From contig JAPLCU010000020.1 of NCBI GenBank assembly GCA_026392045.1, positions 1-64,000 on the forward strand: 64,000 bases of DNA, written 5' to 3'. This DNA comes from Armatimonadota bacterium (GTDB taxonomy: Bacteria; Armatimonadota; UBA5829). Under the pieces are notes generated by a model, which worked only from the letters and a program-made list of their open reading frames with translations, did no database searches and was not told the DNA's origin. The first letter of the stretch is position 1. Every line of letters starts with the position of its first letter. Shown here piece after piece: positions 1 to 64,000 of this stretch. Both the position numbers and the translations under genes were made by a program.

Positions 1-32
1 GATAACAAACCAAAATCAGGGGATCGGATAAT

Positions 33-3000
33 TTGAAACGAAATGTTCTAATAATCGCCGTTGTCATATTTGTCATCGTATGCGCGGTTGTCAAGACTCA
101 CGCCGCCACGGTATATCTGAAGAGCGGCACAATAGACACCAGATATCAGCGCACTCTTTCGGCGGCGAATCTTGCGCCTGCCAGAGGCGCCGGGTACTAT
201 CTGGTTTCACTTAATGGGCCAGTGACAGACAAAGACAGGCTGGCGCTCACACTAGCGGGCGCTGAGATTCTGGAATACATTCCGGATTTCACGTTTCTCG
301 TGAGAATCGAGCACTCATGCTGCAAGGCTATCAGAAAGCTCGCATTCGTAGATTGGGTCGGACCGTTTTATGCGGAATACAAACGTGAGTTTGCCTCTTC
401 GGCCAAAACAAAACTCGGCCAGTATATCGTGCGAATGTTCCCCGGAAAAAAGGCCGACCGCGTTATTAAGAAAGCGAAAGCGCATGAGATAAAGTGCGGC
501 AATATGTCCTGCGAGGAAGTGTGCCGCGTGCTCGCCGACTCATCTCAGCTTGCTGAGTTGGCTAAATCGGGCGAAGTTGCCTGGATAGAACCTTACGTGC
601 AGCCAAAACTCTGCAATGACGCCGCAGGGGTCATCTCAGGCATCTCGGATGTTCGCCAGGACCTCGGGTTTTACGGTTTCGGGCAGATTGTCGGAATAGC
701 CGATGCTGGCCTGGATACTGGCGATCTCAATACCATCTCCGCTGATTTCGCAGGCCGCATCAATAAGTTCTACACCCTTCGCAGGCCCGGGGAATGGAGC
801 GATCTAAACGGCCACGGCACCCACACCACCGGCTCTATGCTTGGTTCAGGCGCGCTATCCGGCAGCAGCGCATTCACTCACAGCTACAATAACTCATTCG
901 CGGGAGTGGCTCCCGAAGCCAAATTGGTGTTTCAATCCATAGGCGACAGCGGACAATTCGTCTTCCCGCCGCTGCACCTTGGAGAACTCTTCCAGCCTGC
1001 CTATGACGATGGCGTCCGAGTGCACAGCAATAGCTGGGGAACTTCGGTCGCCGGTCAGTATACGGTCTATTCAAACGAGGTTGACCAGTTCATTTGGGAC
1101 AACAAAGACTTCAACGTGGTGTTTGCGGTCGGCAATGAAGCTGAGGATAAAAACGGCGATGGTATAGTGGAAAAAGACTCCATTTATGCCCCCGCCACAG
1201 CCAAGAACTGCATTGCCGTGGGCGCAACAGAGAGCGACCGCACCTCTGGGGGCTATCAGATGGGCTACGGAATCGCCTGGCCAAGCAGCTACCCGGCCGC
1301 ACCGATCAAATACGACCCCGTCAGCAACAACATAAACGGCATGGCGGCCTATAGCGGCAGGGGGCCGACCGATGATAACCGCATCAAACCCGATATCTGC
1401 GCCCCCGGCGCCAATATCATTTCCTCACGCACCCACGCTGCCAACATCTCCGGCTGGCAGGCATTTGACTCGAACTACATCTATTGGGGCGGCACGAGTA
1501 TGTCCACTCCACAAGTCGCAGGCGCTGCAGCGCTGGTGCGCGAATATCTCCAGAAAGAAAAGGGCATAAACCCGAGTGCGGCAATGGTCAAGGCGACTCT
1601 TTTGCAGGGCGCCGTAGACATGGCTCCGGGCCAATATGGCGCCGGTTCATTCCTGGAACTGCAACCGGCGCCGGACTTTTCCCAGGGATGGGGCAGAATG
1701 AACGTCAAGCAATCTCTATGCCCGGATCCTCCAACAGTAAACGAGTTTGCAGACGTTTCCACAGGCCTTTCCACCGGGGCATCTGCTGACTTTCAGTATC
1801 TGGTGACAGACACCTCTGTCCCATTCAAGGCAACCATTGTCTGGAGCGATTACCCGGGCTCGGTACACGCAGCCAAAGAGCTCGTCAATGATCTGGATAT
1901 AACCGTGACTTCGCCCACGGGCAAGATCTACAAACCTTCCGACCGAACGAACAACATCGAGCAGGTGAAGATAAAACAGCCCGAAGCAGGCGCTTACACA
2001 CTGAGCGTGACGGGTTACAATGTCCCGATGGGCCCGCAGGACTATGCGCTGGCGGTTTCCGGCGGGCTGCCAAATACTTATATTTCGGGCACGGTAAAGA
2101 CGGCATCCGGCGCGGGGGTATCGGGCGCTACTGTTGCCCTGGTTTCGTCGAGCGGTATAAAGAGGGTCACCACGAATACGACCGGCAAGTATCTGACCCA
2201 TGTCCCGCCTGGCGCCTATTCGGTGCAGGTATCGAAGCTGGGCTGGACATTCACCCCGCGCGCGAAGACTATTAATGTAGTCAGTTCCGCTGTCACTAAC
2301 GTAGATTTTGTGGGAAGCGGCGCTCCGGGCAACCTCGCCGGTACGGTCACGGGCGCGGTGGGCGGAGTTGTAAGCCACATAATCGAATGCCCGCATCCGT
2401 ATCTTAATAGTTTCGACCAGACCTACACCATCACAGCTCACGACGGTGCGACTCGCGTGCGGGTTCACTTCGCCGAAATTGACCTCATGAGCGACGGTGA
2501 CATGATCAACATTCTGGATGCCAATGATAACATCATTGATACTTTCACAGACAAGGGTGAGGATATCTGGAGCTCATGGGCTGCGGGCAACGCCATTAAG
2601 ATCAGACTCATCACAAATGACTACGGAAACATTGGCTACGGATTCTTTGCTGATGGTTATGAGACCGATTTGATCGGGCAAGGCGCGGTTGAAGGGGTTA
2701 CACTTAGCATCACGCCAACAAGCGCAAGCTCGAGGTCCGCCGCCAACGGATCTTACAGCCTGAACTCAGTCCCAGCCGGCACTTATACCATAACACCGGC
2801 AAAGGCCAACTGGAAGTTCCAACCGGCCTCAAAAACCGTAGAAATCCCGGCTGGCGGCACACTGTCCGGGGTGGACTTCACGGCATTCCCGCCCGGCTCT
2901 ATCTCGGGTGAAACCCTTATGGTCTCATCACAGACCGTCGCGGCCAATATTCAGTCTCCGCACCCATACCCGGATAACTATTCCGAGACCTGGCAGATAA

Positions 3001-3695
3001 CAGCTGACCCCAATGCCACCCGAATTCGGCTGCATTTCTCCATTCTCATAACTGAACCCGCCTGGGATTACGTCTATCTCATGGACGGCGAAGACAATAT
3101 CATCGAGATTTTCACCGATGCCTATACAGACCTCTGGACTCCCTGGGTCAGCGGCAACATCGCCAGGATAATGCTCACAAGCGACCCGGGCAACAACGAT
3201 TATGGCTTCAAATGCGATAAATATGAGGTCGAAACCATGGGCAGCGGGCTTTCGGGCGCAACCGTCGAACTCTCACCGGAAAATCTTTCAGTAACGACTT
3301 CGCAAAGCGGCTCTTTCGTGTTCCCAGAGGTGGTCATGGGTTCACATTCGGTTCTGCCAAAAAGCACGTATGCGATCTTTGACCCACCGCTCGCCCAGGT
3401 CAACATATCCGCCGGCATGGCCGAGCGCCTGCTCTTCTACGTGAAGCCAATAGAGCTCTCAACGACATCCCCGGCAAAAGCGATACCGGATGGCGTTACG
3501 CTCACCCTGCGCGGCCTCACGGTTGCGGCGGCATATAACGGCTTCTTCTATGTCCAAAGCTCCAGCCGCCTCCCAGGCCTGCGTGTGCAGTCAGACGCAG
3601 CGGTCAGTGAAGGGCAGATAGTGGACGTCACCGGCGCTCTAGCCACCGTCGAGGGCGAACGCAGGTTGAATGCAAGCGCGGTGGTTAAGAAGTAG
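33..3695 (+). CDS. Secreted S8 (subtilisin-like) serine peptidase with C-terminal carboxypeptidase-regulatory-like repeats
   Basis: ORF with signal peptide; catalytic motifs GIADAGLDTGD, NGHGTHTTG, GGTSMSTPQVAG; later repeats such as SGTVKTASGAGVSGATVAL. Confidence 0.9.
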   Translation: MKRNVLIIAVVIFVIVCAVVKTHAATVYLKSGTIDTRYQRTLSAANLAPARGAGYYLVSLNGPVTDKDRLALTLAGAEILEYIPDFTFLVRIEHSCCKAIRKLAFVDWVGPFYAEYKREFASSAKTKLGQYIVRMFPGKKADRVIKKAKAHEIKCGNMSCEEVCRVLADSSQLAELAKSGEVAWIEPYVQPKLCNDAAGVISGISDVRQDLGFYGFGQIVGIADAGLDTGDLNTISADFAGRINKFYTLRRPGEWSDLNGHGTHTTGSMLGSGALSGSSAFTHSYNNSFAGVAPEAKLVFQSIGDSGQFVFPPLHLGELFQPAYDDGVRVHSNSWGTSVAGQYTVYSNEVDQFIWDNKDFNVVFAVGNEAEDKNGDGIVEKDSIYAPATAKNCIAVGATESDRTSGGYQMGYGIAWPSSYPAAPIKYDPVSNNINGMAAYSGRGPTDDNRIKPDICAPGANIISSRTHAANISGWQAFDSNYIYWGGTSMSTPQVAGAAALVREYLQKEKGINPSAAMVKATLLQGAVDMAPGQYGAGSFLELQPAPDFSQGWGRMNVKQSLCPDPPTVNEFADVSTGLSTGASADFQYLVTDTSVPFKATIVWSDYPGSVHAAKELVNDLDITVTSPTGKIYKPSDRTNNIEQVKIKQPEAGAYTLSVTGYNVPMGPQDYALAVSGGLPNTYISGTVKTASGAGVSGATVALVSSSGIKRVTTNTTGKYLTHVPPGAYSVQVSKLGWTFTPRAKTINVVSSAVTNVDFVGSGAPGNLAGTVTGAVGGVVSHIIECPHPYLNSFDQTYTITAHDGATRVRVHFAEIDLMSDGDMINILDANDNIIDTFTDKGEDIWSSWAAGNAIKIRLITNDYGNIGYGFFADGYETDLIGQGAVEGVTLSITPTSASSRSAANGSYSLNSVPAGTYTITPAKANWKFQPASKTVEIPAGGTLSGVDFTAFPPGSISGETLMVSSQTVAANIQSPHPYPDNYSETWQITADPNATRIRLHFSILITEPAWDYVYLMDGEDNIIEIFTDAYTDLWTPWVSGNIARIMLTSDPGNNDYGFKCDKYEVETMGSGLSGATVELSPENLSVTTSQSGSFVFPEVVMGSHSVLPKSTYAIFDPPLAQVNISAGMAERLLFYVKPIELSTTSPAKAIPDGVTLTLRGLTVAAAYNGFFYVQSSSRLPGLRVQSDAAVSEGQIVDVTGALATVEGERRLNASAVVKK

Positions 3696-3924
3696 GCAAG
3701 ACAAAAGAACAAGTTTACATAAGAACGGCTGGGCTTAGGGACGAAAAATAGTTCCGAAACATAGCGAACTTTCAAGAGTCCCGCCGTATTTCAGAATTCA
3801 AGCCACTCTTGCAATTTCACCCTCCATTTGACACCGCGAAATGCCGATGATATACTCAGGGTTAGCTGCTCCTATATAATCCCCATTCATATAATTCTGG
3901 GTTGCGCAAAACGGAGAATCTTTA

Positions 3925-6204
3925 ATGCTCAAAGGCGTTGCAAAAGCCGGTGGGAATGATCCACAAGATCACTATGGAATTGTGGTTGCGTTGTCAAACC
4001 TTTCCAAGACACTGAGTGGAGCCCAAGAAGATTCTACATTCGCTGCGGCGGCCGATGCCGGAGCCACAATGCTGCGCATCTCCCGGATGATTGTCTATAT
4101 TAATGATGAAAATGGCAACCTGGTCACATGCGGCAGCGTCGGAGTGCTAAGCGGCGAGCGAGATATGCTTGAAGTAGCTCTTGAGGTTGCTGCGGCAACG
4201 CTTGATTCAGCCAACCCTGTGATTTACCCCAACCCCTCGACGCCAAATAACGAAATTGTCGCTGGGCTCAAGAGAGTAAACCTTTTCTCTGCGCTCGGAG
4301 TCCCAATGCGCGTTGGGCAAATGAATGTCGGGGCGATAGTTGCGCTTGGGGCAAAGCCTCGGCTTTTCGCGCAGGCCGATATCGACCTCCTGCACATTGT
4401 CGCCAGCCAAACCGCACTGGTTGTGTGGAAAACCAGGAACCAGCCTTCGCCCACCGAAAACATTCCTGAAGATCAAGATACCCTGATACAGCTAGCCGAC
4501 AGAAAGATTCAGGAACTTTCGCTGGTGAACCGGGTCAGTGAAGCCGTAAGCTCAACATTGAACCTTGAAAAGCTGCTGGATATCGCTCTGGAGCAGAGCA
4601 TGGCGTCTGTTGGGGCTGATGTCGGATCGCTGATGCTGATAAATAAGGACACGAATAAGCTGGAGATTGTGGCGTCGCGCGGATTGGCTGAGAAATGGGT
4701 GAAGCAGACATCAGTTAAGATCGGCAGCAGCATCTCAGGTTGGGTAGCTGAGCATGGAGAAAGCGCGCTGATCAATGATGCCCGCAGCGACCAGCGTTTT
4801 AAGATGCCTTTCTTCCGCGATCAGATCAGCTCGGCGGCATCTATTCCACTTAAGGCAAAGGGCGCTGTGATTGGGGTTTTGAATATCAGCGCCCATAAAC
4901 CCAAACGAGTTTTTGATGAGCGCGACTTGCAGCTTTTGGGGACCGTTGCGAACCAGATGGCGGCGGCAATTGAAAACGCTCGGCTTTATGACCGCGTCAA
5001 TCGGAGGACCAAGGAGCTCGATAGCCTTTTGCATATATCGCGAACGATTACATCGACGCTCAACCTCGACGACGTAATGCGCCAGCTTTGCGATGAGATT
5101 TGCCAGGTTTTCCAGTTGGATGTATGCACGCTGTTGCTTTTGGACGAACTCAGCGGAAGATTCAGATTCGGCCACGGCTGCGGTCTTAAGACCCGCCGGA
5201 AGTATATTTATTACGACCTTTCCTCACCGTTTGCGCTTCGGGTGCGAAAAACCGGCTCCAAACTGCTTATCAAAAATATTGACGCCTCAAAGGCGATGCG
5301 CACTGAAATCTCCAAGCAAGAAGGGCTTCATAGCGCGATCTGCATACCTGTCAAGCACCAGGGCCAGCTGGTGGCGGTGGTCACGGGTTTCTCCAGGGAA
5401 CAGCGGGCGCTGGCGAAGTCGCAGATGGATATCATAAGGCCGCTTGGCGAACTGGCGGGCGTGGCGCTTCACAATGCCAGGAAATATCGCCAGAAGTATA
5501 AAATGGCAGCGATATTGCAGGAGAAACTGACGCCGTCATCAATTCCCGAAGTGAGCGGGCTGGATATTGGGCATAAGTTTTTGCCTGCGCGCGGGGTTGG
5601 TGGAGATTACTACGATTTCATCAAGTTCTCGGAAGGCAAGATCGGAATTATTGTCGGTGATGTGGCAGGCAGCGATATTGAGGCGGCTGAATATACGACC
5701 ATGGGCAAATATGTGCTCCGTGCGTATGCCAAGGACTATTCGTCGGCGGCGGATGTGCTTGCCAAGACCAACGATATGGTCTGCGAGGACACTCGCACGG
5801 AAATGTTCATCAGTTTGTTCTATGGAATCATTGATGTCGAGCGCGGCAAGTTGCGCTATGCAAGCGCTGGCTGTGAACCTGCCGTGCTTTACAGGGCCAA
5901 AACTAAGATTGTCACTTCATTGGCGGCAGATGGGATGCTTCTGGGTATTAAACGCGGGACGACTTATGTGGAGCAGGAAGTGGATATCGAACCGGGAGAT
6001 ATTCTGCTGCTGCACACTGATGGCCTCCCAGAAGCGGGCGTCGGCAATGAGCGGTTTGGCACGCATCGGGTGCACGAAGTTGTCAAAGAGAACGCCAAAA
6101 GCAGCGCTCAGAACATAGTAGACAACCTTTACGGCGCATTGATCGAATTCGGGCATGGTAGAATCACGGACGATGTGGCGATGGTGGCGGTCAAGGTTCT
6201 TTAG
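3925..6204 (+). CDS. Multi-GAF domain SpoIIE/RsbU-type PP2C phosphatase
   Basis: Repeated GAF-like segments, then LPARGVGGDYYDFI...GDVAGSDIEAA...LLLHTDGLPEA. Confidence 0.88.
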   Translation: MLKGVAKAGGNDPQDHYGIVVALSNLSKTLSGAQEDSTFAAAADAGATMLRISRMIVYINDENGNLVTCGSVGVLSGERDMLEVALEVAAATLDSANPVIYPNPSTPNNEIVAGLKRVNLFSALGVPMRVGQMNVGAIVALGAKPRLFAQADIDLLHIVASQTALVVWKTRNQPSPTENIPEDQDTLIQLADRKIQELSLVNRVSEAVSSTLNLEKLLDIALEQSMASVGADVGSLMLINKDTNKLEIVASRGLAEKWVKQTSVKIGSSISGWVAEHGESALINDARSDQRFKMPFFRDQISSAASIPLKAKGAVIGVLNISAHKPKRVFDERDLQLLGTVANQMAAAIENARLYDRVNRRTKELDSLLHISRTITSTLNLDDVMRQLCDEICQVFQLDVCTLLLLDELSGRFRFGHGCGLKTRRKYIYYDLSSPFALRVRKTGSKLLIKNIDASKAMRTEISKQEGLHSAICIPVKHQGQLVAVVTGFSREQRALAKSQMDIIRPLGELAGVALHNARKYRQKYKMAAILQEKLTPSSIPEVSGLDIGHKFLPARGVGGDYYDFIKFSEGKIGIIVGDVAGSDIEAAEYTTMGKYVLRAYAKDYSSAADVLAKTNDMVCEDTRTEMFISLFYGIIDVERGKLRYASAGCEPAVLYRAKTKIVTSLAADGMLLGIKRGTTYVEQEVDIEPGDILLLHTDGLPEAGVGNERFGTHRVHEVVKENAKSSAQNIVDNLYGALIEFGHGRITDDVAMVAVKVL

Positions 6205-6248
6205 AGATATCTGATAATTAAGGCAGAGCTATTTATGGAACAATAGAC

Positions 6249-6716
6249 ATGAATGCTGATGCAAGCGGCCATGACGGTCTTTGCTGGAGGACGGTTTTGA
6301 GACAGGGCGAAGTGATGCTTTTGGAAATACCCAGTTCGACAGAGTATGTGTCGATTGCGTGCCATGCTATCGAAGGCATTGCGCGCCGGATGACATTCAC
6401 CGCCAATGAGGTCGAAGATATCAAGCTGGCGGTGGGCGAAGCTTGCACGAACGCAGTAAAGCATGGTCCCGCCCTGGAAGAGTCGCCGAATGTGGAAATC
6501 AAGTGCAGCGTTCATCCGGACGGTCTGACGGTGGAAATACGCAACAGCACCATAGGTAGAGTTCACCCACATATCCCCACAAAGCTCGACGCATCCCACG
6601 AATCCGGGCGAGGTCTGTATATGATGCGCAAGCTGGTAGATGAAGTGGATATGAAGTGGGAGCACTGCTCAGCTACGGTCAAACTTTTTAAGAAGCTTAC
6701 TGCCACTGCGGCTTAA
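6249..6716 (+). CDS. RsbW-like anti-sigma/serine kinase (HATPase_c)
   Basis: VEDIKLAVGEACTNAVKHG and ESGRGLYMMRKLVDEV; start may be the internal ATG near 6315. Confidence 0.82.
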   Translation: MNADASGHDGLCWRTVLRQGEVMLLEIPSSTEYVSIACHAIEGIARRMTFTANEVEDIKLAVGEACTNAVKHGPALEESPNVEIKCSVHPDGLTVEIRNSTIGRVHPHIPTKLDASHESGRGLYMMRKLVDEVDMKWEHCSATVKLFKKLTATAA

Positions 6717-6873
6717 AGCTTTCGCAATGCCGTGCGTCAGTTCGTTTCGGGACTGAAGTCCCAAAACACCAGTCCCTAAACCGAACCTCTTACTGGGCAC
6801 GTGGCTCTGCCCCTACGATTGGTAACATTCCCTTCCCTACTCTCCGCTTTCCACTTTCCACTCTCCACTATTC

Positions 6874-8541
6874 TCAAAACAGCCCGTAGATCTCGCCGTC
6901 GGGGTTCATTCCTATTTTGGCGGCGGCTGGGACTTTTGGCAGGCCTGGCATGGTCATTATATTGCCTGCGTAAATTACCACAAAACCCGCGCCCGCGCTG
7001 ACCTTGGCCTCGCGGACGGTTATCTTGAAGCCGCTGGGCTTGCCGATGATTTTTGGATCATCGGAAAGCGAGTTTTGGGTTTTGGCGATACAGACCGGCA
7101 GGTTGCCAAAGCCCAGGGATTCTATCTTCTTGATCTGAGTAAGAGCGGCGGGCAGGAAATCTGCGCCATCTGCGCCGTAGAACTGCCTCGCGACCTCTTC
7201 CACTTTTTCTTTGATAGGCAGATCGACCGAATAGGCCGGGTGGAATTGTGATTCGTGCTCGCATGCCGCAAGAACGAGTTCGGCGAGATCAAGACCGCCT
7301 TCGCCGCCCGCCGCCCAAACATCTGAAAGCGCCCATGGCACTTCCATTTTTTCGCAGCAATCTGAGAGCGCCTGGATTTCCTCATCGGTATCCGCGGGGA
7401 ACTTGTTGATGGCTACGATCGGCACCAGACCGACGTTGCGCACGTTCTCGCAGTGCTTTTCGAGGTTCGCGATGCCCTTGACGACCGCTTCGGGGTTGTT
7501 CAGGGCAAGATCGGCGAGTGCAACGCCGCCGTGCATCTTCAGCGCTCTTATAGTGGCGACAACAACCGCTGCCGCAGGCTTCAGGCCAGCCGCGCGGCAT
7601 TTGATATTAAAGAACTTTTCCGCGCCGAGATCGCTGCCGAAACCGGCTTCGGTGACTACATAATCGGCTAGTTTCATGGCCATTTTGGTAGCAATAATAG
7701 AGTTGCAGCCGTGGGCGATATTGCCGAACGGGCCGCCATGGACAAATGCGGGTGTGCCCTCGAGGGTCTGCACCAGATTCGGAATAATCGCGTCTTTGAG
7801 GACGACTGCCATTGCACCGCTCGCGCTAAGGTCCTTCGCAGTCACCGGCTGGCCGGATTTATTGAGGCCGACTACTATGTTTGCCAGCCTGCGCTCAAGG
7901 TCTGCGCGGTCATTCGATAGGCAAAGGAGCGCCATGATCTCAGATGCGGTAGTGATATCGAAACCGGATTCGCGAGGAATGCCGTTTGTTTTGCCGCCTA
8001 GACCGATCACGATGTCTCGAAGCGCGCGCTCATTCATATCCATGACCCGCTTCCAGGTGATGGAGTGAACGTCAATATTGAGCTCATTGCCCTGGTGGAT
8101 GTGGTTGTCCAGCATGGCAGAAAGCAGGTTGTGCGCGGTGGTGATGGCGTGGAAATCGCCGGTGAAGTGCAGGTTAATATCCGCCATCGGAATCACCTGA
8201 GCGTAACCGCCGCCCGCCGCCCCACCCTTGATGCCAAAGCAAGGCCCAAGAGACGGCTCGCGAATGGCGATACACGTGGATTTGCCAAGCTTGCGGATGG
8301 CGTCGCCCAAACCAACGCCCGTCGTGGTCTTGCCCTCGCCCGCCGGGGTCGGGGTAATAGCCGTCACAATAATCAACTTGCCCTCGGGGCGGTCTGTCTT
8401 ATGGTTCAAGACATCCAGCGAAACCTTCGCCTTGTCTTTGCCATAAAACACGAGATCGTCTTCAGTAAGACCAATCTCTGCTGCAATGTCTCTAATATGT
8501 TTTGGCTGCGCTTGCTGCGCAATTTCTACGTCTGTTAACAC
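6874..8541 (-). CDS. fhs: Formate--tetrahydrofolate ligase
   Basis: [42 protein letters not shown]; preferred start is GTG at 8541 ([11 protein letters not shown]) preceded by AGAAGGAG; the longer ORF to 8601 reads into a palindromic repeat. Confidence 0.93.
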
Positions 8542-8587
8542 TAATTTTCTCCTTCTGATTTGGAAGTTAGCCATATTATTTATGATG

Positions 8588-8656
8588 TGCGGCTTCGGCA
8601 TCAGGATACCGAAGCAACTAATTGTGCGGCTTCGGCATCAGGATACCGAAGCAACT
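8588..8656. repeat. Family A palindromic element, two tandem copies (8588-8619, 8625-8656)
   Basis: TGCGGCTTCGGCATCAGGATACCGAAGCAACT twice, identical; stem GCTTCGG/CCGAAGC; a third identical copy at 17277-17308. Confidence 0.9.
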
Positions 8657-8692
8657 AAAGTTTGAGTCTCATTCTTGAACAGAGACAGCTGT

Positions 8693-9136
8693 TTATCTCA
8701 TTGGCGGTGGGTCCTTTTTGATTAGTTCGACTTCCTTGAGCTCCTTGCCGAGGTCCATCGGTAAAATTCGCCCCGCGAACATGTTCAGCCATGCGCTGGT
8801 GCGCTCCAGGCGGCGGTCTACTGGTATATGATACTTCCGCAGCTTACCCTGCCTGCCCATCTTCTTTGAGCGCTCATTAATTAGCCACCATATACAGCGG
8901 CGGTCCGGGTAGACCTCGCAGAAACCCTTTTCGCGAGTGCCGCCGCAGGGGCCATTTCTGATCTGCTTAGGGCAGCGCATCGGGCACGTGAAAGCGTCGT
9001 GGCTGAGCACACATTGGCCGCAATCCTGGCACCCGAAGACAGGCTTTTTCACTATGTTTTCGGCAACAACCGCTGATTTGTTCAGTAATGCGTACTTTTC
9101 GCAGAAAGATGCGATAGCTTCTGATAGTTTGCTCAT
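8693..9136 (-). CDS. metV: Methylenetetrahydrofolate reductase C-terminal/zinc-binding partner (MetV-like)
   Basis: GCQDCGQCVLSHDAFTCPMRCPKQIRNGPCGG Cys cluster; ATGA overlap with metF. Confidence 0.82.
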   Translation of the reverse strand: MSKLSEAIASFCEKYALLNKSAVVAENIVKKPVFGCQDCGQCVLSHDAFTCPMRCPKQIRNGPCGGTREKGFCEVYPDRRCIWWLINERSKKMGRQGKLRKYHIPVDRRLERTSAWLNMFAGRILPMDLGKELKEVELIKKDPPPMR

Positions 9137-10071
9137 TGTACTTCAACCTCTTCCTGATGCGGCGAGGTAAGAATTGGCCTGGGGAGTAATTCTGCCTCTT
9201 CAACAATTCTCGGCGTGATGGATTCCCAGAGCACCGGCATGATATGTACGCCCTTTACCCCCTGTGTCTTGTGCAGACGTTTAATGGTCTCCACGCAGAT
9301 CGCAACGCCTTCTTCTTTGGGATCAGCAGCGGATTTCATGCGCGAAATATACTCATCTGCAATGCTCATCCCCGGCACACTTTCGCGCATATACTCCAGC
9401 GCCTTAACCGATTTCACCGGCATCACTCCCGCGATAATATGCACCTGCTGGTCGTAACCCTCATCGCGAACGGCTTTTATCCATTTATCGAACTTAACGA
9501 AATCAAACACCGGCTGGGTCTGAATAAAATTCGCGCCCGCACGGATTTTCTTGCCGAGGCGGATGATACGGAGGTCAAGGGGTTCGGCAAACGGGTTCGC
9601 TGCCCCGCCTATGAACATTTTGGGCGGCGCTTTGATCTCATCACCTGAGAGAAACCTGCCCTCGTTCATTTCACGGAGAGTATGGATAAGCTGCACGCTG
9701 TCGAGGTCAAAAACGCCCTTGGCTTCCGGGTGGTTGCCGAAGGTCTGATAGTCGCCGGTAAGACATAGAATATTTTCGATGCCTGCGGCATACGCGCCGA
9801 GGATATCCGACTGCAGCGCCAGCCGGTTTCTATCTCGGCAGGTCATCTGCATAATTGGCTCCAGGCCGCCCTCAACTACAAACACGCTCGCCATTATCGA
9901 ACTCATGCGCACAATTGCGGTCTGATTATCTGTAAGGTTAACGGCATCAACCACCCCCCGGAAGTAGTCGCACTTCCGAATGATGGCGGCCTTGTCCGCG
10001 CTCTGCGGCGGCCCCATCTCCCCGCAAACAACAAACTCGCCCTGGTTAAGGAGTCTTTCAAAATTGCTCAT
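9133..10071 (-). CDS. metF: Methylenetetrahydrofolate reductase
   Basis: NLTDNQTAIVRMSS, LCLTGDYQTFGNHPEAKGVFDLDS, GANFIQTQPVFD. Confidence 0.88.
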   Translation of the reverse strand: MSNFERLLNQGEFVVCGEMGPPQSADKAAIIRKCDYFRGVVDAVNLTDNQTAIVRMSSIMASVFVVEGGLEPIMQMTCRDRNRLALQSDILGAYAAGIENILCLTGDYQTFGNHPEAKGVFDLDSVQLIHTLREMNEGRFLSGDEIKAPPKMFIGGAANPFAEPLDLRIIRLGKKIRAGANFIQTQPVFDFVKFDKWIKAVRDEGYDQQVHIIAGVMPVKSVKALEYMRESVPGMSIADEYISRMKSAADPKEEGVAICVETIKRLHKTQGVKGVHIMPVLWESITPRIVEEAELLPRPILTSPHQEEVEVQ

Positions 10072-10082
10072 AATATTTATTG

Positions 10083-10203
10083 GGTGTTAGGTGTTAGGTG
10101 TTGGGTGTTGGGGAAGGGAAATCTCTTCCTGTCACCCATGCGGGCCGGATTGCAAATCCGCCCGAACAAAGTACCTAACACCTAGGACCTAACACCTAAC
10201 ACC
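10083..10203. repeat. Long inverted repeat of GGTGTTA heptamers enclosing a family B palindrome
   Basis: GGTGTTAGGTGTTAGGTGTTGGGTGTT (10083-10109) versus its near reverse complement AACACCTAGGACCTAACACCTAACACC (10177-10203). Confidence 0.85.
10141..10167. repeat. Family B palindrome
   Basis: CGGGCCGGATTGCAAATCCGCCCGAAC. Confidence 0.8.
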
Positions 10204-10210
10204 TTTCCCT

Positions 10211-11035
10211 TCAGATTCCCTCGAACTTGCCCTCGCGTGAGAGCGTAATATAATTCATGCAATAGTCATCACGGCCCAAAAGCGCCTCGGTGGAAGCAAT
10301 TAGAGCCATGAGATATTTGTCGTTCGGGTCCACTATGCCTGCGTCGAGCCCTTTGCCCATGCAAAGCACGGTCATTGCCTGATTTAAGAGTTTTCTGGCA
10401 GGCAGGCCGTGGCTGACATTGGATAGGCCAGCGATTATGTGCGCCTCTGGGAACTCGGCTCTGATTTTCTCGATGATATCGAGCATAGAGACCGCAACAT
10501 CGCTGCCAGTTCCGATTGGGAAAGTTAGCGGATCAACGTAGATATCGCTGGCGGCAACTCCCGCCGCCGTGAGATCGTTGATCAGTTTTCGTGCGACACT
10601 CAGCCGCTTGCCTGGGTCGGATTGGATGCCGGTGTCGTCCATCGCAAGCGCGATTATTTTCGCCTTATATTGAAGCACCAGCGGCAAAATATTATTATAA
10701 CGCTCAGATTCTGCGGTGATTGAGTTAATGAGCGGCTGACCCTTGCTTGGGTCATAGGCTGCAAGCGCAAGGGAAAGGGCTGCCCCATTGGGAGTATCGA
10801 ACGATATCGGCGCGTCAACAGCCTCCATTACCACTTTCGTGAGCCACTCCATCGCCTCCGGCTCTCCCGATATGAGGGTGCCGCAGTTGATATCGATATA
10901 CGTTGCCCCAGCCTCAAATTGTTTCTTGGCAAGGTCTTTCACGAACTCAGCGTCGCGGTTCACAACGGCGTTTTCGATAACCGACTCGCCTTTAACTTTT
11001 CTACTGGTATTGATTCTCTCGCCTACAATTAGCAA
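10211..11035 (-). CDS. Methyltetrahydrofolate:corrinoid methyltransferase (AcsE-like, pterin-binding)
   Basis: MLIVGERINTSRK, GATYIDINCGT, DPLTFPIGTG, GLSNVSHGLPARKLLN. Confidence 0.87.
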   Translation of the reverse strand: MLIVGERINTSRKVKGESVIENAVVNRDAEFVKDLAKKQFEAGATYIDINCGTLISGEPEAMEWLTKVVMEAVDAPISFDTPNGAALSLALAAYDPSKGQPLINSITAESERYNNILPLVLQYKAKIIALAMDDTGIQSDPGKRLSVARKLINDLTAAGVAASDIYVDPLTFPIGTGSDVAVSMLDIIEKIRAEFPEAHIIAGLSNVSHGLPARKLLNQAMTVLCMGKGLDAGIVDPNDKYLMALIASTEALLGRDDYCMNYITLSREGKFEGI

Positions 11036-11323
11036 AGTATAACATCTCCAAGTGTGAAGTCATTCAGAAAAATCTCTGTGATTATATTCTACAGTAATTT
11101 TTGCATTATGTCTTGTAAATTTAGTGTGGGATTTGTGGAATTTGGCGCTTTTTTTGGGGAGATGATAGGTGTTGGGTGATGGGTTTTCGGGATTTCTGGA
11201 GCGAACGGTCACTTTATTTTATCAATGCTAGCCAGGTTGCGCTCCTCAAATCCCAAATAACACCGTGTAAATTACAGTGTATGAGTTCATAACCATTTGT
11301 CCTCAAATTTATAGACTTGAATC

Positions 11324-12871
11324 CTAAGTCTTATCCCACATCGACTGCATCTGCCAGACATCTATGTTCTTCAAAACAGCTTCGCCACCTTCAGCGTAAG
11401 GCGCTATAAGCTGCGCGGCCGGGTCGTACAGTATGCATTTGGTGATCGCCCGCCCACCGACGTAAACCTCGACGATGGACCGGTCCACAAAGATCCGTAA
11501 TGTTACATCCTCACCTGGCTTGACGTAGCTCTTGCTGCGCTTATCACCGACTCCGAACTCAAAAGTCTCACTGTCAAACCACACGGGCAGACTAACGGAA
11601 CCATCGGCAGAAGCGCGAACATTGATGCCAAAACGCTTCGCCTTACCCGGGGAAAACTTTGCTAATATCTCTACCGTATTGCCAGAGACATCCTTGAGCG
11701 GGGACACTGCGCCAGATTTGACTGTAATTTCCCCGAACGAAAGTTTTGCTCCGCGCAGTTTCTCTATCTTCGGTATAGGCTGAATGTCAAGGCGGCCATC
11801 CTTAATTGAAATCACCCGCGGGATAGAATGCGCACCCTGCCAGTAGGGAACATCCTTAGTGGGCGTTGCTGACGTCTGCACCCAACCGTGGACTATGCGT
11901 CGAACGAAGCCTCGACTGCCCTTGTTATCAGTCATATTGAGGTTGAAAGAATAGTAGTCACCGGCATCAAAGCTTTCGGGCTCGGGCTTATCGGGAGTGA
12001 ATGTGTGGAGTTTCTTATCGTAAGAACCTATCCAGTAAGGGTTCCCTCCCACCCCGCTCATCAGCACATACCTGCCGTCCAGCGGTATCAGATAGGGCAG
12101 TTCGAAGAAAGAACTGGGACCGGAAGCGAAAATAGGCTTGATAAATGTCCAGTTGTCCAGATCAGGCGACGACCACAACATTCCTGCGCCCTTGCCCTCA
12201 GCCGTTCCTCCTATGAGCTGATACCATAGAGGACCATCCTTCCACAACTGACCATCCCAGTGTACCGGTGAATCGGGGGTAGGACGGTCTTTCATGACCA
12301 TCTTCTTCTCCCAGGTCAACCCTCCATCCTTGCTCCAGGCACGCATGCCATAGCACTCTTCGTGTCCACGCACATTGCCGGTGTAGAATGCGTTGAGGAT
12401 GCCGGTATCATCAACGATGGTGTTGCCTGAGTAAACGCCGTTGCGGTCATACTTCGTATCGGGCCAGAGAACGACCGGCCAGTCCACCCAATGCATCAGG
12501 TCGGCGCTCACTGCATGCCCCCAACAGATGGGGCTCCTGTTACCGTCTACAATTGGGGCAAACTGGTAAAAAAGGTGATATTTGCCCTTGTAATAGATCG
12601 GGCCGTTGGGGTCGTTTATCCAGCTTTCAGGACCAGTGAAGTGATATATTGGTCTGTGGGGATCGCTGGTGATCATCCCCTTTCTGAGCCCCAGGGCTGC
12701 CTTTGAGTATACCTTTATGTCCTTGCTTTTCAACACTGCACGATAATCGCTGACCAGCTTCGAAATATCCATTTTGCCAACCTCCTCCGCGCGGCACTCT
12801 GCGGCGATAAGCGCCAACGCAAACAAACACAACACAGGCGCCGCAAGATGTATAGATTTCATTTCGTTCAC
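11324..12871 (-). CDS. Glycoside hydrolase family 32 (levanase/fructosidase-like), secreted
   Basis: WINDPNGPIYYKGKYHLFYQF, WGHAVSADLMHW; signal peptide. Confidence 0.9.
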   Translation of the reverse strand: MNEMKSIHLAAPVLCLFALALIAAECRAEEVGKMDISKLVSDYRAVLKSKDIKVYSKAALGLRKGMITSDPHRPIYHFTGPESWINDPNGPIYYKGKYHLFYQFAPIVDGNRSPICWGHAVSADLMHWVDWPVVLWPDTKYDRNGVYSGNTIVDDTGILNAFYTGNVRGHEECYGMRAWSKDGGLTWEKKMVMKDRPTPDSPVHWDGQLWKDGPLWYQLIGGTAEGKGAGMLWSSPDLDNWTFIKPIFASGPSSFFELPYLIPLDGRYVLMSGVGGNPYWIGSYDKKLHTFTPDKPEPESFDAGDYYSFNLNMTDNKGSRGFVRRIVHGWVQTSATPTKDVPYWQGAHSIPRVISIKDGRLDIQPIPKIEKLRGAKLSFGEITVKSGAVSPLKDVSGNTVEILAKFSPGKAKRFGINVRASADGSVSLPVWFDSETFEFGVGDKRSKSYVKPGEDVTLRIFVDRSIVEVYVGGRAITKCILYDPAAQLIAPYAEGGEAVLKNIDVWQMQSMWDKT

Positions 12872-13941
12872 TACCTCGTTTGGGTGTTCTCTTTCAGCAC
12901 TTCCAACACCAGCTCAATCTGCCGATTTAGATCAAAATTCTCTTCGGCTCGCTTTCGCCCGAGTTTGCCCATGCGCTGCATTTGGGTTGGGTTGGATAAA
13001 AGCTCGGATAGAGCCTGAGAGATCGCTTGGGGATCATTGGGAGGAGTGAGGATGCCGGTTTCGTTGTCTTGAACTATATCAGGCAGACCGCCGATATTGG
13101 TCGCGACCACCGGACGCTCAAGCGCCATCGCATTTACGGCTACCAGGCCGAAGCCCTCTTTTTGTGAGGGAATTAGGACGACGTCGCACGCGGACATCAT
13201 CGGCCTTATATTTGGGGCGAAGTTTTCAAAGCACACTCTTTCGCTGATTTCGAGAGTTTCGGCGAGCGCTAACAGGGCTTCGCGGTCTTTGCCGTCACCT
13301 ACTATAAGCATTCGCGCGTTTGGTAGATTTTTCGCGAGTATTGCCATTGCTTCCAGGGCGATTCTCTGCCCCTTTTCGCTCGAAAGTCGGCCGAAAACCC
13401 CAATCAACGGCGAGCTAGCGAGACCTAGTTCACGTCGGGCATCCTCTATAGGCATCGGCTCGAACTTTGCCAAGTCGACGCCATTATGCACCACCGTCAC
13501 CCGATTTTCAGGCAGCCCCTGCGCGCAGAGATGCTTTTTCACGGCCTCAGAAACGGCAATGACCTTGGTTGAATACTTGAAGCAGGTTGCGGAGTTCATC
13601 CCGTGCACATGCGCAACCGACGGCTTCCCCGCCAGCCTCGCCGCAAATGCCCCGAGCAGGCTCGCGGTGGAGAGATGGGTGTGAACGACATCTATGCGGC
13701 GGTCTTTTATAAGGCGGGCGAGTTTGAAGACGGTAATCGGGTCCAGCTTGCCGTGGGTTTTCCAATTGGCGCTGGATATTCCTCGATTCGCCGCGTAATC
13801 CACGAAGGAACGTCCCTCCGGACAAAACAGCTCGATCTCGGCGCCCAGTTTGGCAAGCCCATCGCAAAGATCGGCGACGTAAACCTCCGCGCCGCCAATT
13901 TTTGAGGGAATTATTGCCTCCAGGATGCGAATGCTGCTCAA
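12871..13941 (-). CDS. Glycosyltransferase family 4
   Basis: VFGRLSSEKGQ, PSQKEGFGLVAVNAMALERPVVATNIGGLPDIV; TTG start at 13941 overlaps the upstream TGA. Confidence 0.87.
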   Translation of the reverse strand: MSSIRILEAIIPSKIGGAEVYVADLCDGLAKLGAEIELFCPEGRSFVDYAANRGISSANWKTHGKLDPITVFKLARLIKDRRIDVVHTHLSTASLLGAFAARLAGKPSVAHVHGMNSATCFKYSTKVIAVSEAVKKHLCAQGLPENRVTVVHNGVDLAKFEPMPIEDARRELGLASSPLIGVFGRLSSEKGQRIALEAMAILAKNLPNARMLIVGDGKDREALLALAETLEISERVCFENFAPNIRPMMSACDVVLIPSQKEGFGLVAVNAMALERPVVATNIGGLPDIVQDNETGILTPPNDPQAISQALSELLSNPTQMQRMGKLGRKRAEENFDLNRQIELVLEVLKENTQTR

Positions 13942-14675
13942 TGCGTTATGCCCGATGCTTTCCGCGCGCGGTTGATCTTGCGCATCAATAGCGGTCCGAA
14001 AGCGTTCCATCGGACATTCACTCTGGGGATTTCGAAGATATCGCTCAGGCCTGCAACTCCCAACTTAGCGCTGACAGCATTCTGATAACCGGCGGCCTTG
14101 ACTGCTGCTACAATTCGCTCATCGAAATTGCCATACGGGTAGGAAAACGAAACCACTTCCTTGCCGATTATGTCTTCTATGGCGTTCTTCGAGTCGGTGA
14201 CCTCCTGCTGGAGCTGTTCATCGGAGATATCGGTCAAATGCGCGTGGGTAATGGTGTGCGAACCTATCTCAAAGCCAGCGTCTGAAAGCTCCCTGATCTG
14301 CGCCGCATTCATGATTGATTCGCACTGGTCACCCGCGCGGCTGTCCCATTCGTTTATTCCGCCAATCGCGCCGCTCACCACGTATATGGTGGCGCTCATA
14401 TTTCTATCGATCAACGCGGGGCAGGCGTGCTCGTAAGCGCTCAGGTAAGCGTCGTCAAATGTAATTGCGAACCTGTTCTTTTCCGGCGACGCCTTGCCTC
14501 GATCCAAAATATCCGCAAGCGACACCCCAGACCAATTATTTGCAGCCAAATAATTCAACTCAGACTTGAGCAGCCAAGGCGCCACATACTGCCCCGCCAC
14601 CAGCGATGAAAGCTTCGGCCTCCCAATTCGATGATATAAAAGCACGACATCCGTGCCGGTGAGTGTTTTCTTCAA
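13938..14675 (-). CDS. Polysaccharide deacetylase family protein
   Basis: FAITFDDAYLSAYEHACPAL, GFEIGSHTITHAHL, SFSYPYGNF. Confidence 0.9.
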   Translation of the reverse strand: MKKTLTGTDVVLLYHRIGRPKLSSLVAGQYVAPWLLKSELNYLAANNWSGVSLADILDRGKASPEKNRFAITFDDAYLSAYEHACPALIDRNMSATIYVVSGAIGGINEWDSRAGDQCESIMNAAQIRELSDAGFEIGSHTITHAHLTDISDEQLQQEVTDSKNAIEDIIGKEVVSFSYPYGNFDERIVAAVKAAGYQNAVSAKLGVAGLSDIFEIPRVNVRWNAFGPLLMRKINRARKASGITH

Positions 14676-14701
14676 TTCAAATCCTTTCAGTTCGACAATT
14701 T

Positions 14702-14892
14702 TTTATCACGGAAGCACGGAAAATGGGAAACACTGATTAAACTCAAGCCCATGCTTCTCGGTCGATATGCTGCGTGGAACGACTGATAGAACAAACATAT
14801 AGGTCTAGGCAATCAAGAGTTCCCGTAGCCACAGCTTACATTCACTGTGTTGAACCGTGCTTCCTGAATTCCGTGTTTCCGTGATTATTTTT
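14702..14892. repeat. Inverted repeat of CACGGAAG iterons (family E)
   Basis: TTTATCACGGAAGCACGGAAA at 14702 and GTGCTTCCTGAATTCCGTGTTTCCGTGATTA at 14857 in inverted orientation. Confidence 0.75.
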
Positions 14893-15933
14893 CTATTGCA
14901 AGCGAGTCGGCATTTCGCGCACGGTTACCACGAAATTGCGCGCTTTACCATCGCGAAAGGCTTGAATATCGACGCCTGCCCCAATTTTTGAAGCGCGAAT
15001 AGCCTTGCGCAGATCGCCGCTAGCAATCACTTTTTTATTTTCTACCGCTACGATTATATCGCCTTTACGAATTCCTGCAAGCGCCGCAGGCCCGCCTTTT
15101 TCCACACTGGCTACAATTACTCCTTCGGTCACAGGTAAGCCAAACTCCTTTGCGATTTCCGGGCTAATCTCTCCATAAGATACTCCGATCCATGGCAAAA
15201 TGATTCGCCCCGCCGTCTGCACCTGCCGAACGATGTCTCTGGCAGTGTTTATTGGGATGGCAAAACCCAGCGCACCCGTGCGCCCGCCCACTATCGCAGT
15301 GTTTATCCCTATCACATTGCCCTTGCTATCCAAAAGAGGCCCGCCGCTGTTTCCAGGGAAGATTCTGGCATCCGTCTGGATAAGGTTTGTCAGGGATTCA
15401 TCAGCGTCCGGAATTGTTCGTTTGAGCGCGCTTACAACCCCCACGCTCACAGTTCTCTCGAAACCATACGGGTTTCCTATGGCAATGGCGATCTGGCCCA
15501 CCTGCAAGTTATCTGAATCACTAAAAGCGGCAACAGGCAGGTTATTGGCATTGACCTTGAGCACGGCGAGATCGATGGTCGGATCTCCTCCGAGGCTCTT
15601 GGCCTGAAGCTCGCGTCCGTCTGCAAGCGTCACCTGCATCTTCGAAGCCCCGCTAATTACATGATTGTTGGTGAGGATAACCCCATCCTTCGAAACTATC
15701 ACTCCCGAGCCTTCGCCCTCACGCTCACCCGATTTATTATATATCATGACGGCAACAACCGCCGGGGATATTCGCCGCACAATATCAATAATCTGTTGTT
15801 CTTGAGGCAAAAGCAGCGCTGCAGGTCCGCGTCCTTCGCCAGCCTGAGACCACGCAGGAACCGCTGCCATGGTCATATTGAAAACTAGAGACAAAACAAC
15901 AAGAAGCAAGTATACACTCTTCTTGGTAAACAT
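14893..15933 (-). CDS. HtrA/DegP-like trypsin-family serine protease with PDZ domain
   Basis: LTNNHVISGA, IDLAVLKV, FPGNSGGPLL, C-terminal PDZ. Confidence 0.92.
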   Translation of the reverse strand: MFTKKSVYLLLVVLSLVFNMTMAAVPAWSQAGEGRGPAALLLPQEQQIIDIVRRISPAVVAVMIYNKSGEREGEGSGVIVSKDGVILTNNHVISGASKMQVTLADGRELQAKSLGGDPTIDLAVLKVNANNLPVAAFSDSDNLQVGQIAIAIGNPYGFERTVSVGVVSALKRTIPDADESLTNLIQTDARIFPGNSGGPLLDSKGNVIGINTAIVGGRTGALGFAIPINTARDIVRQVQTAGRIILPWIGVSYGEISPEIAKEFGLPVTEGVIVASVEKGGPAALAGIRKGDIIVAVENKKVIASGDLRKAIRASKIGAGVDIQAFRDGKARNFVVTVREMPTRLQ

Positions 15934-16019
15934 GGCTATCCCTCCAGAATGCTATCTTTGCGTTTCCTAAAGAAGGTATAGTCACTTTTTATGCAGACGC
16001 AAACATTACGCAAAATACC

Positions 16020-18737
16020 CTATTTCTGATAAGGCCCTGCGATAACAAGCGTTGCCGCGTCCGGGTGGAGGTATTTCTTAGCCGCCGCATTGACCTGGCC
16101 CAGGGTTATTGCGCCGTAAATCTTGGGATAGTTGGATATGTAGTCCATGCCGAGGCCGTAAAACTCGGCGTTCAGGAGGGTGCGGGCGACTCCTTCGTTG
16201 GTTTCGAGCGCTATCGGGAAAACGCCGATCAGGAACTCTCTTGCCTGCTCGTATTGTTTTTTTGTGGCGCCCCTGGCGGCGAAGTCTTTCACTATGCTCT
16301 TGAGTGAGGCCACGGCTTTGTCCACATTCTTTCCGCTGGTCCCGAGTGAAGCATACCAGGGCCCCGCGCCCAGGGTCGCGTCAAAGGTGGAGTAGATATC
16401 ATAAACCAGCCCCTGCTGCTCGCGGATTTGGTCTCCGAGAATGCTGCCGAGCGCGCCGCCGCCGCCTAAAATATGGTTCATCAATCTTACGGTATAGTAA
16501 TCTGGGCTTGATCGCTTTATTCCCAAAGCATAACCGTATAAAATATCCACCTGGCTCTTATCCATCATCGGAATCACGATTTGCTTGGGTTCCGTCTGCG
16601 GCATTACATCAGGAATCTCGACCTTGGGCGTCGGCCCATCGGCTTTCCAGTCGCCAAACCATCCTTTAACGCCTTCCACAGCATCCACTGCCTTCACATC
16701 CCCCGCAATCACAATAATCGCTGTGTCCGGGCGGTAGTATGCCTTGTGGAACACCGTAAGGTCATCGCGAGTGATTGATTCAAGGTGTTTGCGAGCTTCA
16801 TCAACCGTCAGTCGGTGATAAGGGTGGCTGGCGGGAAAAACACTGTTGTAGAACGCTCGGCTGGCCTGATCATCGGTGGATTCCTTACTCTGTTCCAGCG
16901 CCGATAGCATCTCGCCCCTGGCCCGCTCAAACTGATCCTGCGGGAAGGTGGGGTTTCTAAGCTCGTCAGAAAGCAAATCCAGCATCAGCGGGAAGTCTTT
17001 TGCGAGCGATTTCGCGCTGAAGCTCATGTTTTCGGCGCTTGCAGAAGTATCCACGCTCGCTCCAACAAACTCAGAAGCCCGCGCAAGTTCTAACGCTGAG
17101 CGCTTAGCAGCGCCTCGCCCCAGCATCTCAGCTGTCAGCGATGCCTCACCCTTCTTGCCATCATGATCGAAATATGACCCTGCCTTGATGTAACCCGAAA
17201 TCGCGACCGTGGGATTGGAATGATTCTCCTGCACAATAATAACCATGCCGTTGTCCAAAGCGACTCGCGTCGGTTTTGCGGCTTCGGCATCAGGATACCG
17301 AAGCAACTGGACAGCGGATTTTGGCTTGTAATTGTCTGCGAGTTTTTCCCAAGATTTATCGCTCGTCCGCTTAACCGCCCCTGGCATAGACTTGCCGCTG
17401 CCAGACGGCTCGCCATCTGTGGGAATAAACTTGCCAACTGTCAGGTTTTCCTGCGTAAAGTATTTATTCGCGACACGCTTCACATCTTCTGGGGTGACGG
17501 CTTTGATCTTCGGAATTAGTGTATTCAGATATTTATAGGATGTTATTGTGTTGTAATAACCAAGCTGCTCGCCCTGATCTGAAACGCTGTCATTTTGGAA
17601 GATAAGGCTCGCTTCGAGCTGATTTTTCGCCGATTGCATCTCTTGATCGGTGGGCAGAGTGGTTTTAATAATCTCAATTTGCTCCAAAAGCGCTTCTTTG
17701 AGCTTGTCTGCACTGACACCCTGCCTGGCATTTGCGGCAAACATATATAGCGATGGGTCTTTGCTGTCGCCGGTCGAAGAGTAGGCGGATGTGGCGAGCT
17801 GCTTTTCCACCAAAGCCTGATAAAGCTTGCCAGAGCGGCCTCCGCTCAGAATCTGATTTAGAACATTGAGCGCATAATCATCCGAGGAACCAATGGCCGG
17901 GACGTGATATCCCATAAGAATCCGCTCGGCGTTGCCCTGCTTGCGCACGATAACCGTCCGCTCTCCACTTTGCGGAGGCTCAACGGTATAAACAACCGGC
18001 GGCTTTGGCCCCGCAGGCTTGCTGCCAAAATACTTCTTCACCAAGACAATGGCAGCCTTTGGATCGAAATCGCCAACCAAAATAAGCGTGGCATTGTTTG
18101 GGTGATAGTATGTCTTGTAATACTCATGAAGCTTAGCCGCGCTTACGTTTTCAACATCAGATTGCCAACCGATTGTCGGCCAATGATAGGGGTGCGCCTC
18201 AAAAGCAGCCGCCATTAGAGCGTAGTAAAGAAGCCTGCCGGGGTTGTTTTCGTTGCCCTGAAGCTCAGAAAGAACGACCGTGCGCTCGTTTTGAAATTCT
18301 TTATCCGTAAGCAGTGCATTTCCGACACGCTCGGCCAGGGTTTTGAGCGAAAACTCCAAATTGCCGCTGCCCAGAAGCTGCCAATAGTATGTGAAATCCG
18401 TCGATGTAGCCGCATTTTCGATACCGCCGCGCTTGCGGATCATGTCGCTGATTTCGCCCTTTTTGAAGTTCTTGCTGGAGTTGAAAAGCATATGCTCAAG
18501 CATATGTGAGAGGCCGGTAATGCCTGTATGCTCGTTTCTGGACCCAGCCTTAAACCAGACCTGCGCCGTAAACACAGGCGCGGCATGCACTTCTTTCATA
18601 ATTACCGTGAGCCCGTTATCGAGCTTAGTCTCAAGGACGCCTTGCGCCTGCGCCAAAACACAGGATATCGCCAGTATTTGGATGAAAACAAGCGCAAGAA
18701 ATAATCGTCCAGCGCTTCGCAATGGTCTTACAAACAT
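16020..18737 (-). CDS. Two-domain M16 (insulinase/pitrilysin) peptidase
   Basis: HMLEHMLF (HxxEH); second M16 half follows; contains an in-frame family A element encoding [10 protein letters not shown]. Confidence 0.9.
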   Translation of the reverse strand: MFVRPLRSAGRLFLALVFIQILAISCVLAQAQGVLETKLDNGLTVIMKEVHAAPVFTAQVWFKAGSRNEHTGITGLSHMLEHMLFNSSKNFKKGEISDMIRKRGGIENAATSTDFTYYWQLLGSGNLEFSLKTLAERVGNALLTDKEFQNERTVVLSELQGNENNPGRLLYYALMAAAFEAHPYHWPTIGWQSDVENVSAAKLHEYYKTYYHPNNATLILVGDFDPKAAIVLVKKYFGSKPAGPKPPVVYTVEPPQSGERTVIVRKQGNAERILMGYHVPAIGSSDDYALNVLNQILSGGRSGKLYQALVEKQLATSAYSSTGDSKDPSLYMFAANARQGVSADKLKEALLEQIEIIKTTLPTDQEMQSAKNQLEASLIFQNDSVSDQGEQLGYYNTITSYKYLNTLIPKIKAVTPEDVKRVANKYFTQENLTVGKFIPTDGEPSGSGKSMPGAVKRTSDKSWEKLADNYKPKSAVQLLRYPDAEAAKPTRVALDNGMVIIVQENHSNPTVAISGYIKAGSYFDHDGKKGEASLTAEMLGRGAAKRSALELARASEFVGASVDTSASAENMSFSAKSLAKDFPLMLDLLSDELRNPTFPQDQFERARGEMLSALEQSKESTDDQASRAFYNSVFPASHPYHRLTVDEARKHLESITRDDLTVFHKAYYRPDTAIIVIAGDVKAVDAVEGVKGWFGDWKADGPTPKVEIPDVMPQTEPKQIVIPMMDKSQVDILYGYALGIKRSSPDYYTVRLMNHILGGGGALGSILGDQIREQQGLVYDIYSTFDATLGAGPWYASLGTSGKNVDKAVASLKSIVKDFAARGATKKQYEQAREFLIGVFPIALETNEGVARTLLNAEFYGLGMDYISNYPKIYGAITLGQVNAAAKKYLHPDAATLVIAGPYQK
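17277..17308. repeat. Family A palindrome inside the M16 peptidase CDS
   Basis: 32 nt identical to the copies at 8588 and 8625. Confidence 0.92.
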
Positions 18738-18837
18738 TTTCGCCTCCGAATTATGTGAATTGAATCAATCAATGCCCATTATACACGGTATCCATCAGCA
18801 TATATCTAAACGGCCATTTGTTGGTATCTATATGCAA

Positions 18838-18871
18838 AAGACCCGATCAGCCACAAGCCAAACGGGTTCTT
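18838..18871 (-). terminator. Possible intrinsic terminator of the 18898-19665 gene
   Basis: AAGAACCCG...CGGGTCTTTT on the minus strand. Confidence 0.5.
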
Positions 18872-18897
18872 GAAAACAATAATTGCGTTAATCGGCG

Positions 18898-19665
18898 CTA
18901 GAGAATCCACCAGCGCATAATTTTGACTTTCATATTGAAGTATGGACGCTTGGAACCTGCTGTTGCTTTGTTGAGAACCACCTTGCCATCGTCGGGGTTC
19001 GCCTCAATCCATTGGGCATCGCCCATATAGATAAGCACATACGAGCCGCCCGCTACGGCAAGATCTCCTCGGTTCAGCCAAGAGTGATCGTACCCGGCCA
19101 GCTTGTCGACGGTGTCGACATACTTAGTGTAGCCGTATTTGCATGCTGCCATGTCGCTTGCGGACATATCCCTCCACCAGAACTGCCATAATCGCGGCCC
19201 CAGAAGGTAAGGGTTAAACTCCTTAATGCCTTCTTTTAGCATGCTTTGCCAAAGAGTTGCCCTTGCAAGCCCTGAGCAGTCGATGCCTATATGGGTCTCA
19301 CCATTCTCGGCATAACGAGCGCCTTTGAATGAATTGAGCTGCTTAAGATAATACTCCCGCAAAGCTGCTTCATTTGGCGGTTTATTGGCTAGTATGCTCC
19401 AGAGTATACCCAAACCCAGGATAAAAATTGTCGGATAGAGCAACTTCGGATAACTCTCAAACAATTTGATCAAATGGATCAGCCCGGTAACAATGCCCAC
19501 GACTAAAGTCGCTACAATTAGGGATCGGACATAAATATCCATCTGGGCTGTCCTGAGCGCCAGCGCAGTCGCAGCCAATAGCAGCCCAAATATCCACAGA
19601 AACACTCTTCTATAAGCAAATCTTGGTTCCTGTTCTTTTTCAATATGTAGTTTAGTGTTTTCCAT
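18898..19665 (-). CDS. Membrane-anchored NlpC/P60-like protein
   Basis: Two N-terminal TM segments; GIDCSGLARATLW and RGDLAVAGGSYVLIYMGDAQWIEA. Confidence 0.65.
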   Translation of the reverse strand: MENTKLHIEKEQEPRFAYRRVFLWIFGLLLAATALALRTAQMDIYVRSLIVATLVVGIVTGLIHLIKLFESYPKLLYPTIFILGLGILWSILANKPPNEAALREYYLKQLNSFKGARYAENGETHIGIDCSGLARATLWQSMLKEGIKEFNPYLLGPRLWQFWWRDMSASDMAACKYGYTKYVDTVDKLAGYDHSWLNRGDLAVAGGSYVLIYMGDAQWIEANPDDGKVVLNKATAGSKRPYFNMKVKIMRWWIL

Positions 19666-19759
19666 TAATCATAAACGAGTATCCGCTCGCCATTATTCCC
19701 CCGCCGCAATTATAGTGAGTTTGCCGACTTAGTTATGGTCGGCGATCTGGCGTTTATTC

Positions 19760-22700
19760 TTAAAACTTAGTCAGAACAAAGGCAGCGCTCAAAACATCAG
19801 ATAGAATCTTAGTCACGCCTCCTACCTTTTCCAACTTATTGGTAATGTCCATTAGTCCTACGGTAGGAACAACGATTATGTCACCAGGCAAAATCATTTT
19901 TGCGGCTCTCATAGATAATGCATCACCATTTGTGCGCACCACTACTACATTCCTCCGGGAAGCTTCCTGGGAGAAACCGCCGGAACGTTCTATATAATAA
20001 TTGATATTATTTCCCGTTCCCGCTGCAAATGAATGCGGGTGCAGAACAGCCCCTATGACTGTCACGACATTTGTGACCTTCGGCACATATACTCTGTCGC
20101 CATCCCGCAAATTGATGTTGTCCGCCGACTTATTATCCTTGAGGGCCTGACCGAGATTCACGGAGATCCTGGCAATCCCTTCTTTGGATATCGGCATATC
20201 ATCTCGCGACTGCAGCGTGTAATCAGTTGCATAGGATGGCGTGTAATCAAGCTTGCCAGGTATTATCGGTTTCCCGTTATTATCGACCTGCAACCTGGAT
20301 CCCATTGCAGTTATTACATCCGGTTTTTCCACAGATGAATCTAACGCAGTCGAAATCACCACCTTGTCATTAGCATTATTCTTGGTGTCGGAAACCCTGC
20401 TTTCAGAGGTGTCACTGGATGTGTCCTGGATTTTGCTCGGAATCTGATCCATAGTAGTTTCCGTCGGTTTGGCAAGATCATCGCGCGTGTTTGTAACATT
20501 TTCAACCAACTGCGGCGGCAATGTAACGCCGGATTTAGCCAACTGCATCAGGAACTGCTTATCCGCAAACAATCTGGTCTTTCGGAAGATAGCGTCAGAA
20601 TCCTGGATCTGCTGCGGGTTCTCCACACCGCTTTTTCTTCTTAAGAACATCAAACCGTTCAGGTCGGCCGATTCCGTAAGCCCACCAGCACGATTTATCA
20701 CATCCGCCAGCTTTTCGGAGGGATTGGTAAGAACATAAGGGCCGGGATTGACCACTTCGCCTGTGAGGTATATCACCGATGGCGATCTCAAGCATACGTT
20801 GAGCGCCGGCACGGTGACCACATCTCTATCATTTAGCAAAACGTCAGCATCCTTGTTGATCACGCCATTACCCAACGGTATCTTTGTGATTTTACTGACT
20901 GATGAATTGCCGCCGTATGCAAGCTCCAATGTGGAAGCCGCCTCGGGCAATAGTCCGCCGGCAGCAAAAAGAAGATCGCTGACTTTCATTCCTTCAGACC
21001 GAATATAAGTGCCGGGCCTTTGAACAGCGCCTTCAATCTGCACCCTCTCATCGCGCCAAACTACTTCGTCATGAGTATAAACCATCAGACGGTCGCGATC
21101 TGATAGGATAATATTTGCCTCCGGATCACCATTGAGCGCGGCCTGCAGATTAACTCTGATGAGGCTGGGGTTCTCGCGGATGTCCAGCCTCATAAGATCG
21201 ATTCTCTCAAGATGGGCCGAGGGCAATACGCCGCCGGCTGCCGCAATCGCGTCACTAACTTTCATTCCGCTGCTTCTCTTGTATGTGCCAGGACGAGCAA
21301 CTGCGCCGGATATTGTCACCAGCTTCGGACGGAAGACCACCTGGTCCGGTTCATATATGAAAATGTTGTCCATATTTTGCAGGACGATATTGTCTTTGCC
21401 ATCATTTTTCAGGGCCTTGTCGAGATTGATGGAGATGATGCTAGCGCCATTCATCGAGTCATTTCTGATGATGTCTGCACGACCGCCATAGATCTCTTTA
21501 TCAACCACAAACCCTTGCGCCATCTTGACCAGGTCTGCCAGGCGCATATTCTCCTGGAAGCCATAAAGGCCAGGAGCTTTAACAGGGCCGCTGATGCTAA
21601 CCTGGCTCGTTTTGTCCGGCCGCACCAGACTAACCGTTATCTCGTCACCCGGCTGGATTGCAAAACCGATCTTGCCATCTGCAACGTTCAGAGTCTCGCT
21701 CAAGAGCACCTTATATTCGTTGTTGACCACTCGTTCAACCTGCACTGCCTGCAGAAAACCGCCTGATTTAGCTCCACCAGCCATTTTCAAAATGTTACCC
21801 AGCGTCACAGGGAATGTCGGTTCATAACGGCCAGGTCTTACTACTTCTCCGCTGACAACCACCGTCTGCCCAACAGACGGCACAAACACAAGATCGCCAT
21901 CCTTCAACGGCAAATCCTGCTTCTTGTTGCCATTGAGGAAGAAATCATAGAGATCAATGGTGCGTTTTGGCCCATTGTCGCTAACAAGGCTCACTCGGCG
22001 GAAGCTGGCGGAATTGATGGGGCCGCCCGCTGCATATAATGCGTTCAAAACAGTGGAAATGCCGCTGAGGGTGTATGTTCCGGGGTGAGATACTTCACCG
22101 GACACCTGCACCCTGATGGCAGCCATAGCCGAAACACTGACTTGGACCCTAAGCTGCTTGAACTTGCTGTTTAATTTTTGGGTGAGGATTTTCCCAAGCT
22201 GCGATGCCGTCTTACCGGTGGCAGCGGTCTTTCCAATCCCAGACAATGCGATGCACCCGGTGTCATCCACCGCTAGAATATATTCGTCCTTAGCTCCAAG
22301 TTGGCTGAAAATACTCACGCTCAGTTTGTCCCCGATGCGAATGCAGTAGTTTTCCGGAACAGGCCTCTTGTCCTGGGCTTCAGCAGATGTAGCGCCCTCG
22401 AAAAAGCTCATTCCAAATACTTTGCTGCCGCTGTCCCAACGCTGCTCGATCATTGAGAACAACACTTTGATTGCGAAGATCCAATCCGACAATTCAGACC
22501 ACTGTTCTTGCGCTAAAGGTGAAAGACCGGTTGGGCTTATCTTTTGCAGATTGGTGTCGGCGAGGTCCAGGTCGCGTTTGAGCTGAAGCATATCCTGCGC
22601 GCTTGGTGCGGTTACCAACTTGCGCAGCTCGTTGATCCGTTTTTCGATGTGCGTCACCGAAGATTTAACGTTGAAAAGGCTCTTTTGAAAATCCCCTTCA

Positions 22701-22924
22701 ACTTTCATCTGCTGTTCAGCCAATGTGGGTTCTGGCATAGCCCCATTATTTGTATTCAAATCCTCAGCGTTGGCAACGTCGCTAGCATTTGTTTTCAAAG
22801 CCCCGCTCAACGGATTTGCACTGGTGGGATTTCCATTTGGGATGAGGCCTGGCCCGGCAGCCGAAACCGATATCGCACAGATAATCAGAACAATAAATGG
22901 GATAGTAGTTTTAATGAGTCTCAT
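19760..22924 (-). CDS. Polysaccharide export protein with multiple SLBB domains
   Basis: ENYCIRIGDKLSVSIFSQLG plus repeated 'ISGAVxxPGTYxxxxGMKVSDxIxAAGG' units. Confidence 0.87.
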   Translation of the reverse strand: MRLIKTTIPFIVLIICAISVSAAGPGLIPNGNPTSANPLSGALKTNASDVANAEDLNTNNGAMPEPTLAEQQMKVEGDFQKSLFNVKSSVTHIEKRINELRKLVTAPSAQDMLQLKRDLDLADTNLQKISPTGLSPLAQEQWSELSDWIFAIKVLFSMIEQRWDSGSKVFGMSFFEGATSAEAQDKRPVPENYCIRIGDKLSVSIFSQLGAKDEYILAVDDTGCIALSGIGKTAATGKTASQLGKILTQKLNSKFKQLRVQVSVSAMAAIRVQVSGEVSHPGTYTLSGISTVLNALYAAGGPINSASFRRVSLVSDNGPKRTIDLYDFFLNGNKKQDLPLKDGDLVFVPSVGQTVVVSGEVVRPGRYEPTFPVTLGNILKMAGGAKSGGFLQAVQVERVVNNEYKVLLSETLNVADGKIGFAIQPGDEITVSLVRPDKTSQVSISGPVKAPGLYGFQENMRLADLVKMAQGFVVDKEIYGGRADIIRNDSMNGASIISINLDKALKNDGKDNIVLQNMDNIFIYEPDQVVFRPKLVTISGAVARPGTYKRSSGMKVSDAIAAAGGVLPSAHLERIDLMRLDIRENPSLIRVNLQAALNGDPEANIILSDRDRLMVYTHDEVVWRDERVQIEGAVQRPGTYIRSEGMKVSDLLFAAGGLLPEAASTLELAYGGNSSVSKITKIPLGNGVINKDADVLLNDRDVVTVPALNVCLRSPSVIYLTGEVVNPGPYVLTNPSEKLADVINRAGGLTESADLNGLMFLRRKSGVENPQQIQDSDAIFRKTRLFADKQFLMQLAKSGVTLPPQLVENVTNTRDDLAKPTETTMDQIPSKIQDTSSDTSESRVSDTKNNANDKVVISTALDSSVEKPDVITAMGSRLQVDNNGKPIIPGKLDYTPSYATDYTLQSRDDMPISKEGIARISVNLGQALKDNKSADNINLRDGDRVYVPKVTNVVTVIGAVLHPHSFAAGTGNNINYYIERSGGFSQEASRRNVVVVRTNGDALSMRAAKMILPGDIIVVPTVGLMDITNKLEKVGGVTKILSDVLSAAFVLTKF

Positions 22925-23424
22925 GATATTAACACCAATTCTTAAGAAGTTTTTTCCGCCTGGCTAATCTCTCAATCGGCAAAACTTAGCGATTCGAGCA
23001 AACAAAGACAAGACAAGCTATGGCTGATTATACGAATGGTCTAGTTAATTGTCAAGCGGTAAGTTCACTCTCGTGTCAAGACCAGGGGCAGAGGCGGTTG
23101 CGTTAGGGCAATTTTTACCGCTGTTGCTTAGTATTATTCTGCACAAAAAAAGCAGCATCGAGAAATACTAGGCTGCGAGGTGACAACTATCGATCTTTGG
23201 CTGTATAAACTAAAGTCTATCATGCTTTCAGCAAAGCATGGCCAGGCGTTTTGTGCTCAGATAGGGTTTTTGCGACCCACAGCCGCTTTCTCCTTATTAG
23301 ATTTACCGGTATTTTTACCGGGTAAGCTTGCTGGGGTTATAACGTCTTAAGTTGTTATGCGGCCTGTGCGGGTTGTGATATACTACCATCACTAATTCAA
23401 TGCCTGGTCGGCGGGAGGTTTGCT

Positions 23425-25233
23425 ATGCGTTCACTTACATATTTTGCGGCGGCGATGATACTGCTTTGCTCTATTTCGGCGCAAGCAAGAGAGGTCAGCC
23501 TGGATCGAATTCTTGGAGAACATAGAATTACCGTGGTCACCACAGAAAAACCTGAGTCCATCTATAGAAACCTTTTGGATATGGGTGTGAGAAACCCTGT
23601 CACAACCACTACCACAGAGCTTATGATAAACAAGAGGAATTTGAAGGACAAAGATAGCCTGCTTTTTATTATGGATAGAAAGAAAGCGAGGCGGATGATT
23701 GATTTGGAAGAGAATTTGCTGCCGTGCCGTACGGCAGCGATCGACCCAAACGAAGTCATCCTCTTCGCCGCCAAAGCCTTGGGCAGAAACGGTTGGGATA
23801 TCTTAATCAGCGCGCCCAATGAGAAATGGCTTAAATGGGAACTGGAACGCCTCTCAAAATCCAACCTGAGCATGCTTGCGTTGCAGGAACGAGGGACGAT
23901 TCTGGAAAGGTTCAGAGTCAAGCGGCTCTGCGTGATATCCAATGAAGAAAAGCAGGTTGCCGCCGATTGGGTCGCCCCTCAGAATCAGCCGGGGCGTGAT
24001 GCCATCGATTGGGACTTTTACCCTATTGATCAATGGAATGGCGCAGCGGATGGCGGAACCGACCTGATGTTTATTATCAATAGCGAGACTCTGACCGCTA
24101 AGGAAAAGAAATCAATGCTTGTGTATCTGCCAACAACCACACAGGAGTGGCTGGCCGACAGCGCAAGTAAGCAAGAAAACTCGGCAGGCAAACAGACAAC
24201 AACCAGCGCCGAAAATGCAACAAGCAATGTTTTCGCAGTGGCCGCCCCAAGCGCGCGGCATTTGCGGCTGGCTTTGAGCAAATACGCGGCATTGGAGTAT
24301 ATCCCGGAAGCGCTCGAACGCACGACACTAACTGACCTTAGAGGATATGGCAAGATGGTTGTGATCGCCCGAAGCGCCCTGCGGAATAACGATTCCGAGA
24401 ATAAGATTCTGGATGATCTTGCAGGCAGCCTTACCAGCGTGATGTCTTCAAGAACAGGTTTCAAGTGCATCAGCCGTCAGGATCTCAAGGAACTCGCTTT
24501 GGAAACATATCTCAACAATTTGCCCAACGAAAACAGCTCGGCCGACCTTCGCGGGAAGCTGGAAAATGCGACTGCTGTTGCGGTTATCGACTTGGCAGAT
24601 GTGAATGCTCAAACAAGCTATACGGCCAATGCTCCGCAATGCAAAACTGCAGTCCTGCCGGCTTTTAGCGAGTCGAAACCAAGCCCGCCGCATGAGCCGA
24701 ACCCAGATGATAAGCCGCTGTTTTGCGCTCATACCTATGACGAGGTCAACGGCAGCCGCGCGAACGATCCGCATTATATCCGAGATCATAACGAATATCA
24801 TAATGAAAAATTGCCCAATTATCATAGAGAATTGCGGCGCTGGGAGGAACGTTCTCAGGACTACGAGCGAACGCGACGCGATCATGACATGGAATGGATC
24901 GTCTCAATCACTAAGACCCAGCAAGCAAAAGTGACCGGTAACTTGCGAATATATGATCTGTCCAGCGGCGAGGTGGAGCAGGTGGGCAAAGTAGTGTTTT
25001 CCTGCCCGGTCACCGGCAGCGGCGCCAAAGACAGCCTCGATCAGGAGGACAGAGTGGTCGTGCGCGGCGAAGAAAACCGACCGCAAAGCCTCATTCCGCC
25101 AGACTCCACCAAAAGCGTGTCGGATCAGGTAGTGATCAACGATGCGCTGCGGGAAGCATGCACCGCTGCAGTTAATGAGCTTATGAAAAATGCGCTGCTG
25201 CCGATAGATATTGTTTCAAATGCTGTGAACTAG
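23425..25233 (+). CDS. Hypothetical secreted protein
   Basis: Long ORF with signal peptide; family not recognised. Confidence 0.75.
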   Translation: MRSLTYFAAAMILLCSISAQAREVSLDRILGEHRITVVTTEKPESIYRNLLDMGVRNPVTTTTTELMINKRNLKDKDSLLFIMDRKKARRMIDLEENLLPCRTAAIDPNEVILFAAKALGRNGWDILISAPNEKWLKWELERLSKSNLSMLALQERGTILERFRVKRLCVISNEEKQVAADWVAPQNQPGRDAIDWDFYPIDQWNGAADGGTDLMFIINSETLTAKEKKSMLVYLPTTTQEWLADSASKQENSAGKQTTTSAENATSNVFAVAAPSARHLRLALSKYAALEYIPEALERTTLTDLRGYGKMVVIARSALRNNDSENKILDDLAGSLTSVMSSRTGFKCISRQDLKELALETYLNNLPNENSSADLRGKLENATAVAVIDLADVNAQTSYTANAPQCKTAVLPAFSESKPSPPHEPNPDDKPLFCAHTYDEVNGSRANDPHYIRDHNEYHNEKLPNYHRELRRWEERSQDYERTRRDHDMEWIVSITKTQQAKVTGNLRIYDLSSGEVEQVGKVVFSCPVTGSGAKDSLDQEDRVVVRGEENRPQSLIPPDSTKSVSDQVVINDALREACTAAVNELMKNALLPIDIVSNAVN

Positions 25234-25384
25234 AAAATCATGCCGCGTGCGGCGATAGCGAGAACCTGAGTATAAGATCACATTCTGATTATTCATGTGT
25301 TTGTCCTGAAGCTGCTCTAATATCTTCCTTGCCCCAGTCCAATAGTATGAGTTATAATATATCTGGTCAAATGGAGGGCAGATA

Positions 25385-26626
25385 GTGCGCGCTGAAATAG
25401 TCTCGGTTGGGACAGAATTGCTTCTTGGGCAGATTGTAGATACAGATGCTGCGTATTTGTCTAAATTGCTTCCCGATCTGGGGATCGATATGCACTATCG
25501 TGTTACCGTTGGGGATAATACCGGTCGGTTGGCGGATGCTATTCGGCAGGCGCTGGGGCGGGCTGATATTGTTTTTACTATCGGGGGGCTTGGGCCTACT
25601 CAGGACGATTTGACCAAGGAAACCGTCGCGCAGGTTGTTGGCGATGAGATGGTGCTTCATGAAGAAGCTGCCGAGCATTTGAGATCGTTTTTTGCCTCAC
25701 GGGGCATGGATATGCCGGAATCTAACCTTAAGCAGGCTATGATTCCTGTGAGGGGACGGGTATTGGAAAACCCGCTGGGGACAGCTCCCGGCGCGGCGTT
25801 TGAAACCGAGGACGGCAAGGTGGTAATTGTTTTGCCGGGGCCGCCGCGAGAGCTCGTTCCGATGGTCAAAGAACGCGTGATTCCTTACCTAAAAGAGCGT
25901 ATTGGAGAAAATACTTGCATTATTCGCTCCAGAATGCTGAAAATAGCAGGTATTGGCGAATCCAGTGTTGAAGATAAAGTTAAGCGCCTGTTAAGCAGCG
26001 CCAATCCCACGGTGGCTCCTTATGCCAGTTTGGGAGAGGTTCATCTGAGAATTACAGCTAAAGCCGATAGCGCGGCTGAAGCGGATATGCTCATTGATGA
26101 GATGGATCGAAAGGTGGTTGGGGCGCTTGGGGAGAAAGTCGTTTTCGGAAGAAACGATGATACCCTTGAGAGTGTGGTTGTAAAATCACTTGTAGCACGT
26201 GGGCTGACGCTTGCGATAGCGGAAAGCTGCACGGGCGGGCTTATAGCCAATCGAATTACGGATGTGCCGGGTTGCTCGGAGACGTTCCTTGCTGGAGTCG
26301 TTAGTTATAGCAATAATGCTAAAGCGAGGCTCTTGGAAGTTTGCGAGCAGTTAATCTCTGAACATGGCGCGGTAAGCGTTGAGGTTGCCGCAGCTATGGC
26401 CGAAGGTGCCAGAAGGGCTTCTGGAGCCGATATTGGCGTTTCCACAACAGGAATCGCCGGGCCGGGGGGCGAAACGCCCACGAAACCGGTGGGGCTCGTA
26501 TATATTGCCCTGAGTAATGATGAGGGAACTGTTACTGAGAAGTTTCAGTTTGCCGGCACTCGGATGGACATTAAACAGAGGGCATCGCAGGCTGCGCTGG
26601 ATATGCTCAGGATGCACCTGCTCTAA
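25385..26626 (+). CDS. cinA: CinA competence/damage-inducible protein
   Basis: RAEIVSVGTELLLGQI, FTIGGLGPTQDD, AESCTGGLIANRIT. Confidence 0.95.
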   Translation: MRAEIVSVGTELLLGQIVDTDAAYLSKLLPDLGIDMHYRVTVGDNTGRLADAIRQALGRADIVFTIGGLGPTQDDLTKETVAQVVGDEMVLHEEAAEHLRSFFASRGMDMPESNLKQAMIPVRGRVLENPLGTAPGAAFETEDGKVVIVLPGPPRELVPMVKERVIPYLKERIGENTCIIRSRMLKIAGIGESSVEDKVKRLLSSANPTVAPYASLGEVHLRITAKADSAAEADMLIDEMDRKVVGALGEKVVFGRNDDTLESVVVKSLVARGLTLAIAESCTGGLIANRITDVPGCSETFLAGVVSYSNNAKARLLEVCEQLISEHGAVSVEVAAAMAEGARRASGADIGVSTTGIAGPGGETPTKPVGLVYIALSNDEGTVTEKFQFAGTRMDIKQRASQAALDMLRMHLL

Positions 26627-27246
26627 TGCTTTTCGCTGCGCGGAAATTGCGCGGCTTTGATACTCCGACACAAAATACCATGATGGTTATCCGCACATTC
26701 GTAGCAATCTTGATTGCTCCGGACCTTAAAGCGAAAATCGCTGAGGTTCAGGATCAGGTCAAGATGCTCGCCCCGGACGTGAAATGGGTTGCGCCCGAGT
26801 GTTTTCACGTCACTCTCAAATTTCTTGGTGATATCCGCGAGGACGCCCTTACACAGATATTTTCGGCTGTGAATGAGGCGGCTGCGCAGCTTGAGCCGTT
26901 CGACATCTCGTTTTCGGGGCTTGGGGCGTTCCCCAACCCGTCGCGAGCCAGAGTAATTTGGGTCAGTATAGACGAAGGCAAAGAGCAGATGCGCAAGCTC
27001 GCTGAGGCGGTGGATGCCGCTCTCGCAAAGGTGGGTTATGCAAAGGAAGAAAAAGCTTTCAAGGCGCATGTTACCATTGGAAGAGTTAAAGATAACAAGG
27101 GCCTGGGTGGATTTGCCCGTGGGATAGATAAAATAGATGCGAAGGATTTTGGCAGGATGCGGGTCACAGGCATCGCGGTGATGCAGAGCGAACTTCAGAA
27201 AACAGGCCCGGTTTATTCGCAGATGAGCGAAAGTAAATTATTCTAA
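26626..27246 (+). CDS. thpR: RNA 2',3'-cyclic phosphodiesterase (LigT/ThpR)
   Basis: HVTLKFLGD and [10 protein letters not shown] HxT motifs; start may be the internal ATG near 26680. Confidence 0.92.
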
Positions 27247-27277
27247 GCAAACTACAGAGACTAGGAAGGAATTTCTT

Positions 27278-28300
27278 ATGGACAAGGAAAAAGCGCTGGA
27301 AATGGCGTTGGCGCAGATTGAAAAGCAGTTTGGACGCGGATCGGTTATTCGTTTAGGTGAGAAGCCGCGGGCTGATGTTGCAGTTATCTCCACTGGTTCC
27401 ATCGCGCTGGATATCGCGCTGGGAGTCGGAGGGGTTCCGCGCGGAAGAATCACTGAGATTTACGGTCAGGAATCTTCCGGTAAGACCACGCTGGCCTATC
27501 ATATTGTTGCTGAGGCTCAAAAGGCTGGCGGCATAGCTGCATTTGTGGATGCTGAGCACTCGGTTGATGCCGCTTACGCGGCTGCTTTAGGCGTTGACGT
27601 GGACGCTCTGCTTGTTTCACAGCCTAATACGGGTGAAGAGGCTTTGGAAATAATGGATGCTCTCATACGAAGCGGCGCTGTGGATGTGGTTGTGCTGGAC
27701 TCGGTGGCGGCGCTTGTGCCAAAGGCCGAGATCGAGGGTGACATGGGCGACTCGCACATGGGCTTGCAGGCCAGACTTATGAGCCAGGCTATGCGTAAGA
27801 TCGGTGGGTCGGTTTCCAAATCCAACACTGCAGCGGTTTTTATAAATCAGATTCGTGAGAAGATTGGGGTTATGTTCGGCAATCCCGAGACCACCCCAGG
27901 CGGGCGGGCGCTAAAGTTCTGGGCGAGCCAGCGTTTGGAAGTAAGACGGATCGAAACCCTCAAGCAGGGCAGTGAGGCCGTCGGAAACCGCGTGAAAGTA
28001 AAAGTTGCAAAGAATAAGGTGGCTCCGCCTTTCAAGGCAGCCGAGTTCGATATTATGTTTGGCAAGGGAATCTCCAGAAGCGGCGGCGTGCTTGATATCG
28101 CTGCCGATCTCGGTTTTGTGACCAAAACCGGCACGTGGTTTACTTATGGTGAGAACAGGCTTGGGCAGGGTAGAGAAAACGCCAAGGAGTTCCTTGAAAG
28201 CAATCCTCACCTGATGGACGAGCTGGAGGCTAAGATCAGAGCTGGCGCGGAACCCAAGAAAGCGGAAGATAATAAAGCCGCCGTTGCTGCGTCTAAGTAG
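27278..28300 (+). CDS. recA: Recombinase RecA
   Basis: [53 protein letters not shown]. Confidence 0.98.
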
Positions 28301-28350
28301 CATTTACCTTATCACTTAGAACTTAATACTTATAACTTATAACTATTAGA

Positions 28351-28989
28351 ATGAGCAGAATTACGGCCATAGAGCCTCAAAAAAGACGCGGCAACAGGCG
28401 CTCCATATTTGTGGACGGTGAGTTTGCCGTTGGCGCGCATGAGGAAATTGTGGTCGCATTGGGACTTGCTGTTGGGCAGTCTTTCGATTCCGATAGACTT
28501 GGCGAGCTCGTAAGGGCTGAAACAGTGAGAAAGGCGCGAGAAAGCGCTATCAGACTGATTTCTTACAGAGACAGGACGAAATCTGAGGTAAGAAAGCGGC
28601 TAATCGGGAGCGATTATCCCGAAGATGTCGTAGATGAAGTGGAAGAGCAACTGGTTAAGGCGGGGCTTCTTGATGATGAGAAGTTCAGTCGGAACTGGGT
28701 GAAGGCAAGGTCTGCAGCAAAGCCCATGGGCAAAACAAGGCTTATGTGGGAGCTGAGATCAAAGGGAGTGGAGCCTCCAGCGGTGGAGGAAGCGCTCGAA
28801 GGACTCGATAAGGATACCGAGTATCAATTAGCCCTTGAAACGGGACGCAAAAAGATACAAAAATCGGGCATTGTCGATCCTGCAGTGAAAAACAGGCTGA
28901 GTTCTTTCCTTGCGAGGAGAGGGTTCGGTTGGGACGTAATCGCCAAGGTGATTGGCGAGCTTGTAAATGAAAAAGAAAACGAAAATTAG
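28351..28989 (+). CDS. recX: Regulatory protein RecX
   Basis: Three-helix repeats; RLISYRDRTKSEVRKRL; directly downstream of recA. Confidence 0.9.
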   Translation: MSRITAIEPQKRRGNRRSIFVDGEFAVGAHEEIVVALGLAVGQSFDSDRLGELVRAETVRKARESAIRLISYRDRTKSEVRKRLIGSDYPEDVVDEVEEQLVKAGLLDDEKFSRNWVKARSAAKPMGKTRLMWELRSKGVEPPAVEEALEGLDKDTEYQLALETGRKKIQKSGIVDPAVKNRLSSFLARRGFGWDVIAKVIGELVNEKENEN

Positions 28990-29048
28990 TCAATTAGGAA
29001 GCATCGCTCTGCCTCACATCCTAATACGACTCAGGAGGTGAGGGCTTT

Positions 29049-30593
29049 ATGACAAACTTGATAGGTTGCATAGTCGCGGGGCTTGTTCTCGCGGCAGTGG
29101 TTATTGGAATAGCCTTTAGTCGGTTTATCCAACCCAATCAAAACAAGATAAAATCCGCGAAAGCGGAGCTGGCATCACGAGAAGACGAACTCAAACGGGA
29201 GATTGAAGCTCGACGTAAAGAAGTTCTCCTGGAAGCAAAAGAAGAGGCGTTTAGAATACGCGCAGAAATTGATCAGGAAAACAAAGAAAAACGGGCTGAA
29301 ATCCAACAGGCAGAGCGAAGACTGACACAAAAAGAAGAAACCTTAGACAGAAGACTCGAGAATCTCGATCGAAAAGAAAGAACCATAACAGAGAAAGAAA
29401 GCGAAGCGCAGGCACACGTTGAAGAAGCGCAATCGCTGGTAATGAAGCAGAGAGGCGAGCTGGAGCGAATTGCCAGACTCTCTACTGAAGAAGCCAAAGA
29501 AGTTCTGCTGCGGCAGATCGATCGAGAGATGGAGCGGGAAATCGCCCGCATAATCAGGCGGGCTGAAGATCAGGCCAAGGAAGAGGCCGATCGGAAAGCA
29601 AGGGACATCATCACTCTTGCGATCCAGCGTTGTGCGGTCGATCAGGTTGCGGAGACCACTGTATCGGTGGTGCCGCTGCCGGGCGACGATATGAAGGGCC
29701 GAATTATCGGTCGAGAAGGCCGCAACATCAGGGCGTTCGAAACCATGACTGGTGTGGACCTCATTATTGATGACACACCGGAGGCGGTTGTTATCTCCGG
29801 CTTCGATCCCGTAAGAAGGGAAATCGCGAGGATGGCTCTGGCCAACCTGATTCTCGATGGCAGGATCCACCCGGGCCGCATCGAGGAGATGGTTCTCAAG
29901 GCTCAGACTGAGGTCGCGACCAAAATGAAGGAAGCTGCTGAGAGAGCAATCTTTGAGACCGGCGTCACCGGTTTGGACCCCGAAGTCATCAAGCTCCTGG
30001 GTCGGCTGAGATTCCGAACGAGCTATGGTCAGAACGTGCTGCAGCACAGCATAGAAGTTTCGCACCTTGCAGGCGCGATTGCTGCGGAGCTGCAGGTGAA
30101 TGTGCCTTTGGCCAAACGGGCAGGCTTGCTGCATGATATCGGTAAGGCTGTCGACTTTGATATCGAGGGTTCGCATGCCATCATTGGTATGGACCTTTTG
30201 AAGCGCTACCGTGAGCATTCTGATGTATGCCATGCGGCGGGCGCGCACCATAATGATATCGAGCCGCGCTCGGTTGAGGCGGTGTTGGTTCTTGCTTGTG
30301 ACGCTATTTCGGCTGCGAGGCCGGGAGCGCGCCGCGAGACGCTGGAAACCTATGTCAAGCGACTGCAGAAGCTGGAAACCATTGCGGATTCGTTCCCTGG
30401 GGTCGAAAAGACCTATGCTGTTCAGGCAGGACGCGAGATTCGCGTTATGGTCAAACCGACCGATATCGACGATGATGCCGCGATTAAGCTCGCTTACGAT
30501 ACCGCACGGAAGATCGAAGAAGAAATGGAATATCCGGGCCAGATCAAGGTCACAGTAATCCGAGAAACTCGAGCGGTAGACTACGCGAAGTAG
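29049..30593 (+). CDS. rny: Ribonuclease Y
   Basis: N-terminal TM and coiled coil, KH ([15 protein letters not shown]), HD ([10 protein letters not shown]). Confidence 0.97.
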
Positions 30594-30617
30594 CTTACAG
30601 TAACTATTAAACAGTAA

Positions 30618-30651
30618 ACAAGGTGGCTTGGTTTCTATCAGGCCACCTTGT
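30618..30651 (+). terminator. Intrinsic terminator-like hairpin after rny
   Basis: CAAGGTGGC...GCCACCTTG followed by a T-rich tract. Confidence 0.7.
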
Positions 30652-30687
30652 TGAGTTTGATTTTGATGCTTCGGTGGTAGATGCAAG

Positions 30688-31263
30688 GTGAAGATTAAGA
30701 GTTTCGTCATACGAACCATCCTGCTATTTCTATGGATAGGAATTGCAGTCGTCGGCTCAGTTATTTATGGCGCTCTAAATGACCAGGTCACAGTCACGAT
30801 TTCGCCTGAGTATTACAATGTATATAAACACCGTCAATTTGCGCCAGCGCTTGAATATCTTGGCCTGATAAACTCGCCGCTGCGTTTTCAAGCGTCAGTC
30901 ATTGGCGCGATAGCTACATGGTGGTATGGGCTATTTTTCGGCATAATGCTTGGTATCAGCAGTATGGTTGGGAGATACGATGCGTTACCAACCAGGCGCT
31001 ATGTTTATGCTTTAAGTCACGTGGCAGTGATTACTTTCTGCGTTTCTGTTGTATTTGGAGGAATAGCCTATTTGATAGAGCCTCTGATAAAGCCGGATGC
31101 CAATGACTGGGCGTTCTTGAGCGAGATTCATGATGTTCGCAGAGCGTTTTGTGTCGGGTGGTGGCACAATGGCGCATACATCGGGGCGTTTTCAGCGACA
31201 TTATGGGTATGCTTTTGGGCGCAGAAACAGCGGCGTAATTTTGCCGCTTCGCAACCGAAGTAA
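30688..31263 (+). CDS. Hypothetical membrane protein
   Basis: Multiple predicted TM segments; no family recognised. Confidence 0.7.
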   Translation: MKIKSFVIRTILLFLWIGIAVVGSVIYGALNDQVTVTISPEYYNVYKHRQFAPALEYLGLINSPLRFQASVIGAIATWWYGLFFGIMLGISSMVGRYDALPTRRYVYALSHVAVITFCVSVVFGGIAYLIEPLIKPDANDWAFLSEIHDVRRAFCVGWWHNGAYIGAFSATLWVCFWAQKQRRNFAASQPK

Positions 31264-31309
31264 CTAACTTTTGACCTTTTGACTTTCAGACCTTTTGGCA
31301 TAATAATAC

Positions 31310-32110
31310 ATGAAGATTTTATTTGTAGGAGACGTATCAGGAAAACCGGGGCGCAGGGCGTGCGAGAAACTGCTTGGGCCTTTGCGGGACCATTACGCGG
31401 CTGATCTGGTTGTGGTCAATGGCGAGAACGCTGCGGGTGGGATAGGTATAACCAAGCCCACGGCCAAGAGCCTTTTGGACATCGGCGCGGATGTTATCAC
31501 CCTCGGAAACCATGCGTTCGCAAAGAAAGATATCCACTCATATCTGGAGCAGGAGCCGCGCATACTTCGTCCGGCAAACTACCCTGATGGCGCTCCAGGC
31601 AGAGGTTGGGGCGTATTTACGACTGCAAATGGCGATGACATAGCCGTGGTGAACCTGGTAGGCCGCGTTTACATGACGGCTGTGGACTGTCCATTTAGAT
31701 GCATAGACTCCATTTTGAGTGAATTGGACGGCGAGACGAGAACTACGCTGATTGACATGCATGCTGAAGCAACTTCTGAAAAAGTTGCGCTCGGATGGTA
31801 TCTTGATGGAAGAGTTTCTGCTGTAATCGGAACACACACCCACGTACAGACGTCTGATGAAAGGGTGCTAATTGCAGGAACAGCATATTTGAGTGACGCG
31901 GGAATGACCGGAGTGCACGATTCAGTGCTGGGTTTGGATAGAAAGCTTGTTATTGAAAGGTTTCTTACGCAGACTCCCGGGCAATTTGCGCTGGCCGAGG
32001 GTGAGGCCACGCTGCAGGGCGCGGTTGTAGAGATCGATGCTGCCACTGGTCACGCGCTGAGTATAGTGCGGATAAATGTGCGTGAGACTGACAAAATTGG
32101 CGCCGATTGA
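31310..32110 (+). CDS. ymdB: YmdB/TIGR00282-family metallophosphoesterase
   Basis: MKILFVGDVSGKPGR, VVNGENAAGGIGIT, ITLGNHAFAKKDI, GTHTHVQT. Confidence 0.93.
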   Translation: MKILFVGDVSGKPGRRACEKLLGPLRDHYAADLVVVNGENAAGGIGITKPTAKSLLDIGADVITLGNHAFAKKDIHSYLEQEPRILRPANYPDGAPGRGWGVFTTANGDDIAVVNLVGRVYMTAVDCPFRCIDSILSELDGETRTTLIDMHAEATSEKVALGWYLDGRVSAVIGTHTHVQTSDERVLIAGTAYLSDAGMTGVHDSVLGLDRKLVIERFLTQTPGQFALAEGEATLQGAVVEIDAATGHALSIVRINVRETDKIGAD

Positions 32111-32162
32111 CAGCAAGCGCTACTGGCTATAGAATTAGAGTGGAAAGCTGGAGGATATTCGA

Positions 32163-33062
32163 ATGCATTTTACACGAATTTTACCGATCATCGCGGCATC
32201 GCTTTTTGGAGTGACTGCTTATGCCGCTAATACGCCTGATGTTTATATTTTCAAAGCGGGCAGCCTGAGCGCTGAAGGCTTAACCGTAGGCGGTTGGGGC
32301 AGCGGAAAAGCTTCTGAGAGCAAAGTGACGGCTATGAACGGTGGGTTCTCTGTCAAGATCACTACTCAGAGCCTCTATGCCGGTGGGCGGATCGAACTGA
32401 AACAGCCTGTGGCTTTGTATACAGCCAAGCCCGAGGAGGACCGCTATCTGGTCTTCGCGTTCTACTTCGATGATAAAAAACAAGTCGATCCGGCGGCAGG
32501 CACAAACAACGATATCGAGGCTGACGCTTATTTTGTGCCGAATGCGAGCAAGGTCCGTTTTGTATTCGTCAACGATAAGGGCGGCACGCAATCTATCGAG
32601 CAGCCCACCACCAAGATTGACGATGACAACTGGATGCGTATTGCCATTCCACTGAGCAAGTTCAAACATGCCGAAGGTGAAACTGAGTATAAGCTCAGCA
32701 AGTTCATAATCTCTACAGACATACCTGCCACTCTGTATTTCGGCGAGCTGAAGATGACAACAGACAAGACCCCGATCACGGTGGATGTCAACGGCATGCA
32801 GGATTTTGGCGTGAATACCAAGGCATTCTTCCTTGCCAGCGCTTATGCCGGGATTACCGCTCTTGACTATTCCTGGGACTTTGACGCCGAGAACGGCATT
32901 CAGAAAGAGTGCACAGGTATGGTCGGAAGTCACAGCTTCAAACTAAAGCAGAACGAAGACGGCACCACGAGCGGGGATTACATCATTACTGTTACGGTGA
33001 GCGACAAAAACGGAGTAAAAAAACCTGTGACGGCTACATATAAGGTTTCGGTCAATGGCTGA
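32163..33062 (+). CDS. Secreted protein with PKD-like C-terminus
   Basis: Signal peptide; LDYSWDFDAENG...GDYIITVTVSDKNGVKKPVTATY. Confidence 0.7.
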   Translation: MHFTRILPIIAASLFGVTAYAANTPDVYIFKAGSLSAEGLTVGGWGSGKASESKVTAMNGGFSVKITTQSLYAGGRIELKQPVALYTAKPEEDRYLVFAFYFDDKKQVDPAAGTNNDIEADAYFVPNASKVRFVFVNDKGGTQSIEQPTTKIDDDNWMRIAIPLSKFKHAEGETEYKLSKFIISTDIPATLYFGELKMTTDKTPITVDVNGMQDFGVNTKAFFLASAYAGITALDYSWDFDAENGIQKECTGMVGSHSFKLKQNEDGTTSGDYIITVTVSDKNGVKKPVTATYKVSVNG

Positions 33063-33102
33063 TCTGCAATGTAGCTGACAAGAATACAGCATTGAATATA
33101 AT

Positions 33103-33132
33103 AAAGCCGATCATCATCAGATGATCGGCTTT
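33103..33132. terminator. Bidirectional intrinsic terminator
   Basis: AAAGCCGATCATC-ATCA-GATGATCGGCTTT, 13-bp perfect stem between convergent genes. Confidence 0.88.
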
Positions 33133-33138
33133 TCTAAT

Positions 33139-33216
33139 TGGGGCGAGAAATGGGACTTGAACCCACGGCCTCCAGGGCCACAACCTGGCGCTCTAACCAC
33201 CTGAGCTACTCCCGCC
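33139..33216 (-). tRNA. tRNA-His(GTG)
   Basis: Cloverleaf GGCGGGAG...anticodon loop TTGTGGC...GGTTCAAGTCC...CCCCA, including G-1 opposite C73 and an encoded CCA. Confidence 0.95.
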
Positions 33217-33251
33217 ACGACTTATTTTCTTTCACACGCCATAAATAAATA

Positions 33252-33327
<76 letters not shown>

Positions 33328-33434
33328 AGGGCGACAAACGACACCACGCCTCAGCACTCCAAAATTATACCATAAGGAGCGTGCTCAAGGCAATCTTCAT
33401 GATGAATTGTAAGAGCTCACTCTCAATAAGTAAC

Positions 33435-33504
33435 GGGAGGGCGAGGCTCCCGCCAAGCCTTGTAGCTGCGAGGAAAAACGGCTCAGGGGGACCTTCGCCC
33501 TCCC
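33435..33504 (-). repeat. 70-bp element with 10-bp terminal inverted repeats (family F)
   Basis: Termini GGGAGGGCGA/TCGCCCTCCC; homologous to 45861-45923 and 44035-44071. Confidence 0.85.
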
Positions 33505-33548
33505 ATAGTCCATTTCGCCAAGATGATCCCACAGTTCGCAATGCATAT

Positions 33549-33604
33549 GCTCCAATTCGCCATTCTGAGGCTCCAATTCGCCATTCTGAGGCTCTCGAAG
33601 AATG
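33549..33604 (-). repeat. 21-bp tandem repeat (2 units) plus hairpin leader
   Basis: GCTCCAATTCGCCATTCTGAG x2, then hairpin CATTCT...AGAATG; homologous to 41133-41237. Confidence 0.88.
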
Positions 33605-33743
33605 AGCAGCATGATAACGTATAAATCTGAGCGGTTTCGGGATTTCCAGGTTGGGTTGGATGATATGCATTTTGTTTTGCTCGTTTATCAATCATTACAT
33701 TCGAGACCCTTTTTGAGTTAATACTCAACCAGACACTTCACAT

Positions 33744-34967
33744 CTATAATGCTCGTACTGGAATCGACAACACCTTTTCCGTAATTGGCAGTGACTGCTG
33801 TGCCAAACATATCACCCCCCCGACTCCTACGGGCAGTCCAAGCCTTTCAAGCGTTCCAAAAGCACGAACATCAGCAACCGTGGGCGATGCGGTCTTCTTG
33901 ACCTCAAGTGGATAGATAACTCCATCCTGAATAATCAGGAGATCAATCTCTTTCTTGTCTTTATCTCGGTAGTAATAGAATGGCGGCTGCTTGCCGTTGT
34001 GCAGGTAGCTCTTGAGAATCTCTGTAATAACCCACGTTTCCAGTATGGCGCCGGACATAGCCCCAGCTTCAAGTGTTTGTGGACTTGACCATCCGGTCAG
34101 ATATGAGCATAGCCCCGTATCAAGGAAATATAGTTTTGGGGTCTTTACCAATCGTTTACTGAGATTGTTGTGATATGGCTCAAGCAGATAGATTATACCT
34201 GATGCCTGCATTATCGAGAGCCAGTTTTTTGATGTGTTAACCGCAATATCAGCGTCACGAGCAAACTCAGTGAGGTTTATTAACTGCCCCGTTCGAGCAG
34301 CCGCAATCCGAAGAAAACGGAGAAACGCCATCTCATCACCAACACGAGCCAAGTCCCGCACATCTCTTTGCAGGTATGTCTGCACATAGGAACTGTAGAA
34401 CAAATCTCTGTCCATATCTTCATTGAGCGCAATTGCCGGATAAGATCCACGCCATATCAAACGGTAGAGTTCCTGCAAGCCCAAACTGTCACCAGTTTGT
34501 TCCCGCTGATATATTTCGGAAGGGTTTGGGATGAACGGCCGCATCGTTGGACTTTCTCCCATCCTCTCTCGATGCGAAAACCCCAGTAGTTGGACGACCG
34601 CTACACGTCCCGCCAGCGACTCAGAGACACCTTTCATCAGATGAAACTGCTGGGAACCAGTAAGCCAGAAGAGATTAGGCTGCCTGGTGTTGTCTACCTC
34701 TATCTTAATGTAAGGAAGTAATTCAGGAGCATACTGGATTTCATCAATCAGAAGCGGTGGACGGAATCTCTGCAAAAACAGTGCGGGGTCTCGCTTTGCC
34801 AGGTCAAGCACAAGCCCATCGTCAAGCGAAACATAAGTTCGTTCCGGCTCGCTTATATGCCGAAGAAACGTAGTCTTTCCGACCTGACGTGCGCCAGTGA
34901 CGAGCAGAACTGGAAACTGTCCTGCCGCAGTTCTTGCGAAGTATTCAAGAGTGCGTGGTAGGTACAT
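33744..34967 (-). CDS. AAA/DUF4143-type ATP-binding protein
   Basis: VTGARQVGKTTFLRHI, LIDEIQYAPELLPYIK, LTGSQQFHLMKGVSESLAGR; C-terminal nuclease-like KKEIDLLI. Confidence 0.9.
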   Translation of the reverse strand: MYLPRTLEYFARTAAGQFPVLLVTGARQVGKTTFLRHISEPERTYVSLDDGLVLDLAKRDPALFLQRFRPPLLIDEIQYAPELLPYIKIEVDNTRQPNLFWLTGSQQFHLMKGVSESLAGRVAVVQLLGFSHRERMGESPTMRPFIPNPSEIYQREQTGDSLGLQELYRLIWRGSYPAIALNEDMDRDLFYSSYVQTYLQRDVRDLARVGDEMAFLRFLRIAAARTGQLINLTEFARDADIAVNTSKNWLSIMQASGIIYLLEPYHNNLSKRLVKTPKLYFLDTGLCSYLTGWSSPQTLEAGAMSGAILETWVITEILKSYLHNGKQPPFYYYRDKDKKEIDLLIIQDGVIYPLEVKKTASPTVADVRAFGTLERLGLPVGVGGVICLAQQSLPITEKVLSIPVRAL

Positions 34968-35075
34968 TTCATCACCAAGTGTCGTCTATTGTGCAATATG
35001 AATGCATGATAGACGATACTTGCGAGTGTGTCAAGGTTGTTTTTTGCGGCATAAGATAAATTGGCGGTTGCAATA

Positions 35076-35549
35076 CTACCCCAACGCTTCCGGCAGTGTC
35101 TCCACATAAGCCTTGAGTTCATCGCGGATACGCGTGTAGTAAACAAGCGCCTGCTCCTCGGATTCGGCGTCGCGGGCTAGAGTGTATGGATCATCGAAGG
35201 CGACATGAACTACCTTTGCGGCGCCTGGAAAAGACGGGCAGGTAGAGTCGGCGTGGGAGCAGAGGGTGATTACATAGTCGAATTCTATATCGAACAGGTC
35301 TGACGCGAGTTTTGAGTAATGGCGGGTGATATCCAACCCGGCCTGGGCCATCGCTTTGATTGCGTAAGCGTTCATTCCGTGGGCTTCTATGCCTGCGGAA
35401 TATGGCTCGATAGTGTCGCTCTTGAGAGCTCTTGCCCAACCTTCAGCCATTTGACTGCGGCAGGAGTTGCCGGTGCATAAGAAGAGGATCTTGAGTTTGT
35501 GGTTCGGCTCCAACACGCAGCTCTTTCTTGCAGGATCAGGCGGCCGCAA
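35076..35549 (-). CDS. arsC: Low-MW phosphatase-type arsenate reductase
   Basis: ILFLCTGNSCRSQMAEGWAR; true start probably GTG/TTG near 35516/35513 because the ORF start lies in a palindrome. Confidence 0.88.
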   Translation of the reverse strand: MRPPDPARKSCVLEPNHKLKILFLCTGNSCRSQMAEGWARALKSDTIEPYSAGIEAHGMNAYAIKAMAQAGLDITRHYSKLASDLFDIEFDYVITLCSHADSTCPSFPGAAKVVHVAFDDPYTLARDAESEEQALVYYTRIRDELKAYVETLPEALG

Positions 35550-35570
35550 GATTCGCAGCGGCCGCCTGAT
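35535..35570. repeat. Perfect 13-bp inverted repeat between the thioredoxin gene and arsC
   Basis: ATCAGGCGGCCGC AAGATTCGCA GCGGCCGCCTGAT. Confidence 0.88.
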
Positions 35571-35593
35571 ACATACAAATATATTATCCTAGC

Positions 35594-36091
35594 CTATTCT
35601 ACACCCATCTTCTTGAATTGGGCAATGATCTCTGCTTTCGAGTAGAATCCCACGTGCTTGAAGAGCAGTTTACCATCTTTATCAAAAAACAGCTGCACCG
35701 GAATCGCATCCACTTTGAACTTCTTTGCCGTGTCCGGGTTCTTGTCGATGTCCACCCGCATAAACTTGACTTTGTCTTTGTAGGTTTTCTCCAGATCGTC
35801 CAAGATCGGCTTCATTTGTTTGCAGGGCGGACACCATTGCGCAAAGAGTTCCATAAACTGCGGCGTGGAGGCTTTAGATATGTTCATCTCAGGCCCGGAG
35901 CCCATCATTGATGTCCTTGAAGTCTGATCGAAGCCATTCCGATTCGAGCGTGTCGAAAGCAAAAACACACCCGATGCAGCCAATGCAAACACGACAATGG
36001 CGATGACCGCCCAACTAGCGGTTCCTCTTATGTTCATTTTAGCGCCTCCTAACATGGTATTATACCCAAAAGGACGAGCATGTAAAAGCAT
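35594..36091 (-). CDS. Membrane-anchored thioredoxin-family protein
   Basis: N-terminal TM; LFAQWCPPCKQMKPIL. Confidence 0.9.
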   Translation of the reverse strand: MLLHARPFGYNTMLGGAKMNIRGTASWAVIAIVVFALAASGVFLLSTRSNRNGFDQTSRTSMMGSGPEMNISKASTPQFMELFAQWCPPCKQMKPILDDLEKTYKDKVKFMRVDIDKNPDTAKKFKVDAIPVQLFFDKDGKLLFKHVGFYSKAEIIAQFKKMGVE

Positions 36092-36094
36092 GAG

Positions 36095-37177
36095 CTAATG
36101 CAAAACAGCATTAAATATATATCCAACTAACATGATTCCTATGGCTACCACGCTTACAAAAGTCAAAATCAGCCGCATTTTTAGCACTTTTCTCAAAATT
36201 ACCATCTCAGGCAGCGAAAGCGCGATCACCGCCATCATAAACGCCAGCACCGTGCCCAAAGACGCGCCTTTTTCCAGCAGCGCTTGCACCACAGGCATTA
36301 TAGCTGCGGCGTTGGAATACATCGGCACGCCAATTGCCACCGCAGCCGGAACGCTCCACCATACGCCGCTGCCCATGAACTTGGCCATAAAGTCTTCGGG
36401 CACGTATCCGTGGACCCCAGCGCCCACGGCGATTCCGACCAGCACATAAGGCCAGACCTTGCCGACAATCTCACGCACAGCCGTCGTTCCCGCTGCTATG
36501 CGGTCCGGCCAGGTCTGCTCGTCGTGTGCAAGGGCAAGCTGCGCGGCCTGCATTTCGTAGACCCATTCCTCGACGTGCTTTTCCATCTTCAATCTACCGA
36601 TGACCCAACCTGCCAGAATCGCAATCGAAAGCCCGGTAGCGACATACAAAGCTGCGACCTTTATGCCAAACATCGAAAACAGCATTCCTAGGGCAATCTC
36701 GTTCACCATCGGAGCAGCAATCAAGAACGAAAGCGTCACTCCCAACGGCACCCCAGCCTGCACGAATCCCATAAAAAGAGGCACTGCAGAACATGAGCAA
36801 AACGGCGTGGGTATTCCAAGCAGCGCGGCAAGGACGTTGCCTGCGAACTCACTTCTGCCCACCAGCATCTGCCGCGTGCGTTCAGGGGTGAAGAATGTTC
36901 TGATAATACCGACCACAAACACGATCAACCCAAGAAGCATGAGCACTTTGGGCGTCTCGAAAATAAAGAACCAGATAGCTTTTTCCACAGCGGGCGAGAT
37001 TGCAAATCTGCCCGAACGATCAAGGCCTAGAATGATGAAAGTGAGCCAAGTTGCAATGTAAGGCAGGGCGCGATATATCAAATACCACGCCGCCATCCCC
37101 ATAATCAGATTGGCGATTATCGCCATACTTGGTTTGTTATTCTGTTCTTTCTCTGATTGCTGCGTATTAACTGACAT
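36095..37177 (-). CDS. ArsP/YraQ-family permease
   Basis: LGIPTPFCSCSAVPLFMGF, repeated GVPMYSNAAAIMPV; contains an in-frame family B palindrome. Confidence 0.88.
   Translation of the reverse strand: MSVNTQQSEKEQNNKPSMAIIANLIMGMAAWYLIYRALPYIATWLTFIILGLDRSGRFAISPAVEKAIWFFIFETPKVLMLLGLIVFVVGIIRTFFTPERTRQMLVGRSEFAGNVLAALLGIPTPFCSCSAVPLFMGFVQAGVPLGVTLSFLIAAPMVNEIALGMLFSMFGIKVAALYVATGLSIAILAGWVIGRLKMEKHVEEWVYEMQAAQLALAHDEQTWPDRIAAGTTAVREIVGKVWPYVLVGIAVGAGVHGYVPEDFMAKFMGSGVWWSVPAAVAIGVPMYSNAAAIMPVVQALLEKGASLGTVLAFMMAVIALSLPEMVILRKVLKMRLILTFVSVVAIGIMLVGYIFNAVLH
36991..37017. repeat. Family B palindrome inside the ArsP-like CDS
   Basis: CGGGCGAGATTGCAAATCTGCCCGAAC; 24/27 identical to 10141-10167. 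Confidence 0.82.
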
Positions 37178-37220
37178 TTACTTTGAAATATCTCCTCTGA
37201 AAATACAAGGCAACATTCAC

Positions 37221-38225
37221 CTAACCGATAAGCGCCGGCACCTCGACCAGCGGTCCGATAACCGCCGCAAACGCCTGCCCGGAGTTTATTCCGAACACTG
37301 CCACCGCCACCGCAATAGCCAGCTCAAAGTTATTGCTTGCCGCTGTAAACGAAAGTGTGGCGGTTTTTGAATAGTCAGCGCCGATCTTTTTGCCCAGGTA
37401 AAAGCTCACAAGGAACATCACTACAAAATATATTAGCAGAGGGATTGCTATCCGCACCACATCAAACGGCAACCGCACAATATACTCGCCTTTGAGCGAG
37501 AACATCACAATAATAGTAAAAAGCAGCGCCGTCAGGGTTATTGGGCTGATTGCAGGAATATAATGCTTCTCATACCACTCGCGCCCTTTTGTCCTAAGTC
37601 CCACGACTCTGCTCAGGATGCCAGCGATAAACGGAATGCCAAGATAGATAAACACGCTCTTCGCGATCTCGCCGATGGTCACATGCACAGCGATGCCCTT
37701 GAGGCCAAAGATCGGCGGCAGCACCGTTATGAAAACATAAGCGTAAACCAAGAAGAACAACACCTGAAAGATCGAGTTAAATGCCACCAGACCGGCGGCA
37801 TATTCCGTGTCGCCGTGGGCAAGCTCGTTCCATACGATTACCATTGCGATACAACGCGCGAGGCCGATCATAATCAGCCCCACCATGAAATCCGGCTTAT
37901 CCCGCAAGAAGATTATTGCCAGCGCAAACATCAGTATTGGCCCGATAATCCAGTTTTGCACAAGAGATAGTGTGAGAATCCGCCAATTGCGAAAAACTTC
38001 GCCCAATTCTTCATATTTGACCTTGGCGAGCGGCGGATACATCATCAGAATCAGGCCGACGGCTATGGGGATATTTGTTGTGCCTACGGAGAAACGGTTC
38101 CAAAAGTCGGCAACGCCAGGCGATAAATAGCCCGCTCCCACGCCTATAGCCATCGCCAGGAATATCCACAGCGTTAGATATCTGTCTAAAAACGAAAGTT
38201 TCTTAGTTACTCCATCCATTGTCAC
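37221..38225 (-). CDS. ACR3-family arsenite efflux transporter, ending at an apparently premature TAG
   Basis: [64 protein letters not shown]; same-frame VNVALYFQRRYFKVNVS continues to 37167. Confidence 0.9.
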
Positions 38226-38250
38226 GTCCTGATGTTTGCTTTAGTTCTTC

Positions 38251-38967
38251 TTAAAACGTCATTGATACCAGATAAGCTCCCGCCGCTATAACCAAAACTC
38301 CGCAAATACGCCTCACTATGACAGCGCCTTTCGATTTTTCATTCCAGTTCAGATAACGCTGCACAGACTCGGCAGATGAACCTGCGAGCGCAATCACCAG
38401 GCAGTGTCCGATGCCGTATAGAGCCACAAGCGCAAATGCATAGATAAAGCTCGATTCAGCCGCTGCCCTGCGGCTTGCTTCCAGCACCGGTATCATGAAA
38501 GTGAAAGTGCATGGCCCAAGCGCAATTCCGAACACCAAGCCGAGTATGAATGCCGCCAGCGCTCCTCGTCGTTTCAGACCGATATTACCGGGGCCCGAAA
38601 ACGGCGTGGGTATGATCCCGATGAGGTTGAGGCCGACCAGCAAGAATATCACTGCCACGATATAGTTGCCGCACACACCGACGTCACCCCACAGCCTGCC
38701 CATCAGCCCAGTGATAACGCCCAAAATGGCGATAGTGACGAGAATCCCAAGCGCGAAAAGCGAGGATATTCCAAAGGCCTTGGCCCAGGTCATCTTGCCC
38801 TGCCCGCTGATGAACCCGACTATAAGTGGAATGCTCGATAGGTGACAAGGGCTCACCGCCACACTCAGTATTCCCCATAAAAACGACGCTATCAGGGCAA
38901 CGTAAACCGAACCGCTCACAGCGGTATAGACCCATTCGAATATATGCTCTAATATATGCTCTAACAA
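38251..38967 (-). CDS. CcdA/DsbD-like thiol-disulfide membrane transporter
   Basis: VSPCHLSSIPLIVGFISG and GIALGPCTFTFMIPV paired Cys; six TM pattern. Confidence 0.88.
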   Translation of the reverse strand: MLEHILEHIFEWVYTAVSGSVYVALIASFLWGILSVAVSPCHLSSIPLIVGFISGQGKMTWAKAFGISSLFALGILVTIAILGVITGLMGRLWGDVGVCGNYIVAVIFLLVGLNLIGIIPTPFSGPGNIGLKRRGALAAFILGLVFGIALGPCTFTFMIPVLEASRRAAAESSFIYAFALVALYGIGHCLVIALAGSSAESVQRYLNWNEKSKGAVIVRRICGVLVIAAGAYLVSMTF

Positions 38968-38979
38968 AACGCTCTGCTC

Positions 38980-39372
38980 CTATTTGGTAAGCTTAATCCC
39001 CAGCTCTTTGAACTTCTTTACTATCTCAGCCTTGGCCCAATATCCCTCGTGCCTGAAAAGTTCTTTGCCTTTGGCGTTATAGAATATCTGCAGTGGAATG
39101 AGTTTAACTTTGTATTTCTTTACTGCCGCTGTGTCTTTTTTTACATCTATGAAATCTACTTTGAGCTTGCCCTTGTATTCGACCTTCAGCTCATCCAGCA
39201 CCTTGGCCATCATCTTGCACGGCACGCAAGTGGTGGCGCCAAGGTCCAGCAGCCGAGGCAGGGCTTTTGGAGTCACCTTAGGTTTGGGTTTTGCCGGTGT
39301 ATTGGCTGCGATGGCCCACGAGACCGCCAAAACAGTGATAACTGCTGCAATCCCGAAAATTTTACGCTTCAT
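38980..39372 (-). CDS. Secreted thioredoxin-family protein
   Basis: Signal peptide; LGATTCVPCKMMAKVL. Confidence 0.88.
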   Translation of the reverse strand: MKRKIFGIAAVITVLAVSWAIAANTPAKPKPKVTPKALPRLLDLGATTCVPCKMMAKVLDELKVEYKGKLKVDFIDVKKDTAAVKKYKVKLIPLQIFYNAKGKELFRHEGYWAKAEIVKKFKELGIKLTK

Positions 39373-39383
39373 GGTATTTTCTC

Positions 39384-39761
39384 CTATTCACACTTTACGT
39401 CAATCATAGCGCGGCAAGCAGATGTTACACATTCTATATCTGCTTCCGGCAAAGAAAAGTTGCGATTCTTTTCTATTCCCAAATCCGTGACCACAACATA
39501 GCAGTAATTATCGATCCCGGACCGTTCCATAATGAGCTTCGCGCAGGCGACCCCGCAGCCATCAATCACAACCAGTTTTTCTACTTCGTTGACTGCGCTC
39601 ACCATCGCATCAATGTCTCCGCCAGGGCCAGCGAGACAATAAAACTTGGCCGATTGTTCGATATCCAACCTCTTTGCGGCCTCATTTGACAGTTGGCCAA
39701 CATTAGAAGCCCCCGAGCACGCCAAAACCATCTTTGAACTTCCACTACAATTGCACGACAT
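39384..39761 (-). CDS. DGC-type putative zinc-binding protein
   Basis: LACSGASNVGQLSNEAA, YCLAGPGGDID, VIDGCGVACAKLI. Confidence 0.82.
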   Translation of the reverse strand: MSCNCSGSSKMVLACSGASNVGQLSNEAAKRLDIEQSAKFYCLAGPGGDIDAMVSAVNEVEKLVVIDGCGVACAKLIMERSGIDNYCYVVVTDLGIEKNRNFSLPEADIECVTSACRAMIDVKCE

Positions 39762-39773
39762 TTTCTTGCTCCT

Positions 39774-40007
39774 TTAAGCGATCAGTTTTTTGATCTCATC
39801 AACGCTCGGCACTTTGCCGACAACTTTCACCTCGCCGTCCACCGCAAGCGCAGGCGTCATCATAACCCCGAATTGCATGATTTGCTGAATGTCCGATATT
39901 TTCTCCAGTTCGTAATCCAAGCCAAGTGAGTCTGCGGCTTCCTTTGTGAGATCAAATAGCTTGGCGCACTTCGCACACCCCATCCCCAGAATCTGCAGTT
40001 TTTTCAT
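39774..40007 (-). CDS. Small thioredoxin/glutaredoxin-like redox-active disulfide protein
   Basis: LQILGMGCAKCAKLFDLTKEAA, VMMTPALAVDGEVKVVGKVPS. Confidence 0.9.
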   Translation of the reverse strand: MKKLQILGMGCAKCAKLFDLTKEAADSLGLDYELEKISDIQQIMQFGVMMTPALAVDGEVKVVGKVPSVDEIKKLIA

Positions 40008-40029
40008 TGATTATCCTCCTCAAATCTTA

Positions 40030-40061
40030 TTTGCTAGTTGGCGCAATAGCCAATTGAGCGT
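40030..40061. promoter_or_regulatory. Second putative ArsR operator between arsR and the trx-like gene
   Basis: TTTGCTAGTTGG-CGCAATAG-CCAATTGAGC resembles 40418-40451 with the same 8-nt spacing. Confidence 0.6.
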
Positions 40062-40084
40062 TAAAAAAGAGAAGCCCTATTGGC

Positions 40085-40405
40085 CTACTCCACGAAAGAT
40101 AAATGCTGCTCGGCATTAGTACGCAGCACCGATTCCACGCAATTGAAAAAGGTCATCACGCAAGGGCAGCATAACGTATAATAAACCTGCAGCCCACGCT
40201 TTGAATCACTCAGTATACCCGCCGCCTTTAGCACAGCCAAATGCTTTGAAACGGTAGACATATCCGCCCCAATCATTTCGGTGAGCTCAAAAACGCACTT
40301 TTCGCCTTTGGATAGCTGATCGACTATAAATAGCCGAGTCGGATGCGCCATCGCCTTGATAATTCTCGCCTGAGCCTCAAATCTTGCCTGAGTTTGTGCG
40401 TCCAT
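40085..40405 (-). CDS. arsR: ArsR/SmtB-family transcriptional repressor
   Basis: MAHPTRLFIVDQLSKGEKCVFELTEMIGADMSTVSKHLAVLKAAGIL. Confidence 0.92.
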   Translation of the reverse strand: MDAQTQARFEAQARIIKAMAHPTRLFIVDQLSKGEKCVFELTEMIGADMSTVSKHLAVLKAAGILSDSKRGLQVYYTLCCPCVMTFFNCVESVLRTNAEQHLSFVE

Positions 40406-40417
40406 TTATTACCTCAC

Positions 40418-40460
40418 TTTGCTATTTGGTATTATAGCCAAATAGCAAAGGCGTGTCAAG
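40418..40460 (-). promoter_or_regulatory. arsR promoter with overlapping operator
   Basis: Minus strand TTGACA-17 nt-TATAAT; perfect 13-bp arms CTTTGCTATTTGG/CCAAATAGCAAAG at 40418-40451. Confidence 0.88.
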
Positions 40461-40479
40461 TTGAGTGAAAGAAAATGCA

Positions 40480-40617
40480 ATCACAGAAACACGGAATTAC
40501 GGAAGCACAGAAAAAGATTTGTATTCTCTATTCGATGCAACGCAGGCTTTTCAGCCAAACTAGCCTCTTCTTATCCGACTCTATTCCGTGATTCCCGAAT
40601 TCCGTGCTTCCGTGATT
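40480..40617. repeat. Inverted repeat of CACGGAAG iterons (family E)
   Basis: AATCACAGAAACACGGAATTACGGAAGCACAGAA and inverted TTCCGTGATTCCCGAATTCCGTGCTTCCGTGATT. Confidence 0.8.
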
Positions 40618-40656
40618 AAAAAGTTGATTGCCATGATTTGTAGGTTTTCTAATCAA

Positions 40657-40995
40657 CTAGCCTGTGCTCGCGTTATTGATTATTGTGCTTATCTTCGCCG
40701 CAAGAATAAAGTCGTTATCAGAAAGCCCTTTTACCTTATGCGTGGTGAGTTCCACTCGCACTTTCCCCCAGGAGATGTGCAAATCCGGGTGGTGGTTTTC
40801 TTGTTCGGCGAGCAGTGTGATTCTATTGGCAAATCGCATCGCCTCTACGAAGTTGGGAAACTTAAAAGTGCGCTCGATGACATTGTCTTTGAGCTCCCAT
40901 CCGGGTATTTGCGTGAGCATTTCCTCGGCTTTTTCATGGCTCATCGCTGCTTGACTTTCGGAGCACGCTTCGCATTTTTTCTCTGCCAAATCCAT
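40657..40995 (-). CDS. phhB: 4a-hydroxytetrahydrobiopterin (pterin-4a-carbinolamine) dehydratase
   Basis: FKFPNFVEAMRFANRITLLAEQENHHPDLHISWGKVRVELTTHKVKGLSDNDF. Confidence 0.93.
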   Translation of the reverse strand: MDLAEKKCEACSESQAAMSHEKAEEMLTQIPGWELKDNVIERTFKFPNFVEAMRFANRITLLAEQENHHPDLHISWGKVRVELTTHKVKGLSDNDFILAAKISTIINNASTG

Positions 40996-41132
40996 CGTGG
41001 GGCCTCCTTGGGATTATTAATCCCATGCTTCCCGAAGTAGATTTGTGCTAATCAAAAACAGGGGTTGGGTGTTTGGTGTCAGGTGTTGGAGAAGGAAAGT
41101 GTTTGTGGAACATTGATAGGTAGCATGCTGCT

Positions 41133-41237
41133 CATCCTTCGAGAGCCTCAGGATGGCGAAGTGGGGGCTCAGGATGGCGAAGTGGAGCCTCAGGATGGCG
41201 AGGTGGCGCCTCAGGATGGCGAAATTGAGGCTCAGGA
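41133..41237 (+). repeat. Hairpin leader plus 21-bp tandem repeat (4 units and partial)
   Basis: CATCCT...AGGATG then GCCTCAGGATGGCGAAGTGGR units of 21 nt from 41145. Confidence 0.9.
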
Positions 41238-41303
41238 ATAGGACTGTGCGATGTTTTGGCATTTCAATGCCAGAACCGAAGTCTAAACTTCTTGACCTTT
41301 TGA

Positions 41304-42206
41304 CTAGTTCGAGGACGGTTTGTCGTCATCTGTGGTAAAGAGATCGACCTCGCCGATGTTAAAGCGATCTTCTATCAGCCGAAGCGTTTTGTCTTCATCA
41401 GCTGCAAAAGCGATCATCTGTTTGTCCTGTTCTTCGACCTCAAACGCCGTGATCATAGCCCGGGCTTCCGCGCATGCCATGCAGTCCGGCAGGTCGCAAA
41501 GCAGAGCTTCGTTATCAAACTTCAGCAGCTCCACGGCGGCGTTCACAACAGCCCTGGCGGACATCAGCCTGGCTCGGCAGTCTCCAATGAAAGTCTCTTT
41601 GATTGCGTCATTTTCCTGCAAAGGTTCTTCTATTACATTAAAACCATTGCTGCAGCCGGGCCGCCTGATCCATTTGCGGGTAACTTTGCCTCGTGAGGTG
41701 AGAACATCTATCAGGTGCGAGCGATCCAGATAAGGCAGTTTCACCATTTCCTCTGCCACATGTATGATGGAACTCTTGGTGTGATCTATGCCCAGCAGCA
41801 AGATTTTTCCATTTGCCTGCAGCAGCTTAAAGAGCGCCGATCCGCGCGCGAAGGCGTGGGTTTTCTCGTGTCCTTCTGTGATGACATCCCCAAGAGCGCC
41901 GATTGCCGCCACTGAGTGCGTGGGATGATGGCTGCGGAGGGCATTGGGACGCTTTCGAGCTGCCTCGGTGATTGCGCCGCAAACCGAAGGCGTATTTACG
42001 GGGTCGAAAACGCCTGGGGTATAATTGTAAGTCGGTACGACAAGAGTGCCTTGTGCGCCGATAACATCCAAAATGGCGTCAACAACCGCATCAGCCCCGC
42101 CGTCCATTTTTCCAAAGCTGGAAAGCGAGCTGTGCACCAGCACATTATCTCCAATGCCGAGCCCCAGCGCGCCCAGGCCGGCTGCTATATCGTCCCTACT
42201 CACCAT
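41304..42206 (-). CDS. AAC(3)-family aminoglycoside N-acetyltransferase-like protein
   Basis: VLVHSSLSSFGKMDGGADAVVDAILDVIGAQGTLVVPTYNYTPG, RSHHPTHSVAAIG. Confidence 0.88.
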   Translation of the reverse strand: MVSRDDIAAGLGALGLGIGDNVLVHSSLSSFGKMDGGADAVVDAILDVIGAQGTLVVPTYNYTPGVFDPVNTPSVCGAITEAARKRPNALRSHHPTHSVAAIGALGDVITEGHEKTHAFARGSALFKLLQANGKILLLGIDHTKSSIIHVAEEMVKLPYLDRSHLIDVLTSRGKVTRKWIRRPGCSNGFNVIEEPLQENDAIKETFIGDCRARLMSARAVVNAAVELLKFDNEALLCDLPDCMACAEARAMITAFEVEEQDKQMIAFAADEDKTLRLIEDRFNIGEVDLFTTDDDKPSSN

Positions 42207-42220
42207 ACGTCGAACTCCTG

Positions 42221-42288
42221 CGGGCGGATCAGAGATTCCACCCGAACATGGGTTGATAAGCGGGCTGGATCAGAGATTCCGCCCGAAC
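42221..42288. repeat. Two family B palindromes (42221-42247, 42261-42288)
   Basis: CGGGCGGATCAGAGATTCCACCCGAAC and CGGGCTGGATCAGAGATTCCGCCCGAAC. Confidence 0.85.
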
Positions 42289-42354
42289 ATGACCGTACAT
42301 AGAGAAAGAGAGGCAGCTAGAGCATACCTCTCAAAATCTGCTATAATGCGCTAT

Positions 42355-42618
42355 CTAAGCCTGTTTGGCGATTGCGCGTTTCATGAGCCTGGACTTGCGT
42401 CGAGCGGCTGCGTTCGGGTGTATAATACCCCTCTTCGCTGCCTTATCGACTATACTCACAGTCTCGTGCAAAAGCGCTGCAGCTCCTTCGGCTTTTTTGT
42501 CCTGTGCGATCTTGGTCTTCTTTACGAAGGTCTTGATCTTGGATTTGGCAGCCAGGTTTCGCAGTCTGCGCTCGCGAGACTTCTTAACGTCCTTGACAAC
42601 TGATTTAATATTTGGCAA
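42355..42618 (-). CDS. rpsT: 30S ribosomal protein S20
   Basis: MPNIKSVVKDVKKSRERRLRNLAAKSKIKTFVKK...GIIHPNAAARRKSRLMKR. Confidence 0.95.
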   Translation of the reverse strand: MPNIKSVVKDVKKSRERRLRNLAAKSKIKTFVKKTKIAQDKKAEGAAALLHETVSIVDKAAKRGIIHPNAAARRKSRLMKRAIAKQA

Positions 42619-42763
42619 CTAGGTCTCACCCCCCTGTCCTTGCCAACGGTTAATAATAAAGCGTGAACCCTATCAATATATCAGTTTTGCGGAAAAAAGG
42701 CAAGTGTGATATCACTTCTCTTTGTAATAATCGGTTACAAAGCGCCATCTCATCGGGTATACG

Positions 42764-44014
42764 ATGCTAAATGGAGTTTTGTCAGAACGAGATGGTCAAG
42801 AAATCAGGTCAGATGCGAGGGCCGGGATTCAGATAAACATGATATTTGAACAACAACCAAACCGCAGGCCGCCGAAAGCGGCGTATGTGCACATACCTTT
42901 TTGCATATCTAAATGCCATTATTGCGAGTTCAACTCCTACCCGGGCCTTGATCCGATCTTTGGCCAGTATGTGCAGGCGCTGATTGCGGAGATTCAAAAC
43001 ACGCCTGGTGATACCTTCGATGCGCTTGATACCGTTTACTTTGGAGGGGGCACGCCCACCATACTCCCCGCCAATTATCTGATGGACGCCCTGGCAGCGC
43101 TGCGGCGAATTTTCGGAATTGCCCAAAACGCCGAAATCACCATCGAGGCAAATCCGGGCGCTATTGACGAACCAAAGCTATCGCAGCTTCGCAGCGGTGG
43201 GTTCAACAGGCTCAGCATCGGCGTTCAATCGTTCGATGACGAGCTTCTAAAATCCATCGGGCGGGCGCACACAGCCCAGCAGGCAATCGACGCCTATCAA
43301 GCCGCACGGCAGGCAGGTTTCGCAAATATCGGCATAGACCTGATTTTCGCGCTGCCAGGCCAGACCCTCGAAAATTGGAAAAGCACCCTGAGCGAAGCCA
43401 TCGAACTGCGCCCCGAGCATATTTCGCTCTATGAGCTTTCAATAGAGGAGGGCACCCGTTTCAGCGAGCTTTGCCAGCAGGGCAAGCTGAACTTGCCGGA
43501 TGAAGACCTGCAGCTGGAAATGTATGAGCTTGTTATATCCACGCTAACCAAAGCTGGATTCGAGCACTACGAGGTCTCAAACTTCGCCCAACCCGGCTTC
43601 CGAAGCAGGCACAATCAGGTATATTGGCGCAATAAACCCTACTACGGATTTGGCGCAGGCGCGACCAGCTACCTAGACGGCGTGCGAGCGCGCAGAGTAG
43701 CCGACCCAAAGCTTTACATAACCAAAATCTGCTCGGAATCCGACCCTTATGAGTTCTCCGAACACCTGACAGGCCGCGCGATGCTGGCAGAAACCATAAT
43801 TCAAGGCCTGCGAATGCTGGATGGAATAGACACAAAGGAAATTGACTCAGATTATTGCACAGATATCGCGCTGGAATTCGAGCAAGAAATAGCAAAACTA
43901 ATCCAGCGAGGCCTGCTGGAAGAAATCGACGGCAAATTCAAAGTGACCCACCAGGGCTTATTGCTTATGAACGATGTGGCGGCGGAGTTTGTTTGTTCGT
44001 CTGAGAGTCAATAG
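42764..44014 (+). CDS. hemW: HemW-like radical SAM protein
   Basis: YVHIPFCISKCHYCEFNSYPG, YFGGGTPTILP, RHNQVYWRNKPYYGFGAGATSY; start may be the internal ATG near 42839. Confidence 0.92.
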   Translation: MLNGVLSERDGQEIRSDARAGIQINMIFEQQPNRRPPKAAYVHIPFCISKCHYCEFNSYPGLDPIFGQYVQALIAEIQNTPGDTFDALDTVYFGGGTPTILPANYLMDALAALRRIFGIAQNAEITIEANPGAIDEPKLSQLRSGGFNRLSIGVQSFDDELLKSIGRAHTAQQAIDAYQAARQAGFANIGIDLIFALPGQTLENWKSTLSEAIELRPEHISLYELSIEEGTRFSELCQQGKLNLPDEDLQLEMYELVISTLTKAGFEHYEVSNFAQPGFRSRHNQVYWRNKPYYGFGAGATSYLDGVRARRVADPKLYITKICSESDPYEFSEHLTGRAMLAETIIQGLRMLDGIDTKEIDSDYCTDIALEFEQEIAKLIQRGLLEEIDGKFKVTHQGLLLMNDVAAEFVCSSESQ

Positions 44015-44034
44015 AATATTCCGCCTTGTTCTTG

Positions 44035-44071
44035 TCGCAAAGAAAAAGCTCGGCGGGAGCCTCGCCCTCCC
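44035..44071 (+). repeat. Truncated family F element
   Basis: AGCTCGGCGGGAGCCTCGCCCTCCC right terminus. Confidence 0.7.
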
Positions 44072-44199
44072 CATTTGAAACCAGTCAACATTCGCCTTTG
44101 TAAAATCCCATTGAAGAGTTTATAATTATAGAGGTAATGAAGCCCTTCGGCTATCAGAGGGCGCATTGCATACGATATTTAAGAAAGATGGTGTATTAA

Positions 44200-45870
44200 A
44201 TGAATCGCGAAAAGTCCGCATTGCAGATTGCGCGTGCCGCTTACCAGCCCAGGCTGCCCAAGGCGCTGCGTGCGGGTAATATTAGAGTCGAGTTCGGAGC
44301 GCCCACAGCGCCTGCCACCCATGCAGAAGATATCAAGAAGCTATTCCCTGACACTTTCGGCCAGCCGGTTGCGAAGATTGTCGAAGGCGATTGCAACCTC
44401 AACAGCGCGCCGCTCAAGGTGGGCGTTGTTCTTTCAGGTGGACAGGCCCCCGGTGGCCACAATGTTATTGCCGGTCTCTTCGATGCGCTTAAGGCTGCGA
44501 ACCCGGCAACGAGTGTCTATGGCTTCCTGAAAGGCCCTGGCGGCTGCATGAAGGGCAAGTATAAGGAACTCACAAACGAGATTATCGACGAATACCGCAA
44601 CACCGGCGGGTTCGATATGATCATGAGCGGCCGCGATAAGATCGAAAAGCCCGAAGATTTGGCCGCTTGTTTGGAGAATTTCGCTGAAATGGGATTAGAC
44701 GGCCTGGTGGTGATCGGCGGCGACGATTCCAACACCAACGCCGCTGTTCTTGCTGAATATCTCAAGGCTCAGAACTCCAAAACCCGCATAATCGGCGTGC
44801 CTAAGACTATCGACGGCGACATGAAAAACGAGCAGATCGAGGCCTCTTTTGGCTTCGATACCGCCGTTAAGACATATTCAGAATTGATCGGCAACATCTG
44901 CCGTGACGCCACTTCAGCGGTCAAATATTGGCACTTCATCAGGCTTATGGGACGCGCGGCGAGCCATGTCGGCCTTGAGTGCGCGCTGCAGACCCACCCG
45001 AATATCTGTCTTATCTCTGAGGAGATTCAGGAAAAGGGAACCACGCTGCAGGAGATCGTTGATTATATAGCAGACATCGTTGTTAAGCGCGCGGCGGCTG
45101 GCAAGAACTACGGCGTTTTGGTCGTTCCCGAGGGCCTGGTGGAGTTCATTTCGGATATCAAAGTGATGATCGATGAGCTTTCGAACATTCTTGGCAAGGA
45201 CGAAAAGTTCATTCACGAGCTTGGCGATCACTCAGAGCGCGTTCAGTATCTGAGCGGACAGCTTGCGGACCACAGCGCCAGGGTTTACAGCTCGCTGCCG
45301 GAAGATATCCAGGAAGTGCTCCTCAAGCGTGACAGCCACGGCAACGTGCCTCTTTCGCAGGTTGAGACCGAGAGACTGCTCATGGATTTGGTCCATGACA
45401 AGATCAAGCATCTCAAGAGCAAGGGCGAGACCGAGGCCAAATTCAGCTCCCTCGGCCATTTTTTCGGTTATGAGGGCCGCTGCGCATTCCCGACCAATTT
45501 CGATGCGGACTACTGCTACTCGCTGGGTTATGGCGCCGCACAGCTCGTTCGCGCCGACCTCACCGGATATACCGTCAACGTGCAAAACTTGACGAAGTCC
45601 TCGGACGAATGGGTTGCGGGCGGAACTCCGGTCACAATGATGCTCAATATGGAAATGCGCAAGGGCAGACCGACCCCCGTTATCAAGAAAGCGCTTGTTG
45701 AGATGGATGGCAAGCCGTTCAAGTTCTTCGCCGCCAACCGCGATGAGTGGGCAATAAATGATTGCTATATGTTCCCAGGCGCTATTCAATACTTCGGCCC
45801 GTCTGAAGTCTGCGATGCCCCCACCAAGACACTTCTGCTCGAAAAGGGCGGCTGCGAGTCGGGAGGGTAA
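44200..45870 (+). CDS. pfp: Diphosphate--fructose-6-phosphate 1-phosphotransferase
   Basis: VGVVLSGGQAPGGHNVIAGL, LVVIGGDDSNTNAAVLAEY, GVPKTIDGDMKNEQIEASFGFDTA. Confidence 0.95.
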   Translation: MNREKSALQIARAAYQPRLPKALRAGNIRVEFGAPTAPATHAEDIKKLFPDTFGQPVAKIVEGDCNLNSAPLKVGVVLSGGQAPGGHNVIAGLFDALKAANPATSVYGFLKGPGGCMKGKYKELTNEIIDEYRNTGGFDMIMSGRDKIEKPEDLAACLENFAEMGLDGLVVIGGDDSNTNAAVLAEYLKAQNSKTRIIGVPKTIDGDMKNEQIEASFGFDTAVKTYSELIGNICRDATSAVKYWHFIRLMGRAASHVGLECALQTHPNICLISEEIQEKGTTLQEIVDYIADIVVKRAAAGKNYGVLVVPEGLVEFISDIKVMIDELSNILGKDEKFIHELGDHSERVQYLSGQLADHSARVYSSLPEDIQEVLLKRDSHGNVPLSQVETERLLMDLVHDKIKHLKSKGETEAKFSSLGHFFGYEGRCAFPTNFDADYCYSLGYGAAQLVRADLTGYTVNVQNLTKSSDEWVAGGTPVTMMLNMEMRKGRPTPVIKKALVEMDGKPFKFFAANRDEWAINDCYMFPGAIQYFGPSEVCDAPTKTLLLEKGGCESGG

Positions 45871-45923
45871 AGGTCCCCTGAGCCATTTCCCTTCGCAGCT
45901 ACAAGGCTCGGCGGGAGCCTCGC
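45861..45923 (+). repeat. Family F element overlapping the 3' end of pfp
   Basis: GGGAGGGTAAAGGTCCCCTGAGCC...TTCGCAGCTACAAGGCTCGGCGGGAGCCTCGC. Confidence 0.82.
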
Positions 45924-45966
45924 GAGGATCGAGATCGTCCCGAAGCGCCATTCGGAACGCACGTTT

Positions 45967-46084
45967 GTCCCGATTAAATCGGGACGATTCACCTACCAAG
46001 GCTGTACTTGCGGAATGGATTTCCGCAATACCTGCGCCCTGGAATAGATTTCCAGGGCGATCCAATAGATTTCCGGGGCGATCC
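45967..46084 (+). repeat. Cluster of short hairpins and a 21-bp tandem duplication
   Basis: GTCCCGAT-TAA-ATCGGGAC; TTGCGGAA-TGGAT-TTCCGCAA; CGCCCTGGAA-TAGAT-TTCCAGGGCG; AATAGATTTCCRGGGCGATCC x2. Confidence 0.85.
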
Positions 46085-46102
46085 AAGATAATGCGATTAC
46101 CA

Positions 46103-46141
46103 AGCCTCCGTTCGGAAATATCTCCAAAACGGGGGCTTTTT
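46103..46141 (+). terminator. Intrinsic terminator downstream of pfp
   Basis: AGCCTCCGTT...AACGGGGGCTTTTT. Confidence 0.82.
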
Positions 46142-46226
46142 CTTTGTCAAAACGCTGGTCATAGGGGCATCGTTCATAGTATCATGGTATGTTGATTTCT
46201 AAAGAATACCGTTCCGATGGAGAGTA

Positions 46227-49200
46227 ATGACAGATAATTCATCCAAAGATATAAAGCCCTCACTCAAACGCATAAACTATGATCTCCTGCTAAAATCCGC
46301 GCCTCCGGTGATGCGTGAACGAGGTAGTGTATATCATAAAGCAGGCAGAGTTTCGATTAAAAACGAAGATGATATGACCTCGGTTGCAAGTGTTCGCGGC
46401 AGCCGATGGTATCCATACAAAGTTAACATCTGGCTGGAACGTAATGATACTCGCCATCTGCATGTAGTATGCGATTGCCCTTATGCGGATAATAATGACA
46501 CTACATGGTGCAAGCACAAGGTTGCGGCTCTGCTTACACTGCGAGATCATTTTATTGCCCAGTCCCCACCGCACTGGTCATCCATATTAAAAAGCGCCGC
46601 CTCGCATGAGAAACCGCCTAAGCGCGATGCCAAGAACTTGCTGTTCTTCAGTCTGCTATCCATAGGCTCGGGGATTCAGATCATTCCCTATACTGTATCC
46701 CTGGATGTATTCGACCCGGATATCTTGGACGACAAAGAAAAAATTGCCGAAGAGATAATCAATAGCCAGTCAAAGATGCTTTACAATCAGGTTGAGAACC
46801 AGCGGCATATGGATAGACTTCTGAACCCATCCGCCAATGAAATGGCGGCGGCGAAAATGCTGGCGGACCAGTGGCGATATTATAGCTGGACACTCTCGCC
46901 CAGCGCCATTATTCCGCTGCTAACAGACAGCATTTTATTGTATGGCACCGCTCGAAAAGATTTCCAAAAACGCCTTACGGTGGTCACTGAGCCTGCGAGC
47001 CTGGGGCTGGAAATAAAAAGAGAGAAAGAAGGGATAAGGCTGGCCGCGAGCATCGCATTGGCGGATGAAAAGATATCGCTGAATGACTCGGCCCCGCAGC
47101 TTATACCCGGCAGCCCGGCTTGGATTGTCGCAGGCTCCAGCGTGTTCCAAATACGCGAGAATGCGGAGCTTTTGGCCACTTTCACCGAAAATAGCGACAT
47201 TTTGATCCCTTATGAGGAAGCGGAACAGTTCTTCACGGAGTTCTTGCCTGATCTCTCTGAGCGGATGGAGATCACCGGCGATGGAATCGGCGAGATTCTC
47301 GATCTACATGCCGCGCCCACGCCGCGCCTTTATCTAAAGGATGATAACCGTGAGCTGAGCGTGGAACTGCGCTTTGGTTATGATTCGGTGGAAGCGCCGT
47401 TTAACCGCGATTTTCCCGCCCAGATGGTGCGGTGGGATAGTCAGACGGCGAGCCTGGTCAGAATACACCGTGACCCGGTTGCCGAGAAGAGCGCATGGAC
47501 CGTGCTTTCTTCCAGAGGCCTCAAACGTGGAACTTACGGCAATGCGCTCGCCCTGCGGCAAAATGTGAATATAGTCGATTTTCTGATTCACCAGGTCCCC
47601 AAGCTGACAGCCGAGGGCTATGAGGTTTATGGCGAAGAGGGACTGAAATCCGTGCGCGTGAACCGCGATGAGCCGAGCATGTCACTCTCTGTTTCGTCTG
47701 GAATCGACTGGTTTGATGTTAAGGCTGTGGTGAATTTCGGCGACCTTGAAGTGTCTATTTCAGACCTCAAACGAGTGCTGCGCAGGCGCGAGAAATACGT
47801 AAAGCTTGCCGACGGTTCTATCGGCGCGATTCCTAACGATTGGCTTGAACGCTATAAACATCTTTTTGACATATCTGAGAGCACTGACGATGGTCTGCGC
47901 CTCTCTAAATCCCAGATTATGCTCTTGGACGGGGTGCTTGGTGATGCTGATTCGTCGGATGTGGATGACGAATATGCAAATCGGCTTGCCAGGCTCAAGG
48001 ACTTCTCCAAGATTGAGCCAAAGCCGCTTCCAAAAGGCTTCGTGGGTGAGCTAAGGCATTACCAAAAAGTTGGATACGATTGGCTGCATTTTCTGCACGA
48101 ATTCGAGTTTGGCGGCTGCCTTGCGGACGATATGGGCATCGGCAAAACCGTGCAGGCGCTCGTTTTGTTGCAATCCCTGCGCGAGAACGGCCATGCCAAG
48201 CATGCGGATATAATCGTGATGCCGCGCTCGCTTCTCGGCAACTGGGAGCGGGAGGCCGCAAGGTTCACCCCGAACCTCAAAGTGCTAATCCACGCCGAGC
48301 TCGACCGCGGACAAGACATAGCCGAGTTTGATCATTACGACCTGATTCTGACCACCTACGGCATCGCGCGGCGTGATATTGATATATTAAAGGGGTATCG
48401 GTTTCATTATGCCGTGCTGGATGAATCACAGGCCGTAAAGAACCCGCTCTGCCACACATCGAGGGCAGTTCGGCAGGTGAAAAGCGATCATAAGTTGGTT
48501 CTTACCGGCACCCCGGTGGAGAACTCGACTTCGGAGCTGTGGTCTCAGTTCGCGTTTATCAACCCGGGGATGTTGGGGACGTTCGATTATTTCAGGACTC
48601 AGTTTGCCTCGCCTATCGAGCGCCGGCAGGATGCCAAAGCCGCTGGGCGGCTGCGCTCATTGATTTATCCATTCATATTGCGGCGCACCAAGGAACTGGT
48701 CACCCCCGAACTTCCTCTGAGAACGGAACGAATCATATATTGCGATCTGGAACCGGCGCAGCAAAAGCTTTATGACCGCAAACGAGATGAATATCGCGCT
48801 CTGCTTCTCGGAATGATCGAGGAAGCGGGGATTAACAGCTCCAGAATGAAAGTTTTGGAGGGTCTTCTGCGGCTTCGGCAGATATGCAACCACCCCAAGC
48901 TCGTCGATAAAACCGCAAAGGCTGAATCGGCCAAGATGGAGGTTCTGATTGAGACCCTTGAGACTTTATCTGCGGAGAATCACAAGGCGCTGGTATTTTC
49001 GCAGTTCACTCAGATGCTAAAGTTGGTCAGGGCTGAGCTCGACAAACGCGAGATCCCCTATCTCTATCTGGATGGCCACACGAAAAACCGACAGGATCTT
49101 GTAGATCATTTCCAAGAGGACAAGACCGTGCCGTTTTTCTTGATCAGCCTGAAGGCGGGTGGAGTCGGCTTGAATCTGACAGCCGCAGATTATGTTATCC

Positions 49201-49433
49201 ATATTGACCCCTGGTGGAACCCGGCTGTGGAGCGGCAAGCAAGCGATCGAACCCACAGAATAGGCCAGGATAACCCCGTTTTTATTCATAAACTGATTGC
49301 GCGAGGGACAGTTGAAGAAAAAATGCTGGAACTGCAAGACCGCAAACGCGATCTGGTAAACCAGCTCATAACCACCGAAACCAGCTTCTTTAAGTCGTTA
49401 ACAGCAAACGACGTGCGTGAGCTGTTTAGCTAA
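46227..49433 (+). CDS. SWIM zinc-finger plus SNF2-family helicase
   Basis: [84 protein letters not shown]. Confidence 0.95.
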   Translation: [1068 protein letters not shown]

Positions 49434-49442
49434 GAAGCGTTC

Positions 49443-49506
49443 TTTCGGGACACCTTGTCCCGAAATCTCTGCGTATGCGGCGGTATTGGGACAGGGTTTC
49501 CCGATA
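49443..49506. repeat. Two hairpins downstream of the helicase gene (family C-like)
   Basis: TTTCGGGAC-ACCTT-GTCCCGAAA and TATTGGGA-CAGGGTT-TCCCGATA. Confidence 0.75.
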
Positions 49507-49617
49507 CAACAAACCCTGCCTAGACCCTTTCCCGATCACTCAACTCTGCAAAATCCCCGTACTTTTACCAGCCCTCCTGCCGGCAAATCCTTGGAATAAG
49601 CCTGTAGGGGTGAATGG

Positions 49618-50304
49618 ATGTCCCCCGAAATGTCCAGGAGGGGCGCTATGCCTAAACTATACAAGGTTCGAACTCATGGGGAAATGCTGGCTCGGCCCGA
49701 TAGAATAGTGGGATATGATGACGTCACCATACACTGGTTCCGCGAGGGTCGCACCGAACCAGCGTATCCGTACACCTGGATGGTTCCAGGATGGGAAGAT
49801 ATGGCGCTTTCCCTGGACCCGCAAGAGCATAACCCCATCTACGCCAGAAAGCTGGCGGCCTATGTAGACCAGCTCTTCACCCAGGAAGAGGCGTTGGCGC
49901 TTCGAGAATATTTCATATCTACACGACGCGTAAACGTGGAAGTCGAGGAGATAGAGATCCCGCTCACCAATTTTGAGATTCCATTCAGGCTGATTCCGCC
50001 TGAACCGCAGGCAGGGGAGGAATATGGATTCATACAGCTTGCCACTGGTCCGAATCGGCCTTTGCCATTTGCTGTCACCGGCTACTTTGATATGGAATAC
50101 CAAACGGCTTACGAGCGTTACCAGATGGCGGCGGTGAAATCGTTAATGGTATCATCTGGTCTAACGCTAATGGACGAAAGTAAGCCGGATAATGATCTAC
50201 AACAGCTTTGCGATAAGCTCAACTCACTTCGCCTTGCTCTGATGAGGCTGGCGCAAAGCCTCAATCAAATCAATCGCAATACGCATGCGGATGGTAAAGA
50301 GTAG
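49618..50304 (+). CDS. Hypothetical protein
   Basis: Intact ORF bounded by a terminator; family not recognised. Confidence 0.7.
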   Translation: MSPEMSRRGAMPKLYKVRTHGEMLARPDRIVGYDDVTIHWFREGRTEPAYPYTWMVPGWEDMALSLDPQEHNPIYARKLAAYVDQLFTQEEALALREYFISTRRVNVEVEEIEIPLTNFEIPFRLIPPEPQAGEEYGFIQLATGPNRPLPFAVTGYFDMEYQTAYERYQMAAVKSLMVSSGLTLMDESKPDNDLQQLCDKLNSLRLALMRLAQSLNQINRNTHADGKE

Positions 50305-50327
50305 GTTATTGCTGCCATAACATGTAA

Positions 50328-50363
50328 GAAAGTCGCCCCGAAACGTGCTTCGGGGCGACTTTC
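50328..50363. terminator. Bidirectional intrinsic terminator
   Basis: GAAAGTCGCCCCGAA-ACGTGC-TTCGGGGCGACTTTC perfect stem between convergent genes. Confidence 0.9.
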
Positions 50364-50383
50364 TATTAATTTAGGGTATCAGA

Positions 50384-50692
50384 TTACCAGCGGCGTCCGC
50401 CGCCGCCGCCGCGACCGCCACCGCCGCCGCCCTCGGTTCGAGGACGAGCTTCGTTAACGGTCAAAGTGCGGCCGCCCATATCCTGACCATTGGTAGCCTC
50501 AATAGCGGCTGCCATGCTCTCTTCAGGAACTTCGACAAAAGCGAAGCCCTTGTCGCCGATTATTCTGACTTCAGCGATTGGGCCGAAAGGCTCAAACATA
50601 GCGCGAAGCTGATCTTCAGTTGCGCTGTAGGGCATGTTGCCCACGTAGAGTGATTTGTTGGCCAATTGATTGCCTTCTTTCTGGGGATTCAC
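50384..50692 (-). CDS. RRM-type RNA-binding protein with Gly-rich tail
   Basis: [46 protein letters not shown]. Confidence 0.92.
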
Positions 50693-50852
50693 CCATATGG
50701 ATTCTCAACTGGGGCACGTGGTAATAAATCACCACCAAACGGAATTCGATCAATCGTAGAGAAATAAAGCAATCCACGCAAGACCATGACGCCGATGCGC
50801 CTTCGTTGATTCAACACTTAATATACCATGCAATCTGCAGAAACGCAAATAT

Positions 50853-51278
50853 TTATTCAAATTGCTTACGAAATTCGGCAAAATGACTCATGAGCTCGTC
50901 CAAATCTTGCCTCATACACTCTATTTGTTGTTCAAGATACTCAATTCTTTCGCCATCTATTGCTCCGCCTGCCTGTCCGGCGTTCTCCGGCAGCCTGATT
51001 CCTTCCTCGCCAGCAAGCAGATGAGCGCAGCGGCATTCCTTGTGACCAATCTGCCGAGGCAGCTTCAGGACGATCACCAAGTCTTTCTCTCTCAGAATGT
51101 CCAGAGCCGCGGTGACTGTTGCCTCATCATAGGAAACCACCGGCTCACGGTTCGATTTCTGTTTACACGCAGTTACCAATGAGTTAAGAGACAACAGATA
51201 ATAATCCGGGGTTGTGATCTCTTTCTCCACCAATGATCCCAAAACGCGAATTTTGACGTCATTTAGAAGTGTTTTCAA
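50853..51278 (-). CDS. Short DUF480/YceH-like protein, apparently lacking the second winged-helix domain
   Basis: VLGSLVEKEITTPDYYLLSLNSLVTACKQKSNREPV joined to LKLPRQIGHKECRCAHLLAGEE and a C-terminal coiled coil. Confidence 0.8.
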   Translation of the reverse strand: MKTLLNDVKIRVLGSLVEKEITTPDYYLLSLNSLVTACKQKSNREPVVSYDEATVTAALDILREKDLVIVLKLPRQIGHKECRCAHLLAGEEGIRLPENAGQAGGAIDGERIEYLEQQIECMRQDLDELMSHFAEFRKQFE

Positions 51279-51374
51279 TCTGATATCGCCTCAACTATGT
51301 GATACGATCTTGTTTCCCGTATTATAGAGCATCGCGTCCAAATTGCGGAACACTCAAACGCAATAAGCGCCATG

Positions 51375-51407
51375 CAAAAATGGGCAGGAACCAATTGGTC
51401 CCTGCCC
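51375..51407 (-). terminator. Intrinsic terminator of the prepilin-like gene
   Basis: GGGCAGGGACCAATTGGTTCCTGCCC followed by ATTTTT on the minus strand. Confidence 0.82.
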
Positions 51408-51455
51408 GATAAACTATTTGTCTGACATAGACTAGTTGTTTTGTCCAACTCTATA

Positions 51456-52184
51456 TTAGTAATGTTCCTTTTGCCCGGGTGCTGGACACAGTCTTGGATC
51501 CCAGCTCACACCATTGTAGATATAATACTGATCAGCTATCAAGCCGCTTTCCGCTCCACCCTTCATAGCCTTCACATGGGTATCAGCCATTACATAGTTG
51601 TCAGTTCCCTGATGGCGGCCCGTCTGATTTGCAAGCAAGAACGAATGCGCGTTATTAGGAAAACCGTAGGTCATTTTCTCTGCCTGCGGATATGGTTTGC
51701 CGCCTGTATGGCTGTCATCTACTATCAAGACAAATCTACTTGCAGTGTTAACTTCCGCCATTCTGAGCCTTTTTGTGGTCAGCGCTGTCCAAAGCTGATC
51801 ATTGCACAGGTAGCTGCATTGAGACAGGTCTTTCTCGCTAATGCCACTTTTAGATGCGTCTGAAGCTTTCGATTTGCGGCCATCAGATTTGCATCTGTAG
51901 ACGGCTATACTCTTCATATACTTTGCCATCGCCTTTGTGAAAGGCTGCGCATCTACACCAAGTGCAGTATCTGATGACCAATAATACCCTTCGAAATCGT
52001 CCAGGTATGTCAAAGTCGCTTTTCCCATCTGGTTAAGATTGGTAAAGCAGCCTGTGTTGTTGGCATTCGCCTTTGCACGCGCAAAGACAGGGAAAAGAAT
52101 TGCTGCCAAAATTGCGATGATAGCGATGACTACGAGCAGCTCGATAAGCGTAAATCCTCGCTGTTTGCCGAATTGTTTCAACAA
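51456..52184 (-). CDS. Type II secretion/DUF1559-like prepilin
   Basis: RGFTLIELLVVIAIIAILAAILFPVFARAK. Confidence 0.92.
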   Translation of the reverse strand: MLKQFGKQRGFTLIELLVVIAIIAILAAILFPVFARAKANANNTGCFTNLNQMGKATLTYLDDFEGYYWSSDTALGVDAQPFTKAMAKYMKSIAVYRCKSDGRKSKASDASKSGISEKDLSQCSYLCNDQLWTALTTKRLRMAEVNTASRFVLIVDDSHTGGKPYPQAEKMTYGFPNNAHSFLLANQTGRHQGTDNYVMADTHVKAMKGGAESGLIADQYYIYNGVSWDPRLCPAPGQKEHY

Positions 52185-52610
52185 AGATCGTTACCTCCTA
52201 AAGGTTTTTTCTCCAAAAATTAATTGCATATTGAATGCAGAGTTACGTGTTGGACACAATGCAGTTTACCGCACAAGCGAAAGCTTGTATATCATCCATT
52301 AAGCTATTTTTTTATAGTGCAAAAGCATTACGATCCAACTGAACAAACACGTTTCATGCGTGTGTCGGAATAAGGATCGTGCAACTCGGGCTCTATTTCG
52401 CCAGCAGAGGTTACTGTATTATATTCCACATTATCAACCCAACAGATTACTTTTCTACAAATGATTCCTTTTATCCTCCTTTCGAGAGTTATGTGTTATC
52501 AAAAAAACAGCATTTCACGGTAGAACAGCCTGAAATCTCGACTTGAACACGCTTTGCATGGTATAGTCTAGCTGGAATTATATAATTTTGCAATCCATGG
52601 AGGAAAAAAC

Positions 52611-53039
52611 ATGTACCGGATACTTGTGATTGATGATGAAGAGGCGGTCTGCAATGTAGTCAAGCGCAGACTGGAGCGCGATGGCCATGCTGTGGAAACC
52701 GCCGACTGCCAGGCAGCAGGTATCGAGGCAATAAAAGCCAAAAACCCACCCTATGATGTTGTTGTCACCGATATGGTGATGGAAAACCCTACCAGCGGTC
52801 TTGAGGTGCTGCAAACCGCCCTTGCGACCAATGTGTTCACAGAAATTGTGGTCCTGACAGCTTACGGCAACGTCGCGAATGCGGTTGAGTGCATGAAAAG
52901 CGGCGCATTTGATTATGTGGAGAAAAATATCCCGGGTGTGGATGTCTTTGAGATTCTCGCTCTGAAAGTCTCGCAGGCGCTGGAGCGCAGGAAAGTGTCT
53001 GTTGCAACGCTTATGCGAATTGAGCAGCATACTAAGTAG
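52611..53039 (+). CDS. Stand-alone response regulator receiver protein
   Basis: YRILVIDDEEAVC, VVVTDMVM, VLTAYGNVANAVECMKSGAFDYVEK. Confidence 0.92.
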   Translation: MYRILVIDDEEAVCNVVKRRLERDGHAVETADCQAAGIEAIKAKNPPYDVVVTDMVMENPTSGLEVLQTALATNVFTEIVVLTAYGNVANAVECMKSGAFDYVEKNIPGVDVFEILALKVSQALERRKVSVATLMRIEQHTK

Positions 53040-53247
53040 GGAACAGGGAACAGGGAATAGAAGGGAAAGTTTTTGGGACTTTAGTTGCCGGGATGTGGGC
53101 TCCTGAACCACTGAGACTCTGAAGGGAATGAAGGGGATGAGGCTAGGATTGGGGGGTTTATCTGAATAAAGATCAGAAGCATCGGCATTGATGAGACTTA
53201 ATCTTCACGTTGAGAATGGGGCGCAGATGAAAGCTTGTTCACTCTTT

Positions 53248-54228
53248 TCATTTCCTGGCTCCCGGTATCTCATATACCTTGGTACCGCTCGTAATATCCC
53301 AAAGAAGGATGCCGCCATTTTCGCCGCCGATTGCCACAAGTTTAGAATCTGGGCTGAAGCAATATTGCGTAACAAACCATTCTTCGCTCCAGCCTGCGGA
53401 CTGGCTTGTACCTGTGGCAATATCAACAAATTCCACACATCCACACCAAATATTGGCCGAAATCGCAATGAGCTTGTTGTCAGGTGAGAATTCTATGTAT
53501 CCCCAGCAGTTGGGCACCCGTGTGATTTGCTTCCCAGACGATGTGTCCCATACGGTCAAAGTTCCATCAGGAGGAAGCTCACCATATTTGGAAGTCTCCA
53601 GGAATGTCGCGAGCATCTTGTGGTCGGAACTGAAGCTTTCCGGATACCCAACGCCCTTGAGCATATGTAGAAGCTTGCCTGTCTTAACATCCCAGATCTT
53701 GGTCTTCCTGCAATCAGCGCTCAGGGCAACGGTTTCTTCGTCCAAGCTCAGCGCGGCATTATTTGCCTTGAATGCTCTGATGGTTTTGCCGGTCTTTGAG
53801 GACGCGATTATAACGCCCTCGCTGCCAGATACCACGATTGTGTCCGGTTTTGCTCCAAATCGCAATTGTTCCGGCCAATCCATATTCAGAGTGAAGCCGG
53901 GCATCTTCTTACAAGTAGCGACATCGCGGAACCGAAGGTGACCATCCATATCTATACTCGCAAGCGCCTTCCCATCCGGACTGAATGCCACAGCGCACAC
54001 CTGGTTGTCTTGCTCGGCAAAGTTTGCCACCAGCTTGCCAGTAGCAACGTCCCACAGCTTCACGAAGTGATCATAACCTGCGGTCGCAAGTAGTTTTCCA
54101 TCAGGACTGAACGCCAGACTCGACACATCATCACTATGGCCAACCGCTGCATTATCAGCTGCAACTACCGGCGAAACCGCCAGAATCAACAGAAGCAATG
54201 ACCAAGCCACTCCAAAACACTTTCGCAT
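53248..54228 (-). CDS. Secreted WD40-repeat protein
   Basis: GHSDDVSSLAFSPDGKLLATAGYDHFVKLWDVATGK repeats. Confidence 0.9.
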   Translation of the reverse strand: MRKCFGVAWSLLLLILAVSPVVAADNAAVGHSDDVSSLAFSPDGKLLATAGYDHFVKLWDVATGKLVANFAEQDNQVCAVAFSPDGKALASIDMDGHLRFRDVATCKKMPGFTLNMDWPEQLRFGAKPDTIVVSGSEGVIIASSKTGKTIRAFKANNAALSLDEETVALSADCRKTKIWDVKTGKLLHMLKGVGYPESFSSDHKMLATFLETSKYGELPPDGTLTVWDTSSGKQITRVPNCWGYIEFSPDNKLIAISANIWCGCVEFVDIATGTSQSAGWSEEWFVTQYCFSPDSKLVAIGGENGGILLWDITSGTKVYEIPGARK

Positions 54229-54289
54229 TTGCCCGCCTCCTAAAGAATTATAGCATACCGGAGAACTGAAGGTAACTATTACCGTTGGT

Positions 54290-57200
54290 CTATCTCAATA
54301 CCTCAAACTTGGTGCAATCCCCCGGCACATCCATTAGCACTATGTTGTTGGTCGCGCCGATGAGGCTGGGCGATGAGAACGTCCACACTATCTTTTTGTC
54401 GCGGGTCACTTCCAGCACCTGCGGGGTTGTCGGGCTGTAGCTGCCCCAGCAGGTTATTACTGTGTTGCCATTGGGCAGTCTTTGGACGCCCGCTGTCCAT
54501 TGAAGGCGCATGGGCGCTATATCTTCGCTGGTCAGTTGCCAGACAATTTTTGCTGCGGGGTCGAACTCTATAACCTGGCACGCGTCGCCGCATGATACCA
54601 GAGTGTTGCCGTTTTTCAAGCGAACTACTGCATAAGGAGTTCTTGGGACCTTGAATTCTTTGATGGGCTTGCCGTTTGGGTCATATTCTCTTACCACGCC
54701 CTCGCCCTCGTGCGCGGCCAGGTAGTTGCCGTTGGCGAGCTTCCTTGCGAGTCGGAACTGGTGCGCTTTATCAGGGCATGTGGTATAAAGCTGGACTGTT
54801 TTCACGACTTTTTCGGACTTATCCACCTCAAGAAGCTGGTTATCGGCGTTCACGCCAACGAGCGTGTTGCCGTTCGCGAGGCGCTGGCAAGCGGTGAGGT
54901 AGGCGTCTTTCTTGAACTGCCAAACTATCTGCTTTGCGCGCGTGATTTCAGTGACCGCTCCGCCGCTGGAGAAGAGGATATTGCCCGATGGCAGCGCCCA
55001 GATATCGTGAGTGTCGCCTGCAGTCGGGTATTCCCACTGCACATCGCCATCTTTGGAGAATATGCGCAGCTTTGTGCCGCCGCTCTTTGGTCCACCGCCT
55101 GAATGGTCGGTTATCAGAATCGGGTGCTTGATTTTGCCGGTGATTATAGATTCGTTGGTCGGCGCTGTCGCTGGAGCTGCTGCTTTGGTAGGGTTTTTTC
55201 TGGCTAATCTGGCAGCAGCAGCCTTGGCGGTCGATTGCTTGTCTTGTTCTCTTTGTTCGGGTGTGGTCCAGGTATCCAGACCAGGTGAAACTTCTTTAGA
55301 AACCGCCATTTCATAGGTCGGAATCGGACGGAAATCGGGCATATCTTTATATGCAAGGCCTTTTCTGCCATAATAGCTGCCGTAGAATTGGCCGTTGGTA
55401 TCTACCCAGGTGCACAGCCTTATCATTTCCTCGCGGGAGAGCTTGCAATCGTAATGGCCCTTTAGAAGAATTTGGGTAAGAGCGCTGACGTGTGAGCCGA
55501 GAGATTTCGGCGGAAGATAGTTGATATTATCGCACTTGGGATAAATCTCGCCGACGTTCTTGATAAGGCCCTTGTTAATGATCTGCTCATAGGAGACATT
55601 AAACAAGTCTGTCATCTCACCCGAGAGGTTAAGATCGCCTTTGGGCGCGTCGCTGCCATGGCAGCTTATGCAGTGCTTGTCGAAGGTCGGCTGCACGTCG
55701 GTCACATAGTAAAGAGGCCTCTTGCCGCTGATTTCGCCTGGCTGCGGGCCTGGTGTCGACGGCTCCCTGCGAAGCGCTATTGGAGTAATTGCCGCAGTCG
55801 TAGGCGATGTCTCCCTGGTGCGCTCATGGCAGCCAACGCAAGAACGAGTCTCGCCCGGCTTGTAATCCACAAATGTTCGCTCGCGCTGCACTTCCATGAA
55901 GTTCTCATCCAACGCTTGCATGAAAATATTGCGGTCCGCAGGCACGAGGAAGTAAGCCGAGCCGTCTTTTTCGACCGGCGCTATGCCAATTTGAACTTTC
56001 AAGCCGAGGTTCGCGCGCATACTGATGGAGGCATGCTGCTGATCGGAAGCTCTCTCCTGCCAATAGCGTCTGGCAGCCCAAGGCCGTCCCATTTGCTCGT
56101 TAATTCGGATGTATTTGACCTCGCCGCGCTTGACACCTTCCATTCCGCGATAAATGTCCGTCACAACCACCGCCGCCATGTTCTTTTTGGCAAGTTCAGG
56201 GTTGCGGGCCGCTTTGGTAATAATTGGCTTCGGCCTTGCTTTGAGAGGCATAGGCTGCCACGCGGACATTTCAGGGTCCTTATAAATCCTTACGTTGTTT
56301 CCGAACTCATCCAGTAATGAAAGCTCATACGCGATGGAATCCCATGCGTTCTTGTCCGGGTCGTAAGCCACAAGAAATGTGCTCGCCGAAAGCGGGAATG
56401 GCTCGGCATACACCGGGCCTTTGTCGGCGTTAACCCATTGGCCGTTCTTGAGGACACACCAGCCGCCCTCGCCTCGCACATCTATTGGGGTGATATAGGT
56501 CATTGGTTCGCGGGTGCGGATGTCTTTGGTTGTGTCCAGCCTGATAATGGTGCCGACGCGCAGAGCTCCGTAATGCGGGGCGCCTACCACCACGAACGCG
56601 TTGTTGTCGCCAGGTATCGGGCGGCCATTTATGAATGTCGGCGGCAGATTGATGTCATTGCCAAAAATCTCGGAAGAGCCGCTGCCATCGGTGCGCATTA
56701 CCCACAGGCATTTGACCGCGGAAGCGCCTTTATCCACATATTCCCAGCGTGTATACATGATACGGCCGTCGTTGGTCACGCATGGCGTGGCTTCGCTTAC
56801 GGCGCCCTGGGATAGCTGCTCCATGTTGCCACCGTCCGCGTCAATTCGGTAAAGGTCAGTGGTGGTGAAATTGTCTGGGGCGTCACACAGAATGCCATAC
56901 TGGCAGCGTGTAGATGCGAAGCAAATTCCGCCGTCCGGTAGATAGCACGGGTCTTTGTCGTCTGTCCCGTGGTGATATCCGCCAAGACAATATTTTCTCT
57001 GTAGCTCCGCTTCATTATCGGGCGGGAAAGTGAGCTGCCGCAGGCCGGTACCATCCACTTTGACCTCGTAAAGCCTGAAGCCATTTCTTCCATCCGATTT
57101 CCAGGCAAATACGATTTTCTGGGCATCATAGGAGAGATCAAAATGGCCGAATATGCCGCCCGTAAGGGAAGGCACGAGTTCGGTTACCTTGCCATCTTTA

Positions 57201-58006
57201 AGAGAAAGGGTGCAGAGGTTGCCGCCATATTTGCCGCAGCCGTCGATATAATCGGTGTAATAATGACTGGATGTGTAGTTGAAACGTCTCACGAAAACTA
57301 ACTTCTCGAAATCAAACAGTTTGTTCTGAAGCAGAGCCTGGCGTTGAAGTTTGATGTAAGCTTCGATCAGGGCGTCTTCGACTTGCTTAGACTCAGCTAC
57401 CGGGCTTTTGACCATCTGCGCAAACTCTTTATCGAGCCTGTCGAGCTGCTGGATGTAATTCGCGAACGCGGCAGGCGCGAGTTGGTTCTGCGCACCCAGC
57501 GAAATGATCGCCTTCCTCAAACTCTCGGGGGTGCTGCCTTTCATGCGCGCCACAAGCGCTTCGTAGCGCTTGGTCTTGAGATACGCCGCTCTGAGGGGCA
57601 TCAGGCTTGCTTCGTCCTTGATGGCATCCGAAAGCTTCTTTATTTCATCGGGCACTCCATAAGTGCCGCCGCACATTAGGGTATATCTACTGCCCAGCTC
57701 CTGCCAATTGTTGATATCCCACGAGCGCGACCAAATATTGTCTGCAAGCTCCCACGCCATCTCCTGGCGCGATGCGGCGTCTGGGAACATCCCCCAGACT
57801 GAATACCACAACTGCTGCCTCTTTTCATCGTCTTTGTAAAGAGGATTCTGCGCGGCCGCAAGGAGGGTTCGGATCCAGTCAGTATTTTTCGCAGGTTCGA
57901 TGATATCCTGGGCAAAGGCCATGCAACTAATTGAGATGAAAAGGACGATCAGTGAGATGGTGCGGGTTAGATATTTATTACTGGAAGGCATTATTGGGAA
58001 CTCCAT
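54290..58006 (-). CDS. HzsA-related multi-domain c-type cytochrome/beta-propeller protein
   Basis: WD40/PD40-like N-terminal half, CVGCH and CISCH haem motifs, C-terminal 'LxNGNTLV' propeller repeats. Confidence 0.78.
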   Translation of the reverse strand: MEFPIMPSSNKYLTRTISLIVLFISISCMAFAQDIIEPAKNTDWIRTLLAAAQNPLYKDDEKRQQLWYSVWGMFPDAASRQEMAWELADNIWSRSWDINNWQELGSRYTLMCGGTYGVPDEIKKLSDAIKDEASLMPLRAAYLKTKRYEALVARMKGSTPESLRKAIISLGAQNQLAPAAFANYIQQLDRLDKEFAQMVKSPVAESKQVEDALIEAYIKLQRQALLQNKLFDFEKLVFVRRFNYTSSHYYTDYIDGCGKYGGNLCTLSLKDGKVTELVPSLTGGIFGHFDLSYDAQKIVFAWKSDGRNGFRLYEVKVDGTGLRQLTFPPDNEAELQRKYCLGGYHHGTDDKDPCYLPDGGICFASTRCQYGILCDAPDNFTTTDLYRIDADGGNMEQLSQGAVSEATPCVTNDGRIMYTRWEYVDKGASAVKCLWVMRTDGSGSSEIFGNDINLPPTFINGRPIPGDNNAFVVVGAPHYGALRVGTIIRLDTTKDIRTREPMTYITPIDVRGEGGWCVLKNGQWVNADKGPVYAEPFPLSASTFLVAYDPDKNAWDSIAYELSLLDEFGNNVRIYKDPEMSAWQPMPLKARPKPIITKAARNPELAKKNMAAVVVTDIYRGMEGVKRGEVKYIRINEQMGRPWAARRYWQERASDQQHASISMRANLGLKVQIGIAPVEKDGSAYFLVPADRNIFMQALDENFMEVQRERTFVDYKPGETRSCVGCHERTRETSPTTAAITPIALRREPSTPGPQPGEISGKRPLYYVTDVQPTFDKHCISCHGSDAPKGDLNLSGEMTDLFNVSYEQIINKGLIKNVGEIYPKCDNINYLPPKSLGSHVSALTQILLKGHYDCKLSREEMIRLCTWVDTNGQFYGSYYGRKGLAYKDMPDFRPIPTYEMAVSKEVSPGLDTWTTPEQREQDKQSTAKAAAARLARKNPTKAAAPATAPTNESIITGKIKHPILITDHSGGGPKSGGTKLRIFSKDGDVQWEYPTAGDTHDIWALPSGNILFSSGGAVTEITRAKQIVWQFKKDAYLTACQRLANGNTLVGVNADNQLLEVDKSEKVVKTVQLYTTCPDKAHQFRLARKLANGNYLAAHEGEGVVREYDPNGKPIKEFKVPRTPYAVVRLKNGNTLVSCGDACQVIEFDPAAKIVWQLTSEDIAPMRLQWTAGVQRLPNGNTVITCWGSYSPTTPQVLEVTRDKKIVWTFSSPSLIGATNNIVLMDVPGDCTKFEVLR

Positions 58007-58023
58007 TTTAGGCGTTAGGCAAA

Positions 58024-58128
58024 GCTTCGGGACGAAAAACAGTCCCGAAGCATATTGAGCGCGTTACACGGGCGGATCAGAGATTCCGCCCGAACAAAAA
58101 GCTTCGGGACAAAAAGATGTCCCGAAGC
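58024..58128. repeat. Family C palindrome - family B palindrome - family C palindrome
   Basis: GCTTCGGGAC...GTCCCGAAGC (58024-58051, 58101-58128) flanking CGGGCGGATCAGAGATTCCGCCCGAAC (58069-58095). Confidence 0.92.
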
Positions 58129-58142
58129 ATATTCTTTATAAT

Positions 58143-59300
58143 CTATATGATCTTGCTGGCTCCACGCACAGCCGTGGCTTCCACTTCAAATAGAAGATTT
58201 TCACGGCAGATGTCTGCGATGATTGTAACGAACGGCCATGGCATTTCGTCGCGAATGCTCTGCCATACTTGCTCGATCTCGGGAGTCTTACAGTAAGCGA
58301 GAGCATGGACTACATCGCTGTCGGCGCAATTGGTGTCTGAGAGAACCCCGCGCACATTCTTGATAGTATCTCTTATCTGAGCTTCGGCATCACCGATACA
58401 GACCGTGTCGCCTTTCATATCGATGGCGGCTGTGCCGGAAACATATACAGTCTCACCTGCCGGGGTTTTGGCCTGGGTCGCTCGGGAAAATGCCGAACCA
58501 TATTTGAGGGCGGAATCCTGATGACCCGCAGACGCCAGGTTTCTGGAGAGCCTTGTCGGCCCGGTCACGCTCACGAAGTCCAGCGCACACGGCGCGCCGC
58601 CCATGGGAAACACGCCAATCCCTGTGCTGGCAGGCATATCATCGTCGGCTTTTGACCGAATCATCCCGCGCTGCGAGAAAAACTTGTTGCGGACTATATT
58701 GAACTCATTATACCAGGCTGAAATATCGCCGAGCCAGAACCATGTGCGTGTAATAGCCGAAAACTCAACGCCTGCGCTCTTGAGAATAGCCTCGGCATCA
58801 TCCAGCAGAGACTGTGCGCACGATTCCAACGAACTTGAATCTGAAGGAGTGAGCCCTGAAACGGTCACGTGCTGAATGTCACCAACTTTAAGCGCTCGGC
58901 CCACAGCGGCGCCTTTCAGGCTCAACTGGCAGATGGGCTCGCAGCATTTGATAGCATGGACCTGCACACCCGCGACCTCACCGGAGGGTGTCTCAGGGGC
59001 CAAAAGCCATGCGCAGGGAGCGCCATCGTCCAAATCGCCGTATGTCTCGGATCTTATGGAAGAAATCTCTGCCATTGCGTCTTTTGATGCGAAAATACGT
59101 TCCTGAAGCAGCTTCGCGCCAGTTGATAACAATGTATCTTTGACCGCACAAAATACCTCGTGAGCCTGATCTTTTATAGAAGCTTTGGGGGTTGGTACTG
59201 CCGTAATATAGATCTCTACTATACCGGCTGTCTCCACGGTACGTACGTCAATATGCAATGGTGTGAATCCTCCACAAGGTTTTGTTGCGCAGGTGCGCAT
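58143..59300 (-). CDS. Two-domain RidA/YjgF-like (chorismatase-like) protein
   Basis: VYVSGTAAIDMKGDTVCIGDAEAQIRDTIKNVRGVL...VTIIADICRENLLFEVEATAV. Confidence 0.7.
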   Translation of the reverse strand: MRTCATKPCGGFTPLHIDVRTVETAGIVEIYITAVPTPKASIKDQAHEVFCAVKDTLLSTGAKLLQERIFASKDAMAEISSIRSETYGDLDDGAPCAWLLAPETPSGEVAGVQVHAIKCCEPICQLSLKGAAVGRALKVGDIQHVTVSGLTPSDSSSLESCAQSLLDDAEAILKSAGVEFSAITRTWFWLGDISAWYNEFNIVRNKFFSQRGMIRSKADDDMPASTGIGVFPMGGAPCALDFVSVTGPTRLSRNLASAGHQDSALKYGSAFSRATQAKTPAGETVYVSGTAAIDMKGDTVCIGDAEAQIRDTIKNVRGVLSDTNCADSDVVHALAYCKTPEIEQVWQSIRDEMPWPFVTIIADICRENLLFEVEATAVRGASKII

Positions 59301-59559
59301 ATATATTGTTTGACGCTAAATCGCGCGTAATGGTTACTAATATGCTCAACAACTTATAAAATGTAATAAGACGAAAAGCGCGCGCGAAGATTGCCCGGCG
59401 ATCACCAAAATTGGTTGCCGGCTATATTATATTGTTCAATCCCATCTTTTGGCGATGAACAGGCTCCGCTTACGTCTATAATAACTCAGTAGGATGTGGG
59501 TTAGCCACGCGTCCTAACTCCTCATCTGATATTCGGAAGTAGAAGAAAGGAAATTAGTA

Positions 59560-62418
59560 GTGAAGTTTCGCATTGCACCATCAGTTTGGTCCACATTGCT
59601 GGCCTGCCTCCTGTTAGGGGGAATATCATCAGAGGTAGTTGCCGAAGATGTCCCAATACGCACGATCGCAAACAGCAAAATCACCGCACTATTCAACGAG
59701 ACAGGCTTGGTCACAATCAAAGACCTTGCCACAGACAAGGCGGTTTCGTTCAAGAGCGACAGCGCCTCCATTACCGTCGGTGATCAGACTATTGATACCG
59801 CGTCCCTGACCCCAACCATCAAAAGGAGTGAAAATGCGCTAACCTATGCCTACACGTCAAATGGCTGGAACCTCACGGTTGTTTACGAACTAAAGCCTGA
59901 TTGGGGCTTTGTGAGCAAACAACTCATCCTGTCGGGACCCGATGCTGCTTACCGTGTGAATACAGTCAATATGCTCAATGGCGAGCTGATTGGCCGCATT
60001 GAGGAAGAGCACAAAATCAACCGAGGAAGCTATGGCGTCTTCCTGCGGTTTGGCGAAGAAGGCAAGCCCAGCTACGGCATGCTCTTTGTGATCCAGAACC
60101 CATTCAATAAGTGGAGTTACGAGGGGCGCACCGTAGAAACGTCTTACGCGGCGGACATGGATTGGAAGTCTGAATGGGGACCATTTAAATCAGACCGTTT
60201 GATACTGGCGCCTTATACCCTGAGCGGCAACACTTATCCCGCAAAGATCACCTCTGAGTGGAAATATGTTCAGGACCCTGAAGCTGCCTACACTAACACG
60301 GCCGAAAAGAGAGACATGGCCGAGATCGAAGCCTATCAAGGCGCAGTGGCTGCGTTTACTGAGTTTAGCATAAAGAAAAGTGTGAGAATAGATGTTGGCT
60401 GGTGCGAAAACGACTACCAGATCGACGTCGGCGCTCCCGAGGGCAGGACCGAATACAAGCGAATAATAGACCGCACAGCCGACCTGGGCGGCGAGTATAT
60501 ATTATATGCCCCCGCAAACAATCAGGTCTCAAAGCAAGAGGACTCTCGCGATGCCTGGGGCTGGGAAAGTCTCCTTTGGTTCGGAATGGGTCAGAAGATC
60601 CGCAGAGATGAGTGGGACCCCGCAAAAGACCCTGTCCCCGCGTGTATTCAAGAGATGCTGGATTATGCAAAGTCTAAGAACATCAAACTAGTCGCTTATG
60701 CCTACCCGACCCTGGGTTGGATGCAGGACCTGGCATGGACCGCCTGGTGCGATAACAAGCCCCAAAACTACTCGGGAGCCGACACCGGCATTCGCAGTTT
60801 CCAGGATTGGTTTGTAAAGAAGCTCGTAGATTTCCAGAAGAAGACCGGTGCAGGCGGATTTGCTTTTGACCACTGGTGGATCGACTACGGCAGCAACAAA
60901 GAAGCCAAAGTCAGCGCTACCAGCAAATATGCTCAATGGTATGGCTGCCGCAGGATCATCAGCGAGCTGCGCAAGGCTGTACCCGATATCGTTGTAGACG
61001 GCCGTCAGCAGTATCACTGGTTTGGGCCTTGGACATGGGTAGGCGGCAGTTACCCGCACCCGTTCGGGGGCGACGAGCAGCCGGGCAGCTTCAGAGCTCG
61101 CGCAGACCTGCACACTGATAGGCTCTCCGCAAACCACATCCGATGGGTCAACTGGCGATATCGAATGGAAAACTTCTGCCCGCCGGAGATGGTTCCGGGC
61201 TATATGACCCACCAGACCCAGCGCTCCGACGCCGCCGGCAAAATGCATCGAGACCCGTGGCGGCGCGCTGACTGGGACCTGCTCGGCTGGAAGTATTCAG
61301 TCATTTCATCCATAGCCACGGCTCCGCTCAACCACGTATTGAACTTCCTGCCTGCCAGAGACATTGCGGAGTTCAACGCATTCTCCAAAGCGGATCAGCT
61401 GTGGTGGAAGAATTGGATGAACTGGACCGACAAGAATATAGATATATTGCGCAACTATCGCTTCATTGCTCCGCCGATGGTTGGTCGCACTGATGGCACC
61501 GCCGCGTTCAAGGATGATAAGGGCTTTGTTTTCCTTTTCAATGCGAACTATCGCAAGATGAACGCAGACTTTACGCTGGATTCCTCAATTGGACTATTCA
61601 AGGGCAAGAGCTTCATAATAAAACAGCTCTATCCTATTGAAAAACTAATAGGCAAGCCGGGCGAGGGTATCTGGAAGATCGGTGACAAAGTTTCTTTGCC
61701 AATGGATGGAGCAGGCGCAGTTGTATTGTCGGTTGAGCCTGCATCAGATATTAAAGAGCCAATTCTCTTCAATTCCCCAGGCAAGGCCACTCTGAAGAAT
61801 GGGAGCCTTGACCTCAGCGGAGTGAGCGGAGAGGTTGGAACTTCTTCTGATTTAGTTGTGGCTGTTCCCGCTGGTCAGACAATCAAGTCCGTAAAGGTAA
61901 ACAGCCAGAAGGTCAAGTTCACCCAGAACGGAAACGCCATTTCTACAAGCGTTAAGTTCTCGGGCGCGCCATTTAGCCAGTGTCAGCAGATTGGGAAGTA
62001 TGATCCAAAGTTCTCCGCAAGCGTTTTCAAGGGTGAGTTCACCATTCCGTCGAGAATATTCGCCCAACTAGCCGCTCGCAAGAAAGCATGGCCTGTGCCT
62101 TACACCGAAGACGATTTGATTGCTCCGTGGATTGGTCCGGAACGCTTGCTTCTCTTTGTGAACATCCCTGATGCGAACCCTAAGAAGATGGACGTCACAA
62201 TCAAGATCAATGGCCAGCCCATAGCGGTCAAGAAGGCATTCAACGGCATCTACGGCGGCGACCAGACATTCATCGGTTTCTATGCTGATGTGGCTTCGCT
62301 CAAAGCCGACACGAAATATCAGGTAGAAATAGGCCTGCCGACGCTCGAAGCCGGCCAGTTCCAGGGCCTCTATTTCGATAATGTCGAAACCGAATATACG
62401 AAAGTAATCGGTAAGTAA
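59560..62418 (+). CDS. Secreted large protein, possibly a TIM-barrel glycosidase
   Basis: Signal peptide; GAGGFAFDHWWIDYGS; overall glycosidase-like pattern; exact family unknown. Confidence 0.6.
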   Translation: MKFRIAPSVWSTLLACLLLGGISSEVVAEDVPIRTIANSKITALFNETGLVTIKDLATDKAVSFKSDSASITVGDQTIDTASLTPTIKRSENALTYAYTSNGWNLTVVYELKPDWGFVSKQLILSGPDAAYRVNTVNMLNGELIGRIEEEHKINRGSYGVFLRFGEEGKPSYGMLFVIQNPFNKWSYEGRTVETSYAADMDWKSEWGPFKSDRLILAPYTLSGNTYPAKITSEWKYVQDPEAAYTNTAEKRDMAEIEAYQGAVAAFTEFSIKKSVRIDVGWCENDYQIDVGAPEGRTEYKRIIDRTADLGGEYILYAPANNQVSKQEDSRDAWGWESLLWFGMGQKIRRDEWDPAKDPVPACIQEMLDYAKSKNIKLVAYAYPTLGWMQDLAWTAWCDNKPQNYSGADTGIRSFQDWFVKKLVDFQKKTGAGGFAFDHWWIDYGSNKEAKVSATSKYAQWYGCRRIISELRKAVPDIVVDGRQQYHWFGPWTWVGGSYPHPFGGDEQPGSFRARADLHTDRLSANHIRWVNWRYRMENFCPPEMVPGYMTHQTQRSDAAGKMHRDPWRRADWDLLGWKYSVISSIATAPLNHVLNFLPARDIAEFNAFSKADQLWWKNWMNWTDKNIDILRNYRFIAPPMVGRTDGTAAFKDDKGFVFLFNANYRKMNADFTLDSSIGLFKGKSFIIKQLYPIEKLIGKPGEGIWKIGDKVSLPMDGAGAVVLSVEPASDIKEPILFNSPGKATLKNGSLDLSGVSGEVGTSSDLVVAVPAGQTIKSVKVNSQKVKFTQNGNAISTSVKFSGAPFSQCQQIGKYDPKFSASVFKGEFTIPSRIFAQLAARKKAWPVPYTEDDLIAPWIGPERLLLFVNIPDANPKKMDVTIKINGQPIAVKKAFNGIYGGDQTFIGFYADVASLKADTKYQVEIGLPTLEAGQFQGLYFDNVETEYTKVIGK

Positions 62419-62465
62419 TTTCGGGACATACCGAAAGATATTGGGGCGAGGCGCTTGTAAAAAGC

Positions 62466-62487
62466 AGCCCGATAATTTCGGGCTTTT
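62466..62487 (+). terminator. Intrinsic terminator after the 59560-62418 gene
   Basis: AGCCCGA-TAATT-TCGGGCTTTT. Confidence 0.85.
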
Positions 62488-62769
62488 ATTGTCTAATTAT
62501 TTGTTGTGTTTCGATGGATTTTGCCGTAAAATGTATGCTTGAGCAAGTATTTTGAGTGGTACATAAGGGAGCGCACAAGATAATAGAGTGGCACTTTGAC
62601 TTTCTACAATACCCCTAATGAATTGGCCGATGCCAGCCGATAATTGCAGTAATTCTAAAATTGTTGCCCCTAAAGGGGTTCCAATTATCTTATTCATGTG
62701 ATACAATTCGAGTTTGAAGCCCACCCTTTGCGGGGTGGGTCACTTGTTGTTATTCCGGGAGATAATTTC

Positions 62770-63246
62770 GTGGAATTCTCAGAAGAAAAAACTATCCTAA
62801 CACGCAACGGTTACGATGAGATTCAGCGCGAGCTAAATGAGATACTGACTGTAAAGAGACCTGCGTTGGTAGACCGAATTCGCGAAGCACGGCAGTTGGG
62901 CGATCTGAGCGAAAATTTCGACTATCATGATGCCAAGCATATTCAGGCTATGATGGAGGCCCGAATAAAGGAGCTCAAAGCAATTATCGCGCATGCCACG
63001 GTGGTGGAAGCCCCCGCGAACGACGGATCCGTGGGCATCGGATCAAAGGTTGTCGTGAAAGACCTTGAAGATGGAATGGAAGATGAATACACCATAGTGG
63101 GACCTGCGGAATCAAGCCCGTCCGAAGGCAAGATATCCAATGAATCAGCTGTTGGAAACGCTCTTCTGGGCCAAACAGTGGGCGGCGTGGTTTCGATACG
63201 CACCCCCGGCGGCGCGTTCCGCTTTGAGGTTCTATCAGTCCAGTGA
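62770..63246 (+). CDS. greA: Transcription elongation factor GreA
   Basis: ILTRNGYDEIQRELNEILTVKRPALVDRIREARQLGDLSENFDYHDAK; GTG start with GGGAG upstream preferred over 62698. Confidence 0.95.
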   Translation: MEFSEEKTILTRNGYDEIQRELNEILTVKRPALVDRIREARQLGDLSENFDYHDAKHIQAMMEARIKELKAIIAHATVVEAPANDGSVGIGSKVVVKDLEDGMEDEYTIVGPAESSPSEGKISNESAVGNALLGQTVGGVVSIRTPGGAFRFEVLSVQ

Positions 63247-63797
63247 GCCACCCGAATCTCCTGAATACCTCCGATACTGTGCTCCTCGTCATAGACGTTC
63301 AGGATGTGCTGCTTAAAGCCACCTATGAGCAAGAGCGCGTCGTCGGCAATAGCGTGAGACTCATAGAAACCGCAAAGATATTCCCCCTACCAATACTCGT
63401 CACCTTGCAGAATGCCGAGCGCTTCGGCGACTGTAACCCATGCGTGGCGAACGCTCTCCCGCACACCGAACGTTTTAATAAGATGACATTCAGCTGCCTT
63501 GGCGGCAAAGATTTCATCCAACAGCTTGAAGCGCTCAACCGCAAGCAGATATTAATCTGCGGTGTTGAGACGCACGTCTGTGTAAACCAGACCGCACATG
63601 ACCTGCTCGCGCTCGGTTACAGCGCGCACATCGCCAAAGACGCCGTATCATCCCGCACCCCTGAAAACTGGGCGATAGGCATAGAGAAAATGCGAGACTC
63701 TGGCTGCATCATTACATCCACCGAAACCGCCATCTTCGAGCTCACCTACGATGCTTCCACGCCGGAATTCAAGAAGATATTGCCTCTAGTGAAATAG
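63243..63797 (+). CDS. Isochorismatase-family hydrolase
   Basis: VLLVIDVQDVLLK, LICGVETHVCVNQTAHDLLALGY; overlaps the greA stop. Confidence 0.92.
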   Translation: MSHPNLLNTSDTVLLVIDVQDVLLKATYEQERVVGNSVRLIETAKIFPLPILVTLQNAERFGDCNPCVANALPHTERFNKMTFSCLGGKDFIQQLEALNRKQILICGVETHVCVNQTAHDLLALGYSAHIAKDAVSSRTPENWAIGIEKMRDSGCIITSTETAIFELTYDASTPEFKKILPLVK

Positions 63798-63879
63798 ATC
63801 ACTGCTAATACGCTTACTCATTCCCGCTCTCTTATTTTCCAGGGTGTCAAAAAAACTCAAGAAAACTTAGGGAAACCCC

Positions 63880-63920
63880 TTGACATCTTACTAAATATGG
63901 TATATCTTACATATGTAAGA
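63880..63920 (+). promoter_or_regulatory. Putative promoter and 16-bp palindromic operator of the BlaI-family gene
   Basis: TTGACA-17 nt-TATCTT with perfect palindrome TCTTACATATGTAAGA at 63905-63920. Confidence 0.75.
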
Positions 63921-63943
63921 AGTGAAATATAGAGGTGATGCAA

Positions 63944-64000
63944 ATGACCGAGATAAGCGACCTGCCGAATGGCGAGATGGAAGTGATGGAGATTGTGTGG
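63944..64000 (+). CDS. BlaI/MecI/CopY-family repressor, N-terminal fragment cut by the window edge
   Basis: MTEISDLPNGEMEVMEIVW matches the family N-terminus 'LPxGELEVMEIxW'; SD-like AGAGGTGATG upstream. Confidence 0.82.
   Translation, partial: MTEISDLPNGEMEVMEIVW

Follow-up and report, generated by a model that had tools for sequence, protein, structure and literature searches.

A dispersed hairpin repeat, probably spread by its own RAYT transposase, with in-frame copies in genes of an Armatimonadota bacterium

The window, the whole stretch of 64,000 nucleotides analysed here, contained on its minus strand a gene for a two-module M16 peptidase of 905 aa (16020..18737), with Peptidase_M16 and Peptidase_M16_C found in two stretches each. 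The linker between the modules (17277..17411, minus strand, residues about 443-487) ends with a copy of a palindromic repeat, named REP-A here, at 17277..17308 (minus strand; core 17281-17304), which is read in frame as 11 residues, about 477-487. Two further copies, a direct pair 37 bp apart at 8588..8619 and 8625..8656 (both minus strand), were located between fhs, the gene for formate-tetrahydrofolate ligase (6874..8544, minus strand), and a metV-like gene (8693..9136, minus strand; Pfam DUF5981, methylene-tetrahydrofolate reductase C terminal). The strand given for these copies is the one that carries a GTT tag and a 10-bp stem. The fhs gene probably starts near 8541-8544 after AGAAGGAG, so the pair lies in its upstream region; a longer fhs ORF reaching 8601 begins within a repeat copy, and its start is probably not genuine. 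The first-pass annotation had placed an in-frame element with an 11-residue peptide between the two M16 halves and two more elements between metV and fhs, and we found all three as it described.

The 32-mer TGCGGCTTCGGCATCAGGATACCGAAGCAACT matched without mismatch at 8588-8619, 8625-8656 and 17277-17308, as had been claimed, and in none of 100 dinucleotide shuffles; chance alone would yield no such matches. A genome-wide search, which had been proposed as a check, revealed 89 matches with at most three mismatches against 0 for the backwards control; their variation is almost confined to the first three bases. The only three exact matches are those in the window. The 24-nt core GCTTCGGCATCAGGATACCGAAGC gave 191 matches with at most three mismatches (reversed control 0), with a few self-similar copies, whose loop is symmetrical, entering this number once for each strand; 171 matches differed from a family consensus by one mismatch at most. 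The genome of this uncultured bacterium (3.55 Mb in 206 contigs, 98% complete) contains about 180-190 copies of a near-identical hairpin unit of 24 to 28 nt, and the core matches are dispersed over dozens of contigs. In the 150 copies whose flanks are complete, the block GCTTCGGCATCAGGATACCGAAGC-AA hardly varies, the C that follows it is kept in 132, and the base before it is G in 125. This near-invariance agrees with recent spread, one of the options that had been offered for the three identical sites. Exact 27-mers were found elsewhere among GTDB species genomes only in bin.10 JAJFTD01, no exact element match was found in viral contigs, and the family was present in five of the 28 genomes of the class.

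Genomic contexts were sampled from stretches of the genome that hold 152 copies, which occur as singletons and as direct tandem arrays. All 69 sampled pairs of neighbours no more than 250 bp apart were direct, so the inverted REP pair that serves as mobile unit in REPINs and BIMEs was not observed among them. The flanks outside the conserved block are shared within an array and differ among loci, indicating that arrays grew by tandem duplication of the core with its local flank.

Five Y1_Tnp genes were found in the genome, and one of them, RAYT-A on contig C107 (4204-4395), sits between inverted element copies whose 49-nt arms are 90% identical and lie 515 bp apart; a TnpA-REP-like transposase, which the first-pass annotation had advised looking for, therefore exists at the element itself. 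The catalytic residues H59, H61 and Y115 are invariant in 14 relatives, and the NCBIfam model REP_Tyr_transpos scored 74.4 bits, slightly below its cut-off of 80. The best sequence match in the PDB was TnpA-REP (4er8). The AlphaFold model of RAYT-A (pLDDT 92) also had 4er8 as its best fold match (E 8.9e-11, TM 0.81), and this complex of TnpA-REP with its REP hairpin outranked the IS200/IS605 transposases. Genome G018, of the same order and a different family, contained an orthologous RAYT with 63% identity (contig C324) between inverted copies 577 bp apart, and its REP is a covarying version of the element, with compensatory base changes in both of two hairpins. Genome G011 had 16-19 diverged copies, and its fetched Y1_Tnp loci included only a distant match (28%) to RAYT-A. 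These genomes, very few in number, fit a pattern in which a population of copies lasts as long as its RAYT is present and decays in its absence.

Folding the minus-strand sequence GCTTCGGTAT-CCTG-ATGCCGAAGC as DNA gave a stem of 10 bp that includes one T.G pair (-8.2 kcal/mol, z -6.5), and the plus strand gave a 7-bp stem, in line with the palindrome first noticed. The minus-strand reading is GTT-GCTTCGGTAT-CCTG-ATGCCGAAGC, in which 5'-GTT adjoins the hairpin. A second hairpin with a 7-bp stem and a 3-nt loop stands directly beside the first in about eleven copies of this genome, including one end of the C107 RAYT locus; at the other end it has a single wobble or mispair, and nearly all G018 copies possess it. 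We infer that the two-hairpin unit is ancestral and that most copies here are a shortened derivative with one hairpin. An upstream second hairpin that is an abundant free palindrome serving as target was considered and rejected: the window has 48 six-bp hairpins, compared with 22-36 in shuffles, and none is of the second-hairpin type.

Both helices covary. In 29 units in the same register (units with no second hairpin or a differently placed one were left out), 99.2% of cells were paired and seven pairs showed double changes; the covariation score was 0.255, whereas shuffling gave 0.066 and sliding no more than 0.028. The T.G occupies the same stem pair in all 29 aligned copies. The strong fold and compensatory changes would also suit copies that work chiefly as attenuators or stabilisers of mRNA (those upstream of fhs, for instance), with spread being secondary, and 60 of 86 classifiable intergenic copies in the sample lie between co-directional genes. 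However, a hairpin bound by RAYT as single-stranded DNA would give the same covariation, and the copies occur in genes in both orientations and in many contexts, so we regard a mainly regulatory role as unlikely. GTAG was ruled out as the conserved tag: it adjoins only 44 of 150 copies of this genome, on the other strand, and neither G018 nor the REPtron copies have it; 5'-GTT is conserved in its place. In the canonical GTAG superfamily the hairpin has a conserved GT[AG]G tetranucleotide at its 5' foot, which is not the case here; the repeat is therefore filed outside that superfamily, as a REP whose tag is a variant.

REPs and REPtrons are recognized by a dispersed, high-copy, mostly intergenic palindrome and a RAYT (HUH, single Tyr) flanked by inverted copies of it, and all of these were found. 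We conclude, with a probability of about 0.85, that the repeat belongs to a RAYT/REPtron system as its REP element, and that it probably spread through its own RAYT, with the copies in genes surviving in linkers. RAYT-A would bind the GTT-tagged strand, folded as a single strand, and may nick it, so that a short ssDNA unit moves in the way proposed for TnpA-REP. Selection would have removed most insertions into genes but spared the ones that lie in permissive linkers and whose net length is a multiple of three; these would be translated as filler peptides of about ten residues. Arrays would have expanded later through local tandem duplication of the unit with neighbouring bases.

REPs flanking RAYT genes, double palindromes at some of these genes and intragenic REPs, which for the GTAG type were most numerous in Opitutus terrae and were located in linkers, were reported in 2013 (PMC3733652). 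Recognition of the tag and hairpin (PMC8266576) and atypical REPs of some RAYT classes (PMC6006769) have also been described. Similar to GTAG-type REPtrons, the system has a short, imperfect, high-copy palindrome with the RAYT between inverted copies, several families per genome with a RAYT of their own, a minority of copies in frame within genes, and, as in some of those REPtrons, double-palindrome ends. It differs from them in the 5'-GTT, instead of GTAG, that is conserved beside the hairpin at the REPtron and across species, and in neighbours that are always direct rather than paired as REPINs or BIMEs. The E. coli TnpA-REP/REP complex (4er8) shares the HUH-Y1 fold and a hairpin with a conserved non-Watson-Crick stem position, but identity is only about 23%, the stem, loop and tag differ, and most REPs of E. 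coli are intergenic and organized in BIMEs. The Y1_Tnp domain, hairpin ends and proposed single-strand chemistry are shared with IS200/IS605 elements; the transposase and the repeats are here mostly apart, with no accessory gene and a far shorter unit. Because intragenic REPs associated with RAYTs had already been reported from a few bacteria, the kind of element is known and the surprise is limited. New features are the lineage itself, GTT as the tag, arrays that are exclusively direct and coding sites that are well resolved.

Among the 152 sampled copies, 99 were intergenic, 50 were distributed over 28 ORFs with a minimum length of 100 codons, and three overlapped an ORF edge. ORFs make up 87% of the sampled DNA by a simple caller that overstates coding, and coding sequence is strongly avoided, as only 50 of the 152 copies lie in it. 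At least 17 of the REP-bearing ORFs contained a Pfam domain: M16, GH2 LacZ, GH51, LamG, exosortase/DUF3485, CheA, CheB, methyltransferase, 4Fe-4S membrane protein, GT4, O-antigen ligase, MoCF/MOSC, HGD-D, PMT, TPR-CHAT, GlmU-like and the large chain of CPSase (CarB), the last being a reading that ends at the contig edge and, past the element, enters the beginning of the second half. The copies are mostly at linkers or termini, with GH51 (in the CBM domain), HGD-D and TPR-CHAT as exceptions, and lie in both orientations. In G018 a GHMP kinase has one copy between its two domains, and coding copies thus occur beyond this genome.

All five stop-free frames of the element are used and the sixth, which has a TGA, is not. 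Spacing between neighbouring copies was divisible by three in nine of nine pairs in Pfam-confirmed genes versus 16 of 46 intergenic pairs (Fisher p 0.0003; the nine spacings are non-independent and represent about five distinct units, for which p is about 0.004). The earlier suggestion that in-frame copies leave the genes open was confirmed in many unrelated genes with Pfam domains. At one locus (L150, G000:C147, 2642-5308) a single ORF of 888 aa spans, by way of five in-frame tandem copies, two glycosyltransferase genes that relatives have as separate genes. Since the assembly has 206 contigs and several copies are at contig ends, a few contexts could be assembly errors.

The likeness to Rickettsia palindromic elements that the first-pass annotation had drawn is apt as an analogy, because translated in-frame copies occur in many unrelated genes, with the peptides in linkers. 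Membership is unsupported. A family of that type, without transposase and with coding sequence as its main niche, would not account for a cognate RAYT gene bounded by the element or for copies that are mostly intergenic, and we consider it very improbable. RPE-4 and RPE-6 belong to CGTC-type repeats, for which no flanking transposase is reported, whereas here the RAYT is bounded by the element.

In the M16 peptidase, residues 443-485 of the linker have a pLDDT below 50 and are predicted to be disordered. The linker is hypervariable among homologues, with 66 residues here versus 74-97 in the closest homologues over the compared stretch. An alignment had been proposed to reveal an insertion at this site; no net insertion is demonstrable in a linker that is hypervariable and shorter here, and the copy may have replaced linker sequence. 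The encoded peptide was carried by none of the aligned homologues, and we expect no dedicated function for it. All homologues do have a linker at this site, as they would if a ten-residue peptide were ancestral to the M16 family and the repeat coincidental; but with the peptide in no homologue and identical DNA present about 190 times, this is refuted, with practically no probability left to it. The first-pass annotation had named homologues with the peptide and no further copies in the genome as the outcome that would speak against a mobile element; the opposite was found on both counts.

Other coding sites were better resolved. LacZ has ten residues (30 nt) more than its homologues, placed exactly between their SPW and F.LLNG; ten homologues lack the two tandem copies of the GlmU-like protein, and the exosortase has nine extra residues compared with its nearest relative. 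In TPR-CHAT (L103, G000:C18, around 2560) the element encodes nine residues and the length equals that of nine homologues, and GH51 with the element differs by one residue from its paralogues. Occupancy was in frame at all of these coding sites, M16 included, and pure insertion was demonstrated for some. The equal length of TPR-CHAT and nearly equal length of GH51 are not predicted by simple insertion. LacZ, with AACCAG on both sides of the core, was the sole case of a target duplication, and 41 singletons showed no excess of target-site duplications over shuffled flanks.

These observations raise the possibility that copying proceeds with replacement, in which template switching by the polymerase or gene conversion overwrites part of the target with the hairpin and nicking by RAYT at most supplies ends. 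The nine TPR-CHAT homologues of equal length at the nine element-encoded residues, the single-residue difference of GH51, the M16 linker with fewer rather than more residues than in close relatives, and the singletons without target duplications point in this direction. The clean additions in LacZ and the GlmU-like protein do not, and as the homologues are about 35-65% identical, insertion followed by a compensating deletion could give the same lengths; we hold replacement as the general route to be doubtful. The narrower idea that the family can overwrite coding sequence, not only insert, for which TPR-CHAT offers nine codons replaced in register and which would suit M16 and GH51 as well, is likewise tentative and rather unlikely. 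If it were true, copying would occur by a replicative template switch, protein length would stay the same, and essential and structured genes would be open to a selfish hairpin.

For the question of how RAYTs spread REPs, this lineage offers a single RAYT, a very homogeneous set of about 190 copies and a sister RAYT with a covarying hairpin. Homologues of the REP-bearing proteins reveal the site before the element, so that inserted length, target and effect on the protein are testable; metabolic genes such as carB and the GlmU-like gene carry in-frame selfish DNA.

Other repeats and transposase genes were also found. The remaining Y1_Tnp genes were considered and rejected: that on C179 belongs to a second REP family, B, that on C24 is accompanied by unrelated inverted repeats, and no element copies were found at those of C96 and C65. 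Family B (GCTTCGGGACGAAAAACAGTCCCGAAGC) is present in the window at 58024-58051 and 58101-58128, with 57 matches genome-wide, and its copies flank the C179 RAYT (518-748) as 37-nt inverted repeats with 97% identity. The C24 gene (L031, G000:C24, 1420-2153), a more distant Y1_Tnp gene, lies between inverted repeats of AAGGGGACGGAGCCCTTTT, of which more copies occur nearby. A third hairpin family (CGGGCGGATCAGAGATTCCGCCCGAACA), with no RAYT linked, was located in the window at 42221-42248, 42262-42289 and 58069-58096 and had 66 matches genome-wide. A longer dispersed repeat (GCGAGGCTCCCGCC...CTTGTAGCTGCGA) occurs in the window in three copies, at 33441-33489, 44035-44071 and 45875-45923, in both orientations.
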